Part shown: piece after piece, positions 1-64,000 of the stretch
How positions within the stretch are numbered: the first letter of the stretch is position 1
Layout: each line of letters opens with the position of its first letter
NCBI RefSeq assembly: GCF_000513995.1
Contig: NZ_AZVB01000009.1
Location: forward strand, 62,001-126,000
Source of the DNA: Pseudoxanthomonas sp. J35
Lineage (GTDB): Bacteria > Pseudomonadota > Gammaproteobacteria > Xanthomonadales > Xanthomonadaceae
Direction of reading: 5' to 3'
DNA length: 64,000 nucleotides
Notes under the pieces: generated by a model
What the model was told of the DNA's origin: nothing
The model's database searches: none
Seen by the model: the letters and a program-made list of their open reading frames with translations, nothing else
Translations under genes and position numbers: made by a program

Positions 1-569
1 TGACCGGCGTCCCGCGTCCGCTGCCCCTGTCCACCGCCGCCGAGCCCACCGTGTTCCAGCAGGTGCTGGGCGCGCCGTTCTTCAAGCTGCCCGACAGCCT
101 GCGCGCGCTGCATTCGATCCGCGGCCACGGCGCGTATGCGGGGCGGGTGGAGATCGAGCGCGGCGCAGGGCTGCCGGCGCGGCTGTGCGGCGCCATCGCC
201 GGCCTGCCGCCATCGATGCGCGACGCGCCACTGCGGGTGGAATTCGAGGCCAGTCCGCGCATGGAGACCTGGCGCCGCGACTTCGGCGGGCACCGCCTGG
301 TCTCGCGCCTGCGCTGCCGCAAGGGCCTGCTGCGGGAACGGATGGGGCCGCTGCAGTTCCGCTTCGCCCTGCATACCGCCGGCGGCGCGATCTACTGGAA
401 CGTGGTCGGTGTGCGCCTGCTGGGCATCCTGCCGTTGCCGGCGCGGTTGTTCGCCGGCGTGCAGTGCCGCGAGCGCGAACAGGCCGGGCGCTACGAGTTC
501 CAGGTCGAGGCCCGGCTGCCCCTGGTCGGCCGCCTGGTCCGCTACGAGGGCTGGCTGGAGCCGGCCTGA
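1..569 (+). CDS. DUF4166 domain protein, 5' end at or beyond window edge
   Basis: The frame is open from the first base to a TGA. The sequence resembles the DUF4166 family, which occurs alone or fused to saccharopine-dehydrogenase-like reductases; its biochemical role is unknown. Visible family-like features are an N-terminal [16 protein letters not shown] stretch, a central LVSRLRC run and a C-terminal [20 protein letters not shown] end. A GTG at base 51 could start it, but the reading frame continues upstream. Bases 1-2 (TG) would complete an ATG or GTG beginning one base before the window, giving about 189 residues, so the natural start may sit exactly at the edge. Its last 28 bases overlap the convergent GIY-YIG gene. 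Confidence 0.7.
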
Positions 570-850
570 GAGGCCATGCCCGGCCCGTCCGGCGGGCCTT
601 CCAGCAGGAACGCCAGCTTGTGTTCGCGCGGCAGGCGCTTGATCTCCCACTCGGCCCGCGAAGCCGCGGCCCGGTCCGGAAAGGCGCGGCTGCCGAGCAG
701 GCGCAGCGGCGGGTTGGCACGGGTGTAGCGCGCGCCCTTGCCGGCCAGATGGGCCTGGAAACGGGCGTCCACGTCGGTGCTGATGCCGGCGTACCAGGCG
801 CCGTTGCGGCATTCGAGCAGGTACAGGAACCAGGGGCGCGGGGCGGTCAT
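542..850 (-). CDS. GIY-YIG nuclease family protein (UPF0213/YhbQ-like)
   Basis: This is a small single-domain protein of 102 residues. The signature lies near the N-terminus as [15 protein letters not shown], followed by a conserved Arg and a GARYTR segment, matching the GIY-YIG nuclease fold of the UPF0213 group. Family members are putative structure-specific DNA nucleases with no settled cellular role. I place the start at the ATG of [14 protein letters not shown]; a longer frame upstream has no family similarity. A GATAAT hexamer ends six bases before this ATG with no evident Shine-Dalgarno sequence, so the transcript may be leaderless. The 3' end overlaps the convergent DUF4166 gene by 28 bases. 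Confidence 0.82.
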
Positions 851-856
851 GGCGGG

Positions 857-862
857 ATTATC
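857..862 (-). promoter_or_regulatory. Candidate -10 box of the GIY-YIG gene
   Basis: On the minus strand this reads GATAAT, five of six matches to the sigma-70 -10 consensus, with six bases to the ATG. No good -35 is seen. The position would put the transcription start at or next to the start codon. Confidence 0.35.
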
Positions 863-906
863 CGCCGGCGGAGGACTTTCCCGCGCTTGAACGGCCGTCG
901 CATCCG

Positions 907-936
907 GGCTTGAAACCCCCGCCGACAACCGCATCT
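907..936 (+). promoter_or_regulatory. Sigma-32 (RpoH) type heat-shock promoter of clpB
   Basis: The sequence shows GGCTTGAAA, then a 13-bp spacer from the end of CTTGAAA, then CCGCATCT. This matches the E. coli heat-shock consensus (CTTGAAA and CCCCATNT) at every defined position but one, with an accepted spacing. It ends about 48 bases before the clpB ATG. ClpB is a classical RpoH target, so position and motif agree. Confidence 0.8.
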
Positions 937-984
937 GGAGGATATCGCCGGCGTGGCCGGCCACCACCTTCGGGGGACCAATCG

Positions 985-3570
<2,586 letters not shown>

Positions 3571-3579
3571 GCTGACGAT

Positions 3580-3607
3580 GCCCGCGCTACCAGCGCGGGC
3601 CTTTCTC
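3580..3607 (+). terminator. Rho-independent terminator of clpB
   Basis: A 9-bp GC-rich stem (GCCCGCGCT with AGCGCGGGC), a three-base loop and a CTTTCT tail lie ten bases after the clpB stop. Confidence 0.85.
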
Positions 3608-3665
3608 CGGGCCGGGCGGGATCACGTTCATTGAAACCCTGCCCAAGAAGCTGGAGCTTCAGCGC

Positions 3666-3856
3666 GGCTCGCTCCGGAAGGAGCCGCGGCACTCCGGGGG
3701 TATGGCGCATCGCGCGGTTCCGCGTCCTGCTCCAACGCGCGAGCGCGGCACATCCATGTGCCGCTTGCGCCATGCCCCCGGAGCGCCACGTCTTCCAGCA
3801 CGTCAAGGACGTGGCTTCGATCGGTCCTTCCCCGGAAGGGGTAGAGAGGAGGGCGG
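3666..3856 (+). repeat. Structured intergenic repeat, copy A (near complete)
   Basis: This element fills much of the 490-bp gap between clpB and dps and recurs at 14385-14586. In order it shows a small hairpin with a GGAA loop (3671-3684), an outer 18-bp helix (3692-3709 with 3766-3783, one G-T wobble), and inside it two hairpins: CGCGCG with CGCGCG (3711-3716, 3736-3741) and GCGGCACAT with ATGTGCCGC (3745-3764). A conserved 3' part follows, containing GTCTTC, GTGGCTTCG and GGGGTAG. Comparison with copy C shows paired changes that keep the inner helices. I do not recognise the family, and no open reading frame in it looks coding. Confidence 0.8.
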
Positions 3857-3919
3857 CCATCCGCCGGAGCCCGCGTAAGACGCAAGGACGCATCGGGGGC
3901 AATGCCGCCCACCTTCACG

Positions 3920-3960
3920 GATGCGCCGAACCTTGCGCTGCCGCGGCTCCGCCCGAAGCG
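3920..3960 (-). repeat. Degenerate inverted fragment of the structured repeat (copy D)
   Basis: Read on the minus strand, 3950-3935 is identical over 16 bases to copy B (GGAGCCGCGGCAGCGC). After seven diverged bases, GGCGCATC matches again. The GCTTC/GGAGC hairpin upstream is also recognisable. The rest of the element is missing. Confidence 0.6.
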
Positions 3961-4008
3961 CGCCACGCCCTGGGCCGTTGCTCTCGGAACCAGCTCGCGG
4001 GAGCGCCC

Positions 4009-4036
4009 AAAGAAACGGCCGCCCTGCGGCGGCCGT
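4009..4036 (-). terminator. Rho-independent terminator of dps
   Basis: On the minus strand a 9-bp stem (ACGGCCGCC with GGCGGCCGT), a four-base loop and a TTTCTTT tail lie about 25 bases after the dps stop. Confidence 0.85.
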
Positions 4037-4060
4037 CGTGGTGTCACGGGAGAGCCTGCT

Positions 4061-4621
4061 TCACTCCAGCAGCGAACGCAGCATCCACGCGTACTTCTCG
4101 TGGGTCTGCAGGCGCTGGGTCAGCAGGTCGACGGTCGGGTCGTCGCCGGCGTCGTCGGCGGTCTTCAGCACGGTGCGCGCGGTGCGGCACACCGCCTCGT
4201 TGCCGGCGACCAGCTGCTGGACCATGCCCTTCCAGTCGGGCACGCCGTCCGCGCCTTCCTCCTCGCGGATCGAGGTCAGGCGGATGAATTCCGCGTACGA
4301 ACCGGGCGCGTTGTAACCCAGCGCGCGGATGCGCTCGGCGACGTCGTCCAGCGCGTTCCACTGCTCGGTGTACTGGTCCATGAACATCGCGTGCAGCGAA
4401 TTGAACATCGAACCGGTGACGTTCCAGTGGAAGTTGTGGGTCTTCAGGTACAGGGTGAAGGCATCGGACAGGAAGTGGGCGAGGCCCTCGGCGATCTCCT
4501 TGCGGTCGTCGTCGGCGATGCCGATGTTGATCCTCGAAGGCGAGGCGACCTGGTCCAGGACCTTGCCCTTGCCCTTCGGGGCGGCTGCCTTGTCCTTGAT
4601 GGTGGTCTTGGTCTTGGCCAT
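4061..4621 (-). CDS. dps: Dps-family DNA-binding ferritin
   Basis: A 12-subunit miniferritin that oxidises and stores iron, using peroxide as oxidant, and protects DNA in starvation and oxidative stress. The 186 residues carry the Dps signature THNFHWNVTG (61-70) followed by LHAMF, with the expected inter-subunit ferroxidase ligands His65, His77, Asp92 and Glu96. The first 25 residues are rich in Lys and Ala, the type of flexible tail that binds DNA in E. coli Dps. The start is the ATG of MAKTKTTIKD; the frame continues upstream but without similarity. It is divergent from hrpA across a 99-bp AT-richer gap that should hold both promoters; I cannot place a convincing -35/-10 pair there. Confidence 0.95.
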   Translation of the reverse strand: MAKTKTTIKDKAAAPKGKGKVLDQVASPSRINIGIADDDRKEIAEGLAHFLSDAFTLYLKTHNFHWNVTGSMFNSLHAMFMDQYTEQWNALDDVAERIRALGYNAPGSYAEFIRLTSIREEEGADGVPDWKGMVQQLVAGNEAVCRTARTVLKTADDAGDDPTVDLLTQRLQTHEKYAWMLRSLLE

Positions 4622-4720
4622 GAACGGGCTCCTTGGCTGGGGTCTACAGGGTGCAGATGGGGCTGTCACAATAGATGTTAAACCCCGCAGCGTTATGCAA
4701 AGTTTCACACGGCCCGATAG

Positions 4721-7700
4721 ATGGAAGCGATCCCCGCCGAATTTCGAGCAGCCCTGGAAGCCGGCCGGCGCGGCATCGACCAGGCCCTGAGCCGCGACCG
4801 CGGGCGCCTGCACGGCGCCTGGTCGCGCTGGCGTGGGCGTCCGGCCGATGCCGCCCTGCGCGAACGCTTCGAGCAGGCCCTGGCCGGCTCGGTGGCGGCC
4901 CGCCAGGCGCGCGCTGACAGCGTCCCGGCGGTGCAGGTGGACGCTGCGCTGCCGATCGCCGCCGAGGCCGAGCGCATCGTCGCCCTGATCCGCGAGCACC
5001 CCGTGGCGGTGGTGGCCGGCGAGACCGGCTCGGGCAAGACCACCCAGCTGCCCAAGCTGTGCCTGGCCGCCGGCCGCGGCGTGGCCGGCACCATCGGCTG
5101 CACCCAGCCGCGCCGCATCGCCGCCCGCGCGGTGGCCGCGCGCGTGGCCGAGGAGCTGAAGACCCCGCTGGGAGGCCAGGTCGGCTACCAGGTGCGCTTC
5201 ACCGACAACGTCGGCGAGGACACCCGGATCAAGTTCATGACCGACGGCATCCTGCTGGCCGAGATCGCATCGGACCGCTGGCTGTCGGCGTACGACACGA
5301 TCATCGTCGACGAGGCCCACGAGCGCAGCCTCAACATCGACTTCCTGCTCGGCTACCTCAAGCAGCTGCTGCGCAGGCGCCGCGACCTCAAGGTCATCGT
5401 CACCTCGGCGACCATCGACACCGCCCGCTTCGCCAGGCACTTCGGCGACGCGCCGGTGGTCGAGGTGGCCGGCCGCACCTACCCGGTCGAGGTCCGCTAC
5501 CGGCCGCCGGGCGGCGGGGGTGGCGACGCGCCGGAGCCGGTACCGGCCGCGCCCGGCCGCGGCGCGCGCGGAGGTCGCCCGCGTCGTGAACCGGACCCGG
5601 GACGCGAGCTGGACCCGCTGGCCGCGATCGGCGCCGCGGTGGACGAGATCACCGCCGAGGACCCGCGCGGCGACGTGCTGGTGTTCCTGCCCGGCGAGCG
5701 CGAGATCCGCGACCTGCACCGGCTGCTGGAGAAGCGCCAGTACCGCTCCACCGAGGTGCTGCCGCTGTACGCGCGGCTGTCGGCCAGGGACCAGGACCGG
5801 GTGTTCAACCCCGGCCCGCAGCGGCGCATCGTCCTGGCGACCAACGTCGCCGAGACCTCGCTGACGGTGCCGCGGATCCGCTACGTCATCGACCCGGGCG
5901 AGGCGCGGATCAAGCGCTACAGCCCGCGCTCGAAGATCGACCGCCTGCACGTGGAACCGGTCAGCCAGGCCAGCGCCAACCAGCGCAAGGGCCGCTGCGG
6001 CCGCGTCTCCGAAGGCGTGTGCTACCGCCTGTACTCGGAGGCGGATTTCCTCTCGCGCCCGGAGTTCACCGACCCGGAGATCCGCCGCTCCAGCCTGGCC
6101 GGCGTGATCCTGCGCATGCTCCACCTGGGCCTGGGCCGGATCGAGGATTTCCCGTTCCTCGAACCGCCGGACGAGCGCGCCATCGCCGATGGCTGGCAGC
6201 AGCTGCTCGAGCTGGGCGCGGTGGAGGAGGCGGCCGACGGCCAGCGCCGCCTGACCGCGATCGGCCGGCAGATGGCGCGCCTGCCGGTGGACGTGAAACT
6301 GTCGCGGATGCTGGTGGCGGCGCAGGCGCATGGCGTGCTGCGCGCCATGCTGCCGATCGCCGCCTTCCTCGGCGTGCAGGACCCACGCGAACGCCCGCCC
6401 GAGGCGCGCGAGGCGGCCGACAACGCCCATGCGCAGTTCGCCGACCCGCGCTCGGAGTTCGTCGGCATCCTGCGCCTGTGGCAGGCCTACGACGACGCCC
6501 ACGGCGAGCTGACCCAGTCGAAGCTGCGCGACTGGTGCGGCAAGCGCTTCCTCGGCTTCCTGCGCATGCGCGAATGGCGCGAGCTGCACCGCCAGCTCAA
6601 GCTGCTGTGCGAGGAACTGGGCTGGCGCGAGGAACCGCAGGAACAGGCGCTGGCGCCGCTGCTGGCCGGCGCGCCAGTGGCGGACGAGGGCCGTGGCGCT
6701 TCCGGCGAGCGGCCGACCCGGGGCGAGCTGCACCGCGCCGCGCGCCTGGCGCGCGAGGGCAAGGCCGCGGCGGTCGCCGCGCCGGCCGGCGCCGGGGGAA
6801 ATACGGGGTCGGAGCCACTTGTCCCCCAGGCGGGCGAAGGCGGGAGGAGGCGATCGGGGAAAAGTGAACCTGACCCCGTTCCTGGCCCCCGCATCAGCGC
6901 CCGCGAGCGTGCCTCCGCCTACCAGTCGCTGCACCGCGCGCTGATCGCCGGCTTGCCGACGCAGCTTGGCCACCGCACCGAGAAGGGCGACTTCCAGGCG
7001 CCGCGGCAGCGCCGCTTCCAGCTGTTCCCGGCCTCGCCGCTGGCGAAGAAGCCGCCGCCGTGGGTGCTGGTCGCGACCCTGCTGGACACGCAGAAGGTCT
7101 GGGGCCTGACCGCCGCGGCGATCGAACCGGACTGGGCCATCGCCGAGCTGCCGCACCTGCTGGCACGCAAGCACTACGACCCGCGCTGGTCGCGCGCGCA
7201 GGGCAACGTGCTGGCCTCCGAACAGATCAGCCTGTTCGGCCTGGTGCTGGCGCCCAGGCGCCCGGTGCACTACGGCCGCATCGACCCGGCCGGTGCGCAC
7301 GACCTGTTCGTGCGCCAGGCGCTGGTCACCGGCGAGATCGACACGAAAGCCGCGTTCCTCGCCGCCAACCTCAAGACCCTGGAACAGGCGCGCGAGGAGG
7401 AAGCCAAGCTGCGCCGCGCCGGCCTGGTCGCCGACGAGGACTGGCAGGCGCGCTGGTACCTGGACCGCGTGCCGGCGGAGATCCACTCGGCCGCCGGCCT
7501 GGACGCCTGGTACCAGAAGCTGGCGTGCGAGAAGCAGCAGGGCTTGCGCTGGTCGACGGTCGACCTGTTGCCCGGCGAAGGCAGCCAGCAGGACCTGTAC
7601 CCGAAGTACTTCCCGCTGGGCGATGCGCGCCTGCCGCTGCACTACAGGTTCGAACCGGGTGCCGCGGACGACGGCGTCACCCTGGAAGTGCCGCTGCCGC

Positions 7701-8986
7701 TGCTCAACGCGCTGGATCCGGCGCGGCTGTCGTGGCTGGCGCCTGGCTTCGTCGCCGACAAGGCCGCCGGTCTGATCCGCAGCCTGCCCAAGGCGATGCG
7801 CCGCAACTACGTGCCGGCGCCGGACTTCGGTCGTGCCTTCTTCGAGGCCTTCCCGCAGCCGTCCGCCGACGCGATCACTGGCGAGCTGGCGCGTTTCCTC
7901 AGCAGGACCACCGGCGCGCAGGTAAGCGCCCTGGACTTCGACGAGGCCGCGCTGGAGCCGCACCTGCGCATGAACCTGCGCCTGCGCGAAGAAGGCCGCA
8001 ACGGCAAGGTGCTGGCCGAGTCGCGCGACCTCGACGGGCTGCGCGCCCGCTTCGGCGAACACGCCAGCCGCGCCTTCGCGGCGCGCGCGGCGAAGGCGCT
8101 GGCCAGCGGCCCGCGCGAGCTGCGCGAGTTCCCGGACGAGCCGCTGCCGCCGCAGGTCACCGGCGACGCCGGCGTGCCCGGCTACCCGGCGCTGGTCGAC
8201 GAGGGCGAGCACGCGGTCATGCGCGTGTTCGCCGACCGGACCGAGGCCGCCGCCGCGCATCCGCGCGGGGTCGAGCGCCTGCTGCGCATCGCCCTGGCCG
8301 ACAAGGCCCGGCAGGCGCGCAAGCAGCTGCCGGTGTCGCCGCGGCTGGGCCTCCTGTACGCGGCGATCGAGCAGTTCGGCCAGGGCCCGGAAGCGAAGGC
8401 GAGGGAGAAGGAACAGCTGCGCACCGACCTGGTCGAGGCCGCGCTCAACGCGGTGCTGGCCGAAGGCCTGGAAGACATCCGCGACCGCGCCGCGTTCCAG
8501 AAACGCGCCGAGGCCGCCGGCCGCGCGCTGTTCGGCGAGGCGATGGCGCGGCTGCAGCTGGCCGAGCAGATCCTCGGCGCGGTGGCCGAACTGAAGCCGA
8601 AGCTCGAGGCGCCACTCATGGGCTGGGCCGGTGCCAACCTCGACGACCTGCGCGCGCAGCTCGATGGCCTGGTGCACCCCGGCTTCCTCCGCCACACGCC
8701 CGCCGCGGCGCTGGCGCAGTTCCCGCGCTGGCTCAAGGGCATGGCCCTGCGCGCCGAACGCGCGCTGCGCGACCCGGCCCGCGACCAGGCGCGGATGCTG
8801 GAGATGAAGCCTTTCACCGACGCGCTGGAACGCGCCCGCGCCGCCGGCAACGGCGATTCGCCGGAATGGCAGGCGCTGCGCTGGGACCTGGAGGAGCTGC
8901 GGATCTCGCTGTTCGCGCAGGAGCTGGGCTCGCGCGGCGGGATCTCGCCGAAGAAGCTGGCCCAGCGCCTGGCAGCGCTGGGCTGA
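4721..8986 (+). CDS. hrpA: ATP-dependent RNA helicase HrpA (DEAH box)
   Basis: A DEAH-box helicase of the HrpA family; the E. coli protein acts on mRNA and resolves stalled ribosomes. Visible motifs are Walker A GETGSGKT (about residue 100), DEAH near 197, SAT in motif III, the C-terminal RecA lobe (LPGEREIRDL, ATNVAETSLT, QRKGRCGR), the helicase-associated domain and the long DUF3418 C-terminal region. At 1421 residues it exceeds the roughly 1300 of E. coli. Two inserts account for much of this: a Gly/Arg/Pro-rich stretch near residues 265-300 and a REP-like DNA insertion translated at about residues 693-721. No Shine-Dalgarno sequence is evident before the ATG. Confidence 0.96.
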   Translation: MEAIPAEFRAALEAGRRGIDQALSRDRGRLHGAWSRWRGRPADAALRERFEQALAGSVAARQARADSVPAVQVDAALPIAAEAERIVALIREHPVAVVAGETGSGKTTQLPKLCLAAGRGVAGTIGCTQPRRIAARAVAARVAEELKTPLGGQVGYQVRFTDNVGEDTRIKFMTDGILLAEIASDRWLSAYDTIIVDEAHERSLNIDFLLGYLKQLLRRRRDLKVIVTSATIDTARFARHFGDAPVVEVAGRTYPVEVRYRPPGGGGGDAPEPVPAAPGRGARGGRPRREPDPGRELDPLAAIGAAVDEITAEDPRGDVLVFLPGEREIRDLHRLLEKRQYRSTEVLPLYARLSARDQDRVFNPGPQRRIVLATNVAETSLTVPRIRYVIDPGEARIKRYSPRSKIDRLHVEPVSQASANQRKGRCGRVSEGVCYRLYSEADFLSRPEFTDPEIRRSSLAGVILRMLHLGLGRIEDFPFLEPPDERAIADGWQQLLELGAVEEAADGQRRLTAIGRQMARLPVDVKLSRMLVAAQAHGVLRAMLPIAAFLGVQDPRERPPEAREAADNAHAQFADPRSEFVGILRLWQAYDDAHGELTQSKLRDWCGKRFLGFLRMREWRELHRQLKLLCEELGWREEPQEQALAPLLAGAPVADEGRGASGERPTRGELHRAARLAREGKAAAVAAPAGAGGNTGSEPLVPQAGEGGRRRSGKSEPDPVPGPRISARERASAYQSLHRALIAGLPTQLGHRTEKGDFQAPRQRRFQLFPASPLAKKPPPWVLVATLLDTQKVWGLTAAAIEPDWAIAELPHLLARKHYDPRWSRAQGNVLASEQISLFGLVLAPRRPVHYGRIDPAGAHDLFVRQALVTGEIDTKAAFLAANLKTLEQAREEEAKLRRAGLVADEDWQARWYLDRVPAEIHSAAGLDAWYQKLACEKQQGLRWSTVDLLPGEGSQQDLYPKYFPLGDARLPLHYRFEPGAADDGVTLEVPLPLLNALDPARLSWLAPGFVADKAAGLIRSLPKAMRRNYVPAPDFGRAFFEAFPQPSADAITGELARFLSRTTGAQVSALDFDEAALEPHLRMNLRLREEGRNGKVLAESRDLDGLRARFGEHASRAFAARAAKALASGPRELREFPDEPLPPQVTGDAGVPGYPALVDEGEHAVMRVFADRTEAAAAHPRGVERLLRIALADKARQARKQLPVSPRLGLLYAAIEQFGQGPEAKAREKEQLRTDLVEAALNAVLAEGLEDIRDRAAFQKRAEAAGRALFGEAMARLQLAEQILGAVAELKPKLEAPLMGWAGANLDDLRAQLDGLVHPGFLRHTPAAALAQFPRWLKGMALRAERALRDPARDQARMLEMKPFTDALERARAAGNGDSPEWQALRWDLEELRISLFAQELGSRGGISPKKLAQRLAALG
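6800..6882. repeat. REP-like inverted-repeat element inserted in hrpA
   Basis: The ends are ACGGGGTCGGAGCCACTT (6803-6820) and, inverted, AAGTGAACCTGACCCCGT (6862-6879), matching at 14 of 18 positions, with about 41 bp between. GGGGTC...CACTT ends of this kind resemble repeats associated with REP-associated tyrosine transposases; that assignment is from memory of the family. The hrpA frame stays open through it, so it is translated as a Gly/Ser/Pro-rich insert between conserved blocks. Confidence 0.6.
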
Positions 8987-9031
8987 CGACGCACCGGTAC
9001 GGCGGCGGTGTCCCGCCGCCGGCGCGGCGGC

Positions 9032-9634
9032 TCACTTGACCCGGCGCACCTTGGCGGGAGTGTTGTAGCCGTCGATGCGCAGGTACCAGACGTTGAACAG
9101 GCCCGGCTTGATCGTCACCGCCGGGTCGGTGCGCTTGACCCCGTCCAGGCGCGCCGGCTCGATCTGTTCCCAGACCTGGCCGTTGGCGAGGGTGTAGGTG
9201 CGGCCCTTGGCGAAGCCGCGGAACTCGCCGACGAGGGTGCTGCGGATCGGCTCGTCGGAACCGAAGTCGAAGAAGCCGCGGCTCTCCTCCTTAACCTCGC
9301 GACGGCCTTCCTCGCGGGCCTGCTCGCGGATCCGCTCGATCTCCGCTGTGTCCAGCGAGGCGGCGCCGGCGACCGCGGGGGCCGCCGTGGCGGCGCCCGG
9401 AGCCGGCTGTCCCTGGGTGGCGACGCCGGCCTGCTGGCGGCGGATCCAGTCCTGCAGCGCGGCCAGTTCTTCGGCGCTCAGCTTGTGCAGGCCGGCGGCA
9501 CGGAATTCCTCCGCGCTCATCTGCTGTTCCAGCGTGGCGGCACCGTCGGACTGGGCCAGCGCGGCGGGCGCGCAGGCGGCCAGCGCGAGCGCGAGCGGCA
9601 GGGTGGACCACAGCGGCAGCGGACGACGTTTCAT
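9032..9634 (-). CDS. Secreted hypothetical protein
   Basis: I do not recognise a named family. The 200-residue product begins with a typical signal sequence (MKRRPLPLW, then a hydrophobic run ending in ALAQ, cleavage after about residue 28), so it is expected in the periplasm or envelope. Cys21 in LAAC could alternatively mark a lipoprotein, but it lies within the hydrophobic run and the following AALAQ favours signal peptidase I. A helical middle part is rich in Glu, Arg and Ala (about 90-120), followed by a compact C-terminal region with FNVWYLRIDGYN. The start is supported by a GGAGGA ribosome site. It is divergent from relA, with 60 bp between. Confidence 0.78.
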   Translation of the reverse strand: MKRRPLPLWSTLPLALALAACAPAALAQSDGAATLEQQMSAEEFRAAGLHKLSAEELAALQDWIRRQQAGVATQGQPAPGAATAAPAVAGAASLDTAEIERIREQAREEGRREVKEESRGFFDFGSDEPIRSTLVGEFRGFAKGRTYTLANGQVWEQIEPARLDGVKRTDPAVTIKPGLFNVWYLRIDGYNTPAKVRRVK

Positions 9635-9694
9635 GCTTGTTCCTCCGGTACGTTGGCCGCTAGTGTAGTCGCAACCCCACGCGCCGGAACGGCC

Positions 9695-11860
9695 TTGTCT
9701 CGCCCTGCCATCGACGGTCTGCCTGCCCTGCTGCGGGGTCCGGTTGCGGACCCGCTGTCCGCCGCGCTGCGCGCGCTGTTGCTGGACGCCTGGGAAGCCG
9801 TCGCCGACCGCACGCAGCGTTCGTCGTGGCCGGTGATCGCCGATACCCTGCAGACGCTCGAACGCCTCGACGCGGACGAGTCGGCGCTGCTGGCCGCGCT
9901 GCTGTTCGAGCTGCCCGGCCTGCGCGCGGCGGTGGCCGCGCGCGTCGCCGCCAGCCATCCGGCGGTGGCCGGCCTGCTCGACGGCCAGGACGCGGCCGAC
10001 CAGGTCTGGGCGCTGCACGCCGGCCGCGAGGCCGGGCGCAATGGCGAGGGCCTGCGCCGGCTGTTGCTGGCCATCGTCCAGGACCTGCGGGTGGTGCCGA
10101 TCCTGCTGTCGCGGCAGCTGGCGAAGATGCGGGTGGCCGACCGCCTGCCCGACGTCGAACGCCGTGCGCTCGCGCAGCTGACCCGCGACATCCACGCGCC
10201 GCTGGCCAACCGCCTGGGCATCTGGCAGCTGAAGTGGGAGCTGGAGGACCTGGCGTTCCGCTTCCTTGAAGCGGACACCTACCGGCACCTGGCGCGCGAG
10301 CTGGACGAGAGCCGCACCGCGCGCGAGCGCTACATCGAGGCGGTGAAGAAGGAGCTCGGCCGCACCCTGGCCGGACACGGCATCCGCGCCGAGATCAGCG
10401 GCCGCCCGAAGCACATCTACAGCATCTGGCGGAAGATGCAGAAGAAGAACCTGCCGCTGGACCGCCTCTACGACCTGCGCGCGGTGCGGGTGATGGTCGA
10501 CGACGTCGCCGCCTGCTATGCCGCGCTGGGCGTGGTCCACGCCCTGTGGGCGCCGGTGCCCGGCGAGTTCGACGACTACATCGCCCGGCCCAAGCCCAAC
10601 GGCTACAGCTCGCTGCACACCGCGGTGGTCGGCCCGGAAGGGCGCACCCTGGAAGTGCAGATCCGCACCCGCGAGATGCACGAGCAGGCCGAGCTGGGCG
10701 TGGCCGCGCACTGGCGCTACAAGGAGACCGGCGGCAGCGCCGCGGGCAAGGGCGCCGGCCGCGCGTTCGAACGCAAGATCGCCTGGATGCGCCAGCTGCT
10801 GGAGCAGGCCGGCGATGGCCGCGACGAGGGCCTGGCCGGTGCGCTGGACGCCGAGCTGGTCGAGGAACGCGTGTACGCGCTGACCCCGAAGGGCGAGGTG
10901 GTCGACCTGCCGCAGGGCGCCACGCCGCTGGACTTCGCCTACCACGTGCACACCATGGTCGGGCACCGCTACCGCGGGGCCAAGGTCAACGGCCGCATCG
11001 TCCCGCTGGGCTACCGCCTGCGCAGCGGCGACCGGGTCGAGATCCTCACCGGCAAGGAGCCGGACCCCAAGCGCGACTGGCTGCTGCCGGCCAACGGCTA
11101 CCTGGCCAGCGGCCGCTCGCGCGACAAGGTCCGCGCCTGGTTCCACAAGCTGGACCGTTCACGCAACGTCGCCGCCGGCAGGGAAATGCTCGAGCGCGAA
11201 CTCAAGCGCCTGGGCCTGCACCAGGCCGACCTGGTGGCGGTGGCGAAGAAGTTCCACGCCGAGACCGTGGACGACCTGTACATCCAGGTGGCGCTGGGCG
11301 ACGTCGGCCCGCACCAGATCGGCCGCGCCCTGCACGAGCTGTCGCGCGCCGTCGAGCCGGCGCCGGCGGCCGTGCCGCCGCCGCGGGTGCCGCGCCAGGT
11401 GCGGAGGAAGAAGGCCGAGGCCGGCTTCACCGTGCAGGGTGTCGGCAACCTGCTGGTGCAGCTGGCGCGCTGCTGCCAGCCGCTGCCGGGCGAGCCGATC
11501 GCCGGCTACCTGACCCGCACCCGGGGCGTCACCGTGCACCGCGCCGACTGCGCCGCCTTCGCGCGCCTGGCCGCCGCGCAGCCGCAGCGGGTGCTGCCGG
11601 TGGAGTGGGGCCACGGCGGGGGCGGCTACGAAGTCGACGTGGAAGTGGACGGCGTCGACCGCAAGTGGCTGCTCAAGGATGTGACCACGCTGATCGCCCA
11701 GGAGGACGCGCACGTGTCCGACATCCGCAGCGAACTGGGCGACAGCGGCCGGGTCCGCCTGCGCCTGCGGCTGCGCGTGACCGACTACGGCCAGCTGTCG
11801 ACCCTGCTGGGCAAGCTCGATGCGCTGCCGGGTGTGGAGCGCGCGTACCGGCTCGGCTGA
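9695..11860 (+). CDS. relA: GTP pyrophosphokinase RelA ((p)ppGpp synthetase I)
   Basis: The ribosome-associated enzyme that makes (p)ppGpp from ATP and GDP/GTP during amino-acid starvation. Domains in order are an N-terminal pseudo-hydrolase domain lacking the HD motif, the synthetase domain with EFDD near residue 291 (the ExDD signature of monofunctional RelA), a TGS domain (VYALTPKGEVVDLPQG), a zinc-finger-like RCCQPLPGE segment, and a C-terminal ACT/RRM domain. I choose the TTG at 9695 (protein MSRPAIDGLPALL, 721 residues, close to E. coli's 744) because GGAA sits six bases upstream and no ATG or GTG is available. The frame extends upstream to 9008 but there runs antisense to the secreted-protein gene. 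Confidence 0.93.
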   Translation: MSRPAIDGLPALLRGPVADPLSAALRALLLDAWEAVADRTQRSSWPVIADTLQTLERLDADESALLAALLFELPGLRAAVAARVAASHPAVAGLLDGQDAADQVWALHAGREAGRNGEGLRRLLLAIVQDLRVVPILLSRQLAKMRVADRLPDVERRALAQLTRDIHAPLANRLGIWQLKWELEDLAFRFLEADTYRHLARELDESRTARERYIEAVKKELGRTLAGHGIRAEISGRPKHIYSIWRKMQKKNLPLDRLYDLRAVRVMVDDVAACYAALGVVHALWAPVPGEFDDYIARPKPNGYSSLHTAVVGPEGRTLEVQIRTREMHEQAELGVAAHWRYKETGGSAAGKGAGRAFERKIAWMRQLLEQAGDGRDEGLAGALDAELVEERVYALTPKGEVVDLPQGATPLDFAYHVHTMVGHRYRGAKVNGRIVPLGYRLRSGDRVEILTGKEPDPKRDWLLPANGYLASGRSRDKVRAWFHKLDRSRNVAAGREMLERELKRLGLHQADLVAVAKKFHAETVDDLYIQVALGDVGPHQIGRALHELSRAVEPAPAAVPPPRVPRQVRRKKAEAGFTVQGVGNLLVQLARCCQPLPGEPIAGYLTRTRGVTVHRADCAAFARLAAAQPQRVLPVEWGHGGGGYEVDVEVDGVDRKWLLKDVTTLIAQEDAHVSDIRSELGDSGRVRLRLRLRVTDYGQLSTLLGKLDALPGVERAYRLG

Positions 11861-11913
11861 ACGGAGTCAATGGAATGGCGGCGAACGGCGCATGTCGACG
11901 TGGCATTTCCGGT

Positions 11914-11940
11914 TTGCCGTTCACCGGTGGCTGGCATAAC
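11914..11940 (+). promoter_or_regulatory. Candidate spoT promoter
   Basis: TTGCCG, a 15-bp spacer and CATAAC lie just before spoT. The -10 matches four of six bases and the spacer is short, so this is weak evidence. Confidence 0.3.
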
Positions 11941-11948
11941 CTCTGCAC

Positions 11949-14120
11949 ATGAATACCGGCCTTTCCGCCCACGCAGTCGACAGCGCTCCGCCGTCCGCCG
12001 GCGAGCCCCTGCCCGACTACGTCCTGGAGCTGGAACGGGCGGCCTCCTACCTGCCGCGCGAGCAGCTGCCGCTGCTGCGCGAGGCCTGGCGGGTGGGCGC
12101 GATCGCCCACGCCGGGCAGACCCGCAAGTCCGGCGAGCCGTACATCACCCACCCGGTGGCGGTGGCCGGCGTGCTGGCCGAGCTGGGCCTGGACGTGGAG
12201 ACGCTGATCGCGGCGATCCTGCACGACACCATCGAGGACACGCCGCTGACCCGCGAGGAGCTGGCGGCGCAGTTCGGCGAGGACGTGGCCGAGCTGGTCG
12301 ACGGCGTCACCAAGCTGGACAAGCTGAAGTTCCGCGACCGCCAGGAGGCGGCCGCCGAGAGCTTCCGCAAGATGCTGCTGGCCATGTCGCGCGACCTGCG
12401 CGTGATCATGATCAAGCTGGCCGACCGCCTGCACAACATGCGCACGCTCGGCGCGCAGAGCCGCGAGGCGCGTGTCCGCATTGCCCGCGAGACGCTGGAG
12501 ATCTACGCGCCGATCGCGCAGCGGCTGGGCATGAGCCTGGTCAAGTCGGAGCTGCAGAACCTCGGCTTCCGCGCGCTGCACCCGTGGCGCCACGCGATCA
12601 TCGAGAAGCACATCCGCAGCCAGCCGGTGGTGCGCCGCGAGGCGATGGCGCAGGTCGAGGTGAAGCTGTCGCAGGGCCTGGCCCGCGACGGCCTCGAGCA
12701 CCGCCTGGTCAGCCGGATCAAGACGCCCTGGAGCATCTACAACAAGATGCAGGGCGAGGGTAAGAGCTTCGACCAGGTGATGGACGTGTTCGGCTTCCGC
12801 GTGGTGGTGCGGTCGGTGGCCGACTGCTACCGCGCGCTGGGCGTGGTCCATGCGCAGTTCAAGCCGCTGGACGGGCGCTTCCGCGACTTCATCGCCATCC
12901 CCAAGGCCAACGGCTACCAGTCGCTGCACACGGTGCTGTTCGGGCCTTACGGGTCGCCGATCGAGGTGCAGATCCGCACCGAGGAGATGGACCTGATCGC
13001 CGAGCGCGGCATCGCCGCGCACTGGACCTACAAGCACGGCGGCGACAGCCCCAACAGCGCGCAGAGCCGGGCCCACGCCTGGATCGTGGAGCTGATCGAG
13101 TCGCAGCGGGCGGCCGGTTCGTCGCTGGAGTTCCTGGAGAACGTCAAGGTCGACCTGTTCCCGGACGAGGTCTACCTGTTCACGCCGAAGGGGCGGATCC
13201 TGGCGCTGCCGCGCAATTCGACGGCGCTGGACTTCGCCTACGCGGTGCACACCGACGTGGGCAACCAGGCAGTGGCGGCGCGCGTGGACAAGAAGCTGGT
13301 GCCGCTGAAGACCAAGCTGTCCAGCGGGCAGACGGTGGAGATCATCACCGCCAAGTCGGCCGCGCCGAAGCCGCAGTGGCTGGAGTTCGTGGTCACCAGC
13401 AAGGCGCGCACCTCGATCCGCCACCAGCTCAAGCAGCTGGAGCACGAGGACGCGGTGCAGCTGGGCCACCGCATGCTCGACCGTGCGCTGGAGGCGATGG
13501 GCAGTTCGCTGGAGCGGTTGCCGGCCAAGCGCCTGGAGTCGTTCCTGGTCGAGCACCGTTTCCCGCGGCTGGAGGCGTTCCTGGCGGAAGTGGCGCTGGG
13601 CAACTGGATGCCGAGCCAGGCGGCGCAGGCGCTGATGGCCTACGCGGAGCTGCGTGGCGGCGGGCATTCGAAGCATTCGCAGGAAAAGATCCTGATCAAC
13701 GGCACGGAGGGCGGGGTCGTGAGCTTCGCCAACTGCTGCCAGCCGATCCCGGGCGACGAGATCATGGGGTACCACACCTCGGGCAAGGGCGTGGTGGTGC
13801 ACCGGCTGGATTGCCCGAACCTGGCGGAGTTCCGCAAGTCGCCGGAGCGCTGGGTGCCGATCGACTGGGATCCGAACGTGACGGGCGACTACGACACGTC
13901 GCTGATCGTGGACGTGGAGAACCACACCGGCGTGCTGGCGCAGCTGGCGGCGGCGGTGGCGCAGAGCCAGTCGAACATCGAGCGCGTCGACTACCTGGAC
14001 CGCGACATGAACGCGGCGCAGCTGCGCTTCGCCATCCAGGTCCGCGACCGCAACCACCTGGCCGAGGTGATCCGCCGGCTGCGCCGGCTCAACGTGGTGC
14101 AGGCGGTGCGCCGGCAGTAA
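11949..14120 (+). CDS. spoT: Bifunctional (p)ppGpp synthetase/hydrolase SpoT
   Basis: Controls the alarmone level by both hydrolysis and synthesis. The 723 residues carry an intact hydrolase domain (ITHPVAVA, HDTIEDT near residue 92, KLADRLHNMRT), a synthetase domain with RFRDFIAIPK near 310 (the RxKD-like type of bifunctional enzymes, unlike the ExDD of RelA next door), a TGS domain (VYLFTPKGRILALP), a CC/zinc-finger-like region (NCCQPIPGDEI) and an ACT domain. It lies 88 bp after relA in the same direction and is followed by ridA and recG. No Shine-Dalgarno sequence precedes the ATG. A CATAAC box ends eight bases before it, so transcription may start very near the start codon. Confidence 0.97.
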   Translation: MNTGLSAHAVDSAPPSAGEPLPDYVLELERAASYLPREQLPLLREAWRVGAIAHAGQTRKSGEPYITHPVAVAGVLAELGLDVETLIAAILHDTIEDTPLTREELAAQFGEDVAELVDGVTKLDKLKFRDRQEAAAESFRKMLLAMSRDLRVIMIKLADRLHNMRTLGAQSREARVRIARETLEIYAPIAQRLGMSLVKSELQNLGFRALHPWRHAIIEKHIRSQPVVRREAMAQVEVKLSQGLARDGLEHRLVSRIKTPWSIYNKMQGEGKSFDQVMDVFGFRVVVRSVADCYRALGVVHAQFKPLDGRFRDFIAIPKANGYQSLHTVLFGPYGSPIEVQIRTEEMDLIAERGIAAHWTYKHGGDSPNSAQSRAHAWIVELIESQRAAGSSLEFLENVKVDLFPDEVYLFTPKGRILALPRNSTALDFAYAVHTDVGNQAVAARVDKKLVPLKTKLSSGQTVEIITAKSAAPKPQWLEFVVTSKARTSIRHQLKQLEHEDAVQLGHRMLDRALEAMGSSLERLPAKRLESFLVEHRFPRLEAFLAEVALGNWMPSQAAQALMAYAELRGGGHSKHSQEKILINGTEGGVVSFANCCQPIPGDEIMGYHTSGKGVVVHRLDCPNLAEFRKSPERWVPIDWDPNVTGDYDTSLIVDVENHTGVLAQLAAAVAQSQSNIERVDYLDRDMNAAQLRFAIQVRDRNHLAEVIRRLRRLNVVQAVRRQ

Positions 14121-14204
14121 GGGGCGCACGGGTTGCGGCGGCGCAACAGCCGGCAGCAACAGCGAAAGCGCAGCAAGAGCACCGGCAACTGCGTTCTGGT
14201 CGCT

Positions 14205-14284
14205 GGCTCCGGATGGAGCCGCGGCAGCGCGGGGGTATGGCGCATCGCGCGGTTCCGCCGTCCATGGCTCCACGCGCGAGCGCA
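14205..14284 (+). repeat. Structured repeat, copy B (3' truncated)
   Basis: This copy begins with a perfect GGCTCC-GGAT-GGAGCC hairpin, then the left strand of the outer helix, then the CGCGCG/CGCGCG hairpin (14246-14251, 14273-14278). It stops after GCAGGCCGC, where the third hairpin and the right strand of the outer helix should follow. The next sequence, 14294-14315, has an unrelated 7-bp hairpin (CGGACGT with ACGTCCG). It lies in the 557-bp gap between spoT and ridA. Confidence 0.75.
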
Positions 14285-14384
14285 GGCCGCGCCGGGAATG
14301 AACACGGACGTTGGCGACGTCCGTCGCGTCGCCACGCGCCAACTACCTGGCCGCTGCGCTGCAGTCTGATGGGTGGAGGGGATC

Positions 14385-14586
14385 GGCTTCGGACGGAGCC
14401 GCGGCACTCCGGGGCATGGCGCATCGGCTGGTGCCGCCATCCATGGCTCCAACAGCCGACCGCAGGCCATCCATGGCCTGCTTGCGCCATATCCCCCCGG
14501 AGCACCGCGTCTTCGGGAGCTTTGAAGTCGTGGCTTCGTTCTTTGCTCCCCTCGCCCTTCATGTGAGGGGTAGGGGGGGAGGGCGG
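14385..14586 (+). repeat. Structured repeat, copy C (near complete)
   Basis: Same order as copy A: GGCTTC-GGAC-GGAGCC hairpin, outer helix (14407-14423 with 14483-14502, eight pairs on each side of a small internal loop), CGGCTG with CAGCCG (14425-14430, 14453-14458), and GCAGGCCAT with ATGGCCTGC (14462-14481). The 3' portion again contains GTCTTC, GTGGCTTCG and GGGGTAG before a G-rich end. It is a direct repeat of copy B about 180 bp downstream. No coding potential is seen in the gap from spoT to ridA apart from these repeats and the ridA promoter. Confidence 0.8.
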
Positions 14587-14640
14587 GTGCCGACCAGGTG
14601 CCGACTTGCGACGACGCCAGAGGCCAACGGTCCAACCCGG

Positions 14641-14646
14641 TAGAAT
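14641..14646 (+). promoter_or_regulatory. Candidate -10 box of ridA
   Basis: TAGAAT matches the -10 consensus at five of six positions, 31 bases before the ridA ATG. The -35 region is not convincing. Confidence 0.4.
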
Positions 14647-14677
14647 CCGCCGACGCATTCCCCCTTCGGAGACACGC

Positions 14678-15058
14678 ATGTCCCAGATCATCCAGACCGA
14701 CAAGGCGCCGGCGGCGATCGGCCCGTATTCGCAGGCCGTGCGCAGCGGCAACACGGTGTATTTCTCCGGGCAGATCCCGCTGGTCCCGGCGACCGGCGAG
14801 GTCGTGGAAGGCGACATCACCGCGCAGGCGCGGCAGGTGTTCGACAACCTGCGCGCGGTGGCCGAGGCGGCCGGCGGTTCGCTGGACCGGATCGTGCGCC
14901 TGGGCCTGTACCTGACCGACCTGTCGCAGTTCGCCGCGGTCAACGCGGTGATGCAGGAATACTTCTCGGCGCCGTTCCCGGCGCGTTCGACCATCGAGGT
15001 CTCCGGCCTGCCGAAGGGCGTGGGCTTCGAGGCCGACGCCATCATGGTCCTGGACTGA
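14678..15058 (+). CDS. ridA: RidA family enamine/imine deaminase
   Basis: Hydrolyses reactive 2-aminoacrylate and related imines released by PLP enzymes such as threonine dehydratase, preventing damage in the cytosol. The 126 residues are full length for the YjgF/YER057c/UK114 trimer. Visible conserved parts are AIGPYSQAV near the N-terminus, the GQIPL turn and the catalytic-arginine segment FPARSTIEVSGLPKG near residue 105. The start is the ATG of MSQIIQTDKA with CGGAG upstream. Its place between spoT and recG matches the order known in xanthomonads; whether the three share a transcript is unclear because the repeat-bearing gap separates spoT from ridA. Confidence 0.95.
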   Translation: MSQIIQTDKAPAAIGPYSQAVRSGNTVYFSGQIPLVPATGEVVEGDITAQARQVFDNLRAVAEAAGGSLDRIVRLGLYLTDLSQFAAVNAVMQEYFSAPFPARSTIEVSGLPKGVGFEADAIMVLD

Positions 15059-15114
15059 GTGGGTAACGCGGGGCTGGCCACGGGTCGTCGCTTCCGCGTG
15101 GCGGAGGGGCGCCG

Positions 15115-17250
15115 GTGAAGGCGTCCCGGCCCGCGCCGCCCGTGCTGGCCGGCGGCGATGCGCCGCTGACCGTGTTGCGCGGCGTGGGCGCCAGCGTGGC
15201 CGGGAAGCTGGCCGCGCGCGGCCTGGTCACGCTGCAGGACCTGTGGCTGCACCTGCCGCTGCACTACGAGGACCGCACCCGCCTGACCCCGATCCGCCAG
15301 CTGCAGCCGGGCGTGCCGGCGCAGGTGGAAGGCACGGTGGAGGCCGTGGAGCGCGGTTTCCGCTACCGGCCGATGCTGCGCGTGGCGCTCGGCGACGGTT
15401 CGCGCGCCACCGTGGTGCTGCGCTTCTTCCACTTCCGCGCGGCGCAGGTGGCGCAGTTCCGGCCGGGCGTGCGGCTGCGCTGCTACGGCACGCCGCGGCC
15501 CGGCCAGCACGGGCTGGAGTTCGTGCATCCCAGCTACCGGGTCCTGGGCGATGGCGAGGATCCGGCGCTGGGCGAGGCGCTCGACCCGGTCTATCCGGCG
15601 GTGGAGGGCGTGGGGCCGGCGGTGCTGCGCCGTCTTATCGGCCAGGCGCTGGACCGGTTGCCGGAGGCCGCGGCGCTGGAACTGCTGCCGCCTTCGCTGC
15701 CGCAGATGGAAGGCCTGCCGGGCCTGCGCGAATCGCTGCTGACCCTGCACCGTCCTTCGCCGGACGAGGACCTGGCGGCGCTGGCGGCCGGCACGCATCC
15801 GGCGCAGCGACGGCTGGCGCTGGAGGAGCTGCTCGCCCACCACCTGAGCCTGCGGCGGCAGCGCCTGGCCCAGCAGCAGCTGCCGGCGCGCGCGCTGGAC
15901 GGTCCCGGAGCGCTGGCGCGGCGCCTGCTGGAAAGCCTGCCGTTCAAGCTCACCGGCGCGCAGCGGCGGGTGTTCCTGCAGGTGCGGGCCGACCTGGCCA
16001 GGCCGGTGCCGATGCAGCGCCTGGTGCAGGGCGACGTCGGCTCGGGCAAGACCGTGGTCGCGGCGCTGGCGGCGACGCTGGCGGTGGAGCAGGGCTGCCA
16101 GGTCGCGCTGGCCGCACCGACCGAGCTGCTGGCCGAACAGCACCTGTCCAACCTGCGCGCCTGGCTGGAGCCGCTGGGTATCCGCGTGGCCTGGCTGGCC
16201 GGCAAGGTCACCGGCAGGGCGCGGGCGAAGGCGCTGGCCGAGGTGGCTTCGGGCGAGGCGCAGGTGGTGGTCGGTACCCACGCGCTGATGCAGGAGGGCG
16301 TGGCCTTCCACGACCTGGCCCTGGTGATCGTCGACGAGCAGCACCGCTTCGGCGTGCAGCAGCGCCTGGCGCTGCGCGACAAGGGCCCGGCCCACGGCTA
16401 CGTGCCGCACCAGCTGGTGATGACGGCCACGCCGATCCCGCGCACCCTGGCGATGACCGCGTATGCGGACCTGGACGTGTCGGCAATCGACGAGCTGCCG
16501 CCGGGGCGCACGCCGGTGACCACGGTGGTGCTCAGCGGCGAGCGCCGGCCGGAGCTGGTCGAACGCATCCGCGCCGCCTGCGCCGAGGGCCGGCAGGCGT
16601 ACTGGGTCTGCACGCTGATCGAGGAGCAGGAGGACGACGGCCAGCCGGGGCAGGGCCTGCGCCTGCAGGCGCAGGCCGCCGAGCGCACCTTCGAGCAGCT
16701 GTCGGCGCAGTTGCCGGGGCTGCGCGTGGGCCTGGTCCACGGGCGCATGAAGGCGGCGCAGAAGCAGGCGACGATGTGCGCGTTCAAGGACGGCGAGCTG
16801 GACCTGCTGGTCGCCACCACGGTGATCGAGGTCGGCGTCGACGTGCCGCGCGCCTCGCTGATGATCATCGAGAACGCCGAGCGCCTGGGCCTGGCCCAGC
16901 TGCACCAGCTGCGCGGACGGGTGGGGCGCGGCGCGGCGGCGTCCAGCTGCGTGCTGCTGTACCAGCCGCCGCTGTCGCAGATGGCGCGGCAGCGCCTGGA
17001 CACGCTGCGCAACACCAGCGACGGCTTCGTCATCGCCGAGAAGGACCTGGAGCTGCGCGGTCCGGGCGAACTGCTGGGCACGCGCCAGACCGGCCTGGCC
17101 GGTTTCCGCATCGCCGAGCTGGGCCGCGACGCCGGCCTGCTGCCGCAGGTGCATGCGCTGGCCGCGCACCTGCTGGAGCATGCGCCGGAGGTGGCCGAGC
17201 GCATCGTCGCGCGCTGGGTGGGCGGGGCCGCGCGCTACGCCGCTGCCTGA
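15115..17250 (+). CDS. recG: ATP-dependent DNA helicase RecG
   Basis: A branch-migrating helicase that reverses stalled replication forks and processes recombination intermediates. The 711 residues compare with 693 in E. coli. The N-terminal wedge/OB domain (about 15-200) contains VPAQVEGTVEAVE. It is followed by Walker A GDVGSGKT near residue 305, DEQH near 407, TATPIPRTLAMT, and the C-terminal helicase lobe with ATTVIEVGVDVP and QLRGRVGRG, ending in the TRG-containing FVIAEKDLELRGPGELLGTR segment. It starts with GTG, supported by a strong GGAGGGG ribosome site. It lies 56 bp after ridA and is probably co-transcribed with it. Confidence 0.97.
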   Translation: MKASRPAPPVLAGGDAPLTVLRGVGASVAGKLAARGLVTLQDLWLHLPLHYEDRTRLTPIRQLQPGVPAQVEGTVEAVERGFRYRPMLRVALGDGSRATVVLRFFHFRAAQVAQFRPGVRLRCYGTPRPGQHGLEFVHPSYRVLGDGEDPALGEALDPVYPAVEGVGPAVLRRLIGQALDRLPEAAALELLPPSLPQMEGLPGLRESLLTLHRPSPDEDLAALAAGTHPAQRRLALEELLAHHLSLRRQRLAQQQLPARALDGPGALARRLLESLPFKLTGAQRRVFLQVRADLARPVPMQRLVQGDVGSGKTVVAALAATLAVEQGCQVALAAPTELLAEQHLSNLRAWLEPLGIRVAWLAGKVTGRARAKALAEVASGEAQVVVGTHALMQEGVAFHDLALVIVDEQHRFGVQQRLALRDKGPAHGYVPHQLVMTATPIPRTLAMTAYADLDVSAIDELPPGRTPVTTVVLSGERRPELVERIRAACAEGRQAYWVCTLIEEQEDDGQPGQGLRLQAQAAERTFEQLSAQLPGLRVGLVHGRMKAAQKQATMCAFKDGELDLLVATTVIEVGVDVPRASLMIIENAERLGLAQLHQLRGRVGRGAAASSCVLLYQPPLSQMARQRLDTLRNTSDGFVIAEKDLELRGPGELLGTRQTGLAGFRIAELGRDAGLLPQVHALAAHLLEHAPEVAERIVARWVGGAARYAAA

Positions 17251-17333
17251 TCCCGCCCGCGCCCGGTACTTCCGGGGTTTGCCGTGTGCGCTTGCAGCGG
17301 CCAAACTGGCCGGCCAATCGTCACGAGTCACGC

Positions 17334-18275
17334 ATGAGCGAGAAGATTCCGCTGCTGATCGACACCGATCCGGGTGTCGACGACGCCCTGGCCCTGCTGA
17401 TGGCCTTCAACTCCGACGCCCACGAGGTGGTCGGCCTGACCATCGCCGCCGGCAACGTCGGCCTGGCCCACACCGTGCGCAACGCGCTGAAGCTGCGCGA
17501 GGTGGCCGGCTGCGGACACGTCCCGGTATTCGCCGGCTGCGGGGGGCCGCTGGTCCACGCGCCGCGCGAGGACGCGGCGCACGTGCACGGCCGCGACGGC
17601 TTCGGTGACGTCGGCTACCCCGATCCGTCCGGCCGCGCCGAGGCCGAGCACGCCGCGCTGGCGATCCTGCGCCTGTCGCACGAGCACGCCGGCCGCCTGC
17701 TGCTGGTCGCGCTCGGTCCGCTGACCAACCTGGCCCTGGCCCTGCGCCTGGACCCGACCCTGCCGCAGCGCGTGGCGCGGCTGGTGGTGATGGGCGGGGC
17801 GGTGACCGCCCACGGCAACATCACCCCGGTGGCCGAGTTCAACGTCGGCTTCGATCCGGAAGCAGCGCACGTGGTCCTGTCCGGCTTCCCGAAGTACGAC
17901 CTGGCCGACTGGGAGGCGACCCTGGCCCATGGCTTCCACCATCGCGAGGTGGAGAAGTGGCTGGCCGCGCCGTCGCCGCGGGCGGCCTTCTACGACGCCA
18001 TCTCGCGCCAGACCCGGCTGTGGTCGGAGGACCGGCGCGGCCAGTACTGGCATTCGGCCGACTCGCTGGCCATGGCCTGGGCGCTGGAGCCGGACGGCGC
18101 GGTGGAGATGGCGGAGCGGCCGCTGGCCGTGGAAACCGGCTTCGGCCTGGCCCGCGGCCTGACCGCGGTGGACTGGAACCGGCAGACCGGCGCCGCCGAC
18201 AACGCCCGGATCCTGCTGCGCTACGACCAGGCCCGCTTCGAGGCCCGGGTCCAGGCCGCGCTGGCGGCCGCCTGA
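17334..18275 (+). CDS. Inosine-uridine preferring nucleoside hydrolase family protein
   Basis: Predicted to hydrolyse the N-glycosidic bond of ribonucleosides, releasing base and ribose for salvage; the exact substrate cannot be read from sequence. The 313 residues begin with the calcium-binding signature [18 protein letters not shown]. They continue with the [13 protein letters not shown] and VVMGGAV segments, [12 protein letters not shown], and a C-terminal [12 protein letters not shown] that supplies the conserved His and Asp. All calcium- and ribose-binding elements therefore appear intact. The start is the ATG of [10 protein letters not shown], 83 bp after recG. A GC-rich hairpin (CCCCGGC with GCCGGGG) follows the stop but overlaps the next promoter. 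Confidence 0.92.
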
Positions 18276-18294
18276 CCGCGGAACGACCCCGGCC

Positions 18295-18324
18295 TTGCGC
18301 CGGGGCCGCATGGCCGGCTAAAAT
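18295..18324 (+). promoter_or_regulatory. Sigma-70 promoter of rpmE2
   Basis: TTGCGC, an 18-bp spacer and TAAAAT (five of six) end 37 bases before the rpmE2 ATG. Confidence 0.65.
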
Positions 18325-18361
18325 GCCGGGCTCTGTTCCCCTTACCTGTACGGTGTACGCC

Positions 18362-18610
18362 ATGAAGGCCGGCATCCATCCCGACTACCGCGAAGTCGTC
18401 TTCCACGACGTCACCTCCGATTTCAAGTTCCTGACCCGCTCGACCCTGGCCGGCAGCGCCAAGGAAACCGTGAAGTGGGAAGACGGCAACGAGTACCCGC
18501 TGGTGAAGATCGAAATCTCCTCGGCTTCGCACCCGTTCTACACCGGCAAGCACAAGGTGGTCGACACCAGCGGCCGCATCGACAAGTTCCAGCGCCGCTA
18601 CGCGCGCTGA
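18362..18610 (+). CDS. rpmE2: 50S ribosomal protein L31 type B
   Basis: A large-subunit ribosomal protein forming part of the bridge to the small subunit. The 82 residues contain no cysteine, so this is the zinc-independent (type B, C-minus) form rather than the CxxC zinc-binding form. Recognisable parts are [16 protein letters not shown], the LTRSTL turn and the C-terminal [20 protein letters not shown]. In many bacteria the type B paralogue is induced under zinc limitation, but I see no obvious Zur-like palindrome in the leader and the gene has an ordinary promoter and its own terminator. That fits use as a constitutive L31. Confidence 0.97.
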
Positions 18611-18660
18611 GGCCGGCCGGCGCGCCGCAAGGCGCACCGTGGCGACGCTGATGCACCGGA

Positions 18661-18686
18661 ACGGCCGCGCCTGCGCGGCCGTTTTG
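18661..18686 (+). terminator. Rho-independent terminator of rpmE2
   Basis: A 9-bp stem (ACGGCCGCG with CGCGGCCGT), a four-base loop and a TTTT tail lie 50 bases after the rpmE2 stop. Confidence 0.85.
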
Positions 18687-18748
18687 CCGTGCGCGTTTGC
18701 AGGACGGTGCAATACGACTTCCGTACCGGGTATCTGGACGGTGGGGTA

Positions 18749-18757
18749 TGCGATAAT
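18749..18757 (+). promoter_or_regulatory. Extended -10 promoter of gltA
   Basis: TG, one base, then GATAAT forms an extended -10 element about 100 bases before the gltA start codon. No good -35 is seen, as is common for this class. Confidence 0.5.
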
Positions 18758-18859
18758 TCCAAGGCTTCGCGGCCGTGGCCGCGGACTCCCTCGCAAACCA
18801 CGCCGAGCGCATCCCCTGCGCGAACGTGCGAAGCCTACCCCATAAGAGGAGTGCACACC

Positions 18860-20149
<1,290 letters not shown>

Positions 20150-20177
20150 GCGCCTGGACCGACGTCCGCGTGACCGG

Positions 20178-20206
20178 AAACGCCCCGCATCGCGGGGCGT
20201 TTTCTT
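20178..20206 (+). terminator. Rho-independent terminator of gltA
   Basis: An 11-bp stem (AAACGCCCCGC with GCGGGGCGTTT), a three-base loop and a CTTT tail lie about 30 bases after the gltA stop. Confidence 0.88.
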
Positions 20207-20240
20207 TCGATGGGTGCGAACGCTGCCGCTGGGTCCAGGG

Positions 20241-20909
20241 CTAGGCCCGGGCCCGCCCGCTGGCCAGGGATCCCTCGTAACCGGCGATCTCATCCTCGGC
20301 CAGCAGCTGGCGCAGCTGCGGCAGCGAGGCGCGGCGCATCGGTTTCTCGTCCACCGCCGACAGCGGTGCCTGGCGCAGCGCCTGCAGCGGCAGCACCGCC
20401 ACGTCGAAGGCCAGTTCCTCGGCGCTGAACAGCCACACCGGCACGTCGAGGCTGCGTTCGCGATCCAGGCGCAACCGCCGCGTGCGCGATTCGGCGGGGA
20501 TGCCGTGCTCGTCGAGGAAGCGCGCCACCGCCTCGGCGTCGTCGCTGTAGGCGTGCAGCTGGACCGGCGAGGCCGCGTCGGCGGTGCCGTCCAGCACTGC
20601 CCCGACCAGGCGCGGCTCGAACCGGGAGAGGAATTCCAGGGCGCGGGCGGCGGCCTCGCGGCGCTGGCGCAGCGCCTGCGCCTGGCTTTCGCCGAGGAAG
20701 ATGCGCTGGTATTCGCGCAGCGCCTCCTCGATCTCGCGGTTGCGCGGCAGCGAGGCGTCGTCGTGGATGCCCAGCCGCGCGGCGGCCTTGAGCTTGGCCT
20801 GGTGGTAGTCGCGGATGCCGCCTTCGGCCATCAGCCGCGCGGCTTCGTGGGCCAGGCGCCGCCGGCGTTCGCGGGTGCGCGTCTCGGCATGCTGGCGGGC
20901 GCGATGCAT
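20241..20909 (-). CDS. Conserved hypothetical protein, possible nucleotidyltransferase-like fold
   Basis: I cannot name the family with confidence. The 222-residue product has no signal peptide and a very basic, helical N-terminus (about 1-100, rich in Arg, Ala and Glu). Its C-terminal half contains PRLVGAVLDG, VQLHAYSDDAEAVARFLDEHGIP and a closing PLSAVDEKPMRRA segment. The middle vaguely recalls nucleotidyltransferase-fold proteins (a small-residue turn followed by an acidic strand), but no clear G-S-x(n)-D-x-D motif is visible, so that idea is weak. The start is the ATG of MHRARQHAET with GGGGGA upstream. It follows the PBP1A gene in the same direction, 89 bp downstream. Confidence 0.75.
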   Translation of the reverse strand: MHRARQHAETRTRERRRRLAHEAARLMAEGGIRDYHQAKLKAAARLGIHDDASLPRNREIEEALREYQRIFLGESQAQALRQRREAAARALEFLSRFEPRLVGAVLDGTADAASPVQLHAYSDDAEAVARFLDEHGIPAESRTRRLRLDRERSLDVPVWLFSAEELAFDVAVLPLQALRQAPLSAVDEKPMRRASLPQLRQLLAEDEIAGYEGSLASGRARA

Positions 20910-20998
20910 GGCTACAGTCCCCCGGTGAGCCCAAGGGACTGTAGCGTATCGCCGCGCGCGGTCAATCACGAGGCCTGCACGCCTTGCGGCGTGCGGCC

Positions 20999-23464
20999 TC
21001 AGAAGATGTCGAACGCTTCCTCGTCGCTCTGCTCGGGGCCGAGCAGGTCGAGGCTGTTGCGCATGCGGTCGAGGTCCTCGACCTTCACGTACTCGACCAG
21101 GCCGCCGCCCACGGTGGACATGCGCCCGCTGTTGTCGACGTAGACCTGGACCATGCCCGGCGGCGGTTCGTTCGGGGCCAGCGGCTGGCCTTCCAGGGCC
21201 ACGCGCATGTACTCGATCCAGATCGGCAGCGCGGCCTTGCCGCCGTACTCCCGGTAGCCCAGCGACTGGAAGTCGTCGCGGCCGACCCACACGGTGGTGG
21301 CAAACGGGCCACCGAAGCCGGAGAACCAGGCGTCGCGGTGGTCGTTGGTCGAACCGGTCTTGCCGCCGACGTCCTCGCGGCCGAGCACCTTGGCCGCGGT
21401 ACCGGTGCCGCGCTGGACCACGTCGCGCATCATCGACACCAGCTGGTAGGCGGTGCGCTCGTCGATCGCGCGCGGGGCGACCTTGCCGTCTACCGGCGGC
21501 GGGGCAGGCATTGCCGCCTGCTGGCCGGCCTCGCCCGTGGCCTGCGCCGGCGGCGGGGTCGCCGGTGCCGGCGCGCCGAAGTTGAAGCCGTCCACCACCT
21601 GCGAGGCGACCTGGGTGCCGCCGCTGCCCGGCACCACGCCGCAGCCGCGGCAGGCCACCGCCGGCGACTCCTTGAACAGCACCTGGCCGGCGCGGTCGCG
21701 GATCTCGTCGATGTACCACACGTCCACGCGCGAGCCGCCGTTGGCGAATACCGCGTAGCCGCGCGCCACCGACAGCGGGGTCAGCGAGGCGGTGCCCAGT
21801 GACATCGACAGGTTCGGCGGCAGCTCGGCCTCCTCGAAGCCGAACTGGGAGATGTAGGTGCGGGCGAAGTCCACGCCGATCGCGTCCAGCAGGCGCACCG
21901 AGACCAGGTTGCGCGACTGCACCAGCGCCTCGCGCAGGCGCATCGGGCCGCGGAACTCGCCGTCGTCGTTCTGCGGCTGCCAGGTGTTGCCGCGGCGGTC
22001 GCGGAACACCACCGGGGCGTCGAGCACGATCGAGGCCGGGTTGAAGCCCTTCTCGAACGAGGCCGCGTAGAGGAACGGCTTGAAGCTGGAGCCGGGCTGG
22101 CGCCGGGCCTGGGTGGCGCGGTTGAACTTGTTGCCGGCAAAGCTGTAGCCGCCGACCAGGGCGCGCAGGGCGCCGTTGTTGGCGTCCAGCGAGACCAGGC
22201 TGGCCTGGCCGCGCGGCACCTGGTCGAGTAGGTATTGGCCTTCCTTCTCGCCCGGGCGGATGCGGACCACGTCGCCGCGCTTGAGCAGGGCGGCGGGGTT
22301 CTTGCCGGTCCAGCGCGCGGCCGAGGCGGGCAGGGCCACGCTGCTGCCGTCGGCCAGCACCACGCGGGCGCCGCCGTCGGGCGTGGTGGCGGCCACGATC
22401 GCCGGCAGCAGCGGGCCTTGCGGCGAGGTCCCGGACAGGGCCTTGGCCAGAGTCGCATCGTCGGCGTCGGCGGCCACCTCGGCGCGGCGCTCGACGCCGT
22501 GCCAGCCGTGGCGGTGGTCGTACAGGTGCAGGCCGTCGCGCACCGCCTTCTCGGCGGCGGCCTGCAGGTCCGGCAGGATCGTGGTGGTGACCTGGTAGCC
22601 GCGGGTCACTGCTTCCGGCCCGTAGCGGGCGATCATCTCCTGGCGGACCATCTCGGCCACGTACGGCGCCGAAACCTTCACCGGCGGCTCGTGCGGGCTG
22701 GCGTGCATCGGCACCGCCTTGGCGGCGGCGGCCTCGGCGGCGCTGACGAACCCCAGCTCGGCCATGCGGTCGAGGATGTAGTCGCGGCGGATGCGGGCGC
22801 GCTCGGGATTGCTGATCGGGTTGCCGCTGGAGGGGAACTTGGGGATGCCGGCCAGCGAGGCCATCTCGTCCAGGTCCAGTTCGTCCAGCTTCTTGCCGTA
22901 GTAGTACTCGGCGGCCGCGGCCACGCCGTAGGCGCGGTTGCCGAAGAAGCTCTTGTTGAGATACAGCGCCAGGATCTCGTCCTTGCTCAGCGCCCGCTCC
23001 ATCTTCATCGCCAGCAGCATCTCGGCGAGCTTGCGCTGGTAGCTGTACTCGGAGCTCAGGTAGAACTGGCGCGCGACCTGCTGGGTGATGGTGGAGCCGC
23101 CCGGGACGCGCTTGTCGTCGGTGGTGGCCAGCAGCCAGATGGCCCGGGCCACGCCCTTGTAGTCCACGCCGCCGTGCTCGTAGAAGCGGGCGTCCTCGAT
23201 GGCGATGAAGGCCTGGCGCAGCCGCTCGGGGACGTCCTCGATGGCCACCGGGTAACGGCGGGTCTCGCCGAACACGGCCATCAGCCGGCCGTCGGCGGCG
23301 TAGACGTAGAGGGGCTCCTGCATCTCCAGCTCGCGCAGGGACTCCACGTCCGGCAGCCGGGAGGACAGCACGAAATACAGGGTCCCCAGGCCGATCGCGG
23401 CCAGCAGGGCCAGGCCGGCGGACGCGATCAGCGCCCAGCGCAGCAGGCGGCGGAATGGGGGCAT
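20999..23464 (-). CDS. mrcA: Penicillin-binding protein 1A (bifunctional)
   Basis: An inner-membrane peptidoglycan synthase with glycosyltransferase and transpeptidase activities. The 821 residues show a membrane anchor (about 11-33), the GT51 domain ([39 protein letters not shown]), an OB-like insert in the middle, and the transpeptidase motifs SSFK in [14 protein letters not shown] and KTGS. A proline- and alanine-rich insert precedes the KTG motif. The start is the ATG of [12 protein letters not shown]; residues further upstream in the frame do not look like protein. It is divergent from pilM, an arrangement conserved in pseudomonads and xanthomonads. The C-terminus ends in an acidic tail (SDEEAFDIF). 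Confidence 0.96.
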
Positions 23465-23605
23465 CTGGGGGTCCGATTGCAGATTTCGCGGCCGCAGAGT
23501 ATAGATGACGCGCGGGCACCGACAGGGGGGTGCCCAGGGGGACGCCGTAGGGGGCAGGCAGCGTATACCGCGCGTGACAGGCATCGCAGCCTGCGTGCCG
23601 GAGTG

Positions 23606-24742
<1,137 letters not shown>

Positions 24743-24743
<1 letters not shown>

Positions 24744-25498
24744 TGGCACGGATCAATTTGTTGCCGTGGCGCGTCGAGCGCCGCAAGCAGCGCCAGCGCG
24801 AGTTCCAGGGGATGCTGGGCGTCGCCGCGCTCGGTGGCGTGCTGCTCTCGTTCCTGGTCTGGTTCCACTTCGACCGGCAGATCGCCGGCCAGCACGAGCG
24901 CAACGCGTTCCTGCAGGCGGAGATCGCCAAGGTCCAGAAGCAGAACGAGGAGATCAAGGAACTCGACGCCAAGAAGGACCGCCTGCTCGCCCGCAAGAAG
25001 GTGATCGAGCAGCTGCAGGCCAACCGCTCGCAGATGGTCCACCTGTTCGATTCGCTGGTGCGCACCATTCCCGACGGCGTCACCCTGACCTCGATCAAGC
25101 AGGAAGGGGACCTGCTGACCCTCGAGGGCAGCGCCCAGTCCAACGCCCGGGTCAGCGCCTACATGCGCAACCTCGAGGTGTCGGGCTGGATGACCAAGCC
25201 GGACCTTTCGGTCATCGAGGTCAAGAAGAACGGCGGCCCGGCGGTGGCCGGCGCCCCGGCCCTGCCTTACGCGTTCTCGCTGAAGGTGCTGCTGGCCAAC
25301 CCCAACGCGACCGCCGAGGGCGAGGGCGCGCTGCCTCCGGTGGAAGACCCGGCCGCGGCCGCCGCGCCGGTGGATGCCGCGGCGCCCGCGACTGATCCGG
25401 TCCCGGCCAGCGCCCCGGCGGATGCCACGGCCGCGCCGGCTCCGAACCAGCCCGTCGAACAACCGGCCGCGCAGACCCAGGGGAGGCCGGCGTCATGA
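24743..25498 (+). CDS. pilN: Type IV pilus assembly protein PilN
   Basis: An inner-membrane bitopic protein of the pilus alignment complex. The 251 residues begin with the conserved cytoplasmic motif ARINLLPWR, which docks into PilM. A transmembrane segment (about 24-42), a periplasmic coiled coil (about 50-95) and a small ferredoxin-like domain (about 100-180) follow, then an unusually long Ala/Pro-rich C-terminal tail (about 190-251) that looks disordered. It overlaps pilM by one base and pilO by four (ATGA), indicating translational coupling. Confidence 0.95.
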
Positions 25499-26157
25499 GC
25501 CAGAAGAAGAAGATCAAGGTCAGCGAACTCGATTTCAGCAACATCGGTGGCTGGCCGCAGCAGGCCAAGGTGGTGTTCTGCATCCTGCTGGCGGCCTTCA
25601 TCCTGGTGATGTCCTACCTGCTGCTGATCCGCGGCAAGGTTGACGAACTCGAAGGCCTGGAGAGCCAGGAAGCGACCCTGCGCCGCCAGTTCGAGGACGA
25701 GCAGGGCAAGGCCGCCAACCTGGAGCCGCTGCGCCAGCAGCTGGCGCAGATGGAGCAGGTCCTGCAGCAGATGCTGCGGCAGCTGCCGAGCAAGACCGAG
25801 ATGCCGGACCTGATCATCGACATCTCGCAGACCGCGCTGTCCAGCGGCCTGACCAGCGAGCTGTTCAAGCCCGGCGCCGAGACGCCCCGCGAGTTCTACG
25901 CGGAGAAGCCGATCGCGCTGCGCATGGTCGGCAACTACCACCAGTTCGGCGCCTTCGTCAGCGGCGTGGCCTCGCTGCCGCGCGTGGTCATCCTGACCAT
26001 GCACGACATCCAGCTGCAGCCGAAGGGCGGCAAGTCGATCGGCCGCGGCAGCCAGCTGGAGCTGTCCGGCACGGTCAAGACCTACCGTTACCTCGACGAA
26101 ATGGAAATCCAGGAACAGGCACAGCCCGGCAGCGCGAACAAGGGGGGCGGCGCATGA
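25495..26157 (+). CDS. pilO: Type IV pilus assembly protein PilO
   Basis: The partner of PilN in the inner-membrane alignment complex, connecting PilM with PilP and the secretin. The 220 residues show a short cytoplasmic N-terminus (SQKKKIKVSELDFSNIGGWP), a transmembrane helix (about 28-46), a periplasmic coiled coil (about 48-95) and a C-terminal ferredoxin-like domain with FGAFVSGVASLPRVV. The ATGA overlap with pilN and another with pilP place it firmly in the operon. Confidence 0.95.
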   Translation: MSQKKKIKVSELDFSNIGGWPQQAKVVFCILLAAFILVMSYLLLIRGKVDELEGLESQEATLRRQFEDEQGKAANLEPLRQQLAQMEQVLQQMLRQLPSKTEMPDLIIDISQTALSSGLTSELFKPGAETPREFYAEKPIALRMVGNYHQFGAFVSGVASLPRVVILTMHDIQLQPKGGKSIGRGSQLELSGTVKTYRYLDEMEIQEQAQPGSANKGGGA

Positions 26158-26699
26158 TGGCCATGAACCGTAACGCCGTCGCGCTGCGCTGGCTGGGTGC
26201 GTCGATGCTGGTCCTGGCGCTGGGCGCCTGCGGTCGCGGCGTCACCAGCACGCCCGGCGACGCGCCGAACCTGGAGCGCTGGGTCGCCGACGTGCGCGCC
26301 CGCCCGGCGCCGCCGCTGGAACCGTTGCCGGTGATGCAGCAGTTCGAGACCTTCGAATACGCCGCGCAGGACCTGCGCGATCCCTTCAGCGATGCCTGGA
26401 GCAATCCGGACGGTGGCGCGGGCCTGCGCCCGGACCCGAACCGGCCCAAGGAACCGCTCGAGCAGTACCCGCTGGACAGCCTCGACATGGTCGGGTCCAT
26501 CGGCGAGGGCGCCGGACTGGTGGCCCTGGTCATGGCGCCGGACCGGGTGACCCACCGGATCCGTCCGGGAGCCTATCTGGGGCAGAGCGACGGCCGCGTC
26601 ACCGCAGTGCGTGAAGACAGGATCGAGCTGGTTGAACTGGTGCCGGATGGAGCGGGCGGTTGGCTGGAACGTCCGGCTGCCATCGCGCTTGAAGACTAA
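26154..26699 (+). CDS. pilP: Type IV pilus lipoprotein PilP
   Basis: An inner-membrane lipoprotein that bridges PilN/PilO and the N-terminal domains of the secretin PilQ. The 181 residues begin with a lipoprotein signal ending in the lipobox LGAC (lipidated Cys about residue 26). A proline-rich linker follows, then the PilP beta-sandwich (LEQYPLDSLDMVGSIG, HRIRPGAYLGQSDGRV). The start overlaps pilO by four bases; the ATGATGGCCATG leader offers three near-equivalent starts. Confidence 0.95.
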   Translation: MMAMNRNAVALRWLGASMLVLALGACGRGVTSTPGDAPNLERWVADVRARPAPPLEPLPVMQQFETFEYAAQDLRDPFSDAWSNPDGGAGLRPDPNRPKEPLEQYPLDSLDMVGSIGEGAGLVALVMAPDRVTHRIRPGAYLGQSDGRVTAVREDRIELVELVPDGAGGWLERPAAIALED

Positions 26700-26717
26700 T
26701 GATTGGGGGATAGCACG

Positions 26718-28571
26718 ATGACCTTTTCCAATGCCCAGCGCCTGAGCAGCCGGTGCCCGGCGATCTTCCGGGCCTGCGGCCTGGGCCTCGCGCTGGCCCT
26801 GACGGTCCCGGCGATGGCCGCGACTGCCGGCGTCACGGCGGAGCAGCCAGCGACGGCCAAGTCCAAGGTGGCGCAGATCGACTTCAAGCGCGGGGATGGG
26901 GGCGCAGGCCGCCTGATCCTGCGCTTCGACGGCGACGGGGTGGCCCCGGACCTGCGCAAGCAGGACGGCAACGTCGTGGTGGACGTGGCCAACGCCACCC
27001 TGCCGGCGGAGCTGCAGCGGCCGCTCAACGTGACCGACTTCGCGACCCCGGTGCAGCGCATCGAGGCCCGTCCATACGCCGGCGGCACCCAGGTGGTGCT
27101 GAGCACCCGCGGCGACTACACCTCGCTGGCCTACCAGACCGCCGGCGAGTACGTGGTCGAGATCGCCCCGCGCAGCGGCGCGGCGGCGGTGGGCGCGGTC
27201 AGCGGCGCGGCGGTGAGCAGCGCCCAGGCCAAGGTCGCCAAGCCGGCGTACTCCGGCCGCCCGGTGACCTTCAACTTCCAGGACGTGCCGGTGCGCACCG
27301 TCCTGCAGCTGATCGCCGAGGAATCGAACCTCAACATCGTCGCCTCGGACACCGTGCAGGGCAACGTGACCCTGCGCCTGGTCGAGGTGCCGTGGGACCA
27401 GGCGATGGACATCGTCCTGCGCGCCAAGGGCCTGGACAAGCGCCGCGACGGCAACGTCATCTGGGTCGCGCCGCAGCCGGAACTGGCCTCGTTCGAGAAG
27501 GCCAAGGAAGACGCGCGCATCGAGCTGGAAAACCGCGTCGACCTGGTCACCGACTACATCCAGGTCAACTACCACTCGGCCGCCGCCATCTTCAAGGCGC
27601 TGACCGAGGCCAAGGGCGTGGGCAACCAGGGTAGCGGCGGCAACAACCAGGAGAGCGGGTTCCTGTCGCAGCGTGGCCGCATCGTCGCCGACGAGCGCAC
27701 CAACACCCTGATGATCAGCGACATCCCGAAGAAGGTCGCGCAGATGCGCGAGCTGATCGACGTGATCGACCGCCCGGTCGACCAGGTGCTGATCGAAAGC
27801 CGCATCGTCATCGCCACCGACACCTTCGCCCGCGACCTCGGCGCCCGCTTCGGCGTGGTCGGCCGCCGCACCGGCAACAACACCGGCGCGATCAGCGGCT
27901 CGCTGGAGGACACCGCCACGATCGTCCAGAACGGCGTCACCGAGCTGCCCGGCAGCCTGAACTTCGACCTGCCGGCGACCACCTCGACCGGCCTGCCGCC
28001 GGGCGCGCTGGCCTACACCCTGCTGGGCGCCAACTTCGCCATCGACATCGAGCTGTCGGCGCTGCAGCAGGAAGGCCGCGGCGAGGTGCTGTCCAACCCG
28101 CGCGTGGTCACCTCCAACCAGCGCGAGGCGGTGATCCGCCAGGGCCGCGAGGTCGGTTACGTGACCCTGACCGGCGGCGGCACCACCGGTGCGGTGACCC
28201 CGAACGTGCAGTTCAAGGACGTCGTGCTCGAGCTGAAGGTCACCCCGACCATCACCAGCGACGACCGCGTGTTCATGGACGTGCACGTGACCAAGGACGA
28301 GGTCCTGCGCTACATCGACACCAGCATCGGCCAGGTGCCGGAAATCGCCACCCGCGAGATCAACACCGCGGTGCTGGTCGACGACGGCCAGACCGTGGTC
28401 ATCGGCGGCGTCTACGAGTTCACCGACGCCAACAGCGTGGCCAAGGTGCCGTTCCTGGGCGACGTGCCCTTCCTCGGCAACCTGTTCAAGAAGAAGAGCC
28501 GCAGCAAGGACAAGGCCGAGCTGCTGATCTTCCTGACCCCGAAGGTGATGCGCGTCGAGAAGCGCGCCTGA
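26718..28571 (+). CDS. pilQ: Type IV pilus secretin PilQ
   Basis: The outer-membrane secretin ring through which the pilus passes. The 617 residues have a signal peptide (about 1-40, ending VPAMAA), one AMIN domain (about 50-150) for peptidoglycan contact, a secretin/TonB N-terminal domain (VTFNFQDVPVRTVLQLIAEE), a NolW-like domain (about 280-370) and the secretin barrel with VLSNPRVVTSNQREAVI and the C-terminal VPFLGDVPFLGNLFKKK. Homologues often have two AMIN domains; only one is clear here. The ATG start follows GGGGGA. It is the last gene of the operon, followed by a strong terminator. Confidence 0.96.
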   Translation: MTFSNAQRLSSRCPAIFRACGLGLALALTVPAMAATAGVTAEQPATAKSKVAQIDFKRGDGGAGRLILRFDGDGVAPDLRKQDGNVVVDVANATLPAELQRPLNVTDFATPVQRIEARPYAGGTQVVLSTRGDYTSLAYQTAGEYVVEIAPRSGAAAVGAVSGAAVSSAQAKVAKPAYSGRPVTFNFQDVPVRTVLQLIAEESNLNIVASDTVQGNVTLRLVEVPWDQAMDIVLRAKGLDKRRDGNVIWVAPQPELASFEKAKEDARIELENRVDLVTDYIQVNYHSAAAIFKALTEAKGVGNQGSGGNNQESGFLSQRGRIVADERTNTLMISDIPKKVAQMRELIDVIDRPVDQVLIESRIVIATDTFARDLGARFGVVGRRTGNNTGAISGSLEDTATIVQNGVTELPGSLNFDLPATTSTGLPPGALAYTLLGANFAIDIELSALQQEGRGEVLSNPRVVTSNQREAVIRQGREVGYVTLTGGGTTGAVTPNVQFKDVVLELKVTPTITSDDRVFMDVHVTKDEVLRYIDTSIGQVPEIATREINTAVLVDDGQTVVIGGVYEFTDANSVAKVPFLGDVPFLGNLFKKKSRSKDKAELLIFLTPKVMRVEKRA

Positions 28572-28607
28572 CGGGCCGGCCGGAAGGCCGCCAGGTGAAG
28601 CTGACGA

Positions 28608-28637
28608 CGACGGGGCCTGCGGGCCCCGTCGCTTTTT
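28608..28637 (+). terminator. Rho-independent terminator of pilMNOPQ
   Basis: A 10-bp stem (CGACGGGGCC with GGCCCCGTCG), a TGCG loop and a CTTTTT tail lie 36 bases after the pilQ stop. Confidence 0.92.
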
Positions 28638-28689
28638 CCGTTCACCTGCCGCGGGAACTCGCCGCGCGGCGCTGGGTCACAATGCGACC

Positions 28690-29691
28690 ATGGACAACGC
28701 CCCCGACCAGCTCTCCCACGCCGGCCTGCACGCCGCCTTCGCCCACCTGCGCGACCGCCTGTCGGCCGCGATCGTCGGTCAGTCGGCGCTGGTCGAACGC
28801 CTGCTGATCGCCCTGCTGGCCGACGGTCACCTGCTGGTCGAAGGCGCGCCCGGCCTGGCCAAGACCACCGCCATCCGCACCCTGGCCGCGCACCTGGAGG
28901 CGGACTTCGCCCGCGTCCAGTTCACCCCGGACCTGCTGCCGGCCGACCTCACCGGCACCGAGGTCTGGCGCCCGCAGCAGGGCAGTTTCGAGTTCCAGCC
29001 CGGGCCGGTGTTCCATCCGCTGCTGCTGGCCGACGAGATCAACCGTGCCCCGGCCAAGGTGCAGTCGGCGCTGCTGGAGGCGATGGGCGAACGCCAGGTC
29101 ACCGTCGGCCGCCACACCTACCCGTTGCCGCCGCTGTTCCTGGTGATGGCCACGCAGAACCCGATCGAGCAGGAAGGCACCTTCCCGCTGCCGGAGGCGC
29201 AGCTGGACCGCTTCCTGATGCACGTGCGCATCGGCTATCCGGACGCGGACGTGGAAACGGAGATCCTGCGCCTGGCGCGCGAGCGCGCGCGGCAGCAGAA
29301 CCTGCAGGTGCCGCCGGCGCCGGTGCGGCGCATGCCGCAGGCGCAGGTGTTCGCCGCGCGCGAGCAGGTGCTGGACCTGCACGTGGCCCCGGCGCTGGAA
29401 CGCTACCTGGTCGAACTGGTGCTGGCCTCGCGCGACGCCGGCCGCTACGACGCCGCGCTGGCCCGCCGCATCGCCTGGGGCGCCAGCCCGCGCGGTTCTA
29501 TCGCGCTGGAACGCTGCGCCCGCGCCCGCGCCTGGCTGGCCGGGCGCGACTACGTGACACCCGATGACGTGCGCGCTGTGGCTCCGGACGTGCTGCGTCA
29601 CCGCGTGCTGCCCAGCTACGAAGCCCTGGCCGAAGGCTGGGATGGCGACCGCCTGGTGGCGGCGCTGCTCGAGAAGGTGCCGCCGCCGTGA
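28690..29691 (+). CDS. MoxR-family AAA+ ATPase
   Basis: An AAA+ ATPase of the MoxR group, thought to act as a chaperone that assembles or activates the VWA-domain proteins encoded with it. The 333 residues carry Walker A GAPGLAKT (about 54-61), Walker B LLLADEINRAP, sensor 1 ATQNPIEQEG and a C-terminal lid domain. It is the first gene of a six-gene operon (MoxR, DUF58, DUF4381, VWA, VWA-TPR, BatD) of the kind linked in other bacteria to envelope-stress resistance. The ATG follows GGTCACA rather than a clear Shine-Dalgarno sequence. Its TGA overlaps the next GTG start. Confidence 0.93.
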   Translation: MDNAPDQLSHAGLHAAFAHLRDRLSAAIVGQSALVERLLIALLADGHLLVEGAPGLAKTTAIRTLAAHLEADFARVQFTPDLLPADLTGTEVWRPQQGSFEFQPGPVFHPLLLADEINRAPAKVQSALLEAMGERQVTVGRHTYPLPPLFLVMATQNPIEQEGTFPLPEAQLDRFLMHVRIGYPDADVETEILRLARERARQQNLQVPPAPVRRMPQAQVFAAREQVLDLHVAPALERYLVELVLASRDAGRYDAALARRIAWGASPRGSIALERCARARAWLAGRDYVTPDDVRAVAPDVLRHRVLPSYEALAEGWDGDRLVAALLEKVPPP

Positions 29692-30650
29692 ACGCGCCCG
29701 GCCCGGCGCCGGCCGTGGCCGAGGCCACGGCCGCGGGCATCGTGCCGACGCTGGCCGAACTGGTCGCGCTGCGCGCGCAGGCCCTGCGCGTGCCGCCGCC
29801 GCGCCAGGGTCGCCATGGCGTGCATGGCCCGGCGCCGTCCAGCCTGCGCGGGCGCGGCATGGAATACGCCGAATCGCGCGAATACGTGGCCGGCGACGAC
29901 GTGCGGCGCATGGACTGGCGCCTCACCGCGCGCAGCGGCCGCGCCCATACCAAGCTGTTCCAGGCCGAACGCGAGCGCCTGACCCTGCTGGTCGCCGATA
30001 CCGCGCCGGCGTTGTACTTCGGCACCCGCACCCGCTTCAAGTCGGTGCAGGCCGCACGTGCCGGCGCGGTGGCGGTGTGGGCGGCGCTGCAGGCCGGCGA
30101 CCGCATCGCCGCCTTGCGCGCCGGCGAACCGGCGATCCCGCCGGCCACCGGCCTGCGCGGGGCGATGCGCGTGCTCGATGCGCTGGTGCGCTGGTACGAA
30201 CGCCCGCCGGAAGACGACGTCGGCCTGGCCCTGGCCCTCGAACACGCCCAGCGCCTGTTGCGCCCCGGCGCGCAGCTGGTGGTGCTGGCCGACCCGGCCA
30301 GCGCCGCGCAAGTGCCGGCGCTGCGCTGGACCGCGCTGGCGCGCCACCACCAGGCCATCCTGGTGCTGCTGCAGGATCCGCTGGAAACCGCGCCGCCGCG
30401 CCGGCCGCTGGTCTTCCTCGCCGGCGTGCGGCGCCTGCAGCTGGCCCTGGACCGTGGCGGCGTGCGCCAGCGCTGGGAACAGGCCTTCACCGCACCCGCG
30501 CGCGAACTGGCGGGCACGCTGCCGGGGCTCGGCTGGCGGGTGCGTACGCTGTCGAGCGACGCCGGCAGCGCCGACTGGCTGTGGTCGGCAGGCGAGGCTC
30601 GTGGTGATGCCGCGGCGGACGCGTCCGCGGCGGCAGGCGGGGAGCGCTGA
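29688..30650 (+). CDS. DUF58 domain protein
   Basis: The 320 residues contain the DUF58 signature GRGMEYAESREYVAGDDVRRMDW (shown here only to its key residues: G-D-D-V-R-x-M-D-W near 70-80), followed by a VWA-like fold without an obvious complete MIDAS site. Members are encoded next to MoxR ATPases and are presumed partners; the biochemical role is not known. There is no signal peptide or clear membrane helix, so a cytosolic location is likely. The GTG start overlaps the moxR stop by four bases. Confidence 0.88.
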   Translation: MNAPGPAPAVAEATAAGIVPTLAELVALRAQALRVPPPRQGRHGVHGPAPSSLRGRGMEYAESREYVAGDDVRRMDWRLTARSGRAHTKLFQAERERLTLLVADTAPALYFGTRTRFKSVQAARAGAVAVWAALQAGDRIAALRAGEPAIPPATGLRGAMRVLDALVRWYERPPEDDVGLALALEHAQRLLRPGAQLVVLADPASAAQVPALRWTALARHHQAILVLLQDPLETAPPRRPLVFLAGVRRLQLALDRGGVRQRWEQAFTAPARELAGTLPGLGWRVRTLSSDAGSADWLWSAGEARGDAAADASAAAGGER

Positions 30651-31106
30651 GTGGATCCGGCCAACCTCCCGTTGCGCGACGTACACCTGCCCGGGTCGCC
30701 ATCGTGGTGGCCGCCGGCGCCGGGGTGGTGGCTGCTGGGCGCGGCGATCGCCCTGGCACTGCTGGCCTGGGCCGGATGGCTGGCGTGGCGACGCGCGCGC
30801 CGGCGCCGCTGGCTGCGCTGGTTCGAGCACGCCAGCGCCGGACCCGGCACGCTGCCCGGACGCCTGGCGGCCATGTCCGCCCTGCTGCGCCGCGCCGCCC
30901 GACGCCGCCAGCCCGGTGCGGAACTGCTGCAGGGCGAAGCCTGGCTGCGCTTCCTCGATGGGGCGGACGGCACCGGTTTCAGTGCCGGCCCGGGGCGCCT
31001 GTTCCTTGAAGGCGGTTTCCGCCGCGACGTCGACGCCGATGCATTCGCCGCCGCGCGGGCGCTGGCCCGCGCGCGTTTCCTCGAACTGATGGAAGGTCGC
31101 CGGTGA
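30651..31106 (+). CDS. DUF4381 domain membrane protein
   Basis: A 151-residue single-pass protein. LPLRDVHLPG near the N-terminus and a membrane helix (about 25-44) followed by a very Arg-rich cytosolic stretch match the DUF4381 family, which accompanies MoxR/VWA operons. Function is unknown; position suggests a membrane adaptor of the complex. The GTG start directly follows the DUF58 stop with no gap, and the stop overlaps the next gene by four bases. Confidence 0.85.
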   Translation: MDPANLPLRDVHLPGSPSWWPPAPGWWLLGAAIALALLAWAGWLAWRRARRRRWLRWFEHASAGPGTLPGRLAAMSALLRRAARRRQPGAELLQGEAWLRFLDGADGTGFSAGPGRLFLEGGFRRDVDADAFAAARALARARFLELMEGRR

Positions 31107-32101
31107 GCGCCTGGTGGCCTGCATGGCAGCAGGGGTTCGCGGGCTTCGCCTGGCCGTGGGCCTGGGCGCTGCTGGCGCTGCCGCTGCTGGCCTGGATGCT
31201 GCCGCCCCGGCAGCCTGCGGTTGCCGCGTTGCGCGTCCCGTGGGGCGCGCGGCTCGAGGAAGTGGCGGGCGCCGAGGCGGGCAGTGCCGCCGTCGCCTGG
31301 CTGCTGCCGCTGCTGGCCTGGCTGCTGCTGTGCGCCGCCGCCGCGCGCCCGCAGCAGCTGGGCGAGGCGCAGCTGCCGCCGCACCAGGCGCGGCAGATGC
31401 TGCTGGCGGTCGACCTGTCCGGCAGCATGAGCGATCCGGACATGGAACTGGGCGGTCAGGTGGTCGACCGCCTGACCGCGGCCAAGGCGGTGATCGCCGA
31501 TTTCCTCGAACGGCGCGCGGGCGACCGCGTCGGCCTGCTCGTGTTCGGCCAGCGCGCCTACATGCTCGCCCCGCTCACCCTCGACCGTGAATCGGTGCGC
31601 CTGCAGCTGCGCGACAGTGTCGCCGGCCTGGCCGGTCGCGAGACCGCGCTGGGCGACGCCATCGGCCTGGGGGTGAAGCGCCTGCGCGAGCAGCCCGAAG
31701 GCCAGCGCGTGCTGGTGCTGCTCACCGACGGCGTCAACACCGCCGGCGTGATCGAACCGCTGCGCGCCGCCGCGCTGGCCCAGGCCGAAGGCGTGCGCGT
31801 GTACACCATCGCCTTCGGAGGCGGCGGCATGCGTTCGCTGTTCGGCGTGCCGTTGCCGGTGCAGGGCGAGGAAGTCGACGAGGACACCTTGCGCCAGATC
31901 GCGGCGATGACCGGGGGCCGCTTCTTCCGCGCCCGCGATACCGGCCAGCTGGCGGACATCTATGCCGAGCTCGACCGGCTCGAGCCGGTGGACGTGGCCG
32001 CCGCGCCGGTGCGTCCGCGCATCGAGCTGTATCCGTGGCCGCTGGGTGCAGCGCTGCTGCTGATGGTCGTCGCCGTACCGCTGCGGAGGCGTGCCGCATG
32101 A
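31103..32101 (+). CDS. VWA-domain membrane protein (BatA-like)
   Basis: The 332 residues have two N-terminal membrane segments (about 15-32 and 58-76), a von Willebrand factor A domain with an intact MIDAS motif DLSGSMS (about 96-102), the T-D-G element in VLLTDGVNT, and a closing C-terminal membrane helix. The layout is that of BatA proteins, predicted to present a metal-dependent protein-binding face near the membrane. The GTG start overlaps the preceding gene (GTGA) and its stop overlaps the next (ATGA). Confidence 0.9.
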   Translation: MSAWWPAWQQGFAGFAWPWAWALLALPLLAWMLPPRQPAVAALRVPWGARLEEVAGAEAGSAAVAWLLPLLAWLLLCAAAARPQQLGEAQLPPHQARQMLLAVDLSGSMSDPDMELGGQVVDRLTAAKAVIADFLERRAGDRVGLLVFGQRAYMLAPLTLDRESVRLQLRDSVAGLAGRETALGDAIGLGVKRLREQPEGQRVLVLLTDGVNTAGVIEPLRAAALAQAEGVRVYTIAFGGGGMRSLFGVPLPVQGEEVDEDTLRQIAAMTGGRFFRARDTGQLADIYAELDRLEPVDVAAAPVRPRIELYPWPLGAALLLMVVAVPLRRRAA

Positions 32102-33858
32102 GCATCGCCTGGCTGCAGCAGCTGCCCGCCGTGCACCTGCAGCGCCCGCTGTGGCTGTGGGCGCTGTGCGCGCTGCCGCTGCTGTGGCTGCTGTGGCATC
32201 GCCACCGCCGCGAGGCCTGGCGGGACGCGGTGGACCCGCACCTGCTCGCGCACCTCATCGAACCCGGTCGCGGGCGCAGCGGCTGGCGGCTGGCCGGCAT
32301 CTCGCTGGCGTGGGTCCTGTCCGTGCTCGCCCTGGCCGGTCCGGGTTGGCGCCAGGAGGCGCAGCCGCGCCAGGAATCGCGCACGCCGCTGGTCGTCGCC
32401 CTGGACCTCTCCGCTTCGATGCTCGCGCCCGACCTGCCGCCGACGCGCCTGGCGCAGGCGCGGGCCAAGATCGAGACCCTGCTGCGGGAGCGCGAGGGCG
32501 GCGAGGTCGGGCTGGTGGCCTGGGCCGAGGACGCGTACCCGGTGGCGCCGCTGACCGCCGATGCCGGCAACGTCGCGCTGTTCCTCGAAGCGCTGGCCCC
32601 CGACCTGATGCCGGTCGACGGGCACCGCGTCGAACGCGCGTTGACCCACGCCGCCACCTTGCTGCGGCAGGCCGGCTTCGAGCATGGCGACATCCTGCTG
32701 CTCACCGGCGAGGCCGAAGCGGAGGCGCAGGCCATCGCGGGCGCGATCGCGACGCAGGGCTACCGGATATCGGTCATCGGCCTGGGCACGCCGGCCGGCG
32801 CGATGTACCGCGACGGTGCCGGCGCGACGCGGCCGGCGCGGCTGGACGAGGCCGCGCTGCGCGCCCTCGCCGCCGCGGGCGGTGGCGGCTACGCCAGGCT
32901 CGCCGCGGACGATTCCGACCTGCGCGCGCTGGGCGTGCTGGTGCCCCGCGCCGAGCAGGAAAGCCTGCGTGGCGACGGCCAGCGCGTCTGGCTCGACCAG
33001 GGCTATTGGCTGCTGCCGCCGCTGCTGGTGCTGGTGGCGCTGCTGGTGTTCCGTCGCGGCGCCGGGGTGCTGGCCGCGCTGCCGCTGGCCGTGCTGCTGG
33101 CGATGCCGGGCCCGGCGCGCGCCGCCGGCGCGGAGGACGAGGGCGGCTGGTGGCGGCGCGCCGACCAGCAGGCGCAGCAGCGCATCGAGCGCGGGGTCGA
33201 GGCCTACCGCCAGGGTGACTACGCCACGGCAGGAGAGGCTTTCGCCGGCGCCAGCGCACGCGGCGCCGATGCCGATTACAACCTCGGCAACGCGCTGGCG
33301 CGCCAGGGCCGCTACGACGAGGCCATTGCCGCCTACGACCGCGCCCTCGCGCGGTCGCCGGGCATGGAGGATGCAATCGCCAACCGGCGCGTGGTCGAAG
33401 CCGCGCGGCGCCAGCAGCAGGAAGGGCAGGGCCGGTCCGGGAAACGGCAGGGTGGCGAACCGCAGCCGGCGCAGGACGGCGAACCGGAACAGGGCGACGA
33501 CCCGTCGCAGGATTCCCAGGGCCAGCAGCGTCCTCCGGATGATCCCGGCCAGCCGCAGGATCGTGGCGATGCCGGGAAGCCCGACGAAGGCCCCGAGCCG
33601 CAGGCGGAAGACGGACAGGCGCGCCAGCGCCAGGAACAGGCCGACCGCGAGCAGCGCGAGCGCATGCAGGAGGCGCTGCAGCAGGGTGGCGAAGAGCCGC
33701 AGGAACAGGTCCCGGCGGAGGCGCAGGAGGACGCGCAGACGCGCGAGGAGCGCCAGGCCCGCGAGGCCTGGCTGCGGCGCATTCCCGACGATCCCGGTGG
33801 ACTGCTCCGGGCCAGGTTCCGCCTCGAATACGAACGCCGCCTGCGGGAGGGACGATGA
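32098..33858 (+). CDS. VWA and TPR domain membrane protein (BatB/BatC-like fusion)
   Basis: The 586 residues combine two membrane helices at the N-terminus, a VWA domain with the variant MIDAS DLSASML (about 103-109), two further helices around 310-345, and a tetratricopeptide region (QRIERGVEAYRQGDYATA to YDEAIAAYDRAL). A long low-complexity tail very rich in Gln, Glu, Asp, Arg and Pro follows (about 425-560). This corresponds to BatB fused to BatC. The second MIDAS serine is replaced by alanine's neighbour order (D-L-S-A-S), which still keeps the D-x-S-x-S pattern. The tail looks disordered. Confidence 0.88.
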   Translation: MSIAWLQQLPAVHLQRPLWLWALCALPLLWLLWHRHRREAWRDAVDPHLLAHLIEPGRGRSGWRLAGISLAWVLSVLALAGPGWRQEAQPRQESRTPLVVALDLSASMLAPDLPPTRLAQARAKIETLLREREGGEVGLVAWAEDAYPVAPLTADAGNVALFLEALAPDLMPVDGHRVERALTHAATLLRQAGFEHGDILLLTGEAEAEAQAIAGAIATQGYRISVIGLGTPAGAMYRDGAGATRPARLDEAALRALAAAGGGGYARLAADDSDLRALGVLVPRAEQESLRGDGQRVWLDQGYWLLPPLLVLVALLVFRRGAGVLAALPLAVLLAMPGPARAAGAEDEGGWWRRADQQAQQRIERGVEAYRQGDYATAGEAFAGASARGADADYNLGNALARQGRYDEAIAAYDRALARSPGMEDAIANRRVVEAARRQQQEGQGRSGKRQGGEPQPAQDGEPEQGDDPSQDSQGQQRPPDDPGQPQDRGDAGKPDEGPEPQAEDGQARQRQEQADREQRERMQEALQQGGEEPQEQVPAEAQEDAQTREERQAREAWLRRIPDDPGGLLRARFRLEYERRLREGR

Positions 33859-35555
33859 CAATGCATGAGCCGTCGCGCTATCGACCCGCCATCCCGGGTG
33901 CGCCGTGCCCGCCCGCGCGGCGCGGCCTGGCGTGGCTCGCGGTGCTGGTCTTCGCCTGCCTGCCCGCGTTCGCCGCGCTGGGCGAAACGCGCGCGTGGCT
34001 GGATCGCGAAACCGCCGCGATGGGCGATGCGGTGACCCTCAACATCGAGACCGACCAGGCCGGCGTGGCGCCCGATTACCGGCCGCTGGCGGCGGGATTC
34101 GAACTTGGCCAGCCCTACCGCAGCGACCGCAATGGACGCACGCTGTTCGGCATCGCCCTGACGCCGCGGCGCAGCGGGGCGCTGGACGTGCCGGCGCTGG
34201 CGGTCGGAGCCGAGCGCACCGCGCCGCTGCGCCTGCAGGTGAGCGAAGCGCGCGCGCAGGTACCGCGCGGCGACGCCTTCGTCGAGGTCGTGGTCGACGA
34301 TCCGGCGCCCTATGTGCAGCAGGGCGTCGGCCTGGTGGTGCGGCTGCACTACGCCACGCCGCTGCTGTCCGGCGAACTGGTCCAGGATGCCCCGGACGGG
34401 GCATCGCTGCAGCGCGTCGGCGACGACGTGCAGAGCAGCCGTGAGGTCGGCGGCCGCCGCTACCACGTGGTCGAGCGCCGCTACCTGCTGGTGCCCGAGC
34501 GCAGCGGCCCGCTGCTGCTGCCGCCGGCGCGTTTCCGTGGCCGCGCGGCGGCGGGGTTCTTCGAGGATTTCTTCGGTGGTGGCGGCGGCCGCCGCGAACT
34601 GTCGGCGCAGTCGCCCCCGCAGACCTTGCAGGTGCGCGCGCAACCGGCCAACGCGCCGCAGCCGTGGCTGCCGTTGCGCGAGCTGCGCCTGCGCTACCTG
34701 GCGGCGCCGGCGGCCGGACGTGCCGGCGAAGCCGTCGAGATCGCGGTGGAAGCGGTGGCGCGCGGGGTCACCGCGGCGCAGTTTCCGGACATCCCGGTGC
34801 CGCGGGTGGACGGGGCCCAGGTGTTCCCCGAACGTGCCGAGACCACCGAGCGCTTCATCGACGGCGGCCCGCAGCTGACCGTCGTGCGCCGCTACGCGGT
34901 GGTGCCATTGGCGCCGGGCCGATTGCGCGTGGCCGGGCCGCGCATCGACTGGTGGAACGTGCGCGAGCGGCGCGCGGAGGCGGCGACGCTTCCGGACCTG
35001 GCGCTCGAAGTGGCGCCCGGCAACCCGGATGCCACGTCCGCGGGTGGCGGCACGGTGGCGCCGTCCCCGTCCGACGCGATGGCGGGGAACGCCGTGCCAT
35101 CGTCTCCGGCTTCCGCGGGCAACCGGCTGTGGCCCTGGCTCGCGGCGGTGCTGGCGGTGCTGTGGCTGGCCACGCTGGCCTGGGCCTGGTCGCTGCGGCG
35201 CCGGCATGCGCGTGGCGCGGCCAGCGAAGATGCGACCGCTGGCGCGTACCGGTCCCGGCCCGTGCTGATGGACCTTCGACGCCTCCTCGATGCCGGCAGC
35301 TTCGACGAGGTGGTGCGCATGCTGCAGCGCATGGCCGACCCGCCGGCGGCGGACCTCGATGCGCTGCTGGCGCGGCTGGACGATCCACGCCAGCGCGAGG
35401 CACTGGAGGCGATGCGGCGGGCGCTGTGGGCCGGCGATGGCGATGCCTCCGCCGCACGCGTCGCGCTGCGCTCGGCGTTCCGCGAGGGCCCCCGCTGGAA
35501 GGCGACGCCGGCGGCGGCGCGCGAACCCCTGCCGCCCCTGTATCCGGAGCGGTGA
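33855..35555 (+). CDS. BatD-family protein
   Basis: The 566 residues start with a basic N-terminus and a signal sequence (hydrophobic core about 24-43), then a large beta-rich periplasmic part (LDRETAAMGDAVTLNIETDQ and several repeats of the BatD type), a Gly-rich loop (FFGGGGGRR), a membrane helix near 415-435 and a cytosolic C-terminus. BatD proteins are the last members of MoxR/Bat operons and probably join the periplasm to the VWA complex. The first ATG overlaps the previous stop (ATGA); a second in-frame ATG two codons later is a possible alternative. Confidence 0.85.
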   Translation: MTMHEPSRYRPAIPGAPCPPARRGLAWLAVLVFACLPAFAALGETRAWLDRETAAMGDAVTLNIETDQAGVAPDYRPLAAGFELGQPYRSDRNGRTLFGIALTPRRSGALDVPALAVGAERTAPLRLQVSEARAQVPRGDAFVEVVVDDPAPYVQQGVGLVVRLHYATPLLSGELVQDAPDGASLQRVGDDVQSSREVGGRRYHVVERRYLLVPERSGPLLLPPARFRGRAAAGFFEDFFGGGGGRRELSAQSPPQTLQVRAQPANAPQPWLPLRELRLRYLAAPAAGRAGEAVEIAVEAVARGVTAAQFPDIPVPRVDGAQVFPERAETTERFIDGGPQLTVVRRYAVVPLAPGRLRVAGPRIDWWNVRERRAEAATLPDLALEVAPGNPDATSAGGGTVAPSPSDAMAGNAVPSSPASAGNRLWPWLAAVLAVLWLATLAWAWSLRRRHARGAASEDATAGAYRSRPVLMDLRRLLDAGSFDEVVRMLQRMADPPAADLDALLARLDDPRQREALEAMRRALWAGDGDASAARVALRSAFREGPRWKATPAAAREPLPPLYPER

Positions 35556-35612
35556 AGCCGGGCACGGCGGTTTGCTAGGATCGGGATTTCGTTTCTCAGG
35601 GGGGAACACCGG

Positions 35613-36923
35613 ATGTCCGACAAGCCGCGCAAGAGCTGGCCGATGCCGTGGAAGATGGGACTGGGCTTCGGCCTGGGCCTGGTGCTCGGCCTGCTCGTAC
35701 ACGTGGCCGTCGGCGCCGATGCCGGCTGGGTGCAGGCGTTCACGAACTACGTGACCACACCGGCTTCGCGGCTGTTCCTCAACCTGATCTTCATGCTGAT
35801 CGTGCCGCTGCTGTTCTCGGCGCTGGTCATGGGCATCGCCGACATGGGCGACATCCGCACGCTGGGGCGGATCGGCTGGAAGACGATGGCCTACACCATC
35901 CTGCTGTCCGGCGTGGCGGTGCTGCTGGGCCTGGTGCTGGTCAACCTGCTCAAGCCCGGCGCGGGCGTGGATCCGGCGCTGGCGCAGCAGCTGCTGGCAC
36001 AGAACGTCGAGCGCAGCCGCGAGATCGTGGCCAGCATCGACACCCAGCCGCGCGGCATGGACGTGCTCCTGTCGATCGTGCCGAGCAACGTGATCCAGGC
36101 CGCCTCGGACAACGGCTCGATCCTGGCGCTGATGTTCTTCGCGGTGATGTTCGGCGTGGGCATGGTCCTGACCGACGACGACAAGGTCGCCACCCTGCGC
36201 CGCGGCATCGAGGGCGTGTTCGAGGTGTCGATGACCCTGATCGGCCTGGTCATCCGCCTGGCGCCGTACGCGGTGTTCTGCTTCATGTTCAACCTGGCGG
36301 CGATCTTCGGCTTCGAGCTGCTGGTGCGGTTGGGCGCCTACGTCGGCGTGGTGGTGGTGGCGCTGGCCATCCACATGTTCGTGACCTACGGTATCGCCGT
36401 GCGGATGGCCGGGCGCTCGCCGCTGGCCTTCTTCCGCGACATCCAGGAAGCGGCGGTGATGGCCTTCTCCACCGCCTCGAGCAACGCCACCCTGCCGACC
36501 GCGCTGCGCGTGGCCGACCAGATGGGCCTGCCGCACAAGGTCTCGCGCTTCGTGCTGACCGTCGGCGCCACTGCCAACCAGAACGGCACGGCCCTGTTCG
36601 AGGGCGTGACGGTGATCTTCCTGGCGCAGTTCTTCGCCGTGGACCTGAGCGTGGGCCAGCAGTTCATGGTGATGCTGGTGTGCATCCTCGGCGGCATCGG
36701 CACCGCCGGCGTGCCCTCCGGCTCGCTGCCGGTGGTGGCGCTGATCTGCGCGATGGCCGGCGTGGATCCGATCGGCATCGGCCTGATCCTCGGCGTGAAC
36801 CACTTCCTCGACATGTGCCGGACCACGCTCAACGTCAGCGGCGACCTGACCCTGGCGACCCTGGTGTCGCGCGGCGAGCAGGACGATCCCGCGCCGGTGG
36901 AGGGCACCCGCAGCGCCGGATGA
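35613..36923 (+). CDS. Dicarboxylate/amino acid:cation symporter (DAACS family)
   Basis: An inner-membrane secondary transporter of the GltP/DctA/SDF family that imports C4-dicarboxylates or acidic amino acids with protons or sodium. The 436 residues have about eight membrane helices and two re-entrant loops. Diagnostic motifs are the serine-rich hairpin FSTASSNATLPTAL, TANQNGTALFEG (the NMDGT-like site), GIGTAGVPSGS, and the substrate-binding DMCRTTLNVSGD. The conserved Arg in the last motif is the type that binds a side-chain carboxylate. Specificity cannot be resolved. It has GGGGGGAA upstream of the ATG and stands alone after the Bat operon. Confidence 0.92.
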   Translation: MSDKPRKSWPMPWKMGLGFGLGLVLGLLVHVAVGADAGWVQAFTNYVTTPASRLFLNLIFMLIVPLLFSALVMGIADMGDIRTLGRIGWKTMAYTILLSGVAVLLGLVLVNLLKPGAGVDPALAQQLLAQNVERSREIVASIDTQPRGMDVLLSIVPSNVIQAASDNGSILALMFFAVMFGVGMVLTDDDKVATLRRGIEGVFEVSMTLIGLVIRLAPYAVFCFMFNLAAIFGFELLVRLGAYVGVVVVALAIHMFVTYGIAVRMAGRSPLAFFRDIQEAAVMAFSTASSNATLPTALRVADQMGLPHKVSRFVLTVGATANQNGTALFEGVTVIFLAQFFAVDLSVGQQFMVMLVCILGGIGTAGVPSGSLPVVALICAMAGVDPIGIGLILGVNHFLDMCRTTLNVSGDLTLATLVSRGEQDDPAPVEGTRSAG

Positions 36924-37085
36924 GACGCCGCGGCCGCGCAGGCCCACGATAGTTTCGCGGCCAACCGTGCCCGGGAGGGCCGCGGGACGGCGTTCTTCGC
37001 TGCAGTGCAGGACAGGCGTGGACAAGGATGGGACAATAGGCTGCCCGCAGCGCCGCGGGCGCCTCCGACCCTTCCAGCCCCCGAC

Positions 37086-39083
37086 ATGACGACGCCGACC
37101 CGCCGACAGCTCGCCAACGCCATCCGTTTCCTCGCCGCCGACGCGGTCGAGGCCGCCAAGTCCGGCCATCCGGGCATGCCCATGGGCATGGCCGACATCG
37201 CCGAAGTGCTGTGGAACGACTACCTGCGGCACAACCCGGCCGACCCGCATTGGGCCGATCGCGACCGCTTCGTGCTGTCCAACGGCCACGGCTCGATGCT
37301 CCACTACGCGCTGCTGCACCTGAGCGGCTACGACCTGCCGCTGGAAGAGCTCAAGCGCTTCCGCCAGCTGCACAGCAGGACCGCCGGCCACCCCGAACGC
37401 CACGAGACCCCCGGCGTCGAGACCACCACCGGTCCGCTGGGGCAGGGCTTCGCCAACGCCGTCGGCTTCGCCCTGGCCGAGAAGCTGCTGGCGCAGCGCT
37501 ACAACAAGCCCGGCCTGGACCTGGTCGACCACCGCACCTGGGTGTTCATGGGCGACGGCTGCATGATGGAAGGCGTGTCCCACGAGGCCGCCTCGCTGGC
37601 CGGCACCTGGGGTTTGGGCAAGCTGACTGCGTTCTGGGACGACAACGGCATCTCCATCGACGGCGAAGTCCACGACTGGTTCACCGACGACACCCCGGCG
37701 CGCTTCGAGGCCTACGGCTGGCACGTGGTCCGCGGCGTCGATGGCCACGACCCGGAGGCGATCAAGGCGGCGATCGAGGCCGCGATCGCGGTCACCGACA
37801 GGCCCAGCCTGGTCTGCTGCAAGACCGTGATCGGCTTCGGCGCCCCGAACAAGGCCGGCAAGGAAGAGTCGCACGGCGCGCCGCTGGGCAAGGACGAGAT
37901 CGAAGGCGCACGCAAGGCGCTGGACTGGCCGTATGCGCCGTTCGAGGTGCCGGAAGAGATCTATGCCGGCTGGCGCCGCGGCGACGGCGCGCAGCGTCAG
38001 GCGCAGTGGCAGGCGCTGTTCGAGCGCTATGCCGCGCAGGACCCGGAGGCGGCCGCCGAGTTCGCCCGCCGCATGCAGGGCAGGCTGCCGGAAGACTTCG
38101 CCGGCAAGGCCGACGCCTACATCGCCGCGGTGCAGGCCGAGGGCCCGACCATCGCCTCGCGCAAGGCCTCGCAGAACGCGATCGGCGCCTTCGCCCCGCT
38201 GCTGCCGGAACTGATCGGCGGCTCGGCCGACCTGACCCCGTCCAACCTGACCCAGTGGAAGGCCAGCAAGTCGGTGACCGGGGCCGATCCGGACGCCAAC
38301 TACGTGCACTACGGCGTGCGCGAGTTCGGCATGAGCGCGATCGCCAACGGCATCGCCTTGCACGGCGGCTTCCTGCCGTTCGACGCCACCTTCCTGGTGT
38401 TCAGCGACTACGCACGCAATGCGCTGCGCATGAGCGCGTTGATCCCGGCGCACGTGATCCACGTCTATACCCACGACTCGATCGGCCTGGGCGAGGACGG
38501 CCCGACCCACCAGCCGGTCGAGCACCTGGCTTCGCTGCGCTACATCCCGAACAACGACGTGTGGCGTCCGTGCGACGCGGTCGAGTCGGCGGCGGCGTGG
38601 AAGGCCGCGATCCTGCGCCAGGACGGCCCGAGCGTGCTGGTCTTCAGCCGCCAGAACCTGCCGCACCAGCCGCGCGACGAGGCCCAGGTGAAGCTGATCG
38701 AGCGTGGCGGCTACGTGCTGGCCGATGCCGAGGGCGGCGCCCCGGACGTGATCCTGATCGGCACCGGTTCGGAAGTGGGCCTGGCGGTGGAAGCGAAGAA
38801 GGCGCTGGACGCGGCGGGCCTGAAGACCCGCGTGGTCTCGATGCCGTCGACCGAGGTGTTCGACCGCCAGGATGCGGCCTACCGCGAGTCGGTGCTGCCG
38901 AAGTCCGTGCGCAAGCGCGTGGCGGTCGAGGCGGGTGTGACCGACTACTGGCGCAAGTACGTGGGCCTGGACGGCGCGGTCGTGGGCCTGGACCGCTTCG
39001 GCGCCTCCGCTCCGGCCGGCGAGCTGTTCAAGTACTTCGGCATTACCGCCGAGGCGGTGGTCGAGGCGGCGAAGTCGCTCTGA
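37086..39083 (+). CDS. tkt: Transketolase
   Basis: A thiamine-pyrophosphate enzyme of the non-oxidative pentose phosphate pathway, transferring two-carbon ketol units. At 665 residues it matches E. coli TktA (663). Visible are the N-terminal [15 protein letters not shown], the TPP-binding motif starting [12 protein letters not shown] and ending in a conserved Asn, the pyrimidine-domain [13 protein letters not shown], and the C-terminal domain with [10 protein letters not shown]. The start is the ATG of [17 protein letters not shown] box (37032-37037) with an AGGACA 17 bp upstream is a possible promoter. It is followed by a strong, nearly symmetric terminator. Confidence 0.97.
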
Positions 39084-39105
39084 CGCGACCGCGATGGCTG
39101 CAACG

Positions 39106-39138
39106 GAAAAGGGGACGCGCAGGCGTCCCTTTTCTTTT
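39106..39138 (+). terminator. Terminator of tkt, possibly bidirectional
   Basis: A stem joining AAAAGGGGACGC with GCGTCCCTTTTC, followed by TTTT. The reverse strand also shows a T-rich end, so it may terminate the M23 peptidase transcript coming from the other side. Confidence 0.85.
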
Positions 39139-39170
39139 CCGCGCCGCGTGGCGCGATCGCGCGATGCGGC

Positions 39171-39842
39171 TCAGGGCAGCGGCGCCTCGCCGCGCAGCAC
39201 CGGATACGGGTTCACCGCCGTGCCTTCCCACCAGCGCCGTTCCGGGCCGAGCACGAAGATGGCGAAGTGCAGGTGCGGCGCATCGGGCGAGGCATTCCCG
39301 GTGGAGCCGACATAGCCGATGACCTGGCCGCGGCGGAGGGCCTGGCCTTCGGCGATGCCATCGGCGTAGCCCTGCAGGTGCGCGTAGTAATAGGCCAGGC
39401 GCCCGCTGGGCTCGAACTGGTACAGGGTCAGTCCGCCCTGCCTGCTGTCGAACAGCTTCTCGACGGTGCCGTCGGCCACCGCCAGTACCGGCGTGCCGGC
39501 TGGCGCCATGATGTCGATCGCATCATGCTGGCGACCGGCGCTGCGCGCACCGGCGAAGGTGTCCTGCAGCGCGCTGGCCTCGATGCCCTGCACCGGCACC
39601 AGCAGCGGCGATGGCGAAGCTGGCGGCACGGACCGCGGCGAGAGCGTCACCGGGGGCGTGGCCGGTTGCGGCGGGTAGCCGGGGGTGGGCGCCGGCGCAC
39701 TGGCGACATCCGCCATGGGGGCCGGCGTGCGGGTCGGATTGACCTCCACCAGCGAGCCGCTGGCGCCATCCAGGCGCACCAGCAGGAAGAGCACCAGGGC
39801 GATCAGCAGCGCTCCGGCCAGCAATGCGAGCATCGTTCTCAT
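39171..39842 (-). CDS. M23-family metallopeptidase, membrane anchored
   Basis: A predicted peptidoglycan endopeptidase. The 223 residues have an N-terminal membrane anchor or uncleaved signal (about 5-22), a proline-rich spacer to residue 80, and a complete LytM-type domain: the zinc ligands His106 and Asp110 in QHDAIDIMAPAGTPV, the catalytic-type His155 in YYYAHLQGY, and the HxH pair His190/His192 in PHLHFAIF. All catalytic residues are therefore present. It starts 25 bp after the L,D-transpeptidase gene in the same direction, so the two probably form a wall-remodelling operon. Confidence 0.9.
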   Translation of the reverse strand: MRTMLALLAGALLIALVLFLLVRLDGASGSLVEVNPTRTPAPMADVASAPAPTPGYPPQPATPPVTLSPRSVPPASPSPLLVPVQGIEASALQDTFAGARSAGRQHDAIDIMAPAGTPVLAVADGTVEKLFDSRQGGLTLYQFEPSGRLAYYYAHLQGYADGIAEGQALRRGQVIGYVGSTGNASPDAPHLHFAIFVLGPERRWWEGTAVNPYPVLRGEAPLP

Positions 39843-39867
39843 CGGCAGCGTCCGTTACGGTCCCGGC

Positions 39868-40833
39868 TCATTCCTGCAGCGTCACTGGCACGCTGACATC
39901 GACCAGCGCCGCCAGCGCCTTCGCATCCCAGTTGGTCAGGCGGATGCAGCCATGCGACTGGTGCTTGCCGACGGTCGCCGGCTCCGGCGTGCCGTGGATG
40001 CCGTAGTGCGGCTTGGACAGGTCGATCCACACCGTGCCTACCGGATTGTTCGGCCCGGGCGCGAGCTTCGCCTTGCTGTGCGAAGGGTCCGCGTCCCAGA
40101 ACAGGTCCGGGTTGTAGTGGAACACCGGGTCCTCGACCACGGCGACGATCTTCCAGTCGCCGATCGGCAGCGGATCGTGCTCGCTGCCGGTGGAGGCCGG
40201 GAACTGCGCAAGCGTGCGCTCTGCGCCATCGACCACGCGCAGCACCGATTCGCTGCGGTCGACGACGATGCGCGCGGGCTTCCCTGGCAATCCGGTCCCT
40301 GTGGCGACGGCCGGGACCTTGATCGCATCGCCCGCTCGCGCCGTCCCGAGTCCGGGGTTGAGGCGGCGCAGCAGCGCCGGGCTGGCGTGGAAGCGCTCGC
40401 CGAGGGCCTCCGCCAGCGAGGTGTAGCCGAGGGCCTCGAGCTTCGCCTTGTCCATCGCGTCCTCGGGCAGCTCGACATAAGGACCGTCGATGTCCGCCGC
40501 GGTGAGGGTGTAGTCGGCCAGTACCGGGGAAGCGTCGCGCTCGAGCGCTTCCCACGTCGCCCCGTCCGGCTCGCCGGTGACCGCCAGTCCATGCGCCTCC
40601 TGGTAGCCGCGGAGTGCACGGGCCTGGTTGGAACCGGCCAGGCCATCGATCTCGCCAGGCGAGAACCGCGCCCGATCCAGCAGTATCTGCAGGCGCAGCA
40701 GGGCGGCTTCGCCTTCGCGGACGGCGCGGTCTTCGGTGGCGGCAACCAACCCCGGAGCGTCTTCAGCGGAAGCGGCTGCGGACGCGGCCAGCAGCATGGC
40801 AAGGGCGAGGCACGTGAATGGCGGGCGAGGCAT
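39868..40833 (-). CDS. L,D-transpeptidase with peptidoglycan-binding domain
   Basis: A periplasmic cysteine transpeptidase of the YkuD family, forming 3-3 cross-links or attaching proteins to the wall. The 321 residues have a signal peptide (about 1-23), a peptidoglycan-binding-like domain (about 45-100, LRGYQEAHGLAVTGEPDG), a LysM-like segment, and the YkuD domain (about 187-320). The catalytic motif is intact, with His280, His294 and Cys296 in KHQSHGCIRLTNWDA. The start is the ATG of MPRPPFTCLA. It is first of a two-gene set with the M23 peptidase. Confidence 0.93.
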   Translation of the reverse strand: MPRPPFTCLALAMLLAASAAASAEDAPGLVAATEDRAVREGEAALLRLQILLDRARFSPGEIDGLAGSNQARALRGYQEAHGLAVTGEPDGATWEALERDASPVLADYTLTAADIDGPYVELPEDAMDKAKLEALGYTSLAEALGERFHASPALLRRLNPGLGTARAGDAIKVPAVATGTGLPGKPARIVVDRSESVLRVVDGAERTLAQFPASTGSEHDPLPIGDWKIVAVVEDPVFHYNPDLFWDADPSHSKAKLAPGPNNPVGTVWIDLSKPHYGIHGTPEPATVGKHQSHGCIRLTNWDAKALAALVDVSVPVTLQE

Positions 40834-40954
40834 GGGCAGGTCCGTTCCTGGGTTGCCCGTCAGGCTGCGGATGCCCGTGCACGCCGCGCGTGAAGGCGCG
40901 CCGTCGTCGTTCAGCGAAGTGGGAGCCGCGTTGCGGCGGCCGGAGCCGGCCGGC

Positions 40955-41266
40955 TCAGAGGTCGTGCTTGCTGCCGCCGCGGCAATGTGGCGAATCCGGC
41001 ACCTGCGCGCCGTCGCCCCACTCGGCCGGCGTGTACGTGTGCATGGTGAGGGCGTGGATCTGCTGCATGAGCGGGCCCACGGCGGCGTACACCGCCTGGT
41101 GCCGCTGGATCAGGCGCCGGCCTTCGAAGGCATCACTGACGATCACCGCCTTGTAGTGTGTCTCCAGCCCGCGGCTGTGCATGTGGCTTTCGTCCAGCAC
41201 CTCCAGGTGGGACGGCTGCAGGGCGGTGGAGATCGCCTGGTGGATCTGGTCGGCGCGGGTGGTCAT
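40955..41266 (-). CDS. bolA: BolA family protein
   Basis: A small cytosolic protein of 103 residues. BolA proteins pair with monothiol glutaredoxins to bind [2Fe-2S] clusters and influence cell shape and biofilm formation. The class II KH-like fold is recognisable in HLEVLDESHMHSRG, HYKAVIVSDAFEGRRLIQRH and MQQIHALTMHTYTPAEW. The invariant C-terminal His and the His-rich loop are present. The start is the ATG of MTTRADQIHQ; a longer frame upstream lacks similarity. It lies between the L,D-transpeptidase and the CE15 esterase, all on the minus strand, with gaps of 121 and 73 bp. Confidence 0.93.
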   Translation of the reverse strand: MTTRADQIHQAISTALQPSHLEVLDESHMHSRGLETHYKAVIVSDAFEGRRLIQRHQAVYAAVGPLMQQIHALTMHTYTPAEWGDGAQVPDSPHCRGGSKHDL

Positions 41267-41339
41267 GGCAATCCGGGGTGGGGGCGTACGACAGAGATGA
41301 TGGCGCAACGGCGGGCTTCAAGCCGCCACGCCGGATCGA

Positions 41340-42512
41340 TCAGTGCCCTGGCCAGTTCGCGGGGACACTGAAGCCCGGGTCGTCTGCCGGCTGGCGCAGC
41401 AGGTGGCGGCGGATGGCCGCCCGCGCCGGTGCGTCCCACTCCGGACGCCAGGCGCAATGCCGGGGATCGGCGACGTCGGCGTGGTAGCCCAGGTTGCCGG
41501 GGACGCCCAGCGCCGCGTAGACCGGCACGGCGGCGCGAGCACTGGCATGGCCGGCTGGCGCGCCGAGCCAGGCCACGTGCGGGTTGTCCAGCACCAGCAG
41601 GCCACGGGGGGCGACCAGGGCCAGGACCTGGTGCTGGTCCACCGCGAGACGCCGCGGATCGTCGATGTACCGGCCGAAGGCATCGCCCAGCCACGGTTGC
41701 TCGCCGAAGGCGCTGGACGCCGGCTGTGCGCCTTCGGGGGCGCCGCGCCACGTCGGCACGCCGCCGGCGCCGGATTCGATAGGCACGGTCAGCGCCACGC
41801 GCTGGTCGAAGGCGCCAGCCGCGAGCGCGCCCTTGCCATGCCGCGAGCAGCCGCTGACGCCGACCGCATCCGCGCGCAACAAGCGGCCGTCCGACGCGGC
41901 GATCACGTCGATGATCCGGCTCACGCCCCAGGCCCAGGCCATCAGCGTGCCGGTGCCGGCCACCTGTTCGCCGTACAGCCGGTAGAAGGCCCCTTCCTTG
42001 CGCCGTCCTTCGCCGGTCTCCGCACCGAGCACCGTGCCGGGAAACTCGATCCAGGCCACGCCTTCGGCCGCCAGCAGTTCCGGGCTCACCCCGGCCACCC
42101 CGGCCATCACCAGCATTGCCGGGAACGGCCCGGCGCCTTCCGGCAGGTGCAGCCGCGCGCTGAAGCGCTCGCTGCGTCCGGCGTGCCGTACTTCCACCTC
42201 GATGCGGTCGGTGCCGACCGTGCCGGTCACGGCGGCGGGTGCTGGTCCCTTCGTCCCGTATACCTGTGCTTGCAGCGCACGCAGGGTCTGCTGGCGCAGG
42301 CAGCGCCACTGCGCCGGGTCGGTCGCGCGCATGCCGTCCGGAAGGAGAAGCGGGTCCGGCAGTCCAGCACTGTGGCCCGCCGCGGGCGCGACGACCGGGC
42401 AACCGCCACCGTCGTTCTCCGCCGCGGAAACGAACGCACCGGCTGCCGCGCTGCCATGCGAGGCAAGCAGGAGCAGGCCGGGCAGAAGGGTCCGCCAGGG
42501 GTTCCAGCGCAT
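41340..42512 (-). CDS. CE15 glucuronoyl methylesterase-like hydrolase
   Basis: A predicted secreted alpha/beta-hydrolase of carbohydrate esterase family 15, which cleaves esters between lignin alcohols and 4-O-methyl-glucuronate on xylan. The 390 residues have a signal peptide (about 1-24), the family's nucleophile motif GCSRHGKGAL with Ser223, the PIESGAGG segment supplying the acid Glu246, and a late HC-W segment with a likely catalytic His352. The start is chosen at the second ATG of ATGCGCATG because GGAG is then six bases upstream. It is divergent from a BlaI-type regulator, and the palindrome between them could control it. Confidence 0.88.
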   Translation of the reverse strand: MRWNPWRTLLPGLLLLASHGSAAAGAFVSAAENDGGGCPVVAPAAGHSAGLPDPLLLPDGMRATDPAQWRCLRQQTLRALQAQVYGTKGPAPAAVTGTVGTDRIEVEVRHAGRSERFSARLHLPEGAGPFPAMLVMAGVAGVSPELLAAEGVAWIEFPGTVLGAETGEGRRKEGAFYRLYGEQVAGTGTLMAWAWGVSRIIDVIAASDGRLLRADAVGVSGCSRHGKGALAAGAFDQRVALTVPIESGAGGVPTWRGAPEGAQPASSAFGEQPWLGDAFGRYIDDPRRLAVDQHQVLALVAPRGLLVLDNPHVAWLGAPAGHASARAAVPVYAALGVPGNLGYHADVADPRHCAWRPEWDAPARAAIRRHLLRQPADDPGFSVPANWPGH

Positions 42513-42563
42513 GCGCATCTCCAGTCCCGGGAAGTGCGGATCATGCCAGCTGCGCCAGGGGAC

Positions 42564-42592
42564 TTGACGCGACCTCCGTTTACGCTTGTAAT
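42564..42592 (+). promoter_or_regulatory. Promoter of the blaI-blaR-like operon
   Basis: TTGACG, a 17-bp spacer and TGTAAT give five of six matches in each hexamer. The -10 lies inside the left operator box. Confidence 0.75.
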
Positions 42593-42620
42593 CCAATTTG
42601 GATTACGTGTGTAAACGGAG
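42574..42620. promoter_or_regulatory. 47-bp palindromic operator with two BlaI-type boxes
   Basis: The arms are CTCCGTTTAC and GTAAACGGAG. At the centre is GTAATCCAATTTGGATTAC, a 19-bp palindrome around one unpaired T. Two TTAC-N4-GTAA boxes lie at 42580-42591 and 42603-42614, 23 bp centre to centre. This resembles BlaI/MecI operators, in which TTAC and GTAA half-sites flank a short spacer. It covers the -10 and start region of the repressor gene. Confidence 0.8.
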
Positions 42621-42625
42621 CTCCC

Positions 42626-43018
42626 ATGTCCGAACCGATTCCTGTCACCGAAGCCGAGGCCGCGGTCATGGAGGTGTTGTGGCAGTCCAGCCCGCGCAGC
42701 TCGGAAGAGGTCGTGGCCGCGCTGGCGCCGGCCACCGGCTGGGCCGAGCCCACGATCAAGACCCTGCTCAACCGCCTGCTCAACAAGGGCGCGATCAGTG
42801 CCGAGCGCGAGGGCCGGCGCTACCTCTACTCGCCCGTGCTGGCGCGTGAGGCCTGGGTGCAGCAGCAGAGCGAGGGCCTGCTGGCGCGCCTGTTCGGCGG
42901 CCGGGTGGCGCCGCTGGTGGCGCATTTCAGCGAGCGCGGCCGGCTCTCGGCGGCGGACATCGCCGAACTCAAGCGGCTGGTATCCCGGCTGGACGAAGGA
43001 CAAGGCGATGGACGCTGA
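42626..43018 (+). CDS. BlaI/MecI-family transcriptional repressor
   Basis: A 130-residue winged-helix repressor. PVTEAEAAVMEVLWQSSPRS, then TIKTLLNRLLNKGAISAERE and RRYLYSPVL, form the typical BlaI/MecI DNA-binding domain. The C-terminal part (about 75-130) is the dimerisation and cleavage region. In the family, a membrane protease (BlaR1/MecR1) encoded with it inactivates the repressor when a signal is sensed. The ATG has GGAG five bases upstream. It probably represses its own operon through the palindrome immediately upstream. Its 3' end overlaps the protease gene by 11 bases. Confidence 0.93.
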   Translation: MSEPIPVTEAEAAVMEVLWQSSPRSSEEVVAALAPATGWAEPTIKTLLNRLLNKGAISAEREGRRYLYSPVLAREAWVQQQSEGLLARLFGGRVAPLVAHFSERGRLSAADIAELKRLVSRLDEGQGDGR

Positions 43019-44252
43019 GCTTTCGATGCTGTTGCGCGCGACCCTGGCCCTCACCGCAGCCTGCGCGCTGGTGCTGTGCCTGCGCCGCCCCGCCCGCAGC
43101 CTGTGGGGCGCGCAGGGCGCCTACCTGCTATGGGCCTGCGTCCCGGTCGTGCTCGTCGCGGCCCTGCTGCCCCGGGGCGGCGTTGCGATCCAGCTGCCGG
43201 TGGCCGACGCATGGCTGGTGCCGCTGCAGGCCAGCGTTGTCGCCGCCGGGACCAATGCGTCGGCGTGGCAGGCGTGGCTGCTGCCGGCGTGGCTGGCCGG
43301 CGCGCTCGCCACCGCGCTGCTGATGGCGTGGCAGCAGTGGCGTTTCCGGCGTGCGCTGGGGCGGCTGCAGGAGTGGCGGCCCGGCGTGTTCCAGGCCAGC
43401 GGCGACGGGGCCGCGCTGCCGGCGGTGGTCGGCGTGCTGCGGCCGCGGATCCTGTTGCCGGCCGATTTCGAGCAGCGCTACAGCGAATCCGAGCGCGCGC
43501 TGATCCTGCAGCACGAACACCTGCACGTGCGGCGCGGCGACCTGCTGGCCAACGCCTTCGCCGCGCTGCTGCACTGCCTGTTCTGGTTCCACCCGCTGCT
43601 GCCGCTGGCGCTGCGGCGCTTCCGCCACGACCAGGAGCTGGCCTGCGACGCCGGCGTGGTCGCGCGCCATCCCGGCCAGAGGCGTGTCTATGGCGAGGCC
43701 ATGCTCAAGGCGCAGTTGCTGCAGTCGTCCCCCGTCCCGCTGGGCTGCCACTGGCCGTTCCAGCATCCACTGAAGGAGCGCATCGAAATGCTGAAGCATC
43801 CGGTCCAATCATCGCGGCAGCGCATCGCCGCCGTGCTGTCCGTGTCCCTGCTGGCCCTCGGTACCGCCTGCATGGCCTGGGCGGCGCAGCCCGCACGAGC
43901 CTCCGTTTCCGCCGGCAACGCGGCGCAGCAGCAGGCGCAAGTACCCCATGAATCGTCGCCGCTGCCGTCCACGCACATGCCAGCCCCGCGCTATCCCAAG
44001 GACGCCGCGGATGCCCGCGTCGCCGGCCTGGTGGTGCTGCTGCTCGACGTTGACGCCGAGGGCCGCGTGACCGGGGTGGAAGTGGAGGATGCCAAGCCCG
44101 CGGGCGTGTTCGAGGCGGCGGCGATGGAGGCGGTGCTGCAGTGGCGCTTCAATCCGGGGAGCAGGGATGGGGTCGTCCTGCCCAGCCGCGTGCGGGTGCC
44201 GATCAGCTTCGAGCTGGACAAGCCGGCGGCCGAAGAGGGCGGCCAGGCGTGA
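43008..44252 (+). CDS. M56/BlaR1-like membrane metalloprotease with TonB-like C-terminus
   Basis: The 414 residues hold an N-terminal set of membrane helices (about 8-24, 36-53, 90-108), the cytosolic zinc-protease motif HEHLH (169-173) with the third ligand in ELACDA (Glu210), a further helix near 282-300, and a periplasmic TonB_C-like domain (about 335-405, with AGLVVLLLDVDAEGRVTGV). A BlaR1 penicillin sensor domain is absent; the TonB-like tail takes its place, so the signal is probably not a beta-lactam. By family, it should cleave the repressor encoded just upstream. Overlaps on both sides (11 and 4 bases) show tight coupling. Confidence 0.9.
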   Translation: MDAELSMLLRATLALTAACALVLCLRRPARSLWGAQGAYLLWACVPVVLVAALLPRGGVAIQLPVADAWLVPLQASVVAAGTNASAWQAWLLPAWLAGALATALLMAWQQWRFRRALGRLQEWRPGVFQASGDGAALPAVVGVLRPRILLPADFEQRYSESERALILQHEHLHVRRGDLLANAFAALLHCLFWFHPLLPLALRRFRHDQELACDAGVVARHPGQRRVYGEAMLKAQLLQSSPVPLGCHWPFQHPLKERIEMLKHPVQSSRQRIAAVLSVSLLALGTACMAWAAQPARASVSAGNAAQQQAQVPHESSPLPSTHMPAPRYPKDAADARVAGLVVLLLDVDAEGRVTGVEVEDAKPAGVFEAAAMEAVLQWRFNPGSRDGVVLPSRVRVPISFELDKPAAEEGGQA

Positions 44253-44872
44253 TCCCGGTGCACGGCCCGCGCGCTGCGCGGGGCCTGGCCCGGAAGGGCG
44301 AGGCGGGCTTCCGTGGATGGCGGGGATGCCTGCTGGCGCTGTCCCTCGCGGGCTGCGCCAGCACCGCCGATACCGGCGCCTCTCCCGATGACATCAGCAC
44401 CGGCGTGGGCCAGCACATGATCATGCCGGCAGGTGCATCGCGCTATGAACTCGCCCCGCACCAGGGCTTCTCGCTGCCGCAGTTCCTGGCCACCGATGCG
44501 CCGGAGTTCCCGGCGCATTACCGGCCCGCCAGCCCGTTCGACCTCACCGTGTGCGCATCGCTGGTGGTTTCCGACGACGGCGCGGTACGCGACGTGCGCC
44601 TGGTCGACGCGCCAGGCTGCGTGCCTGCCAGCGAGGCGCCGGAGCCGCTGGCCGAAGCGGTGCGCGGGGCGATGGCGAGCTGGCAGTTCCGGCCGGCGCT
44701 GATGTGCGAATACGCGGATGCCGCCACCCGCAACCGCTCCTGGACCGGCGACGGTTGCGCCGGGCCGGTGCTCGAGGCCAGGCCTGTCCCGGTGACCCTG
44801 TCGTGGGCGTTCACCTTCGAGCTGCGCGATGGACAGGCGCGGGTGACCCGCAACCGCGCCGTGGCGAACTGA
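44249..44872 (+). CDS. Lipoprotein with TonB-like C-terminal domain
   Basis: I do not recognise a named family. The 207 residues from the GTG that overlaps the previous stop (GTGA) contain a basic N-terminus, a hydrophobic run and the lipobox LAGC, so a lipoprotein is likely. A later start nearer the hydrophobic run is possible. The body (about 95-165) resembles a TonB_C/energy-transducer-like fold: SLVVSDDGAVRDVRLVDA, then AVRGAMASWQFRPAL. It carries four cysteines after the lipobox. It is the third gene of the repressor-protease operon, and the similarity to the protease tail suggests a common partner in the periplasm. Confidence 0.75.
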   Translation: MIPVHGPRAARGLARKGEAGFRGWRGCLLALSLAGCASTADTGASPDDISTGVGQHMIMPAGASRYELAPHQGFSLPQFLATDAPEFPAHYRPASPFDLTVCASLVVSDDGAVRDVRLVDAPGCVPASEAPEPLAEAVRGAMASWQFRPALMCEYADAATRNRSWTGDGCAGPVLEARPVPVTLSWAFTFELRDGQARVTRNRAVAN

Positions 44873-45430
44873 TCAGGACTCGAGCATCTCCGGGCGGAAC
44901 AGCCGCCGGCGGCTGGTCTCGTCGCCGGACGCCATGAACCGGCCTTCGCCGCGGTAGTGCACGGTGCGCGGCCACTTCGGCCGCGACGCGACGTGCGCAC
45001 GCACCACCTGCCACACGAACAGCGGGTAGTCGTCGTTGATATGGGTGCGGCGCAGCCGGCATTCGAAGCTGGCATGGCACTCGCCGACCAGTGGCGCCTC
45101 GACCTCGTCGGCCGGCTGCGCGGTCAGGCCGAAGCGCTCGAACTTGTCGACCTCGGCGCTGCTGCAGTTGCCGATCCGAGCCACGGTGTCCAGCAGCGGT
45201 TCGGTGGGCAGGTTGATCACGCATTGCCGGCTGCGTCGCGCCAGCGCGTGGCTGGTGTTGGCCTCCCAGATATACGTTCCGACGAGGTCGTAGCCGAGCA
45301 TCATGTGCCAGCCGCAGGTCATGATCGCGCGCCGCTCCTTCCATGCGGTGCTGATCAGCACCAGCGGGCCAGGCTCCAGCAAGCGCCGGGTGTGTTCGAC
45401 GGGGAATGCGGTCCTGCGGGGCAAGGCCAT
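44873..45430 (-). CDS. Flavin reductase-like (FMN-binding split barrel) protein
   Basis: The 185 residues resemble the flavin reductase/DIM6-NTAB family, which binds FMN and reduces it with NAD(P)H or serves as an oxidoreductase. Recognisable parts are the N-terminal PGPLVLISTAW, MTCGWHMMLGYD, ANTSHALARRSRQCVINLPT and a GECHASFECRL segment. The exact reaction is open. It lies 56 bp after modC on the same strand and may be transcribed with the mod genes; a molybdenum link is only positional. Its stop codon abuts the stop of the convergent lipoprotein gene with no gap. Confidence 0.82.
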   Translation of the reverse strand: MALPRRTAFPVEHTRRLLEPGPLVLISTAWKERRAIMTCGWHMMLGYDLVGTYIWEANTSHALARRSRQCVINLPTEPLLDTVARIGNCSSAEVDKFERFGLTAQPADEVEAPLVGECHASFECRLRRTHINDDYPLFVWQVVRAHVASRPKWPRTVHYRGEGRFMASGDETSRRRLFRPEMLES

Positions 45431-45486
45431 GGCCGGTTCCGGTGCGCGCCTGGCGCCAGCCTGTGCGCACCCGCGGCAAGGATCCG

Positions 45487-46101
45487 TCAATCCAGCACGT
45501 GCACCGCGTCGGCCAGCCGCCGCACCTCGTCGGGGTGGTGGCTGACGTAGAGCATCGGCAGCCGCACCTTGTCGCGCACCCGCTGCAGGTAGGGGATGAG
45601 TTCTTCGCGCCGCGCCTGGTCCAGCGCGCTGAGCGGTTCGTCGAACAGCAGGATGGCCGGCTGCGAGAGCAGGGCGCGGCCGATCGCCACGCGCTGCGCC
45701 TCGCCGCCGGAGAGGTTGGCGGTACGCCGTCCGAGCAGGTGGTCGATGCCGAGCAGACCGACCACGGAATCGAAGCCGAAGCGCGCGCCGGCGCCGCCAT
45801 GGCGCCCGTAGAGCAGGTTGCGGCGCACGTCCAGGTGCGGGAACAGGCGCGCGTCCTGGAACACGTAGCCGATGCGGCGGCGATGGGTGGGCACGTCGAT
45901 GCCGCGCGCGCTGTCGTACAGCACGCGGTCGTCGATGCGGATATGCCCGGATTCCGGGCGCACCAGCCCGGCGATCGCGTTGAGCACAGTGGTCTTGCCG
46001 GCGCCCGACGGACCGGCCAGCGCGACCACGCGCGCCTGCTCCCCGATCCGCACGTGGCGGTGGAAGGCGCCGCGGCGCAGCTGCACGTCGACGTCGAGCA
46101 C
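45487..46101 (-). CDS. modC: Molybdate ABC transporter ATP-binding protein ModC (lacks the usual C-terminal domain)
   Basis: The ATPase of the molybdate importer. The 204 residues hold the complete nucleotide-binding domain: Walker A GPSGAGKTT (about 30-38), the Q-loop region GYVFQDARLFPHL, signature NLSGGEAQRVAIGRALL, Walker B ILLFDEPLSALD and the switch His in VSHHPDE. Typical ModC proteins have about 350 residues because a TOBE/Mop molybdate-binding domain follows; here the frame stops directly after VHVLD. No remnant of such a domain is seen downstream. The start is GTG, three bases after the modB stop. Confidence 0.9.
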   Translation of the reverse strand: MLDVDVQLRRGAFHRHVRIGEQARVVALAGPSGAGKTTVLNAIAGLVRPESGHIRIDDRVLYDSARGIDVPTHRRRIGYVFQDARLFPHLDVRRNLLYGRHGGAGARFGFDSVVGLLGIDHLLGRRTANLSGGEAQRVAIGRALLSQPAILLFDEPLSALDQARREELIPYLQRVRDKVRLPMLYVSHHPDEVRRLADAVHVLD

Positions 46102-46104
46102 GGC

Positions 46105-46800
46105 TCAGTCCTCCTCCGCGCGGCGCGGCCGCCGCACCAGCCATTCGGACAGCAGCAGCGCGCCCAGCGAGATCGCCAGCGACACCAGCGCCAGGCGCCA
46201 GATCCCGGCCTCGCCGCCGGGCACCTGCATCAGCCCGTAGATCGCCGAGGACAGGGTCTGGGTTTCGCCGGGGATCGCGGAGACGAAGGTGATGGTGGCG
46301 CCGAACTCGCCCAGCGCCTTGGCGAAGGCCAGCGCCGCGCCGGCGACCAGGCCTGGCCAGGCCAGCGGCAGGGTCACGGTGAGGAACACCCGCCACGGCG
46401 CCGCGCCCAGCGTCGCCGCGGCCTGCTCGAGGCGGCGGTCGACGTTCTCGATCGACAGCCGGATCGCGCGCACCATCAACGGGAAGCCCATCACCGCGCA
46501 GGCCAGCGCCGCGCCGGTCCAGCGGAAGGCGAGGGTGATGCCCAGCACGTCGTGCAGCCAGCGTCCGACCGGGCCCTCGGTGCCCAGCATCACCAGCAGG
46601 GCATAACCCATCACCACCGGCGGCAGCACCAGCGGCAGGTGCACCAGCGCGTCGAGCAGGGCCTTGCCGGGGAAGCGCCGGCGCGCCAGCAGCCAGGCCA
46701 CGGCCACGCCGACCGGCAGGCTGCCCATGGCGGCGACCAGGGCCACCTTCAGGCTCAGGGCGATGGCGGTCAGTTCCTCGGGCGTGAACCAGGCGGCCAA
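46105..46800 (-). CDS. modB: Molybdate ABC transporter permease ModB
   Basis: The inner-membrane channel subunit. The 231 residues show five to six membrane helices and the ABC-coupling loop segment AAATLGAAPWRVFLTVTLPLAWPGLVAGAALAF (key residues A-A-x-L-G-A and the final G), followed by AKALGEFGATITF, a hallmark of ModB/CysT permeases. The start must be TTG: an in-frame stop lies four codons upstream, no ATG or GTG occurs nearby, and GAGGT sits seven bases before it. The gene begins nine bases after the modA stop. Confidence 0.94.
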   Translation of the reverse strand: MAAWFTPEELTAIALSLKVALVAAMGSLPVGVAVAWLLARRRFPGKALLDALVHLPLVLPPVVMGYALLVMLGTEGPVGRWLHDVLGITLAFRWTGAALACAVMGFPLMVRAIRLSIENVDRRLEQAAATLGAAPWRVFLTVTLPLAWPGLVAGAALAFAKALGEFGATITFVSAIPGETQTLSSAIYGLMQVPGGEAGIWRLALVSLAISLGALLLSEWLVRRPRRAEED

Positions 46801-46809
46801 GCAGCTACC

Positions 46810-47595
46810 TCAGTCGCGCGCTTTGAAGCCGCGGCGGACGAAGATCGCGCGCGCCTCGGGCGAGGACAGCCAGCGCACGAAGTCGCGCGCGGCGGCGGGG
46901 GAGCCGCGCAGCGCCGCCACCGGATACACGATCGGCGGATGGCTGGAGGCGGGGAAGGTGGCGAGCACGCGCACGCGTGGCTCGGCCTTCGCGTCAGAGG
47001 CGTAGACGATGCCCAGCGGCGCCTCGCCGCGCGCCACCAGCATCAGTGCCGCGCGCACGCTTTCCGCCTCGGCCAGGCGCGGCTTCACCGCATCCCACTG
47101 GCCCAGCGACTGCAGCGCGGCGCGCGCGTACCTGCCGGCGGGCACGGTCGCGACCTGGCCCACGGCGAGGCGGCGATCGCCGAGCGCGGCGGCGACCGAG
47201 CCGGGGCGCGCGAGGTCGATCTTCGCGGTGCTCGCGGCAGGGGCCACCAGCACCAGCTGGTTGCCGAGCAGCTCGCGGCGACTGGCCGCGTCGACGCGGC
47301 CGCGCTGCTGCAGGTAGTCCATCCACTCGCGGTCCGCCGACACGAATACCTGCGCCGGCGCACCCTGCTCGATCTGCCTGGCCAGCGCCGAGCTGGCCGC
47401 GTAGGACACGCGCACCTGCGTGCCGCTGGCCTTGCCGTAGGCGGCCGCCGCCTCGTCGAGCGATTCCTTGAGGCTGGCGGCGGCGAACACCGTCACCTGT
47501 TCGGGCCCGGAGGCATGGGCGACCACGGGCACGGATGCCGTCACCGCGGCAAACAGCAGCACCGGCAATCGGAGCAGGGTGGCCAGGATTGGCAT
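46810..47595 (-). CDS. modA: Molybdate-binding periplasmic protein ModA
   Basis: Captures molybdate (and tungstate) in the periplasm for ModBC. The 261 residues have a signal peptide (about 1-28) and the ModA fold: [20 protein letters not shown], then [21 protein letters not shown] with the oxyanion-binding serines, NQLVLVAP, and [11 protein letters not shown] with the conserved GRYAR turn. The start is the ATG of [10 protein letters not shown] after GGGGAG; an upstream extension of the frame is not needed. It is the first gene of modABC. I see no clear ModE palindrome in the 87 bp upstream. Confidence 0.94.
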
Positions 47596-47682
47596 GGGGC
47601 TCCCCGGTCGGGCGGCCACGCGGGGCCGGGACAGGTACATGCTGCTTGATCCGGGCTGGGCGCGCACGTGTTGACCCGAAGG

Positions 47683-48522
47683 TCAGTCCTTGCCGCCGAG
47701 CGCGGCGTTGAGGGTGGCCGCCAGGCGCTCGCCGCCCAGGCGCAGCTGCTGTTCGGCGGTGGGCAGGTGCTGCTCCACATAGGCATCGTCGACCGCATGG
47801 CCCGGCGGATAGAACCCCGGCGCGGCGGCGATGCGGCAGGACTGCTCCGCCCACAGCCGTGGCGCGCCGTCCGGCAGCGGCGACGCTGCCGTGGCCGGAA
47901 GCGCCCGCAGCCGTTCCAGCCAGCGTTCCTCGTCCAGGCGCCGGCTGTTGAGCATGCCGCTGTCCCACAGCGAATGCATGTTGCTGCCCTTGCCGCGCCA
48001 GTTGACCTGGTAGTCGTTGCCACCGCGGTCCTCGCCACGGCCGGCGTGCAGCGGCTGGTGCAGGTCGCCGACAAGGTGGACGACGAACTTCAGCGCCTGG
48101 CGGCGCGCGGCGTCGTCCTGCGTGCGGTCGGCAAGGATGGCGGTGTGCACTTCAAGCGCCTCCACCGCGCAGTTGCCGCCGGGGCAGTCGCGCGCGGCGT
48201 CGTAACGGCAGTCCGGATCGGCGATGTTGACGTAGTGCCAGCGCGCGGAGCGCTTGCCCAGGCCCGGGTCCGAGCCACGCAGGTTGTCGGCCCAGTTGGC
48301 GATGCCGGCGAGGCTCGGGTCGGCTTCGCCCTGCAGCAGCCGTTCCACTTCGGCGCGGGCCTGCGGATCGAGTCCGGGCTCGGCCAGGCGCGCGACCAGG
48401 CGGTGGCCGAGCGGACCCCACGCGTGCGCGGGAAGGGTCAGGGCGAATGCGAGCGGCAGGCACAGCAGCGCGAGGCGGCGCCCGCGTGGTGCGGAAAACG
48501 GAACGGGAGCGGTGGCAGTCAT
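47683..48522 (-). CDS. S1/P1-type nuclease
   Basis: A predicted secreted zinc-dependent nuclease/3'-nucleotidase acting on single-stranded nucleic acid. The 279 residues have a signal peptide ending in PAHA, so the mature protein begins with Trp, whose amino group is a zinc ligand in this family. Further ligands are visible: HRLVARLAE, NWADNLR, WHYVNI, HLVGDLHQPLHAG, GGNDYQVNW and NMHSLWDSG. All nine expected zinc ligands therefore seem present, as does a cysteine pair. It is 87 bp before modA on the same strand and 67 bp after ompW. Confidence 0.92.
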   Translation of the reverse strand: MTATAPVPFSAPRGRRLALLCLPLAFALTLPAHAWGPLGHRLVARLAEPGLDPQARAEVERLLQGEADPSLAGIANWADNLRGSDPGLGKRSARWHYVNIADPDCRYDAARDCPGGNCAVEALEVHTAILADRTQDDAARRQALKFVVHLVGDLHQPLHAGRGEDRGGNDYQVNWRGKGSNMHSLWDSGMLNSRRLDEERWLERLRALPATAASPLPDGAPRLWAEQSCRIAAAPGFYPPGHAVDDAYVEQHLPTAEQQLRLGGERLAATLNAALGGKD

Positions 48523-48589
48523 GCCGGCACTTTAACCGGTTCGACGCCGCCGCTCCCGTGCCCGGGTCAATTTTCCCGGGAAAACCGCA

Positions 48590-49213
48590 TCAGAACTTCA
48601 TGACATAAGCCGCGCCGTACACCAGCGGGTCGATGTTGGCGGTGCCGAGCTTGGCGCCGTCGACCTTGACCTTGGTGTCGATGTCGGCCCAGCGCACGTC
48701 GACGCGGATCGACGACTTGTCGCTGACCTTGAAGTCCAGGCCGGCGTGCGCCGACAGGCCCCACGAATCACCCAGCTTCAGCCTGGCGTCCTCGAGCGCG
48801 CCGGTGGTGTTCTCGCTGAAGAAGGTGGTGTAGTTCAGGCCCACGCCCAGCAGCGGCGAAACCTTGCCCTTGCTGTTGAAGTGGTACTGCAGGGTGAAGG
48901 TCGGCGGCAGGTGCTTGGTGTCGCCCACCTTGCCCACGCCCTTGACCGCGATGTCGTGCTTGAACGGCAGCGCGCCCAGCACCTCCAGGCCCAGGTTGTC
49001 CTTGAGGAAGTATTCGAAGGCGATGCTCGGCTTGGCGTCGCTGTCGATCGCCAGCGGCAGGGTGCCATTGGCCAGCTTGCCGTTGTCCGACTTCGGGTCG
49101 ACCTGGTGGACGCCGATGGCGACGGTCCAGTCGCCGGCCGACTGGGCGGCGGCGGGCAGCGCGGCGGCGGCGAGGGCGGCGGCCAGGAGGGCGGGGACCA
49201 GCTTGTTCGTCAT
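48590..49213 (-). CDS. ompW: OmpW-family outer-membrane protein
   Basis: An eight-stranded outer-membrane barrel with a hydrophobic channel, thought to admit small hydrophobic compounds. The 207 residues have a signal peptide (about 1-23, ending PAAAQ), alternating barrel strands, and conserved segments DWTVAIGVHQVDPKSDNG near the N-terminus and LPPTFTLQYHF in the middle, with a terminal aromatic residue (VMKF) as expected for BAM insertion. The start is the ATG of MTNKLVPALL; upstream codons are not supported. An FNR/Anr-like box lies 58 bases upstream. In E. coli ompW is controlled by FNR, which fits. Confidence 0.93.
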   Translation of the reverse strand: MTNKLVPALLAAALAAAALPAAAQSAGDWTVAIGVHQVDPKSDNGKLANGTLPLAIDSDAKPSIAFEYFLKDNLGLEVLGALPFKHDIAVKGVGKVGDTKHLPPTFTLQYHFNSKGKVSPLLGVGLNYTTFFSENTTGALEDARLKLGDSWGLSAHAGLDFKVSDKSSIRVDVRWADIDTKVKVDGAKLGTANIDPLVYGAAYVMKF

Positions 49214-49271
49214 GTGCAGTGCTCTCTGCTTGGGGTTGCGGCCAGTCTCCGCCCCTGCCCGGCGCCCCGCC

Positions 49272-49285
49272 TTGATCACAGTCAA
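49272..49285. promoter_or_regulatory. FNR/Anr-type binding site
   Basis: TTGAT-CACA-GTCAA departs from the TTGAT-N4-ATCAA consensus at one base, and it is embedded in the symmetric CCTTGA...TCAAGG. It lies between ompW (minus) and gap (plus). For ompW a site at -41.5 would give a leader of about 24 bases, the classic activating geometry. For gap the centre lies about 38 bp upstream of a TAGAAT box. Confidence 0.65.
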
Positions 49286-49313
49286 GGCGGAAGCCTCCGG
49301 CGGGCCCGGCTGC

Positions 49314-50384
<1,071 letters not shown>

Positions 50385-50405
50385 GCCTGGCGATGATTGC
50401 ATCGG

Positions 50406-50433
50406 AAAGGGCGCCTTCGGGCGCCCTTTTCTT
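50406..50433 (+). terminator. Rho-independent terminator of gap
   Basis: A 10-bp stem (AAAGGGCGCC with GGCGCCCTTT), a stable TTCG tetraloop and a TCTTTC tail lie 21 bases after the gap stop. Confidence 0.92.
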
Positions 50434-50531
50434 TCAACGGCCCGCTTACGGGAGCCGCGCCGGCTTGCGTTACCGTCGCGCATCGCCGACGCTGCCGGCG
50501 CCGCGCGATCGCCGATACCGACGGGGGACGG

Positions 50532-53309
50532 ATGGACGGACTGGTGGGGTTCCTGGTGCTCCTGGGCCTGGCATTGCTTGCCGCGCCCGTGCTGCTGGTG
50601 GTCGTGCTGGTCTCGCTGTCCTCGCTGAAGGCGCGGGTGGCCGGACTGGAGCGTGAACTTGCTGGGATGCGCGCGGCGGGCGGCGCCCGGACGCCGGAGT
50701 CCGCCGCCGCGGCGGCGCGCACCCCGGCGCCGCCACCGGCCGCGGCGTCCGGCGAGGCGCCGACGCTGGCCGAGCTGATGCGTCACCAGGCGGGTGCGGC
50801 ACAGCCCGCGCCGGCTCCCACGCCGGGCGCAGCGGCCGCGGAGCCTGCGCCCGCGCCCGCGGCCGGCGCGCGCGCCGCCGGGCCGGCTGCCGGAGCGGAC
50901 GCCGCCGCGGCAGCGCCGCCGCCGTTGCCGCCCACGGCGCCGCCGCGCCCGGCCACGCCCCGCGCCGCGCCGCCGGCGCCCGCGGAAAACCCGGTCCTGC
51001 GCGCGGTGCGGCGCTGGTTCACGGTGGGCAACGTGCCGGTGAAGATCGGCATGCTGGTGCTGCTGGCCGGCGTGGCCGCGCTGCTGAAGTACGCCAGCGA
51101 CCGTGGCCTGTTCACCCTGCCGCTGGAGCTGCGCCTGGCCGCCGTGGCCGCCGCCGCGCTGGCGGCGCTGGGCTTCGCCTGGCGGCGGCGCGAAAGCAAC
51201 CGCGTGTTCGCGCTGAGCCTGCAGGGCGGCGCCATCGGCGTGCTGCTGCTGACCGTGTACGCGGCCGCGCGGCTGTACGAGCTGCTGCCGCCAGCCGCCG
51301 CGTTCGCGCTGAGCGTGCTGCTGGTGGCCGGCATGGGGCTGCTGGCGGTGCTGCAGGACGCGAAGGCGCTGGCGGTGTTCGCGCTGCTGGCCGGCTTCCT
51401 CGCGCCGGTGTGGCTGTCCACCGGCGGCGGCAGCCACGTCGCGCTGTTCTCCTACTACGCGCTGCTCAACACGGCGATCGTGGCGATCGCCTGGTTCCGC
51501 TCGTGGCGCATCCTCAACCTGCTCGGCTTCGCCTTCACTTTCGGCATCGGCGCAGTGTGGGCGGCGGATCGCTACCACCCGGAGCTGTACGCCAGCACGC
51601 AGCCGTTCCTGGTGCTGTTCTTCCTGTTCTACCTGGCGGTGCCGGTGCTGTTCGCGCGGCGCCAGCCGGAAGGCCGCCGCGACCTGCTCGACGGCTGCCT
51701 GGTGTTCGGCACGCCGCTGGTGGCCTTCGCCATGCAGGCGGGGTTGCTGGACAGCATCCAGCCGGACGGCAGCCGCATGCCGCTGGCGCTGTGCGCGCTC
51801 GGCCTGGGCCTGCTCTACGCCGGCCTGGCGTGGGCGCTGCTGCGGCGTGGCGGCTACGCGGTGCTGGGCCAGTCGCACGCGATCCTCGCGGTGGGCTTCG
51901 CCACCCTGGCGGTGCCGCTGGCGCTGTCGGCGCGCGCCACCGCCAGCGTGTTCGCGCTGGAAGGCGCCGGCCTGGTGTGGCTGGGCCTGCGCCAGGGACG
52001 CGTGCTGCCGCAGTTCTCCGGCGCGGCGCTGCAGTTGCTGGCCGCCGGCGCGCTGGCGATCGGCGTGGCCGACCATGCCGGAGAAGACCTGCGCTTCCTT
52101 GCCAATCCCACCGCGATGGGCGCGCTGCTGATTGCCCTGGCCGGCTTCGCCAGCGCGCATGCCATGCGCGCGGCGGGCGAGACCGGGTACGCGCGGCTGT
52201 TCTACCTGTGGGGCCTGGCCTGGTGGTGCGGCAACGGCGTGCACGAGGTCGACCGTTTCGTGGCCCCGGACAGCCGCGGCGACGCGCTGCTGGCGTTCGC
52301 CGGACTCACTGCCTGGCTGGCGGCCGAAGCCTGGCGCCTGCGCCCGGCGCGCCTGCTGGCCTGGACCGTTGCCGCGGCGTTCGTGGCGATGCCGCTGCTG
52401 GCGCTGTGGCAGGACACGGACCACGTCCATCCTTTCGGCGGCAGCTGGGGTGCGGCGGCGTGGCTGGCGACGACGCTGCTGGCGCTGCGCGCGCTGTGGT
52501 GCCTGCGCGAGGAGGCCGGCGCGGCGGATGTCGCCCGCTTCGCCTGGTGGATGCTGTGGCCGCTCGCGCTGTCGCTGTGGCTGGACAGCGTCGCGGTCGG
52601 CGCCGGGCTGGCCCAGGGCTGGGCGCAGGCGACGTGCGCGCTGCCGTGGCTGGCGCTCCTGGCCGTGGCGCTGTGGCGCTGGGGCTGGCTGGCGTTCCCG
52701 CGCGAGGCGGAGGCCGGTGACGGGCTGCACGTGGTAGTGCTGGGCGCGGCCGTGGCCGTGGTCGCGGTGGGCTGGCTGCAGGCACTGGTCCTGCCGATGC
52801 CGTCCGCGCCGCTGCCGTGGCTGCCGCTGCTCAACCCGGCCGAGCTGGCGCAGCTGGTCGCGCTGGGCCTGGTGGGCGCCTGGCTGTGGTCGGAACATGC
52901 GCCGGCCGGCCTGGCCCGCTGGCGCAGCGGGATCCTTGCCCTGGGCGGCTTCCTGCTGGCCAGCGCCAGCACGCTGCGCACGGTGCACCACTGGGGTGGC
53001 CACCCCTGGGTCGAGGGCCTGCTGTCGACCAGCCTGGCGCAGACCAGCCTCACCGTGGTCTGGAGCGTGCTCGGGGTGATCGGCTGGATCGCCGGTTCGC
53101 GCCGCGGCCGGCGCGGCCTGTGGCTGGCCGGTGCGTTGCTGATGGGCGTGGTCCTGGCCAAGCTGCTGCTGGTCGACCGCCAGCACCTGGGCGGGATGCT
53201 GGGCATCGTCTCGTTCATCGCCTACGGCGTGCTGTGCACTATCGTCGGTTACCTGGCGCCGGCCCCGCCGCGCCCCGCGCAGGCTGCAGAGGGAGAAGCG
53301 AACGCATGA
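50532..53309 (+). CDS. DUF2339 polytopic membrane protein
   Basis: A very hydrophobic 925-residue protein with an N-terminal helix (about 5-28), a long Ala/Pro-rich linker (about 50-155) and roughly 20 or more membrane segments to the end. GNVPVKIGMLVLLAGVAALLKYA near residue 175 is the typical start of the DUF2339 core (key residues V-P-V-K-I-G-x-L). Function is unknown. The start is the ATG of MDGLVGFLVL with GGGGGA upstream. It is coupled to the next gene by an ATGA overlap, and DUF2339-DUF3999 pairs are common in related bacteria. Confidence 0.88.
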   Translation: MDGLVGFLVLLGLALLAAPVLLVVVLVSLSSLKARVAGLERELAGMRAAGGARTPESAAAAARTPAPPPAAASGEAPTLAELMRHQAGAAQPAPAPTPGAAAAEPAPAPAAGARAAGPAAGADAAAAAPPPLPPTAPPRPATPRAAPPAPAENPVLRAVRRWFTVGNVPVKIGMLVLLAGVAALLKYASDRGLFTLPLELRLAAVAAAALAALGFAWRRRESNRVFALSLQGGAIGVLLLTVYAAARLYELLPPAAAFALSVLLVAGMGLLAVLQDAKALAVFALLAGFLAPVWLSTGGGSHVALFSYYALLNTAIVAIAWFRSWRILNLLGFAFTFGIGAVWAADRYHPELYASTQPFLVLFFLFYLAVPVLFARRQPEGRRDLLDGCLVFGTPLVAFAMQAGLLDSIQPDGSRMPLALCALGLGLLYAGLAWALLRRGGYAVLGQSHAILAVGFATLAVPLALSARATASVFALEGAGLVWLGLRQGRVLPQFSGAALQLLAAGALAIGVADHAGEDLRFLANPTAMGALLIALAGFASAHAMRAAGETGYARLFYLWGLAWWCGNGVHEVDRFVAPDSRGDALLAFAGLTAWLAAEAWRLRPARLLAWTVAAAFVAMPLLALWQDTDHVHPFGGSWGAAAWLATTLLALRALWCLREEAGAADVARFAWWMLWPLALSLWLDSVAVGAGLAQGWAQATCALPWLALLAVALWRWGWLAFPREAEAGDGLHVVVLGAAVAVVAVGWLQALVLPMPSAPLPWLPLLNPAELAQLVALGLVGAWLWSEHAPAGLARWRSGILALGGFLLASASTLRTVHHWGGHPWVEGLLSTSLAQTSLTVVWSVLGVIGWIAGSRRGRRGLWLAGALLMGVVLAKLLLVDRQHLGGMLGIVSFIAYGVLCTIVGYLAPAPPRPAQAAEGEANA

Positions 53310-54691
53310 CCGCAACCAGGGCCATCGCACGGGGCGCGCTCGCGCTGTTCGCGCTGCTGCCGCTGCTCGCCGCCGCCGGTGAGCGCGGGCAGTACGCACG
53401 GCAATGGCCGCTGGCGCTGGGCCAGGAGGAAAGCGGCGCCTACCGCGTGGTGCTGGACGAGGCGGTCTACCGCAGCACCATCGACCCGGCGCTGGGCGAC
53501 CTGGAGGTGTTCAACGCCGCCGGCCGGCCGCTGCCGGCCGCGCTGCTGTCGCCGGAACAGCCGCTGGCGCAGGCGCCGCGCACGCTGGTCCTGCCGTGGT
53601 TCCCGCTGCCGGCGCAGGACCCCGCCGTCGGCGGCGGCGACCTGCGCCTGGTGGCCGAACGCGACGGCGAGGGCGGCATCGTCCGCATCGAGGCCGGGGT
53701 GGTCGCGCGCGACGGCGAAGCGCATGCGCCCGGGCAGTGGCTGGTCGATGCCAGCCGCCTGCGCGAACCGGTGCGCGCGCTGCTGCTGGAATGGGAACAG
53801 CCACAACAGTCGCTGCAGGCGCGCTACCGCGTCGAAGGCAGCAACGACCTGCGCCAGTGGCGCACGCTCAACGGCGGCACCACCCTGCTGGACCTGGAAC
53901 GCGGCGGCGAACGCCTGCGCCAGGGCCGCATCACCCTGGACCGCCAGGCGCGCTACCTGCGCCTGCTGCCGGTGGGCCCGGGACCGGTGCCGGTGCTGAC
54001 CGGGGTGGTCGCCGAGCTGTCCCCGCCGCCGCCGGAGACCCGCTAGGAATGGCTGGAGATCCGCGGCAAACGGCGCAGCGAAGGCGGCCAGGAGCACTTC
54101 GATTTCGTCCTGCCCGGGCGCTTCCCGATGGAGCGTGCCGACGTGCGCCTGCCGGGCAACAACGCCGTGCAGTGGAGCCTGTACAGCCGCGAGCGCGACG
54201 ACGGTTCGTGGCTGTGGCGCGCCGGGCCGTGGATGGCGTTCCAGGTCGGCGGCGCGGAAGGCGCCAGCCAGTCCGAGCCGAAGCCGCTGCCGCGGGCGGT
54301 GCGCGACCGCCACTGGCGGCTGTCGCCGGGCACGCCGGTCGGCGATGCCGAGCCGGTGCTGCGCCTGGGCTACCGGCCCGAGGTGCTGGTGTTCCTGGCG
54401 CAGGGCGAGCCGCCGTTCGCGGTGGCCGCCGGCAGCGCGAACGCACGACGCACCGAGGCCCCGATCCCCGGCCTGCTCGAGGCGCTGCGCAGGCAGCGCG
54501 GCGCCGGCTGGCAGCCCGCGCCGGCCTACCTGGCCGAGACCCCGGAGGAACTGGCTGGCGACAGCGCGCTGCGCCGGCAGCGGCAGGTCGACTGGAAATC
54601 GCTGCTGCTGTGGGGCCTGCTGGTCGCCGGCGCGGTGCTGGTGGCCACGCTCGGCCTGAGCCTGCTGCGCCGCCCGCCCGCCCAGGGCTGA
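53306..54691 (+). pseudogene. DUF3999 protein gene interrupted by an in-frame TAG
   Basis: The frame begins with a signal peptide (MTATRAIARG, then a hydrophobic run ending LLAAAG). It continues through the DUF3999 body until TAG at 54044-54046, after 246 codons. The same frame stays open from the next codon (EWLEIRGKRR) through VLPGRFPMERADVRLPG to a C-terminal membrane helix (WGLLVAGAVLVATLGLSLL) and a normal stop, about 461 codons in all. The two halves together have the size and layout of one DUF3999 protein. A single base change from CAG or TGG would explain it. A sequencing error or stop-codon readthrough is not excluded. An ATG at 54128 could start a separate C-terminal fragment. Confidence 0.8.
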
Positions 54692-54697
54692 GCCGGT

Positions 54698-54727
54698 TTG
54701 CGCATCGCGGCGCGGGGGCGGGACAAT
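54698..54727 (+). promoter_or_regulatory. Promoter of pgk
   Basis: TTGCGC, an 18-bp spacer and GACAAT lie about 97 bases before the pgk ATG. The -35 and spacing are the same as at rpmE2. Confidence 0.55.
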
Positions 54728-54823
54728 GCCGCTCCCCGGCGCGCCTGCTGCCGCCGTTCGTGGCCGCGTTGCAGCGGCCGCGCCGCCACCCCGAACACTC
54801 CCCACCCAGCGAGAGCCCGAACG

Positions 54824-56014
54824 ATGACGATCCTGCGGATGACCGACCTCGACCTTGCCGGCAAGCGCGTGCTGATCCGGCAGGACCTCAACGTGCCGAT
54901 CGAACACGTTGACGGACAGCCGGGCCGCATCACCTCCGAGCAGCGCATCACCGCCTCGGTGCCGACCCTGAAGCTGGCCCTGGAGAAGGGCGCGGCGGTG
55001 ATGGTCACCTCGCACCTGGGTCGCCCGAAGGAAGGCCAGTGGAGCGAGGCCGACTCGCTGGCGCCGGTGGCCGCGCGCCTGTCCGAGCTGCTGGGCGTCG
55101 AGGTGCCGCTGGTGAAGGACTGGGTCGACGGCGTCGACGTCAAGCCGGGCCAGATCGTGCTGCTGGAGAACTGCCGCATGAACGTCGGCGAGGGCAAGGA
55201 CGACGAGGCGCTGGCGAGGAAGTACGCCGCGCTGTGCGACGTGTTCGTGATGGACGCCTTCGGCACCGCGCACCGCGCCCAGGCCTCGACCCACGGCGTG
55301 ATCCGTTTCGCCCCGGTCGCTGCCGGCGGCCCGCTGCTGATGGCCGAACTGGACGCGCTGGACAAGGCGCTGGCCAAGCCGGCGCGCCCGCTGCTGGCCA
55401 TCGTCGCCGGCAGCAAGGTCTCGACCAAGCTGGAACTGCTCAGCAACCTGGTCGGCAAGGTCGACCAGCTGATCGTCGGCGGCGGCATCGCCAACACCTT
55501 CATCGCCGCGGCCGGTTATCCGGTGGGCAAGTCGCTGTACGAGGCCGACCTGATCGAGACCGCGAAGAAGATCGACGCCGACGCCAGGGCGCGCGGCGTG
55601 CAGATCCCGCTGCCGGTCGACGTGGTGGTGGCGCCGGCGTTCGCCGCCGACGCCCCGGCCACGGTCAAGCCGGTCGACCAGGTGGGCGCCGACGACATGA
55701 TCCTCGACATCGGCCCGCAGACCGCGGCGCAGTACGCAGGACTGATCAAGGCCGCCGGCACCGTGGTGTGGAACGGCCCGGTCGGCGTGTTCGAGTTCGA
55801 CGCCTTCGGCAAGGGCACCGAGACCCTGGCCCGTGCCATCGCCGAATCGAAGGCGTTCTCGATCGCCGGCGGCGGCGACACCCTGGCCGCGGTCGACAAG
55901 TACGGCATTGCCGACGACGTCAGCTACATCTCCACCGGCGGCGGCGCCTTCCTCGAGTTCCTCGAGGGCAAGACCCTGCCGGCGGTGGCGGCGCTGGACG
56001 CACGCGGCGCGTAA
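54824..56014 (+). CDS. pgk: Phosphoglycerate kinase
   Basis: Transfers phosphate from 1,3-bisphosphoglycerate to ADP in glycolysis. The 396 residues compare with 387 in E. coli. Visible are [36 protein letters not shown] (normally LENvRF), [11 protein letters not shown], the substrate/nucleotide-binding [23 protein letters not shown] and the closing [11 protein letters not shown] with [13 protein letters not shown]. The start is the ATG of [10 protein letters not shown]; another in-frame ATG lies 15 bases on. It follows the DUF2339/DUF3999 pair, which separates it from gap. Confidence 0.97.
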
Positions 56015-56021
56015 GACGGCG

Positions 56022-56049
56022 CGACCGGGCCCGCCACCGGGTCCGGTCG
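56022..56049 (+). terminator. Hairpin after pgk
   Basis: A 12-bp stem (CGACCGGGCCCG with CGGGTCCGGTCG, one wobble) and a four-base loop lie just after pgk. There is no T tract, so intrinsic termination is uncertain. Confidence 0.5.
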
Positions 56050-56137
56050 TCAGCGCAGGCAATGGAAGCGGGGCCGTGCCCCGGGCGGGAGGCCCGCCGC
56101 GCTGGGCGATACGCGCCGGCGGCGGGCCGACCGCGGC

Positions 56138-56569
56138 TCAGCGATGGAAGTCGCCGGCCGCCTCGGGCTGGTAGCGCACCGACTTCACGCGCAGCTTCAG
56201 GCGACGGCCGCCCGGTGCGTCCCAGTCGATCTGCTGGCCGACCGACAGGCCGAGCAGGGCGCTGCCGACCGGCGCCAGCACCGACACCCGGCCGCGTTCG
56301 ACGTCGGCCTCGTTCGGGTACACCAGGGTCAGCATGTGGGTCTCGCCGCTGGCCATGTCCTCGCATTCGACCTGCGAATGCATGGTGACCACGTCGGCGG
56401 GGATCTGTTCCGGCGGCAGCACTTCCGCGCGGTTGAGCTCGTCCATCAGCGCGATCGCGGCCGGATGGCGGCTCAGCACCGGGGAATCGAGCAGGGCCTC
56501 GAGCCGCGCCAGGTCGCGACTGGAAATGATCAGGGAAGGCGGCAGGCCGCTGGCGGGAACGTTGGTCAT
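56138..56569 (-). CDS. rnk: Nucleoside diphosphate kinase regulator Rnk
   Basis: A GreA/GreB-like protein of 143 residues that can bind RNA polymerase; in E. coli it lacks the long coiled coil of GreA and does not stimulate cleavage. The N-terminal helical part (LIISSRDLARLEALLDSP) is followed by the GreA/B C-terminal domain (VTMHSQVECEDMASGE, LTLVYPNEAD, VLAPVGSALLGLSVGQQIDW). The last block is a hallmark of the domain. The start is the ATG of MTNVPASGLP after GAGGAG. Gene order gives no hint of an operon. Confidence 0.92.
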   Translation of the reverse strand: MTNVPASGLPPSLIISSRDLARLEALLDSPVLSRHPAAIALMDELNRAEVLPPEQIPADVVTMHSQVECEDMASGETHMLTLVYPNEADVERGRVSVLAPVGSALLGLSVGQQIDWDAPGGRRLKLRVKSVRYQPEAAGDFHR

Positions 56570-56710
56570 GGATACTCCTCGTTGCAATGCGCGGCAGGCG
56601 CGCACGTATGAAGAAAAGGCGGCGCGTTTCCGCACCGCCCGGGGTCATCTGGTTGTCGGGCTAAGCTAGCCCGGAAGCGGCGCGGATTCAACCGCGCGCG
56701 CGGGCCGCAT

Positions 56711-57679
56711 TCAGGCCCAGTCGCTACGCGGCGGGGGCGCCGCCGGAACCACGCTGCGCGGCGTCGGGGGCTCCTCCACCGGCGACAGCAGGCCCGGCGG
56801 CAGGTCGCGGAACACCTGCGCCAGCCGCTCCAGGAAGCCGGCCATCGCCGAGCTGCGGCGCCAGGCCATCGCGATGCTGCGGCTGGGGTGGGAGTCGGAG
56901 AAGCTCAGCAGGTGGATGTTGTCCGAACGCGCCACCGGCGGCTTCACCGCCAGGGTCGGCAGCAGGGTCACGCCGACGTTGGCGGCGACCATCTGCCGCA
57001 GCGTCTCCAGGCTGGTGGCGCGGAATTCGGTCTTCTCCAGCGCGCCGGACAGCCTGCACACGTCCAGCGCCTGTTCGCGCAGGCAGTGGCCATCCTCGAG
57101 CAGCAGCAGGCGCTGTTCGCCCAGCTCGTCGAGGGTCAGGGTCCGGCGCTTCGACAGCGGGTGGGTTTCCGGCACCGCGAGCACGAAGGGTTCTTCGAAC
57201 AGGAATTCGGTGTGCAGCTGTTCGTCGTGCACCGGCAGGGCCAGGATCGCCGCGTCCAGCTTGCCCTCGCGCAGGCGCGCGAACAGCTCGTCGCTCTTCT
57301 CCTCGACCAGCAGCAGCTCCAGCTGCGGGAAGCGCGCGCGCACGCGCGGCACCACGTGCGGCAGCAGGTACGGCGCCAGCGTCGGGAAGATGCCCAGGCG
57401 CACCGCACCGGCCTCGGGATCCTGGCTGCGGCGCGCGGCCTCCTTCATCTGCTCGACCTCGGCCACGATCCGGCGCGCGCGCTCGGCGGCCTCGCGGCCG
57501 GCTGGGGTCAGCATCACCTTGCGCGGGGCACGCTCCACCAGCGGCACGCCCAGTTCGTCTTCCAGTTTGCGGATCTGGGTGGAGAGGGTGGGCTGGCTGA
57601 CGTAGCAGGCCGCGGCGGCCCGGCCGAAGTGCTTGTGGTCGGCCAGGGCCACCAGGTATTTGAGGTCGCGCAGGTTCAT
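56711..57679 (-). CDS. oxyR: Hydrogen-peroxide-inducible regulator OxyR
   Basis: A LysR-type regulator activated when peroxide joins Cys199 and Cys208. The 322 residues show the N-terminal winged helix (MNLRDLKYLVALADHKHFGRA, with SQPTLSTQIRKLE as recognition helix) and the sensing domain. Both redox cysteines are at the E. coli positions, in GHCLREQALDVC. A proline-rich C-terminal tail (about 300-322) extends the protein. The start is the ATG at 57679, 62 bases after the ahpF stop. The order ahpC-ahpF-oxyR on one strand is the one known from Xanthomonas, so OxyR can raise its own level along with the peroxidase. Confidence 0.97.
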   Translation of the reverse strand: MNLRDLKYLVALADHKHFGRAAAACYVSQPTLSTQIRKLEDELGVPLVERAPRKVMLTPAGREAAERARRIVAEVEQMKEAARRSQDPEAGAVRLGIFPTLAPYLLPHVVPRVRARFPQLELLLVEEKSDELFARLREGKLDAAILALPVHDEQLHTEFLFEEPFVLAVPETHPLSKRRTLTLDELGEQRLLLLEDGHCLREQALDVCRLSGALEKTEFRATSLETLRQMVAANVGVTLLPTLAVKPPVARSDNIHLLSFSDSHPSRSIAMAWRRSSAMAGFLERLAQVFRDLPPGLLSPVEEPPTPRSVVPAAPPPRSDWA

Positions 57680-57741
57680 TGCAGCATCCCTCCCGTTTCC
57701 GGACTGTAGCACCGGGCGGGCGCGGGGCCCGCCGCGGTGCG

Positions 57742-59340
57742 TCAGATCGCCGTTTCGACCTCGACCGGCACCGTTTCCCTGGGCGCCGAGGTGCGGACCA
57801 GGTGGTCGAACGCCGCCAGCGAAGCCTTGGCGCCTTCGCCCATGGCGATGACGATCTGCTTGTACGGCACGGTGGTGCAGTCGCCGGCGGCGAACACGCC
57901 CGGCACCGAGGTCTGGCCGCGCTCGTCGACCACGATCTCGCCGCGCGGACTCAGTTCCACCGTGCCCTTGAGCCATTCGGTATTGGGCAGCAGGCCGATC
58001 TGCACGAACACGCCTTCCAGGTCGACCCGGTGGCTGTCGCCGCCGACGCGGTCCTTGTAGACCAGGCCCACGACCTTCTGCCCGTCACCCAGCACCTCGG
58101 TGGTCTGCGCGCTGGTGATGATGGTGACGTTGGGCAGGCTGCGCAGCTTGCGCTGCAGGACCTCGTCGGCGCGCAGCTTCGAATCGAACTCGACCAGGGT
58201 GACGTGGGAAACAATGCCGGCCAGGTCGATCGCCGCCTCCACGCCGGAGTTGCCGCCGCCGATCACCGCCACGCGCTTGCCCTTGAACAGCGGGCCGTCG
58301 CAGTGCGGGCAGTAGGCCACGCCCTTGTTGCGGTACTCGTCCTCGCCGGGCACGTTCATCTGCCGCCAGCGCGCGCCGGTGGACAGGATCACGGTCTTGG
58401 ACTTCAGCGAGGCGCCGTTGGCCAGCTTCACTTCGACCAGGCCGTCGGCGCCGGCCGGGACCAGGGCCTGCGCGCGCTGCAGGTTCATCACGTCGACCTC
58501 GTACTCACGCACGTGCTGCTCCAGCGCCGCGGCCAGCTTCGGGCCTTCGGTGTGCGGCACCGAGATGAAGTTCTCGATCGCCATGGTGTCCAGCACCTGG
58601 CCGCCGAAGCGCTCGGCCGCCACGCCGGTGCGGATGCCCTTGCGCGCGGCGTAGATCGCCGCCGCAGCGCCGGCCGGGCCGCCGCCGACCACCAGCACGT
58701 CGAACGCGGCCTTCTGCGCGATCTTCGCCGCCTCGCGCGCTTCGGCGCCGGTGTCGAGCCTGGCGACGATCTCCTCCAGGCCCATGCGGCCGTAGGCGAA
58801 CAGCTCGCCGTTGAGGAACACCGCCGGCACCGACATCACCTGGCGCGACTCGACCTCGTCCTGGAACAGGGCGCCGTCGATGGCCACGTGCCTGATGTTG
58901 GGGTTGAGCACCGCCATCAGGTTCAGCGCCTGGACCACGTCCGGGCAGTTCTGGCAGGACAGCGAGAAATAGGTTTCGAAGCGGAACTCGCCTTGCAGCG
59001 ACTTCACCTGCTCGATGACGTCGGCCGCGGCCTTGGACGGGTGTCCACCCACCTGCAGCAGCGCCAGCACCAGCGAGGTGAACTCGTGGCCCATCGGCAG
59101 GCCGGCGAAGCGCAGGCTGATGTCCTGGCCGGGGCTGGTGATGGCGAAGGACGGCTTGCGCTCGGCGTCGTGGCGGCGCACCTCCAGGCTCACCTGCGGC
59201 GACAGGCCTTCGATGTCGTTGAGCAGCTCCAGCATCCCGGCCGAGGCATCGCTGTCGTCGAGCGAGGCGACCAGGTGGACCGGACGGGTCAGGCGCTCCA
59301 GGTAGGCCTGCAGTTGGGTCTTGAGGGCTTCATCCAACAT
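57742..59340 (-). CDS. ahpF: Alkyl hydroperoxide reductase subunit F (AhpF)
   Basis: An FAD flavoprotein that passes electrons from NADH to AhpC. The 532 residues have an N-terminal pair of thioredoxin-like folds with the redox site SCQNCPD (Cys129 and Cys132), then a thioredoxin-reductase-like part with FAD motif [12 protein letters not shown], redox site CPHCDG (about 346-349), NADH motif [12 protein letters not shown] and the final [13 protein letters not shown]. The start is the ATG of [10 protein letters not shown], with GGAG upstream. The 241-bp gap from ahpC contains several hairpins that may lower its expression relative to ahpC. Confidence 0.97.
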
Positions 59341-59515
59341 CGATCGACTCCGAAGGGAGAAAAAGGGGGCAGGGCGGGCGTCGGGCAAACGCTCCGCGGG
59401 GCGGACCTGCGTTGCAGGCCACCGGGAATGCGGGGAAGTGGACCGGAACCCACGCCGGCCTGCGTGGCGCGCCGCGCGGCAGCGGTGGCTGCGTGGGAGC
59501 GAGGGCTCCGGTCCA

Positions 59516-59571
59516 CTCCCTCGTCGATGTACCGACGAAGGAGGGATGCCGCTCCCGGCAGGCGGGAGCGG
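59516..59571 (-). terminator. Hairpins between ahpC and ahpF, possible attenuator
   Basis: On the minus strand, a 9-bp stem CCGCTCCCG with CGGGAGCGG (59549-59571) lies just after the ahpC stop, followed by a second stem using CGTCG with CGACG (about 59516-59545). Neither has a T tract, so partial termination or RNA processing is likelier than a full stop. Confidence 0.5.
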
Positions 59572-59581
59572 CGGGTACCGC

Positions 59582-60145
59582 TTAGATCTTGCCGACCAGG
59601 TCCAGCGACGGCGCGATGGTCTTGGCGCCTTCCTTCCACTTGGCCGGGCAGACCTGGCCCGGGTTGGCGGCGACGAACTGGGCAGCCTTCAGCTTGCGCA
59701 GGGTCTCCGAGACGTCGCGGGCGATCGCGTTGTCGTGGATTTCCAGGGTCTTGATCACGCCTTCCGGGTTGATGATGAAGGTGCCGCGCAGGGCCAGGCC
59801 TTCTTCCTCGATGTGCACGCCGAAGGCGCGGGTCAGCTGGTGGGTCGGGTCGCCGACCAGCGGGAACTGGGCCTTGCCCACCGCCGGGGAGGTCTCGTGC
59901 CACACCTTGTGCGAGAAGTGGGTGTCGGTGGTCACGACGTAGACCTCGGCGCCGGCCTTCTGGAACTCGGCATAGTGCTCGGCGGCGTCCTCGACCTCGG
60001 TCGGGCAGTTGAAGGTGAAGGCGGCCGGCATGAAGATCAGGACCGACCACTTGCCCTTCAGGCTGGCGTCGGTGACTTCGATGAACTCGCCATTCTGGAA
60101 GGCGGTGGCCTTGAACGGCTTGACCGTGGTGTTGATCAGGGACAT
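59582..60145 (-). CDS. ahpC: Alkyl hydroperoxide reductase subunit C (AhpC peroxiredoxin)
   Basis: A two-cysteine peroxiredoxin that reduces peroxides and is recycled by AhpF. The 187 residues are full length. The peroxidatic Cys47 lies in FTFNCPTE and the resolving Cys166 in [10 protein letters not shown], both at the E. coli positions, and [12 protein letters not shown] and the C-terminal [10 protein letters not shown] are conserved. The start is the ATG of [10 protein letters not shown]. An OxyR-like site 72-108 bases upstream should induce it. It is the first gene of the ahpC-ahpF-oxyR series. Confidence 0.98.
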
Positions 60146-60206
60146 TCGATGGTTCCTCTGAGGGGTGGGTGAAACTTGGTGATCGCCATCCTAGGGTGGT
60201 TCGATA

Positions 60207-60253
60207 GGTATAGCAAATCGATTAAAAGGATTAGATAGATAGACTGTGTCTAT
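60207..60253 (-). promoter_or_regulatory. OxyR-like binding site and ahpC promoter
   Basis: ATCGATTAAAAGGAT (60217-60231), seven bases, then ATAGACTGTGTCTAT (60239-60253) fit the four-part OxyR consensus (ATAG-N7-CTAT, N7, ATAG-N7-CTAT) at 7 and 8 of 10 defined positions. The second half is a near-perfect ATAG-N7-CTAT dyad. On the minus strand TATACC (60212-60207) just downstream can act as -10 with a poor -35, as expected for an activated promoter. Confidence 0.72.
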
Positions 60254-60326
60254 CGGAAGCCTATAAGCCGTCTTTGCTGCGCCGCGAAAGCTTGGCTTCC
60301 GGACGCCGCTCGTCCATCGTCCCCGC

Positions 60327-61181
60327 ATGGAATCCGCCCCCCTGAACCCGCCCGACCCCGTCCGCCTGGACGCCCTGCTGCGCGAGGCCGCCGCCCGCAT
60401 CGGCCGCGAGGACGCCGAGCCGCTGCTGGTCCACGCCCTGGGCGTGGACCGGGCCTGGCTGTTCGCCCACGCCAGCGACCCGGTGCCGGCGGACGAGGCG
60501 GTCCGCTATCGCGCCCTGGTCGAGCGCCGGGCCGCCGGCGAGCCGGTGGCCTACCTGACCGGCCGGCGCGGCTTCTGGACCCTGGACCTGGAAGTCACCC
60601 CGGACACCCTGATCCCGCGCCCGGAGACCGAGTTGCTGGTCGAGCTGGCCCTGGCCCGGATCGGCCCCAAGCAGCCGGCGCGGATCGCCGACCTGGGCAC
60701 CGGCAGCGGCGCGATCGCCCTGGCCCTGGCCCGCGAACGGCCGGCGGCCGTGGTGGTCGCCACCGACATCGACAAGGCGACCCTGGCCGTGGCCGTGCGC
60801 AACGCCCGCGCCCATGCGCTGGACAACGTCTGGTTCCGCCGCGGCGACTGGGAGGAGGCGCTGGGCCGCGACCGCTTCGACCTTGTCGCCAGCAACCCGC
60901 CGTATATCGCCGAGGGCGATGCCCACCTGTCCCAGGGCGACCTCCGCCACGAGCCGCCACGCGCGCTGTCTTCCGGCCCGGACGGCCTGGATGCGATCCG
61001 CACCATCGTCGCTGCGGCGCCGCGGCACCTGGTGCCCGGCGGCTGGCTGCTGCTCGAGCACGGGCTCGACCAGGGCGCGGCGGTGCGCGCCCTGCTGGAG
61101 CAGGCCGGGTTCGTGGATGTGGAGACCGCGCGCGACCTGGAGCAGCGCGACCGCGTCACCCTGGGGCGCCTGCCCGGCTAG
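60327..61181 (+). CDS. prmC: Peptide chain release factor N5-glutamine methyltransferase PrmC
   Basis: Methylates the glutamine of the GGQ motif in release factors RF1 and RF2 using S-adenosylmethionine, raising termination efficiency. The 284 residues have the helical N-terminal domain (about 1-80, ending [18 protein letters not shown]) and the methyltransferase domain with the SAM motif [16 protein letters not shown] and the catalytic NPPYIAEGD. The start is the ATG of [10 protein letters not shown]. It is divergent from ahpC; the usual neighbour prfA is not in the window. Confidence 0.95.
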
Positions 61182-61274
61182 CGCCTGTTCCGCCGGTGGC
61201 CGTGGGGCGCCATCGCGTCACCCGGCGCCGGCGCGATGGCCGCACCGCGCCGCGAACCGTCCGCGCGCGGTCGA

Positions 61275-61280
61275 TACAAT
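61275..61280 (+). promoter_or_regulatory. Candidate -10 box of pip
   Basis: TACAAT, five of six matches, 27 bases before the pip ATG. No -35 is evident. Confidence 0.4.
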
Positions 61281-61307
61281 GCGGGTTTTCCGTCGCAGGA
61301 TCCGTGC

Positions 61308-62249
61308 ATGCGCACCCTCTATCCCGAGATCGAACCGTTCCAGTCCGGCACCCTCAAGGTCGACGGCCGCCACGAGCTGTACTACGAACAGTGCGGCAAT
61401 CCCGAGGGCAAGCCGGTGGTGCTGCTGCACGGCGGTCCCGGCGGCGGTTGCAGCCCGAAGATGCGCCGCTTCCACGACCCGGCGAAGTACCGCATCGTGC
61501 TGTTCGACCAGCGCGGCGCCGGCCGCTCGACCCCGCACGCGGACCTGGTCGACAACACCACCTGGGACCTGGTCGCCGACATCGAGAAGCTGCGCGAGCT
61601 GCTGGGCATCGAGCGCTGGCAGGTGTTCGGCGGCAGCTGGGGCTCGACCCTGGCGCTGGCCTACGCCGAGACCCATCCGCAGCGGGTCACCGAGCTGGTC
61701 CTGCGCGGCATCTTCATGCTGCGCCGCTGGGAGCTGGAGTGGTTTTACCAGGAAGGCGCCAACCGCCTGTTCCCGGACGCGTGGGAGCACTACATCGCCG
61801 CGATCCCGCCGGTGGAGCGCCACGACCTGATCTCGGCCTTCCACCGCCGCCTGACCAGCGAGGACGAGGCCACCCGCCTGGCCGCCGCGAAGGCGTGGAG
61901 CGTGTGGGAAGGCGCCACCAGCTTCCTGCACGTGGACGAGGACTTCGTCAGCAGTCACCAGGACCCGCAGTTCGCCCTGGCCTTCGCCCGCATCGAGAAC
62001 CACTACTTCGTCAACGGCGGCTTCTTCGAGGTCGAGGACCAGCTGCTGCGCGACGCGCACCGCATCGCCGGCATCCCCGGCGTGATCGTGCACGGCCGCT
62101 ACGACGTGGTCTGCCCGCTGCAGAACGCCTGGGAGCTGCACAAGGCCTGGCCGAAGGCGAAGCTGGAGATCACCCCGGCCTCGGGGCATTCGGCGTTCGA
62201 GCCGGAAAACGTCGACGCGCTGGTGCGCGCGACCGACGCGTTCGCCTGA
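61308..62249 (+). CDS. pip: Proline iminopeptidase
   Basis: A cytosolic serine peptidase (family S33) that removes N-terminal proline from peptides. The 313 residues equal the length of the well-studied Xanthomonas enzyme. The nucleophile Ser110 lies in FGGSWGSTLALAYA. The oxyanion region is HGGPGGGC, the acid is in VHGRYDVVCP and the catalytic His is in SGHSAFE. The start is the ATG of MRTLYPEIEP; an upstream in-frame extension (from 61236) lacks similarity and includes the candidate promoter. It lies 126 bp after prmC. Confidence 0.96.
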   Translation: MRTLYPEIEPFQSGTLKVDGRHELYYEQCGNPEGKPVVLLHGGPGGGCSPKMRRFHDPAKYRIVLFDQRGAGRSTPHADLVDNTTWDLVADIEKLRELLGIERWQVFGGSWGSTLALAYAETHPQRVTELVLRGIFMLRRWELEWFYQEGANRLFPDAWEHYIAAIPPVERHDLISAFHRRLTSEDEATRLAAAKAWSVWEGATSFLHVDEDFVSSHQDPQFALAFARIENHYFVNGGFFEVEDQLLRDAHRIAGIPGVIVHGRYDVVCPLQNAWELHKAWPKAKLEITPASGHSAFEPENVDALVRATDAFA

Positions 62250-62304
62250 CGGAGGCCCGTCGAACACTTGCGGGCCGGGTGATGCCGGTCCGCAGGTACC
62301 GCGC

Positions 62305-63018
62305 TCAGCCGCCGGACGGCGGCTGGGCGGGCTGGGTCGGCAGCGGATTGACCATCACCGGCGGCGGCTCCGGCAACGGTTCCTCGCGCGGCAGCTCGGC
62401 CGCCGGCTCCGGCGCCTGGTACTGCGGCACCGCGAACAGGCTCGGCTGCGCCTGCGTCGTGGCCGCCGGCTTGGCCGGGCGCTCGATCTCCTCCGGCAGG
62501 AAGCGTTCGAGCACGGCGAAGAAGCGCTTGTAGAAGTTCGGGTCCTGCAGGGTGGCGCTGGCCACCTTGACCAGCGAATCCTCGCTGGAGCCGATCGGCA
62601 CCGACAGCGAACCCAGCGCGCTCACGCCGAGGCTGGCGTTGCTGTTGCTCTTGCGCAGCGCGTAGCGGTCCTGCACCGCGTTGACGAACACCACGGTCTG
62701 CTGCGCGCCGCGGTACTGCGGCATGCACACCGCGCGGAACTCGACCTGCTCGTGGCTCTCGTTCTGCTGGAAGTACTTGCGCGCCTCGACCACGTCGGCC
62801 TCGGCGCGGCCGACCACGAAGCCCTGGCTGAGCAGGGCGCGGCGCGCGGCCTCGCAGGCCTGCGCCGGCGAGTGGTCGAAACTGCGCGAGTAGGTGTTGG
62901 CCGAGTCGAATGCTTCGGTGGCGGGCGGTTCGGAGGACTTGGTCAGTCCGCCCATGGAGCAGCCGCCCAGCAGGGTGGCCAGCAGCAGCGGCAGGAGGAG
63001 CGGTCGCGGCGAGGGCAT
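62305..63018 (-). CDS. Lipoprotein, DUF2242-like
   Basis: The 237 residues begin with a lipoprotein signal ending LLGGCS (lipidated Cys20). The central part (about 38-165, with SRSFDHSPAQACEAARRALLS, VEARKYFQQNE and VEFRAVCMPQY) resembles the DUF2242 family, though I recall that family only in outline. The C-terminal 60 residues are rich in Pro and Glu and look disordered. Two further cysteines (about 54 and 98) could form a disulfide in the periplasm. No functional clue comes from the neighbours. Confidence 0.8.
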   Translation of the reverse strand: MPSPRPLLLPLLLATLLGGCSMGGLTKSSEPPATEAFDSANTYSRSFDHSPAQACEAARRALLSQGFVVGRAEADVVEARKYFQQNESHEQVEFRAVCMPQYRGAQQTVVFVNAVQDRYALRKSNSNASLGVSALGSLSVPIGSSEDSLVKVASATLQDPNFYKRFFAVLERFLPEEIERPAKPAATTQAQPSLFAVPQYQAPEPAAELPREEPLPEPPPVMVNPLPTQPAQPPSGG

Positions 63019-63137
63019 CGTGCGGTGTGCAGGCGTGAAGGAGGGGACAACCTCCCGAGTATGCCGGATCGCGGGGCAGGTGGACCTCCCCGGCTGGTAC
63101 CGTTTACAGCGGCAACGGTCACGGATTCATTCACGGC

Positions 63138-63950
63138 TCAGCCTGCCGGGGCGGACGGCACCTGGCCGGCGACGAACGCCGCTTCCAGTCCGCGCAGCAG
63201 CCGGGCCAGGCGCTGCGCCCAGGCGACCTGGCCGGCGGCGTCGGCGATGAGGTCCTGGCGGATCTCCAGTTCCACATGCGGCAGGCCGCGGCGTTCGCCA
63301 TGCACGGGGATGGCGTAGTCGCTGCTGTCGCTCACCGAGTACGGCTGGTTGTCGCCGACGACGAGGTCGCCCTCGGCCTGCAGCGCATCGCGCAGGGCGT
63401 GGGCCAGGCGCGTGTCGCGGTTGTAGAGCACGCCGCAGTGCCAGGGACGGGCCACGCCGCCCATGGCGGGGGTGAAGCTGTGCAGAGTCACCAGCAGGGT
63501 GGCGCGGCCCTGGTCGCGGCGCCGGTCCAGGGTCTCGCCGATGCGCGCGTGGTAGGGCAGGAAGATCTCCGCCAGGCGCGCCTGCCGGGCGTCGGCGTCG
63601 AGGCCATGGTTGCCGGGGACTTCGGTGCCGTCGCTGCGCTCGACGATCAGGGTCGGCGAATCGAGCGGCCGGTTGCAGTCGACCACCAGCCGCGAATACG
63701 CCTGCACGATGGTCCAGGCGTCCAGCAGCGCCGCCAGCTCGCGGGCGACGCCGGCGATGCCGATGTCCCAGCCGATGTGGCGGTCGATCTCGCCCGGCGG
63801 CAGGCCCAAGTCGCCGAGCGCGCGTGGGATCGCCTGGCCGGCGTGGTCGGCGGTGAACAGCCACGGCGAGGCGCCGTCCGGCCGCAGCACCTCGAACGGC
63901 GGCGGATCGCCGGGCTGCAGCAGGCGCACGGGGGCGCTATCGGGGCTCAC
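63138..63950 (-). CDS. N-formylglutamate amidohydrolase family protein
   Basis: A zinc-type amidohydrolase fold (FGase). The reference activity is N-formyl-L-glutamate to glutamate and formate in histidine degradation, but no other hut gene is in view, so the substrate is uncertain. The 270 residues show [19 protein letters not shown] with the metal-binding region, [36 protein letters not shown] and a late [13 protein letters not shown]. All of these are conserved in the family. It starts with GTG; its first 14 bases overlap the end of the upstream gene. Confidence 0.9.
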
Positions 63951-64000
63951 GCGGCGTGCCGTCCAGGTTGTGGTCGATCATCCACAGGCCGGCCCAGAGC
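63937..64000 (-). CDS. 3' end of an unidentified gene cut by the window edge
   Basis: On the minus strand a frame is open from the right edge to TAG at 63939-63937, reading [20 protein letters not shown] at the C-terminus. The sequence looks protein-like and overlaps the start of the N-formylglutamate amidohydrolase gene by 14 bases, the kind of coupling seen in operons. The fragment is too short to identify. Confidence 0.5.
   Translation of the reverse strand, partial: LWAGLWMIDHNLDGTPREPR

Follow-up and report, generated by a model that had tools for sequence, protein, structure and literature searches.

The window, a stretch of 64,000 nucleotides from Pseudoxanthomonas sp. J35 (contig NZ_AZVB01000009.1, positions 62,001–126,000), has two intergenic gaps that contain copies of a structured repeat, and the question raised by this locus is whether the repeat belongs to a mobile DNA element or encodes a small or leader RNA. 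A preliminary description left both options standing and did not recognise the element. It proposed that two of the copies, A and C, share the order of their helices and differ in sequence in a paired way, which was borne out by the genome search, by folding and by covariation.

Architecture and fold of the module

Each module has a core of approximately 120 bp, composed of a 5' hairpin and a three-way junction, which is closed by a long stem and carries two hairpins, H2 and H3; the consensus of the module start is GCTTCGG. The core of module A (3671–3790, plus strand; 127 bits with our model R2) comprises the 5' hairpin (3671–3684), the outer stem (3685–3709/3766–3790), H2 (3710–3742) and H3 (3745–3764, arms 3745–3753/3756–3764). 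Taken as an inverted repeat, the arms of its outer stem span 3682–3709 and 3766–3793 (28 nt, 86% complementary), and on the minus strand its H3 reads GCGGCACATGGATGTGCCGC and its H2 TCGCGCGTTGGAGCAGGACGCGGAACCGCGCGA. The core is followed by a tail (3791–3819, plus strand) terminating in GTGGCTTCG (3811–3819), a motif of the family 3' end. Module C (core 14386–14509, plus strand; 101.7 bits with R2) likewise possesses a 5' hairpin, an outer stem (14394–14414/14495–14515), H2 (14424–14459, arms 14424–14440/14443–14459) and H3 (14462–14481, arms 14462–14470/14473–14481; GCAGGCCATGGATGGCCTGC on the minus strand), and its tail (14510–14538, plus strand) also ends in GTGGCTTCG (14530–14538). Two incomplete copies accompany them: module B (14206–14287, plus strand) is a 5' piece only, corresponding to model positions 1–81, broken inside H3 and with the minus-strand loop CATGGACG, and 3920–3959, on the minus strand, holds a weak trace of another module in reverse orientation (model positions 1–41; nhmmer E 0.0025), where an inverted repeat was detected too.

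Module A is located between a clpB-type gene (910–3570, plus strand; Pfam ClpB_D2-small, Clp_N and AAA_2) and a convergent ferritin-like gene (4061–4621, minus strand; Pfam Ferritin), which, from its length, we take to be of the Dps type. Modules B and C lie between genes of the relA/spoT type (11949–14120, plus strand; RelA_SpoT, HD_4 and TGS) and the ridA type (14678–15058, plus strand; Ribonuc_L-PSP). No promoter-like sites were found in the two gaps.

The folds predicted for modules A and C were better than all 200 dinucleotide shuffles of each (z-scores of −6.8 and −5.3, respectively), and both contain the three-way junction that had been proposed for them. The outer helix, previously put at about 17 bp, is longer, with 23 pairs in the structure used for covariation. 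In an alignment of 40 copies, pairing holds in 95.7% of cells, and both sides have changed in 25 of 43 pairs (alignment A1 omits one rearranged copy, L045, and one, L041, in which the inner part is inverted between the stem arms). The covariation score was 0.269, as compared with 0.099 in shuffles, none of 500 of which reached the observed value, and it fell to 0.048 at most when the 3' partners were slid by 1–3 columns.

The paired changes are therefore strong; to read them as selection for a fold, as was done initially, is nevertheless too simple, because part of the change looks like replacement by alleles common to the copies and not like independent compensatory mutation. This view comes from sequence comparison of orthologous copies (17 counted of 20 typed, after two with <75% identity and one duplicate were dropped; the L031/L338 pair is a doubtful ortholog). 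As a warning, strong covariation in repeats may partly come from concerted evolution of palindromes.

Distribution, turnover and relation to known repeats

The genome of strain J35 carries about 65 modules of at least 50 bits, and with copy A as the blastn query 46 places were detected, itself included. The family is present in 14 of 16 other genomes of the genus and in 50 of 198 genomes of the family Lysobacteraceae; class-wide, only 2 of 274 genomes carry it, both of the same genus. No description of this repeat was found in the open-access literature within the terms searched. Individual sites are poorly kept: across the genus, a module occupies 3 of 16 clpB loci (a set including G001, which has no ortholog, and G016, whose locus is truncated where its contig stops) and 3 of 17 ridA loci, and between relatives that are 97% identical the copy number differs at three sites. 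In the empty-site comparison at the same loci, the boundaries were too rearranged for a target duplication to be read.

Neighbouring modules are arranged tail-to-tail in 8 of 12 pairs and never head-to-head, and in genome G016 the cores of 7 of 10 pairs are separated by 96–98 bp. No coding element was seen between paired modules in the loci examined; at one locus (L015), GTAG-type hairpins were noticed by eye between the two modules. According to a simple gene caller, applied to 50 of the 51 R2 matches, 28 modules lie between convergent genes, 16 between tandem and 5 between divergent ones; the caller missed the Dps-type gene, so that copy A is wrongly listed as tandem and is truly convergent. 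None of the outcomes that the preliminary description had named as counting against it occurred: copies number in the dozens, covariation persists in the larger alignment, and the copies did not prove to be decayed fragments of one coding transposon. We consider it very probable that the module is a dispersed structured DNA repeat.

Among known repeats it is closest in kind to REPs and BIMEs, which, according to PMC3733652, are short palindromic, intergenic, high-copy sequences of diverse types inside one genome, found mostly at gene ends and forming opposite-orientation dimers and mosaics. The tail-to-tail pairs correspond to such mosaics of alternating palindromic units within one intergenic region. 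However, a REP is a single hairpin of 20–40 bp with a GTAG or CGTC tag (same source), whereas the module is a three-way junction with a 5' hairpin; CGTC occurs inside some copies, and no GTAG or CGTC tag was identified at the module start. It is thus BIME-like in arrangement without being a REP.

The related Stenotrophomonas maltophilia is known to have TIR repeats that belong to TIRYT transposase genes (TIRtrons). Compared by their description (PMC3733652), they resemble the module in being larger, partly self-complementary and organised in families and dimers. The module differs in its relation to transposase genes: no convincing copy was present at any of 45 Y1_Tnp (PF01797) loci (25 in the genus and 20 outside), with weak matches of 24–32 bits in two of the 20 outside-genus loci only. 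In addition, Y1_Tnp is not matched at all in G005 of the genus, nor in 7 of the 17 genomes from outside the genus that carry the element. A RAYT/TIRYT link was accordingly rejected as a present-day association, PF01797 being the sole transposase family screened. In the genus, other inverted repeats flank some of the Y1 genes, and several of these repeats are GTAG-type hairpins.

The opposite strand: TwoAYGGAY and the RsmA/CsrA motif

TwoAYGGAY (RF01731, clan CL00106) was reportedly listed in 2010 as an RNA candidate without an assigned role, and the minus strand of the module has its fold, a three-way junction with two hairpins bearing (AY)GGAY loops. Matches above the Rfam gathering score of 43 bits were detected in 6 of 196 family genomes and in none of 14 controls. 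Of the 20 loci concerned, 13 overlap an R2 match, and in all 13 the opposite strand is the best; in one of them, G013:C74:537-658:-, the match scores 45.7 bits and lies opposite the R2 match 532-649:+, while another locus (L227), with 42.8 bits, falls just below the threshold. The window copies are below it as well: RF01731 gave no match at 3600–4000 up to E 10 and none in genome G000, and Rfam at threshold gave nothing over the window. MicroRNA and other Rfam families that surfaced in permissive mode had scores far below their thresholds and were dismissed as chance.

The main module types differ from TwoAYGGAY in a shortened H2 loop, e.g. CAGGACG. TwoAYGGAY is described as a probable RNA of the human gut, gamma-Proteobacteria and Clostridiales (for the gamma-Proteobacteria as listed taxon, PMC2864571), rather than a dispersed tail-to-tail DNA repeat. 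Even so, the module is probably of the same structural kind, and the earlier statement that the element is not known can be replaced by this assignment, with the proviso that the window copies lie below threshold.

In a set of 164 rows, in which the inverted L041 copy is present twice, the minus-strand H3 loop is CANGGANG, the RsmA/CsrA consensus, in 154, and the free positions of the consensus are the variable positions in the loop. GGA is contained in the H2 head in 163 of 164 rows, a weaker test in which flanking TTGGAGC was counted too. In PMC6849547, CANGGANG is given as the Rsm motif, and for the same reason TwoAYGGAY has been proposed to bind CsrA (PMC4333381). One csrA gene is present in the genome. 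GGA motifs, including CANGGANG, in hairpin loops of one strand are a feature shared with CsrB/C, RsmV–Z and RsmU, and the Rfam clan CL00106 includes RsmV and RsmW together with TwoAYGGAY; according to PMC7694677, RsmU is transcribed as an RNA to which RsmA binds. The module differs from all of these in consisting of many dispersed DNA copies. The other sRNAs sequestering CsrA/RsmA (CsrB/C, RsmV–Z) are discrete RNAs. On the loop motif we tentatively suggest that the strand, if transcribed, may bind RsmA/CsrA.

Mispairs give a mixed picture of strand use. Wobble is rare on either strand in stems H1–H3 (57 G–T and 118 A–C of about 6150 cells), and in typical structured RNAs it is commoner. In the outer stem, read on the plus strand, there are 45 G–T versus 103 A–C cells, and counted as genome-pair-state events the mispairs lean to G–U on the GGA strand (60 vs 32, p 0.005). 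H2 has no such lean (8 vs 4 events in the opposite direction), and in the 5' hairpin a strong lean favours the plus strand (182 G–T vs 8 A–C cells).

Favoured and competing explanations

The reading that we favour, with a probability of about 0.4 for the whole chain, is that of a non-autonomous, REP/BIME-like DNA repeat of Lysobacteraceae, gathering mostly at gene ends, singly or tail-to-tail, whose complementary strand is of the TwoAYGGAY type and possibly RsmA-binding. Copies would be spread as DNA by an enzyme; the complementary strand would be transcribed, its loops CANGGANG (H3) and GGA (H2) would bind RsmA/CsrA, and the family transcripts may serve as dispersed RsmA-binding modules. Of two modules arranged tail-to-tail, one would be exposed in GGA orientation whichever side transcription came from. 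Fold, copy number, pairing with near-constant spacing in one genome, presence and absence at orthologous sites, and the TwoAYGGAY fold in relatives are observed. The chain as a whole is opposed by the sub-threshold scores of the window copies, by the GGA strand being sense for only 4 of the 16 modules in tandem gene pairs, by the rare wobble, the lack of a lean in H2 and the plus-strand lean of the 5' hairpin, by the lack of promoter-like sites, by copy A sitting beyond a terminator-like hairpin of clpB, and by there being no transposase named and no target duplication read.

It is quite possible that the module is a purely selfish miniature DNA element, its hairpins recognised by a transposase or recombinase in single-stranded or cruciform form, the loop motif being the recognition site of that enzyme and the GGA strand having no RNA role. 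The rarity of wobble on both strands, the near-constant spacing of tail-to-tail units in G016, the turnover at clpB, ridA and the three further sites, and the inversion between the stem arms in L041 are all in its favour, and the strand-specific G–T pairs would be in keeping with a 5' hairpin formed by single-stranded DNA. On the other side, no enzyme was found within the Y1_Tnp family screened, some element-bearing genomes have no Y1_Tnp match, and the CsrA-consensus loop is left unexplained.

A hairpin acting in cis at gene ends, where it would stabilise, terminate or process incoming mRNAs as for REPs and MITEs without RsmA, fits the prevalence of convergent contexts and the very stable stems, but it is improbable. 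Of the 50 modules, 28 were chosen for this check, and in 26 of them the head-side interval did not exceed 330 bp; in 5 of these 26 intervals a terminator-like hairpin already precedes the module (0.2 expected). Moreover, the stem was not seen to be followed by a conserved T-run, the genus does not retain modules at the same sites, and such a role would not need a conserved loop. A conventional small or leader RNA from the plus strand, for which the fold exists too and on which alone the 5' hairpin tolerates G–U, is highly improbable, since outer-stem mispairs there are A–C rather than G–U and it is the minus strand that bears the loop motif; this explanation is further opposed by the lack of an Rfam match at threshold in the window, the lack of synteny across the genus and the Rfam matches being best on the other strand. 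Of the two initial options, the mobile DNA element thus fits copy number, pairing and turnover, and the plus-strand RNA is the less supported one.

Returning to the REP/BIME-like repeat with a TwoAYGGAY-type strand, a wider view, which we regard as somewhat unlikely, is that of a family of RsmA/CsrA-binding modules spreading in Lysobacteraceae genomes, in which a two-loop RsmA site is built into the palindrome of a miniature mobile repeat. The repeat would bring this site to dozens of gene ends, frequently in tail-to-tail arrangement, where read-through from one side or the other would expose a GGA-strand module, and the copies together would form a distributed sponge for the global regulator, tunable by copy number, with TwoAYGGAY RNAs elsewhere as relics or relatives of such an element. 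If, in at least one bacterial family, TwoAYGGAY amounts to one of the two strands of a dispersed high-copy repeat, its sporadic distribution would be understandable, and the dozens of natural variants per genome would make testing easy. Should RsmA bind the GGA strand, post-transcriptional control would have a new source in dispersed repeats.

A multi-copy, structured repeat

The copies of the repeat noticed in the preliminary description are real and lie between genes of the window. Copy A (core 3671–3790, +) lies between a clpB-type gene (910–3570, +) and a convergent ferritin-like, Dps-type gene (4061–4621, −); the same gap holds what a weak sequence match marks as the remnant of a module on the other strand (3920–3959, −). 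The broken copy B (14206–14287, +) and copy C (core 14386–14509, +) share the gap between relA/spoT-type (11949–14120, +) and ridA-type (14678–15058, +) genes. A second shared sequence (GCGCCGGGAATGAAC...) at 14288–14384 splits module B within the third helix hairpin (H3). The same sequence, which may be another small mobile element, also interrupts a module at clpB–dps in the sister genome G003 (L068, about 2280–2350).

Both A and C are predicted to form a long stem closing a three-way junction with hairpins H2 and H3, and none of 200 dinucleotide shuffles of each folded as well (z = −6.8 and −5.3, respectively). The 5' hairpin is predicted in copy A; in the 141-base stretch folded for C, its bases enter an alternative outer pairing instead.

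With copy A as query, 46 places were found in the 3.24-Mb genome. A covariance model from 40 copies (R1) gave at least 86 matches at E ≤ 0.001, 66 of them of 50 bits or more; less one opposite-strand duplicate of a counted place, these represent at least 65 modules, which is no strict total because 150 of 5934 candidates were scored. Sixteen of the 20 weaker matches were opposite-strand matches to the same palindromes. The paired changes of the preliminary description hold up across the genome: both sides had changed at 25 of 43 pairs in the 40 aligned copies. The covariation score was 0.269; shuffles gave 0.099, none of 500 reached the observed value, and slid structures scored at most 0.048. 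In a more diverse set of 49 copies (47 distinct), 35 of 43 pairs had changed on both sides and the score was 0.545, compared with 0.156 for shuffles and 0.079 or less for slid structures; this alignment leans towards the model, having been fitted to it.

In 17 ortholog comparisons (≥87% identity), 31 pairs differed on a single side only. Both partners differed in 13 pairs that stayed paired and in one other. For sequences this similar, 13 double changes would exceed what independent hits produce. Some of them are swaps between H3 alleles that many other copies carry, and these shared alleles point to conversion between copies or palindrome-templated repair as part of the cause, besides selection on the fold.

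Anatomy and genomic setting

The unit has GCTTCGG or GCTCCGG among its first bases in 35 of 40 copies and carries GGCTTC within the last 20 bases in 34. Stems of two main types, exemplified by GGAGCCGCGGCAGCGCGGGGG and GGGGCCGCCGCCCCAAGGGGG, occur side by side in the genome. Twelve pairs of neighbouring modules (24 of the 65) were arranged tail-to-tail in eight cases, in tandem in four and never head-to-head. In the related genome G016, the pair was by eye a heterodimer of both stem types in 13 loci inspected, with cores 96–98 bp apart in seven of 10 pairs (85, 113 and 125 bp in the rest), and the segment with the 5' hairpin is often repeated in tandem upstream of the module. CAACAG/CAACGG-like hexanucleotide tracts of variable length are frequent upstream of the 5' hairpin in J35 (e.g. 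L022, L027 and L010). The module at L041 (1997–2151) has its inner part in inverted orientation between the arms of the stem; a second candidate for inversion is C12:34213, where the copy A search gave overlapping matches on both strands. By eye, GTAG-type hairpin repeats (GTAGAGTCGGGCTTGCCCGACTC and similar, and a GTAGCCCGGATAAG type) lie between modules or behind them at L015 (1752–2033) and in other J35 gaps, which gives mosaic intergenic regions.

A simple gene caller based on codon usage placed 28 of 50 J35 modules in convergent gaps, 16 in tandem and five in divergent ones, with one unassigned; the caller missed the Dps-type gene, and window copy A is truly convergent. Among the 16 tandem settings, the + strand (that of A, B and C) is sense in 12 and the complementary GGA strand in four. 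Terminator-like hairpins were present in five of 26 head-side intervals, window A among them, where base shuffles gave 0.2. A few hundred bases separate a module in G032 from a cobalamin riboswitch (101 bits; L064, 1011–1233, −).

Variation in place and distribution

The repeat is variable in place. A module was present at three of 16 clpB loci of the genus (J35, G003 and G007) and, in the same three genomes, at three of 17 ridA loci; the spoT–ridA interval measures 557 bp in J35 and 75–81 bp in four other genomes. J35 and G003 are 97–98% identical over clpB and ridA, and 19 of 38 examined J35 loci have an element site in common with one of 35 G003 loci (34 of these picked for holding elements), with unequal copy number at three shared sites. 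A Y1_Tnp transposase as the mobilising enzyme found no support at the 45 Y1_Tnp loci examined, and no enzyme could be named: no convincing copy was seen at the 25 loci within the genus or at the 20 beyond it, the sole Y1_Tnp match of J35 (L046, G000:C9:27217–27543, −) has no element copy within 1.5 kb, and G005 has elements and no Y1_Tnp match.

Of 16 further Pseudoxanthomonas genomes, 14 had matches, from 3 to at least 60 each, and G010 and G011 had none (60 candidates scored per genome). An inner-loop 21-mer occurred in 54 database stretches, from P. suwonensis J47, a Pseudoxanthomonas sp. MAG or a Lysobacterales MAG. Within the family, the broader model R2 detected the fold in at least 50 of 198 genomes, which fall into at least 18 of 54 genera (18 candidates per genome were scored); in a class-wide sample it did so in two of 274 genomes, both Pseudoxanthomonas (13 scored per genome). 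One weaker match, in G051, belongs to a different family of the same order. At the loci inspected outside the genus, stem sequences are quite different; the architecture and a CATCC(A)TG-type loop recur.

Strand preference and relation to TwoAYGGAY

Outer-stem cells read on the + strand (164 rows) comprised 3475 Watson–Crick, 45 G-T, 103 A-C and 99 other combinations, the A-C cells being G-U pairs on the minus strand. With each combination of genome, pair and state entered a single time, there were 32 G-T against 60 A-C (binomial p = 0.005), and 42 against 70 events over all three junction helices (p = 0.01), kinship being ignored in both; H2 alone lacks the minus-strand lean (8 against 4). 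The 5' hairpin had 182 G-T against 8 A-C cells. A weak preference for the minus strand in the junction thus stands beside a strong one for the + strand in the 5' hairpin.

Comparison with Rfam, as proposed in the preliminary description, led to TwoAYGGAY (RF01731). The window copies fall below its threshold and are not filed as members. A relative of the module scored 42.8 bits on its minus strand (threshold 43), and TwoAYGGAY was found in 23 of 196 family genomes at E ≤ 0.001, above threshold in six, with no match in J35 or in 14 control genomes. Thirteen of 20 TwoAYGGAY loci overlap an R2 match, the best match being on the opposite strand in all 13; L301 has a weaker same-strand match besides. 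Within single Lysobacteraceae genomes, matches recur at 12 places in G173 (including L293) and seven in G199 (including L299), some with identical scores, so the family looks dispersed there too.

The minus-strand H3 loop fits CANGGANG in 154 of 164 rows, among them one that contains an N base. Position three is T in 135 of these, G in 14, and A or C in two each; position seven is T in 150 and C in the other four. CANGGANG is the Rsm motif (PMC6849547), and for similar reasons TwoAYGGAY has been put forward as an RNA that binds CsrA (PMC4333381). In Xanthomonas, BLAST found no CsrB/Rsm RNA homologues like those known elsewhere, but RsmU binds RsmA (PMC7694677). J35 has one csrA gene. Overall this is a structured, dispersed repeat with a TwoAYGGAY-type structure on its GGA strand. 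The data show that it is present in many copies, folds and varies in place. In a leading reading its RNA would bind RsmA; an element that is nothing more than selfish DNA is about equally probable.
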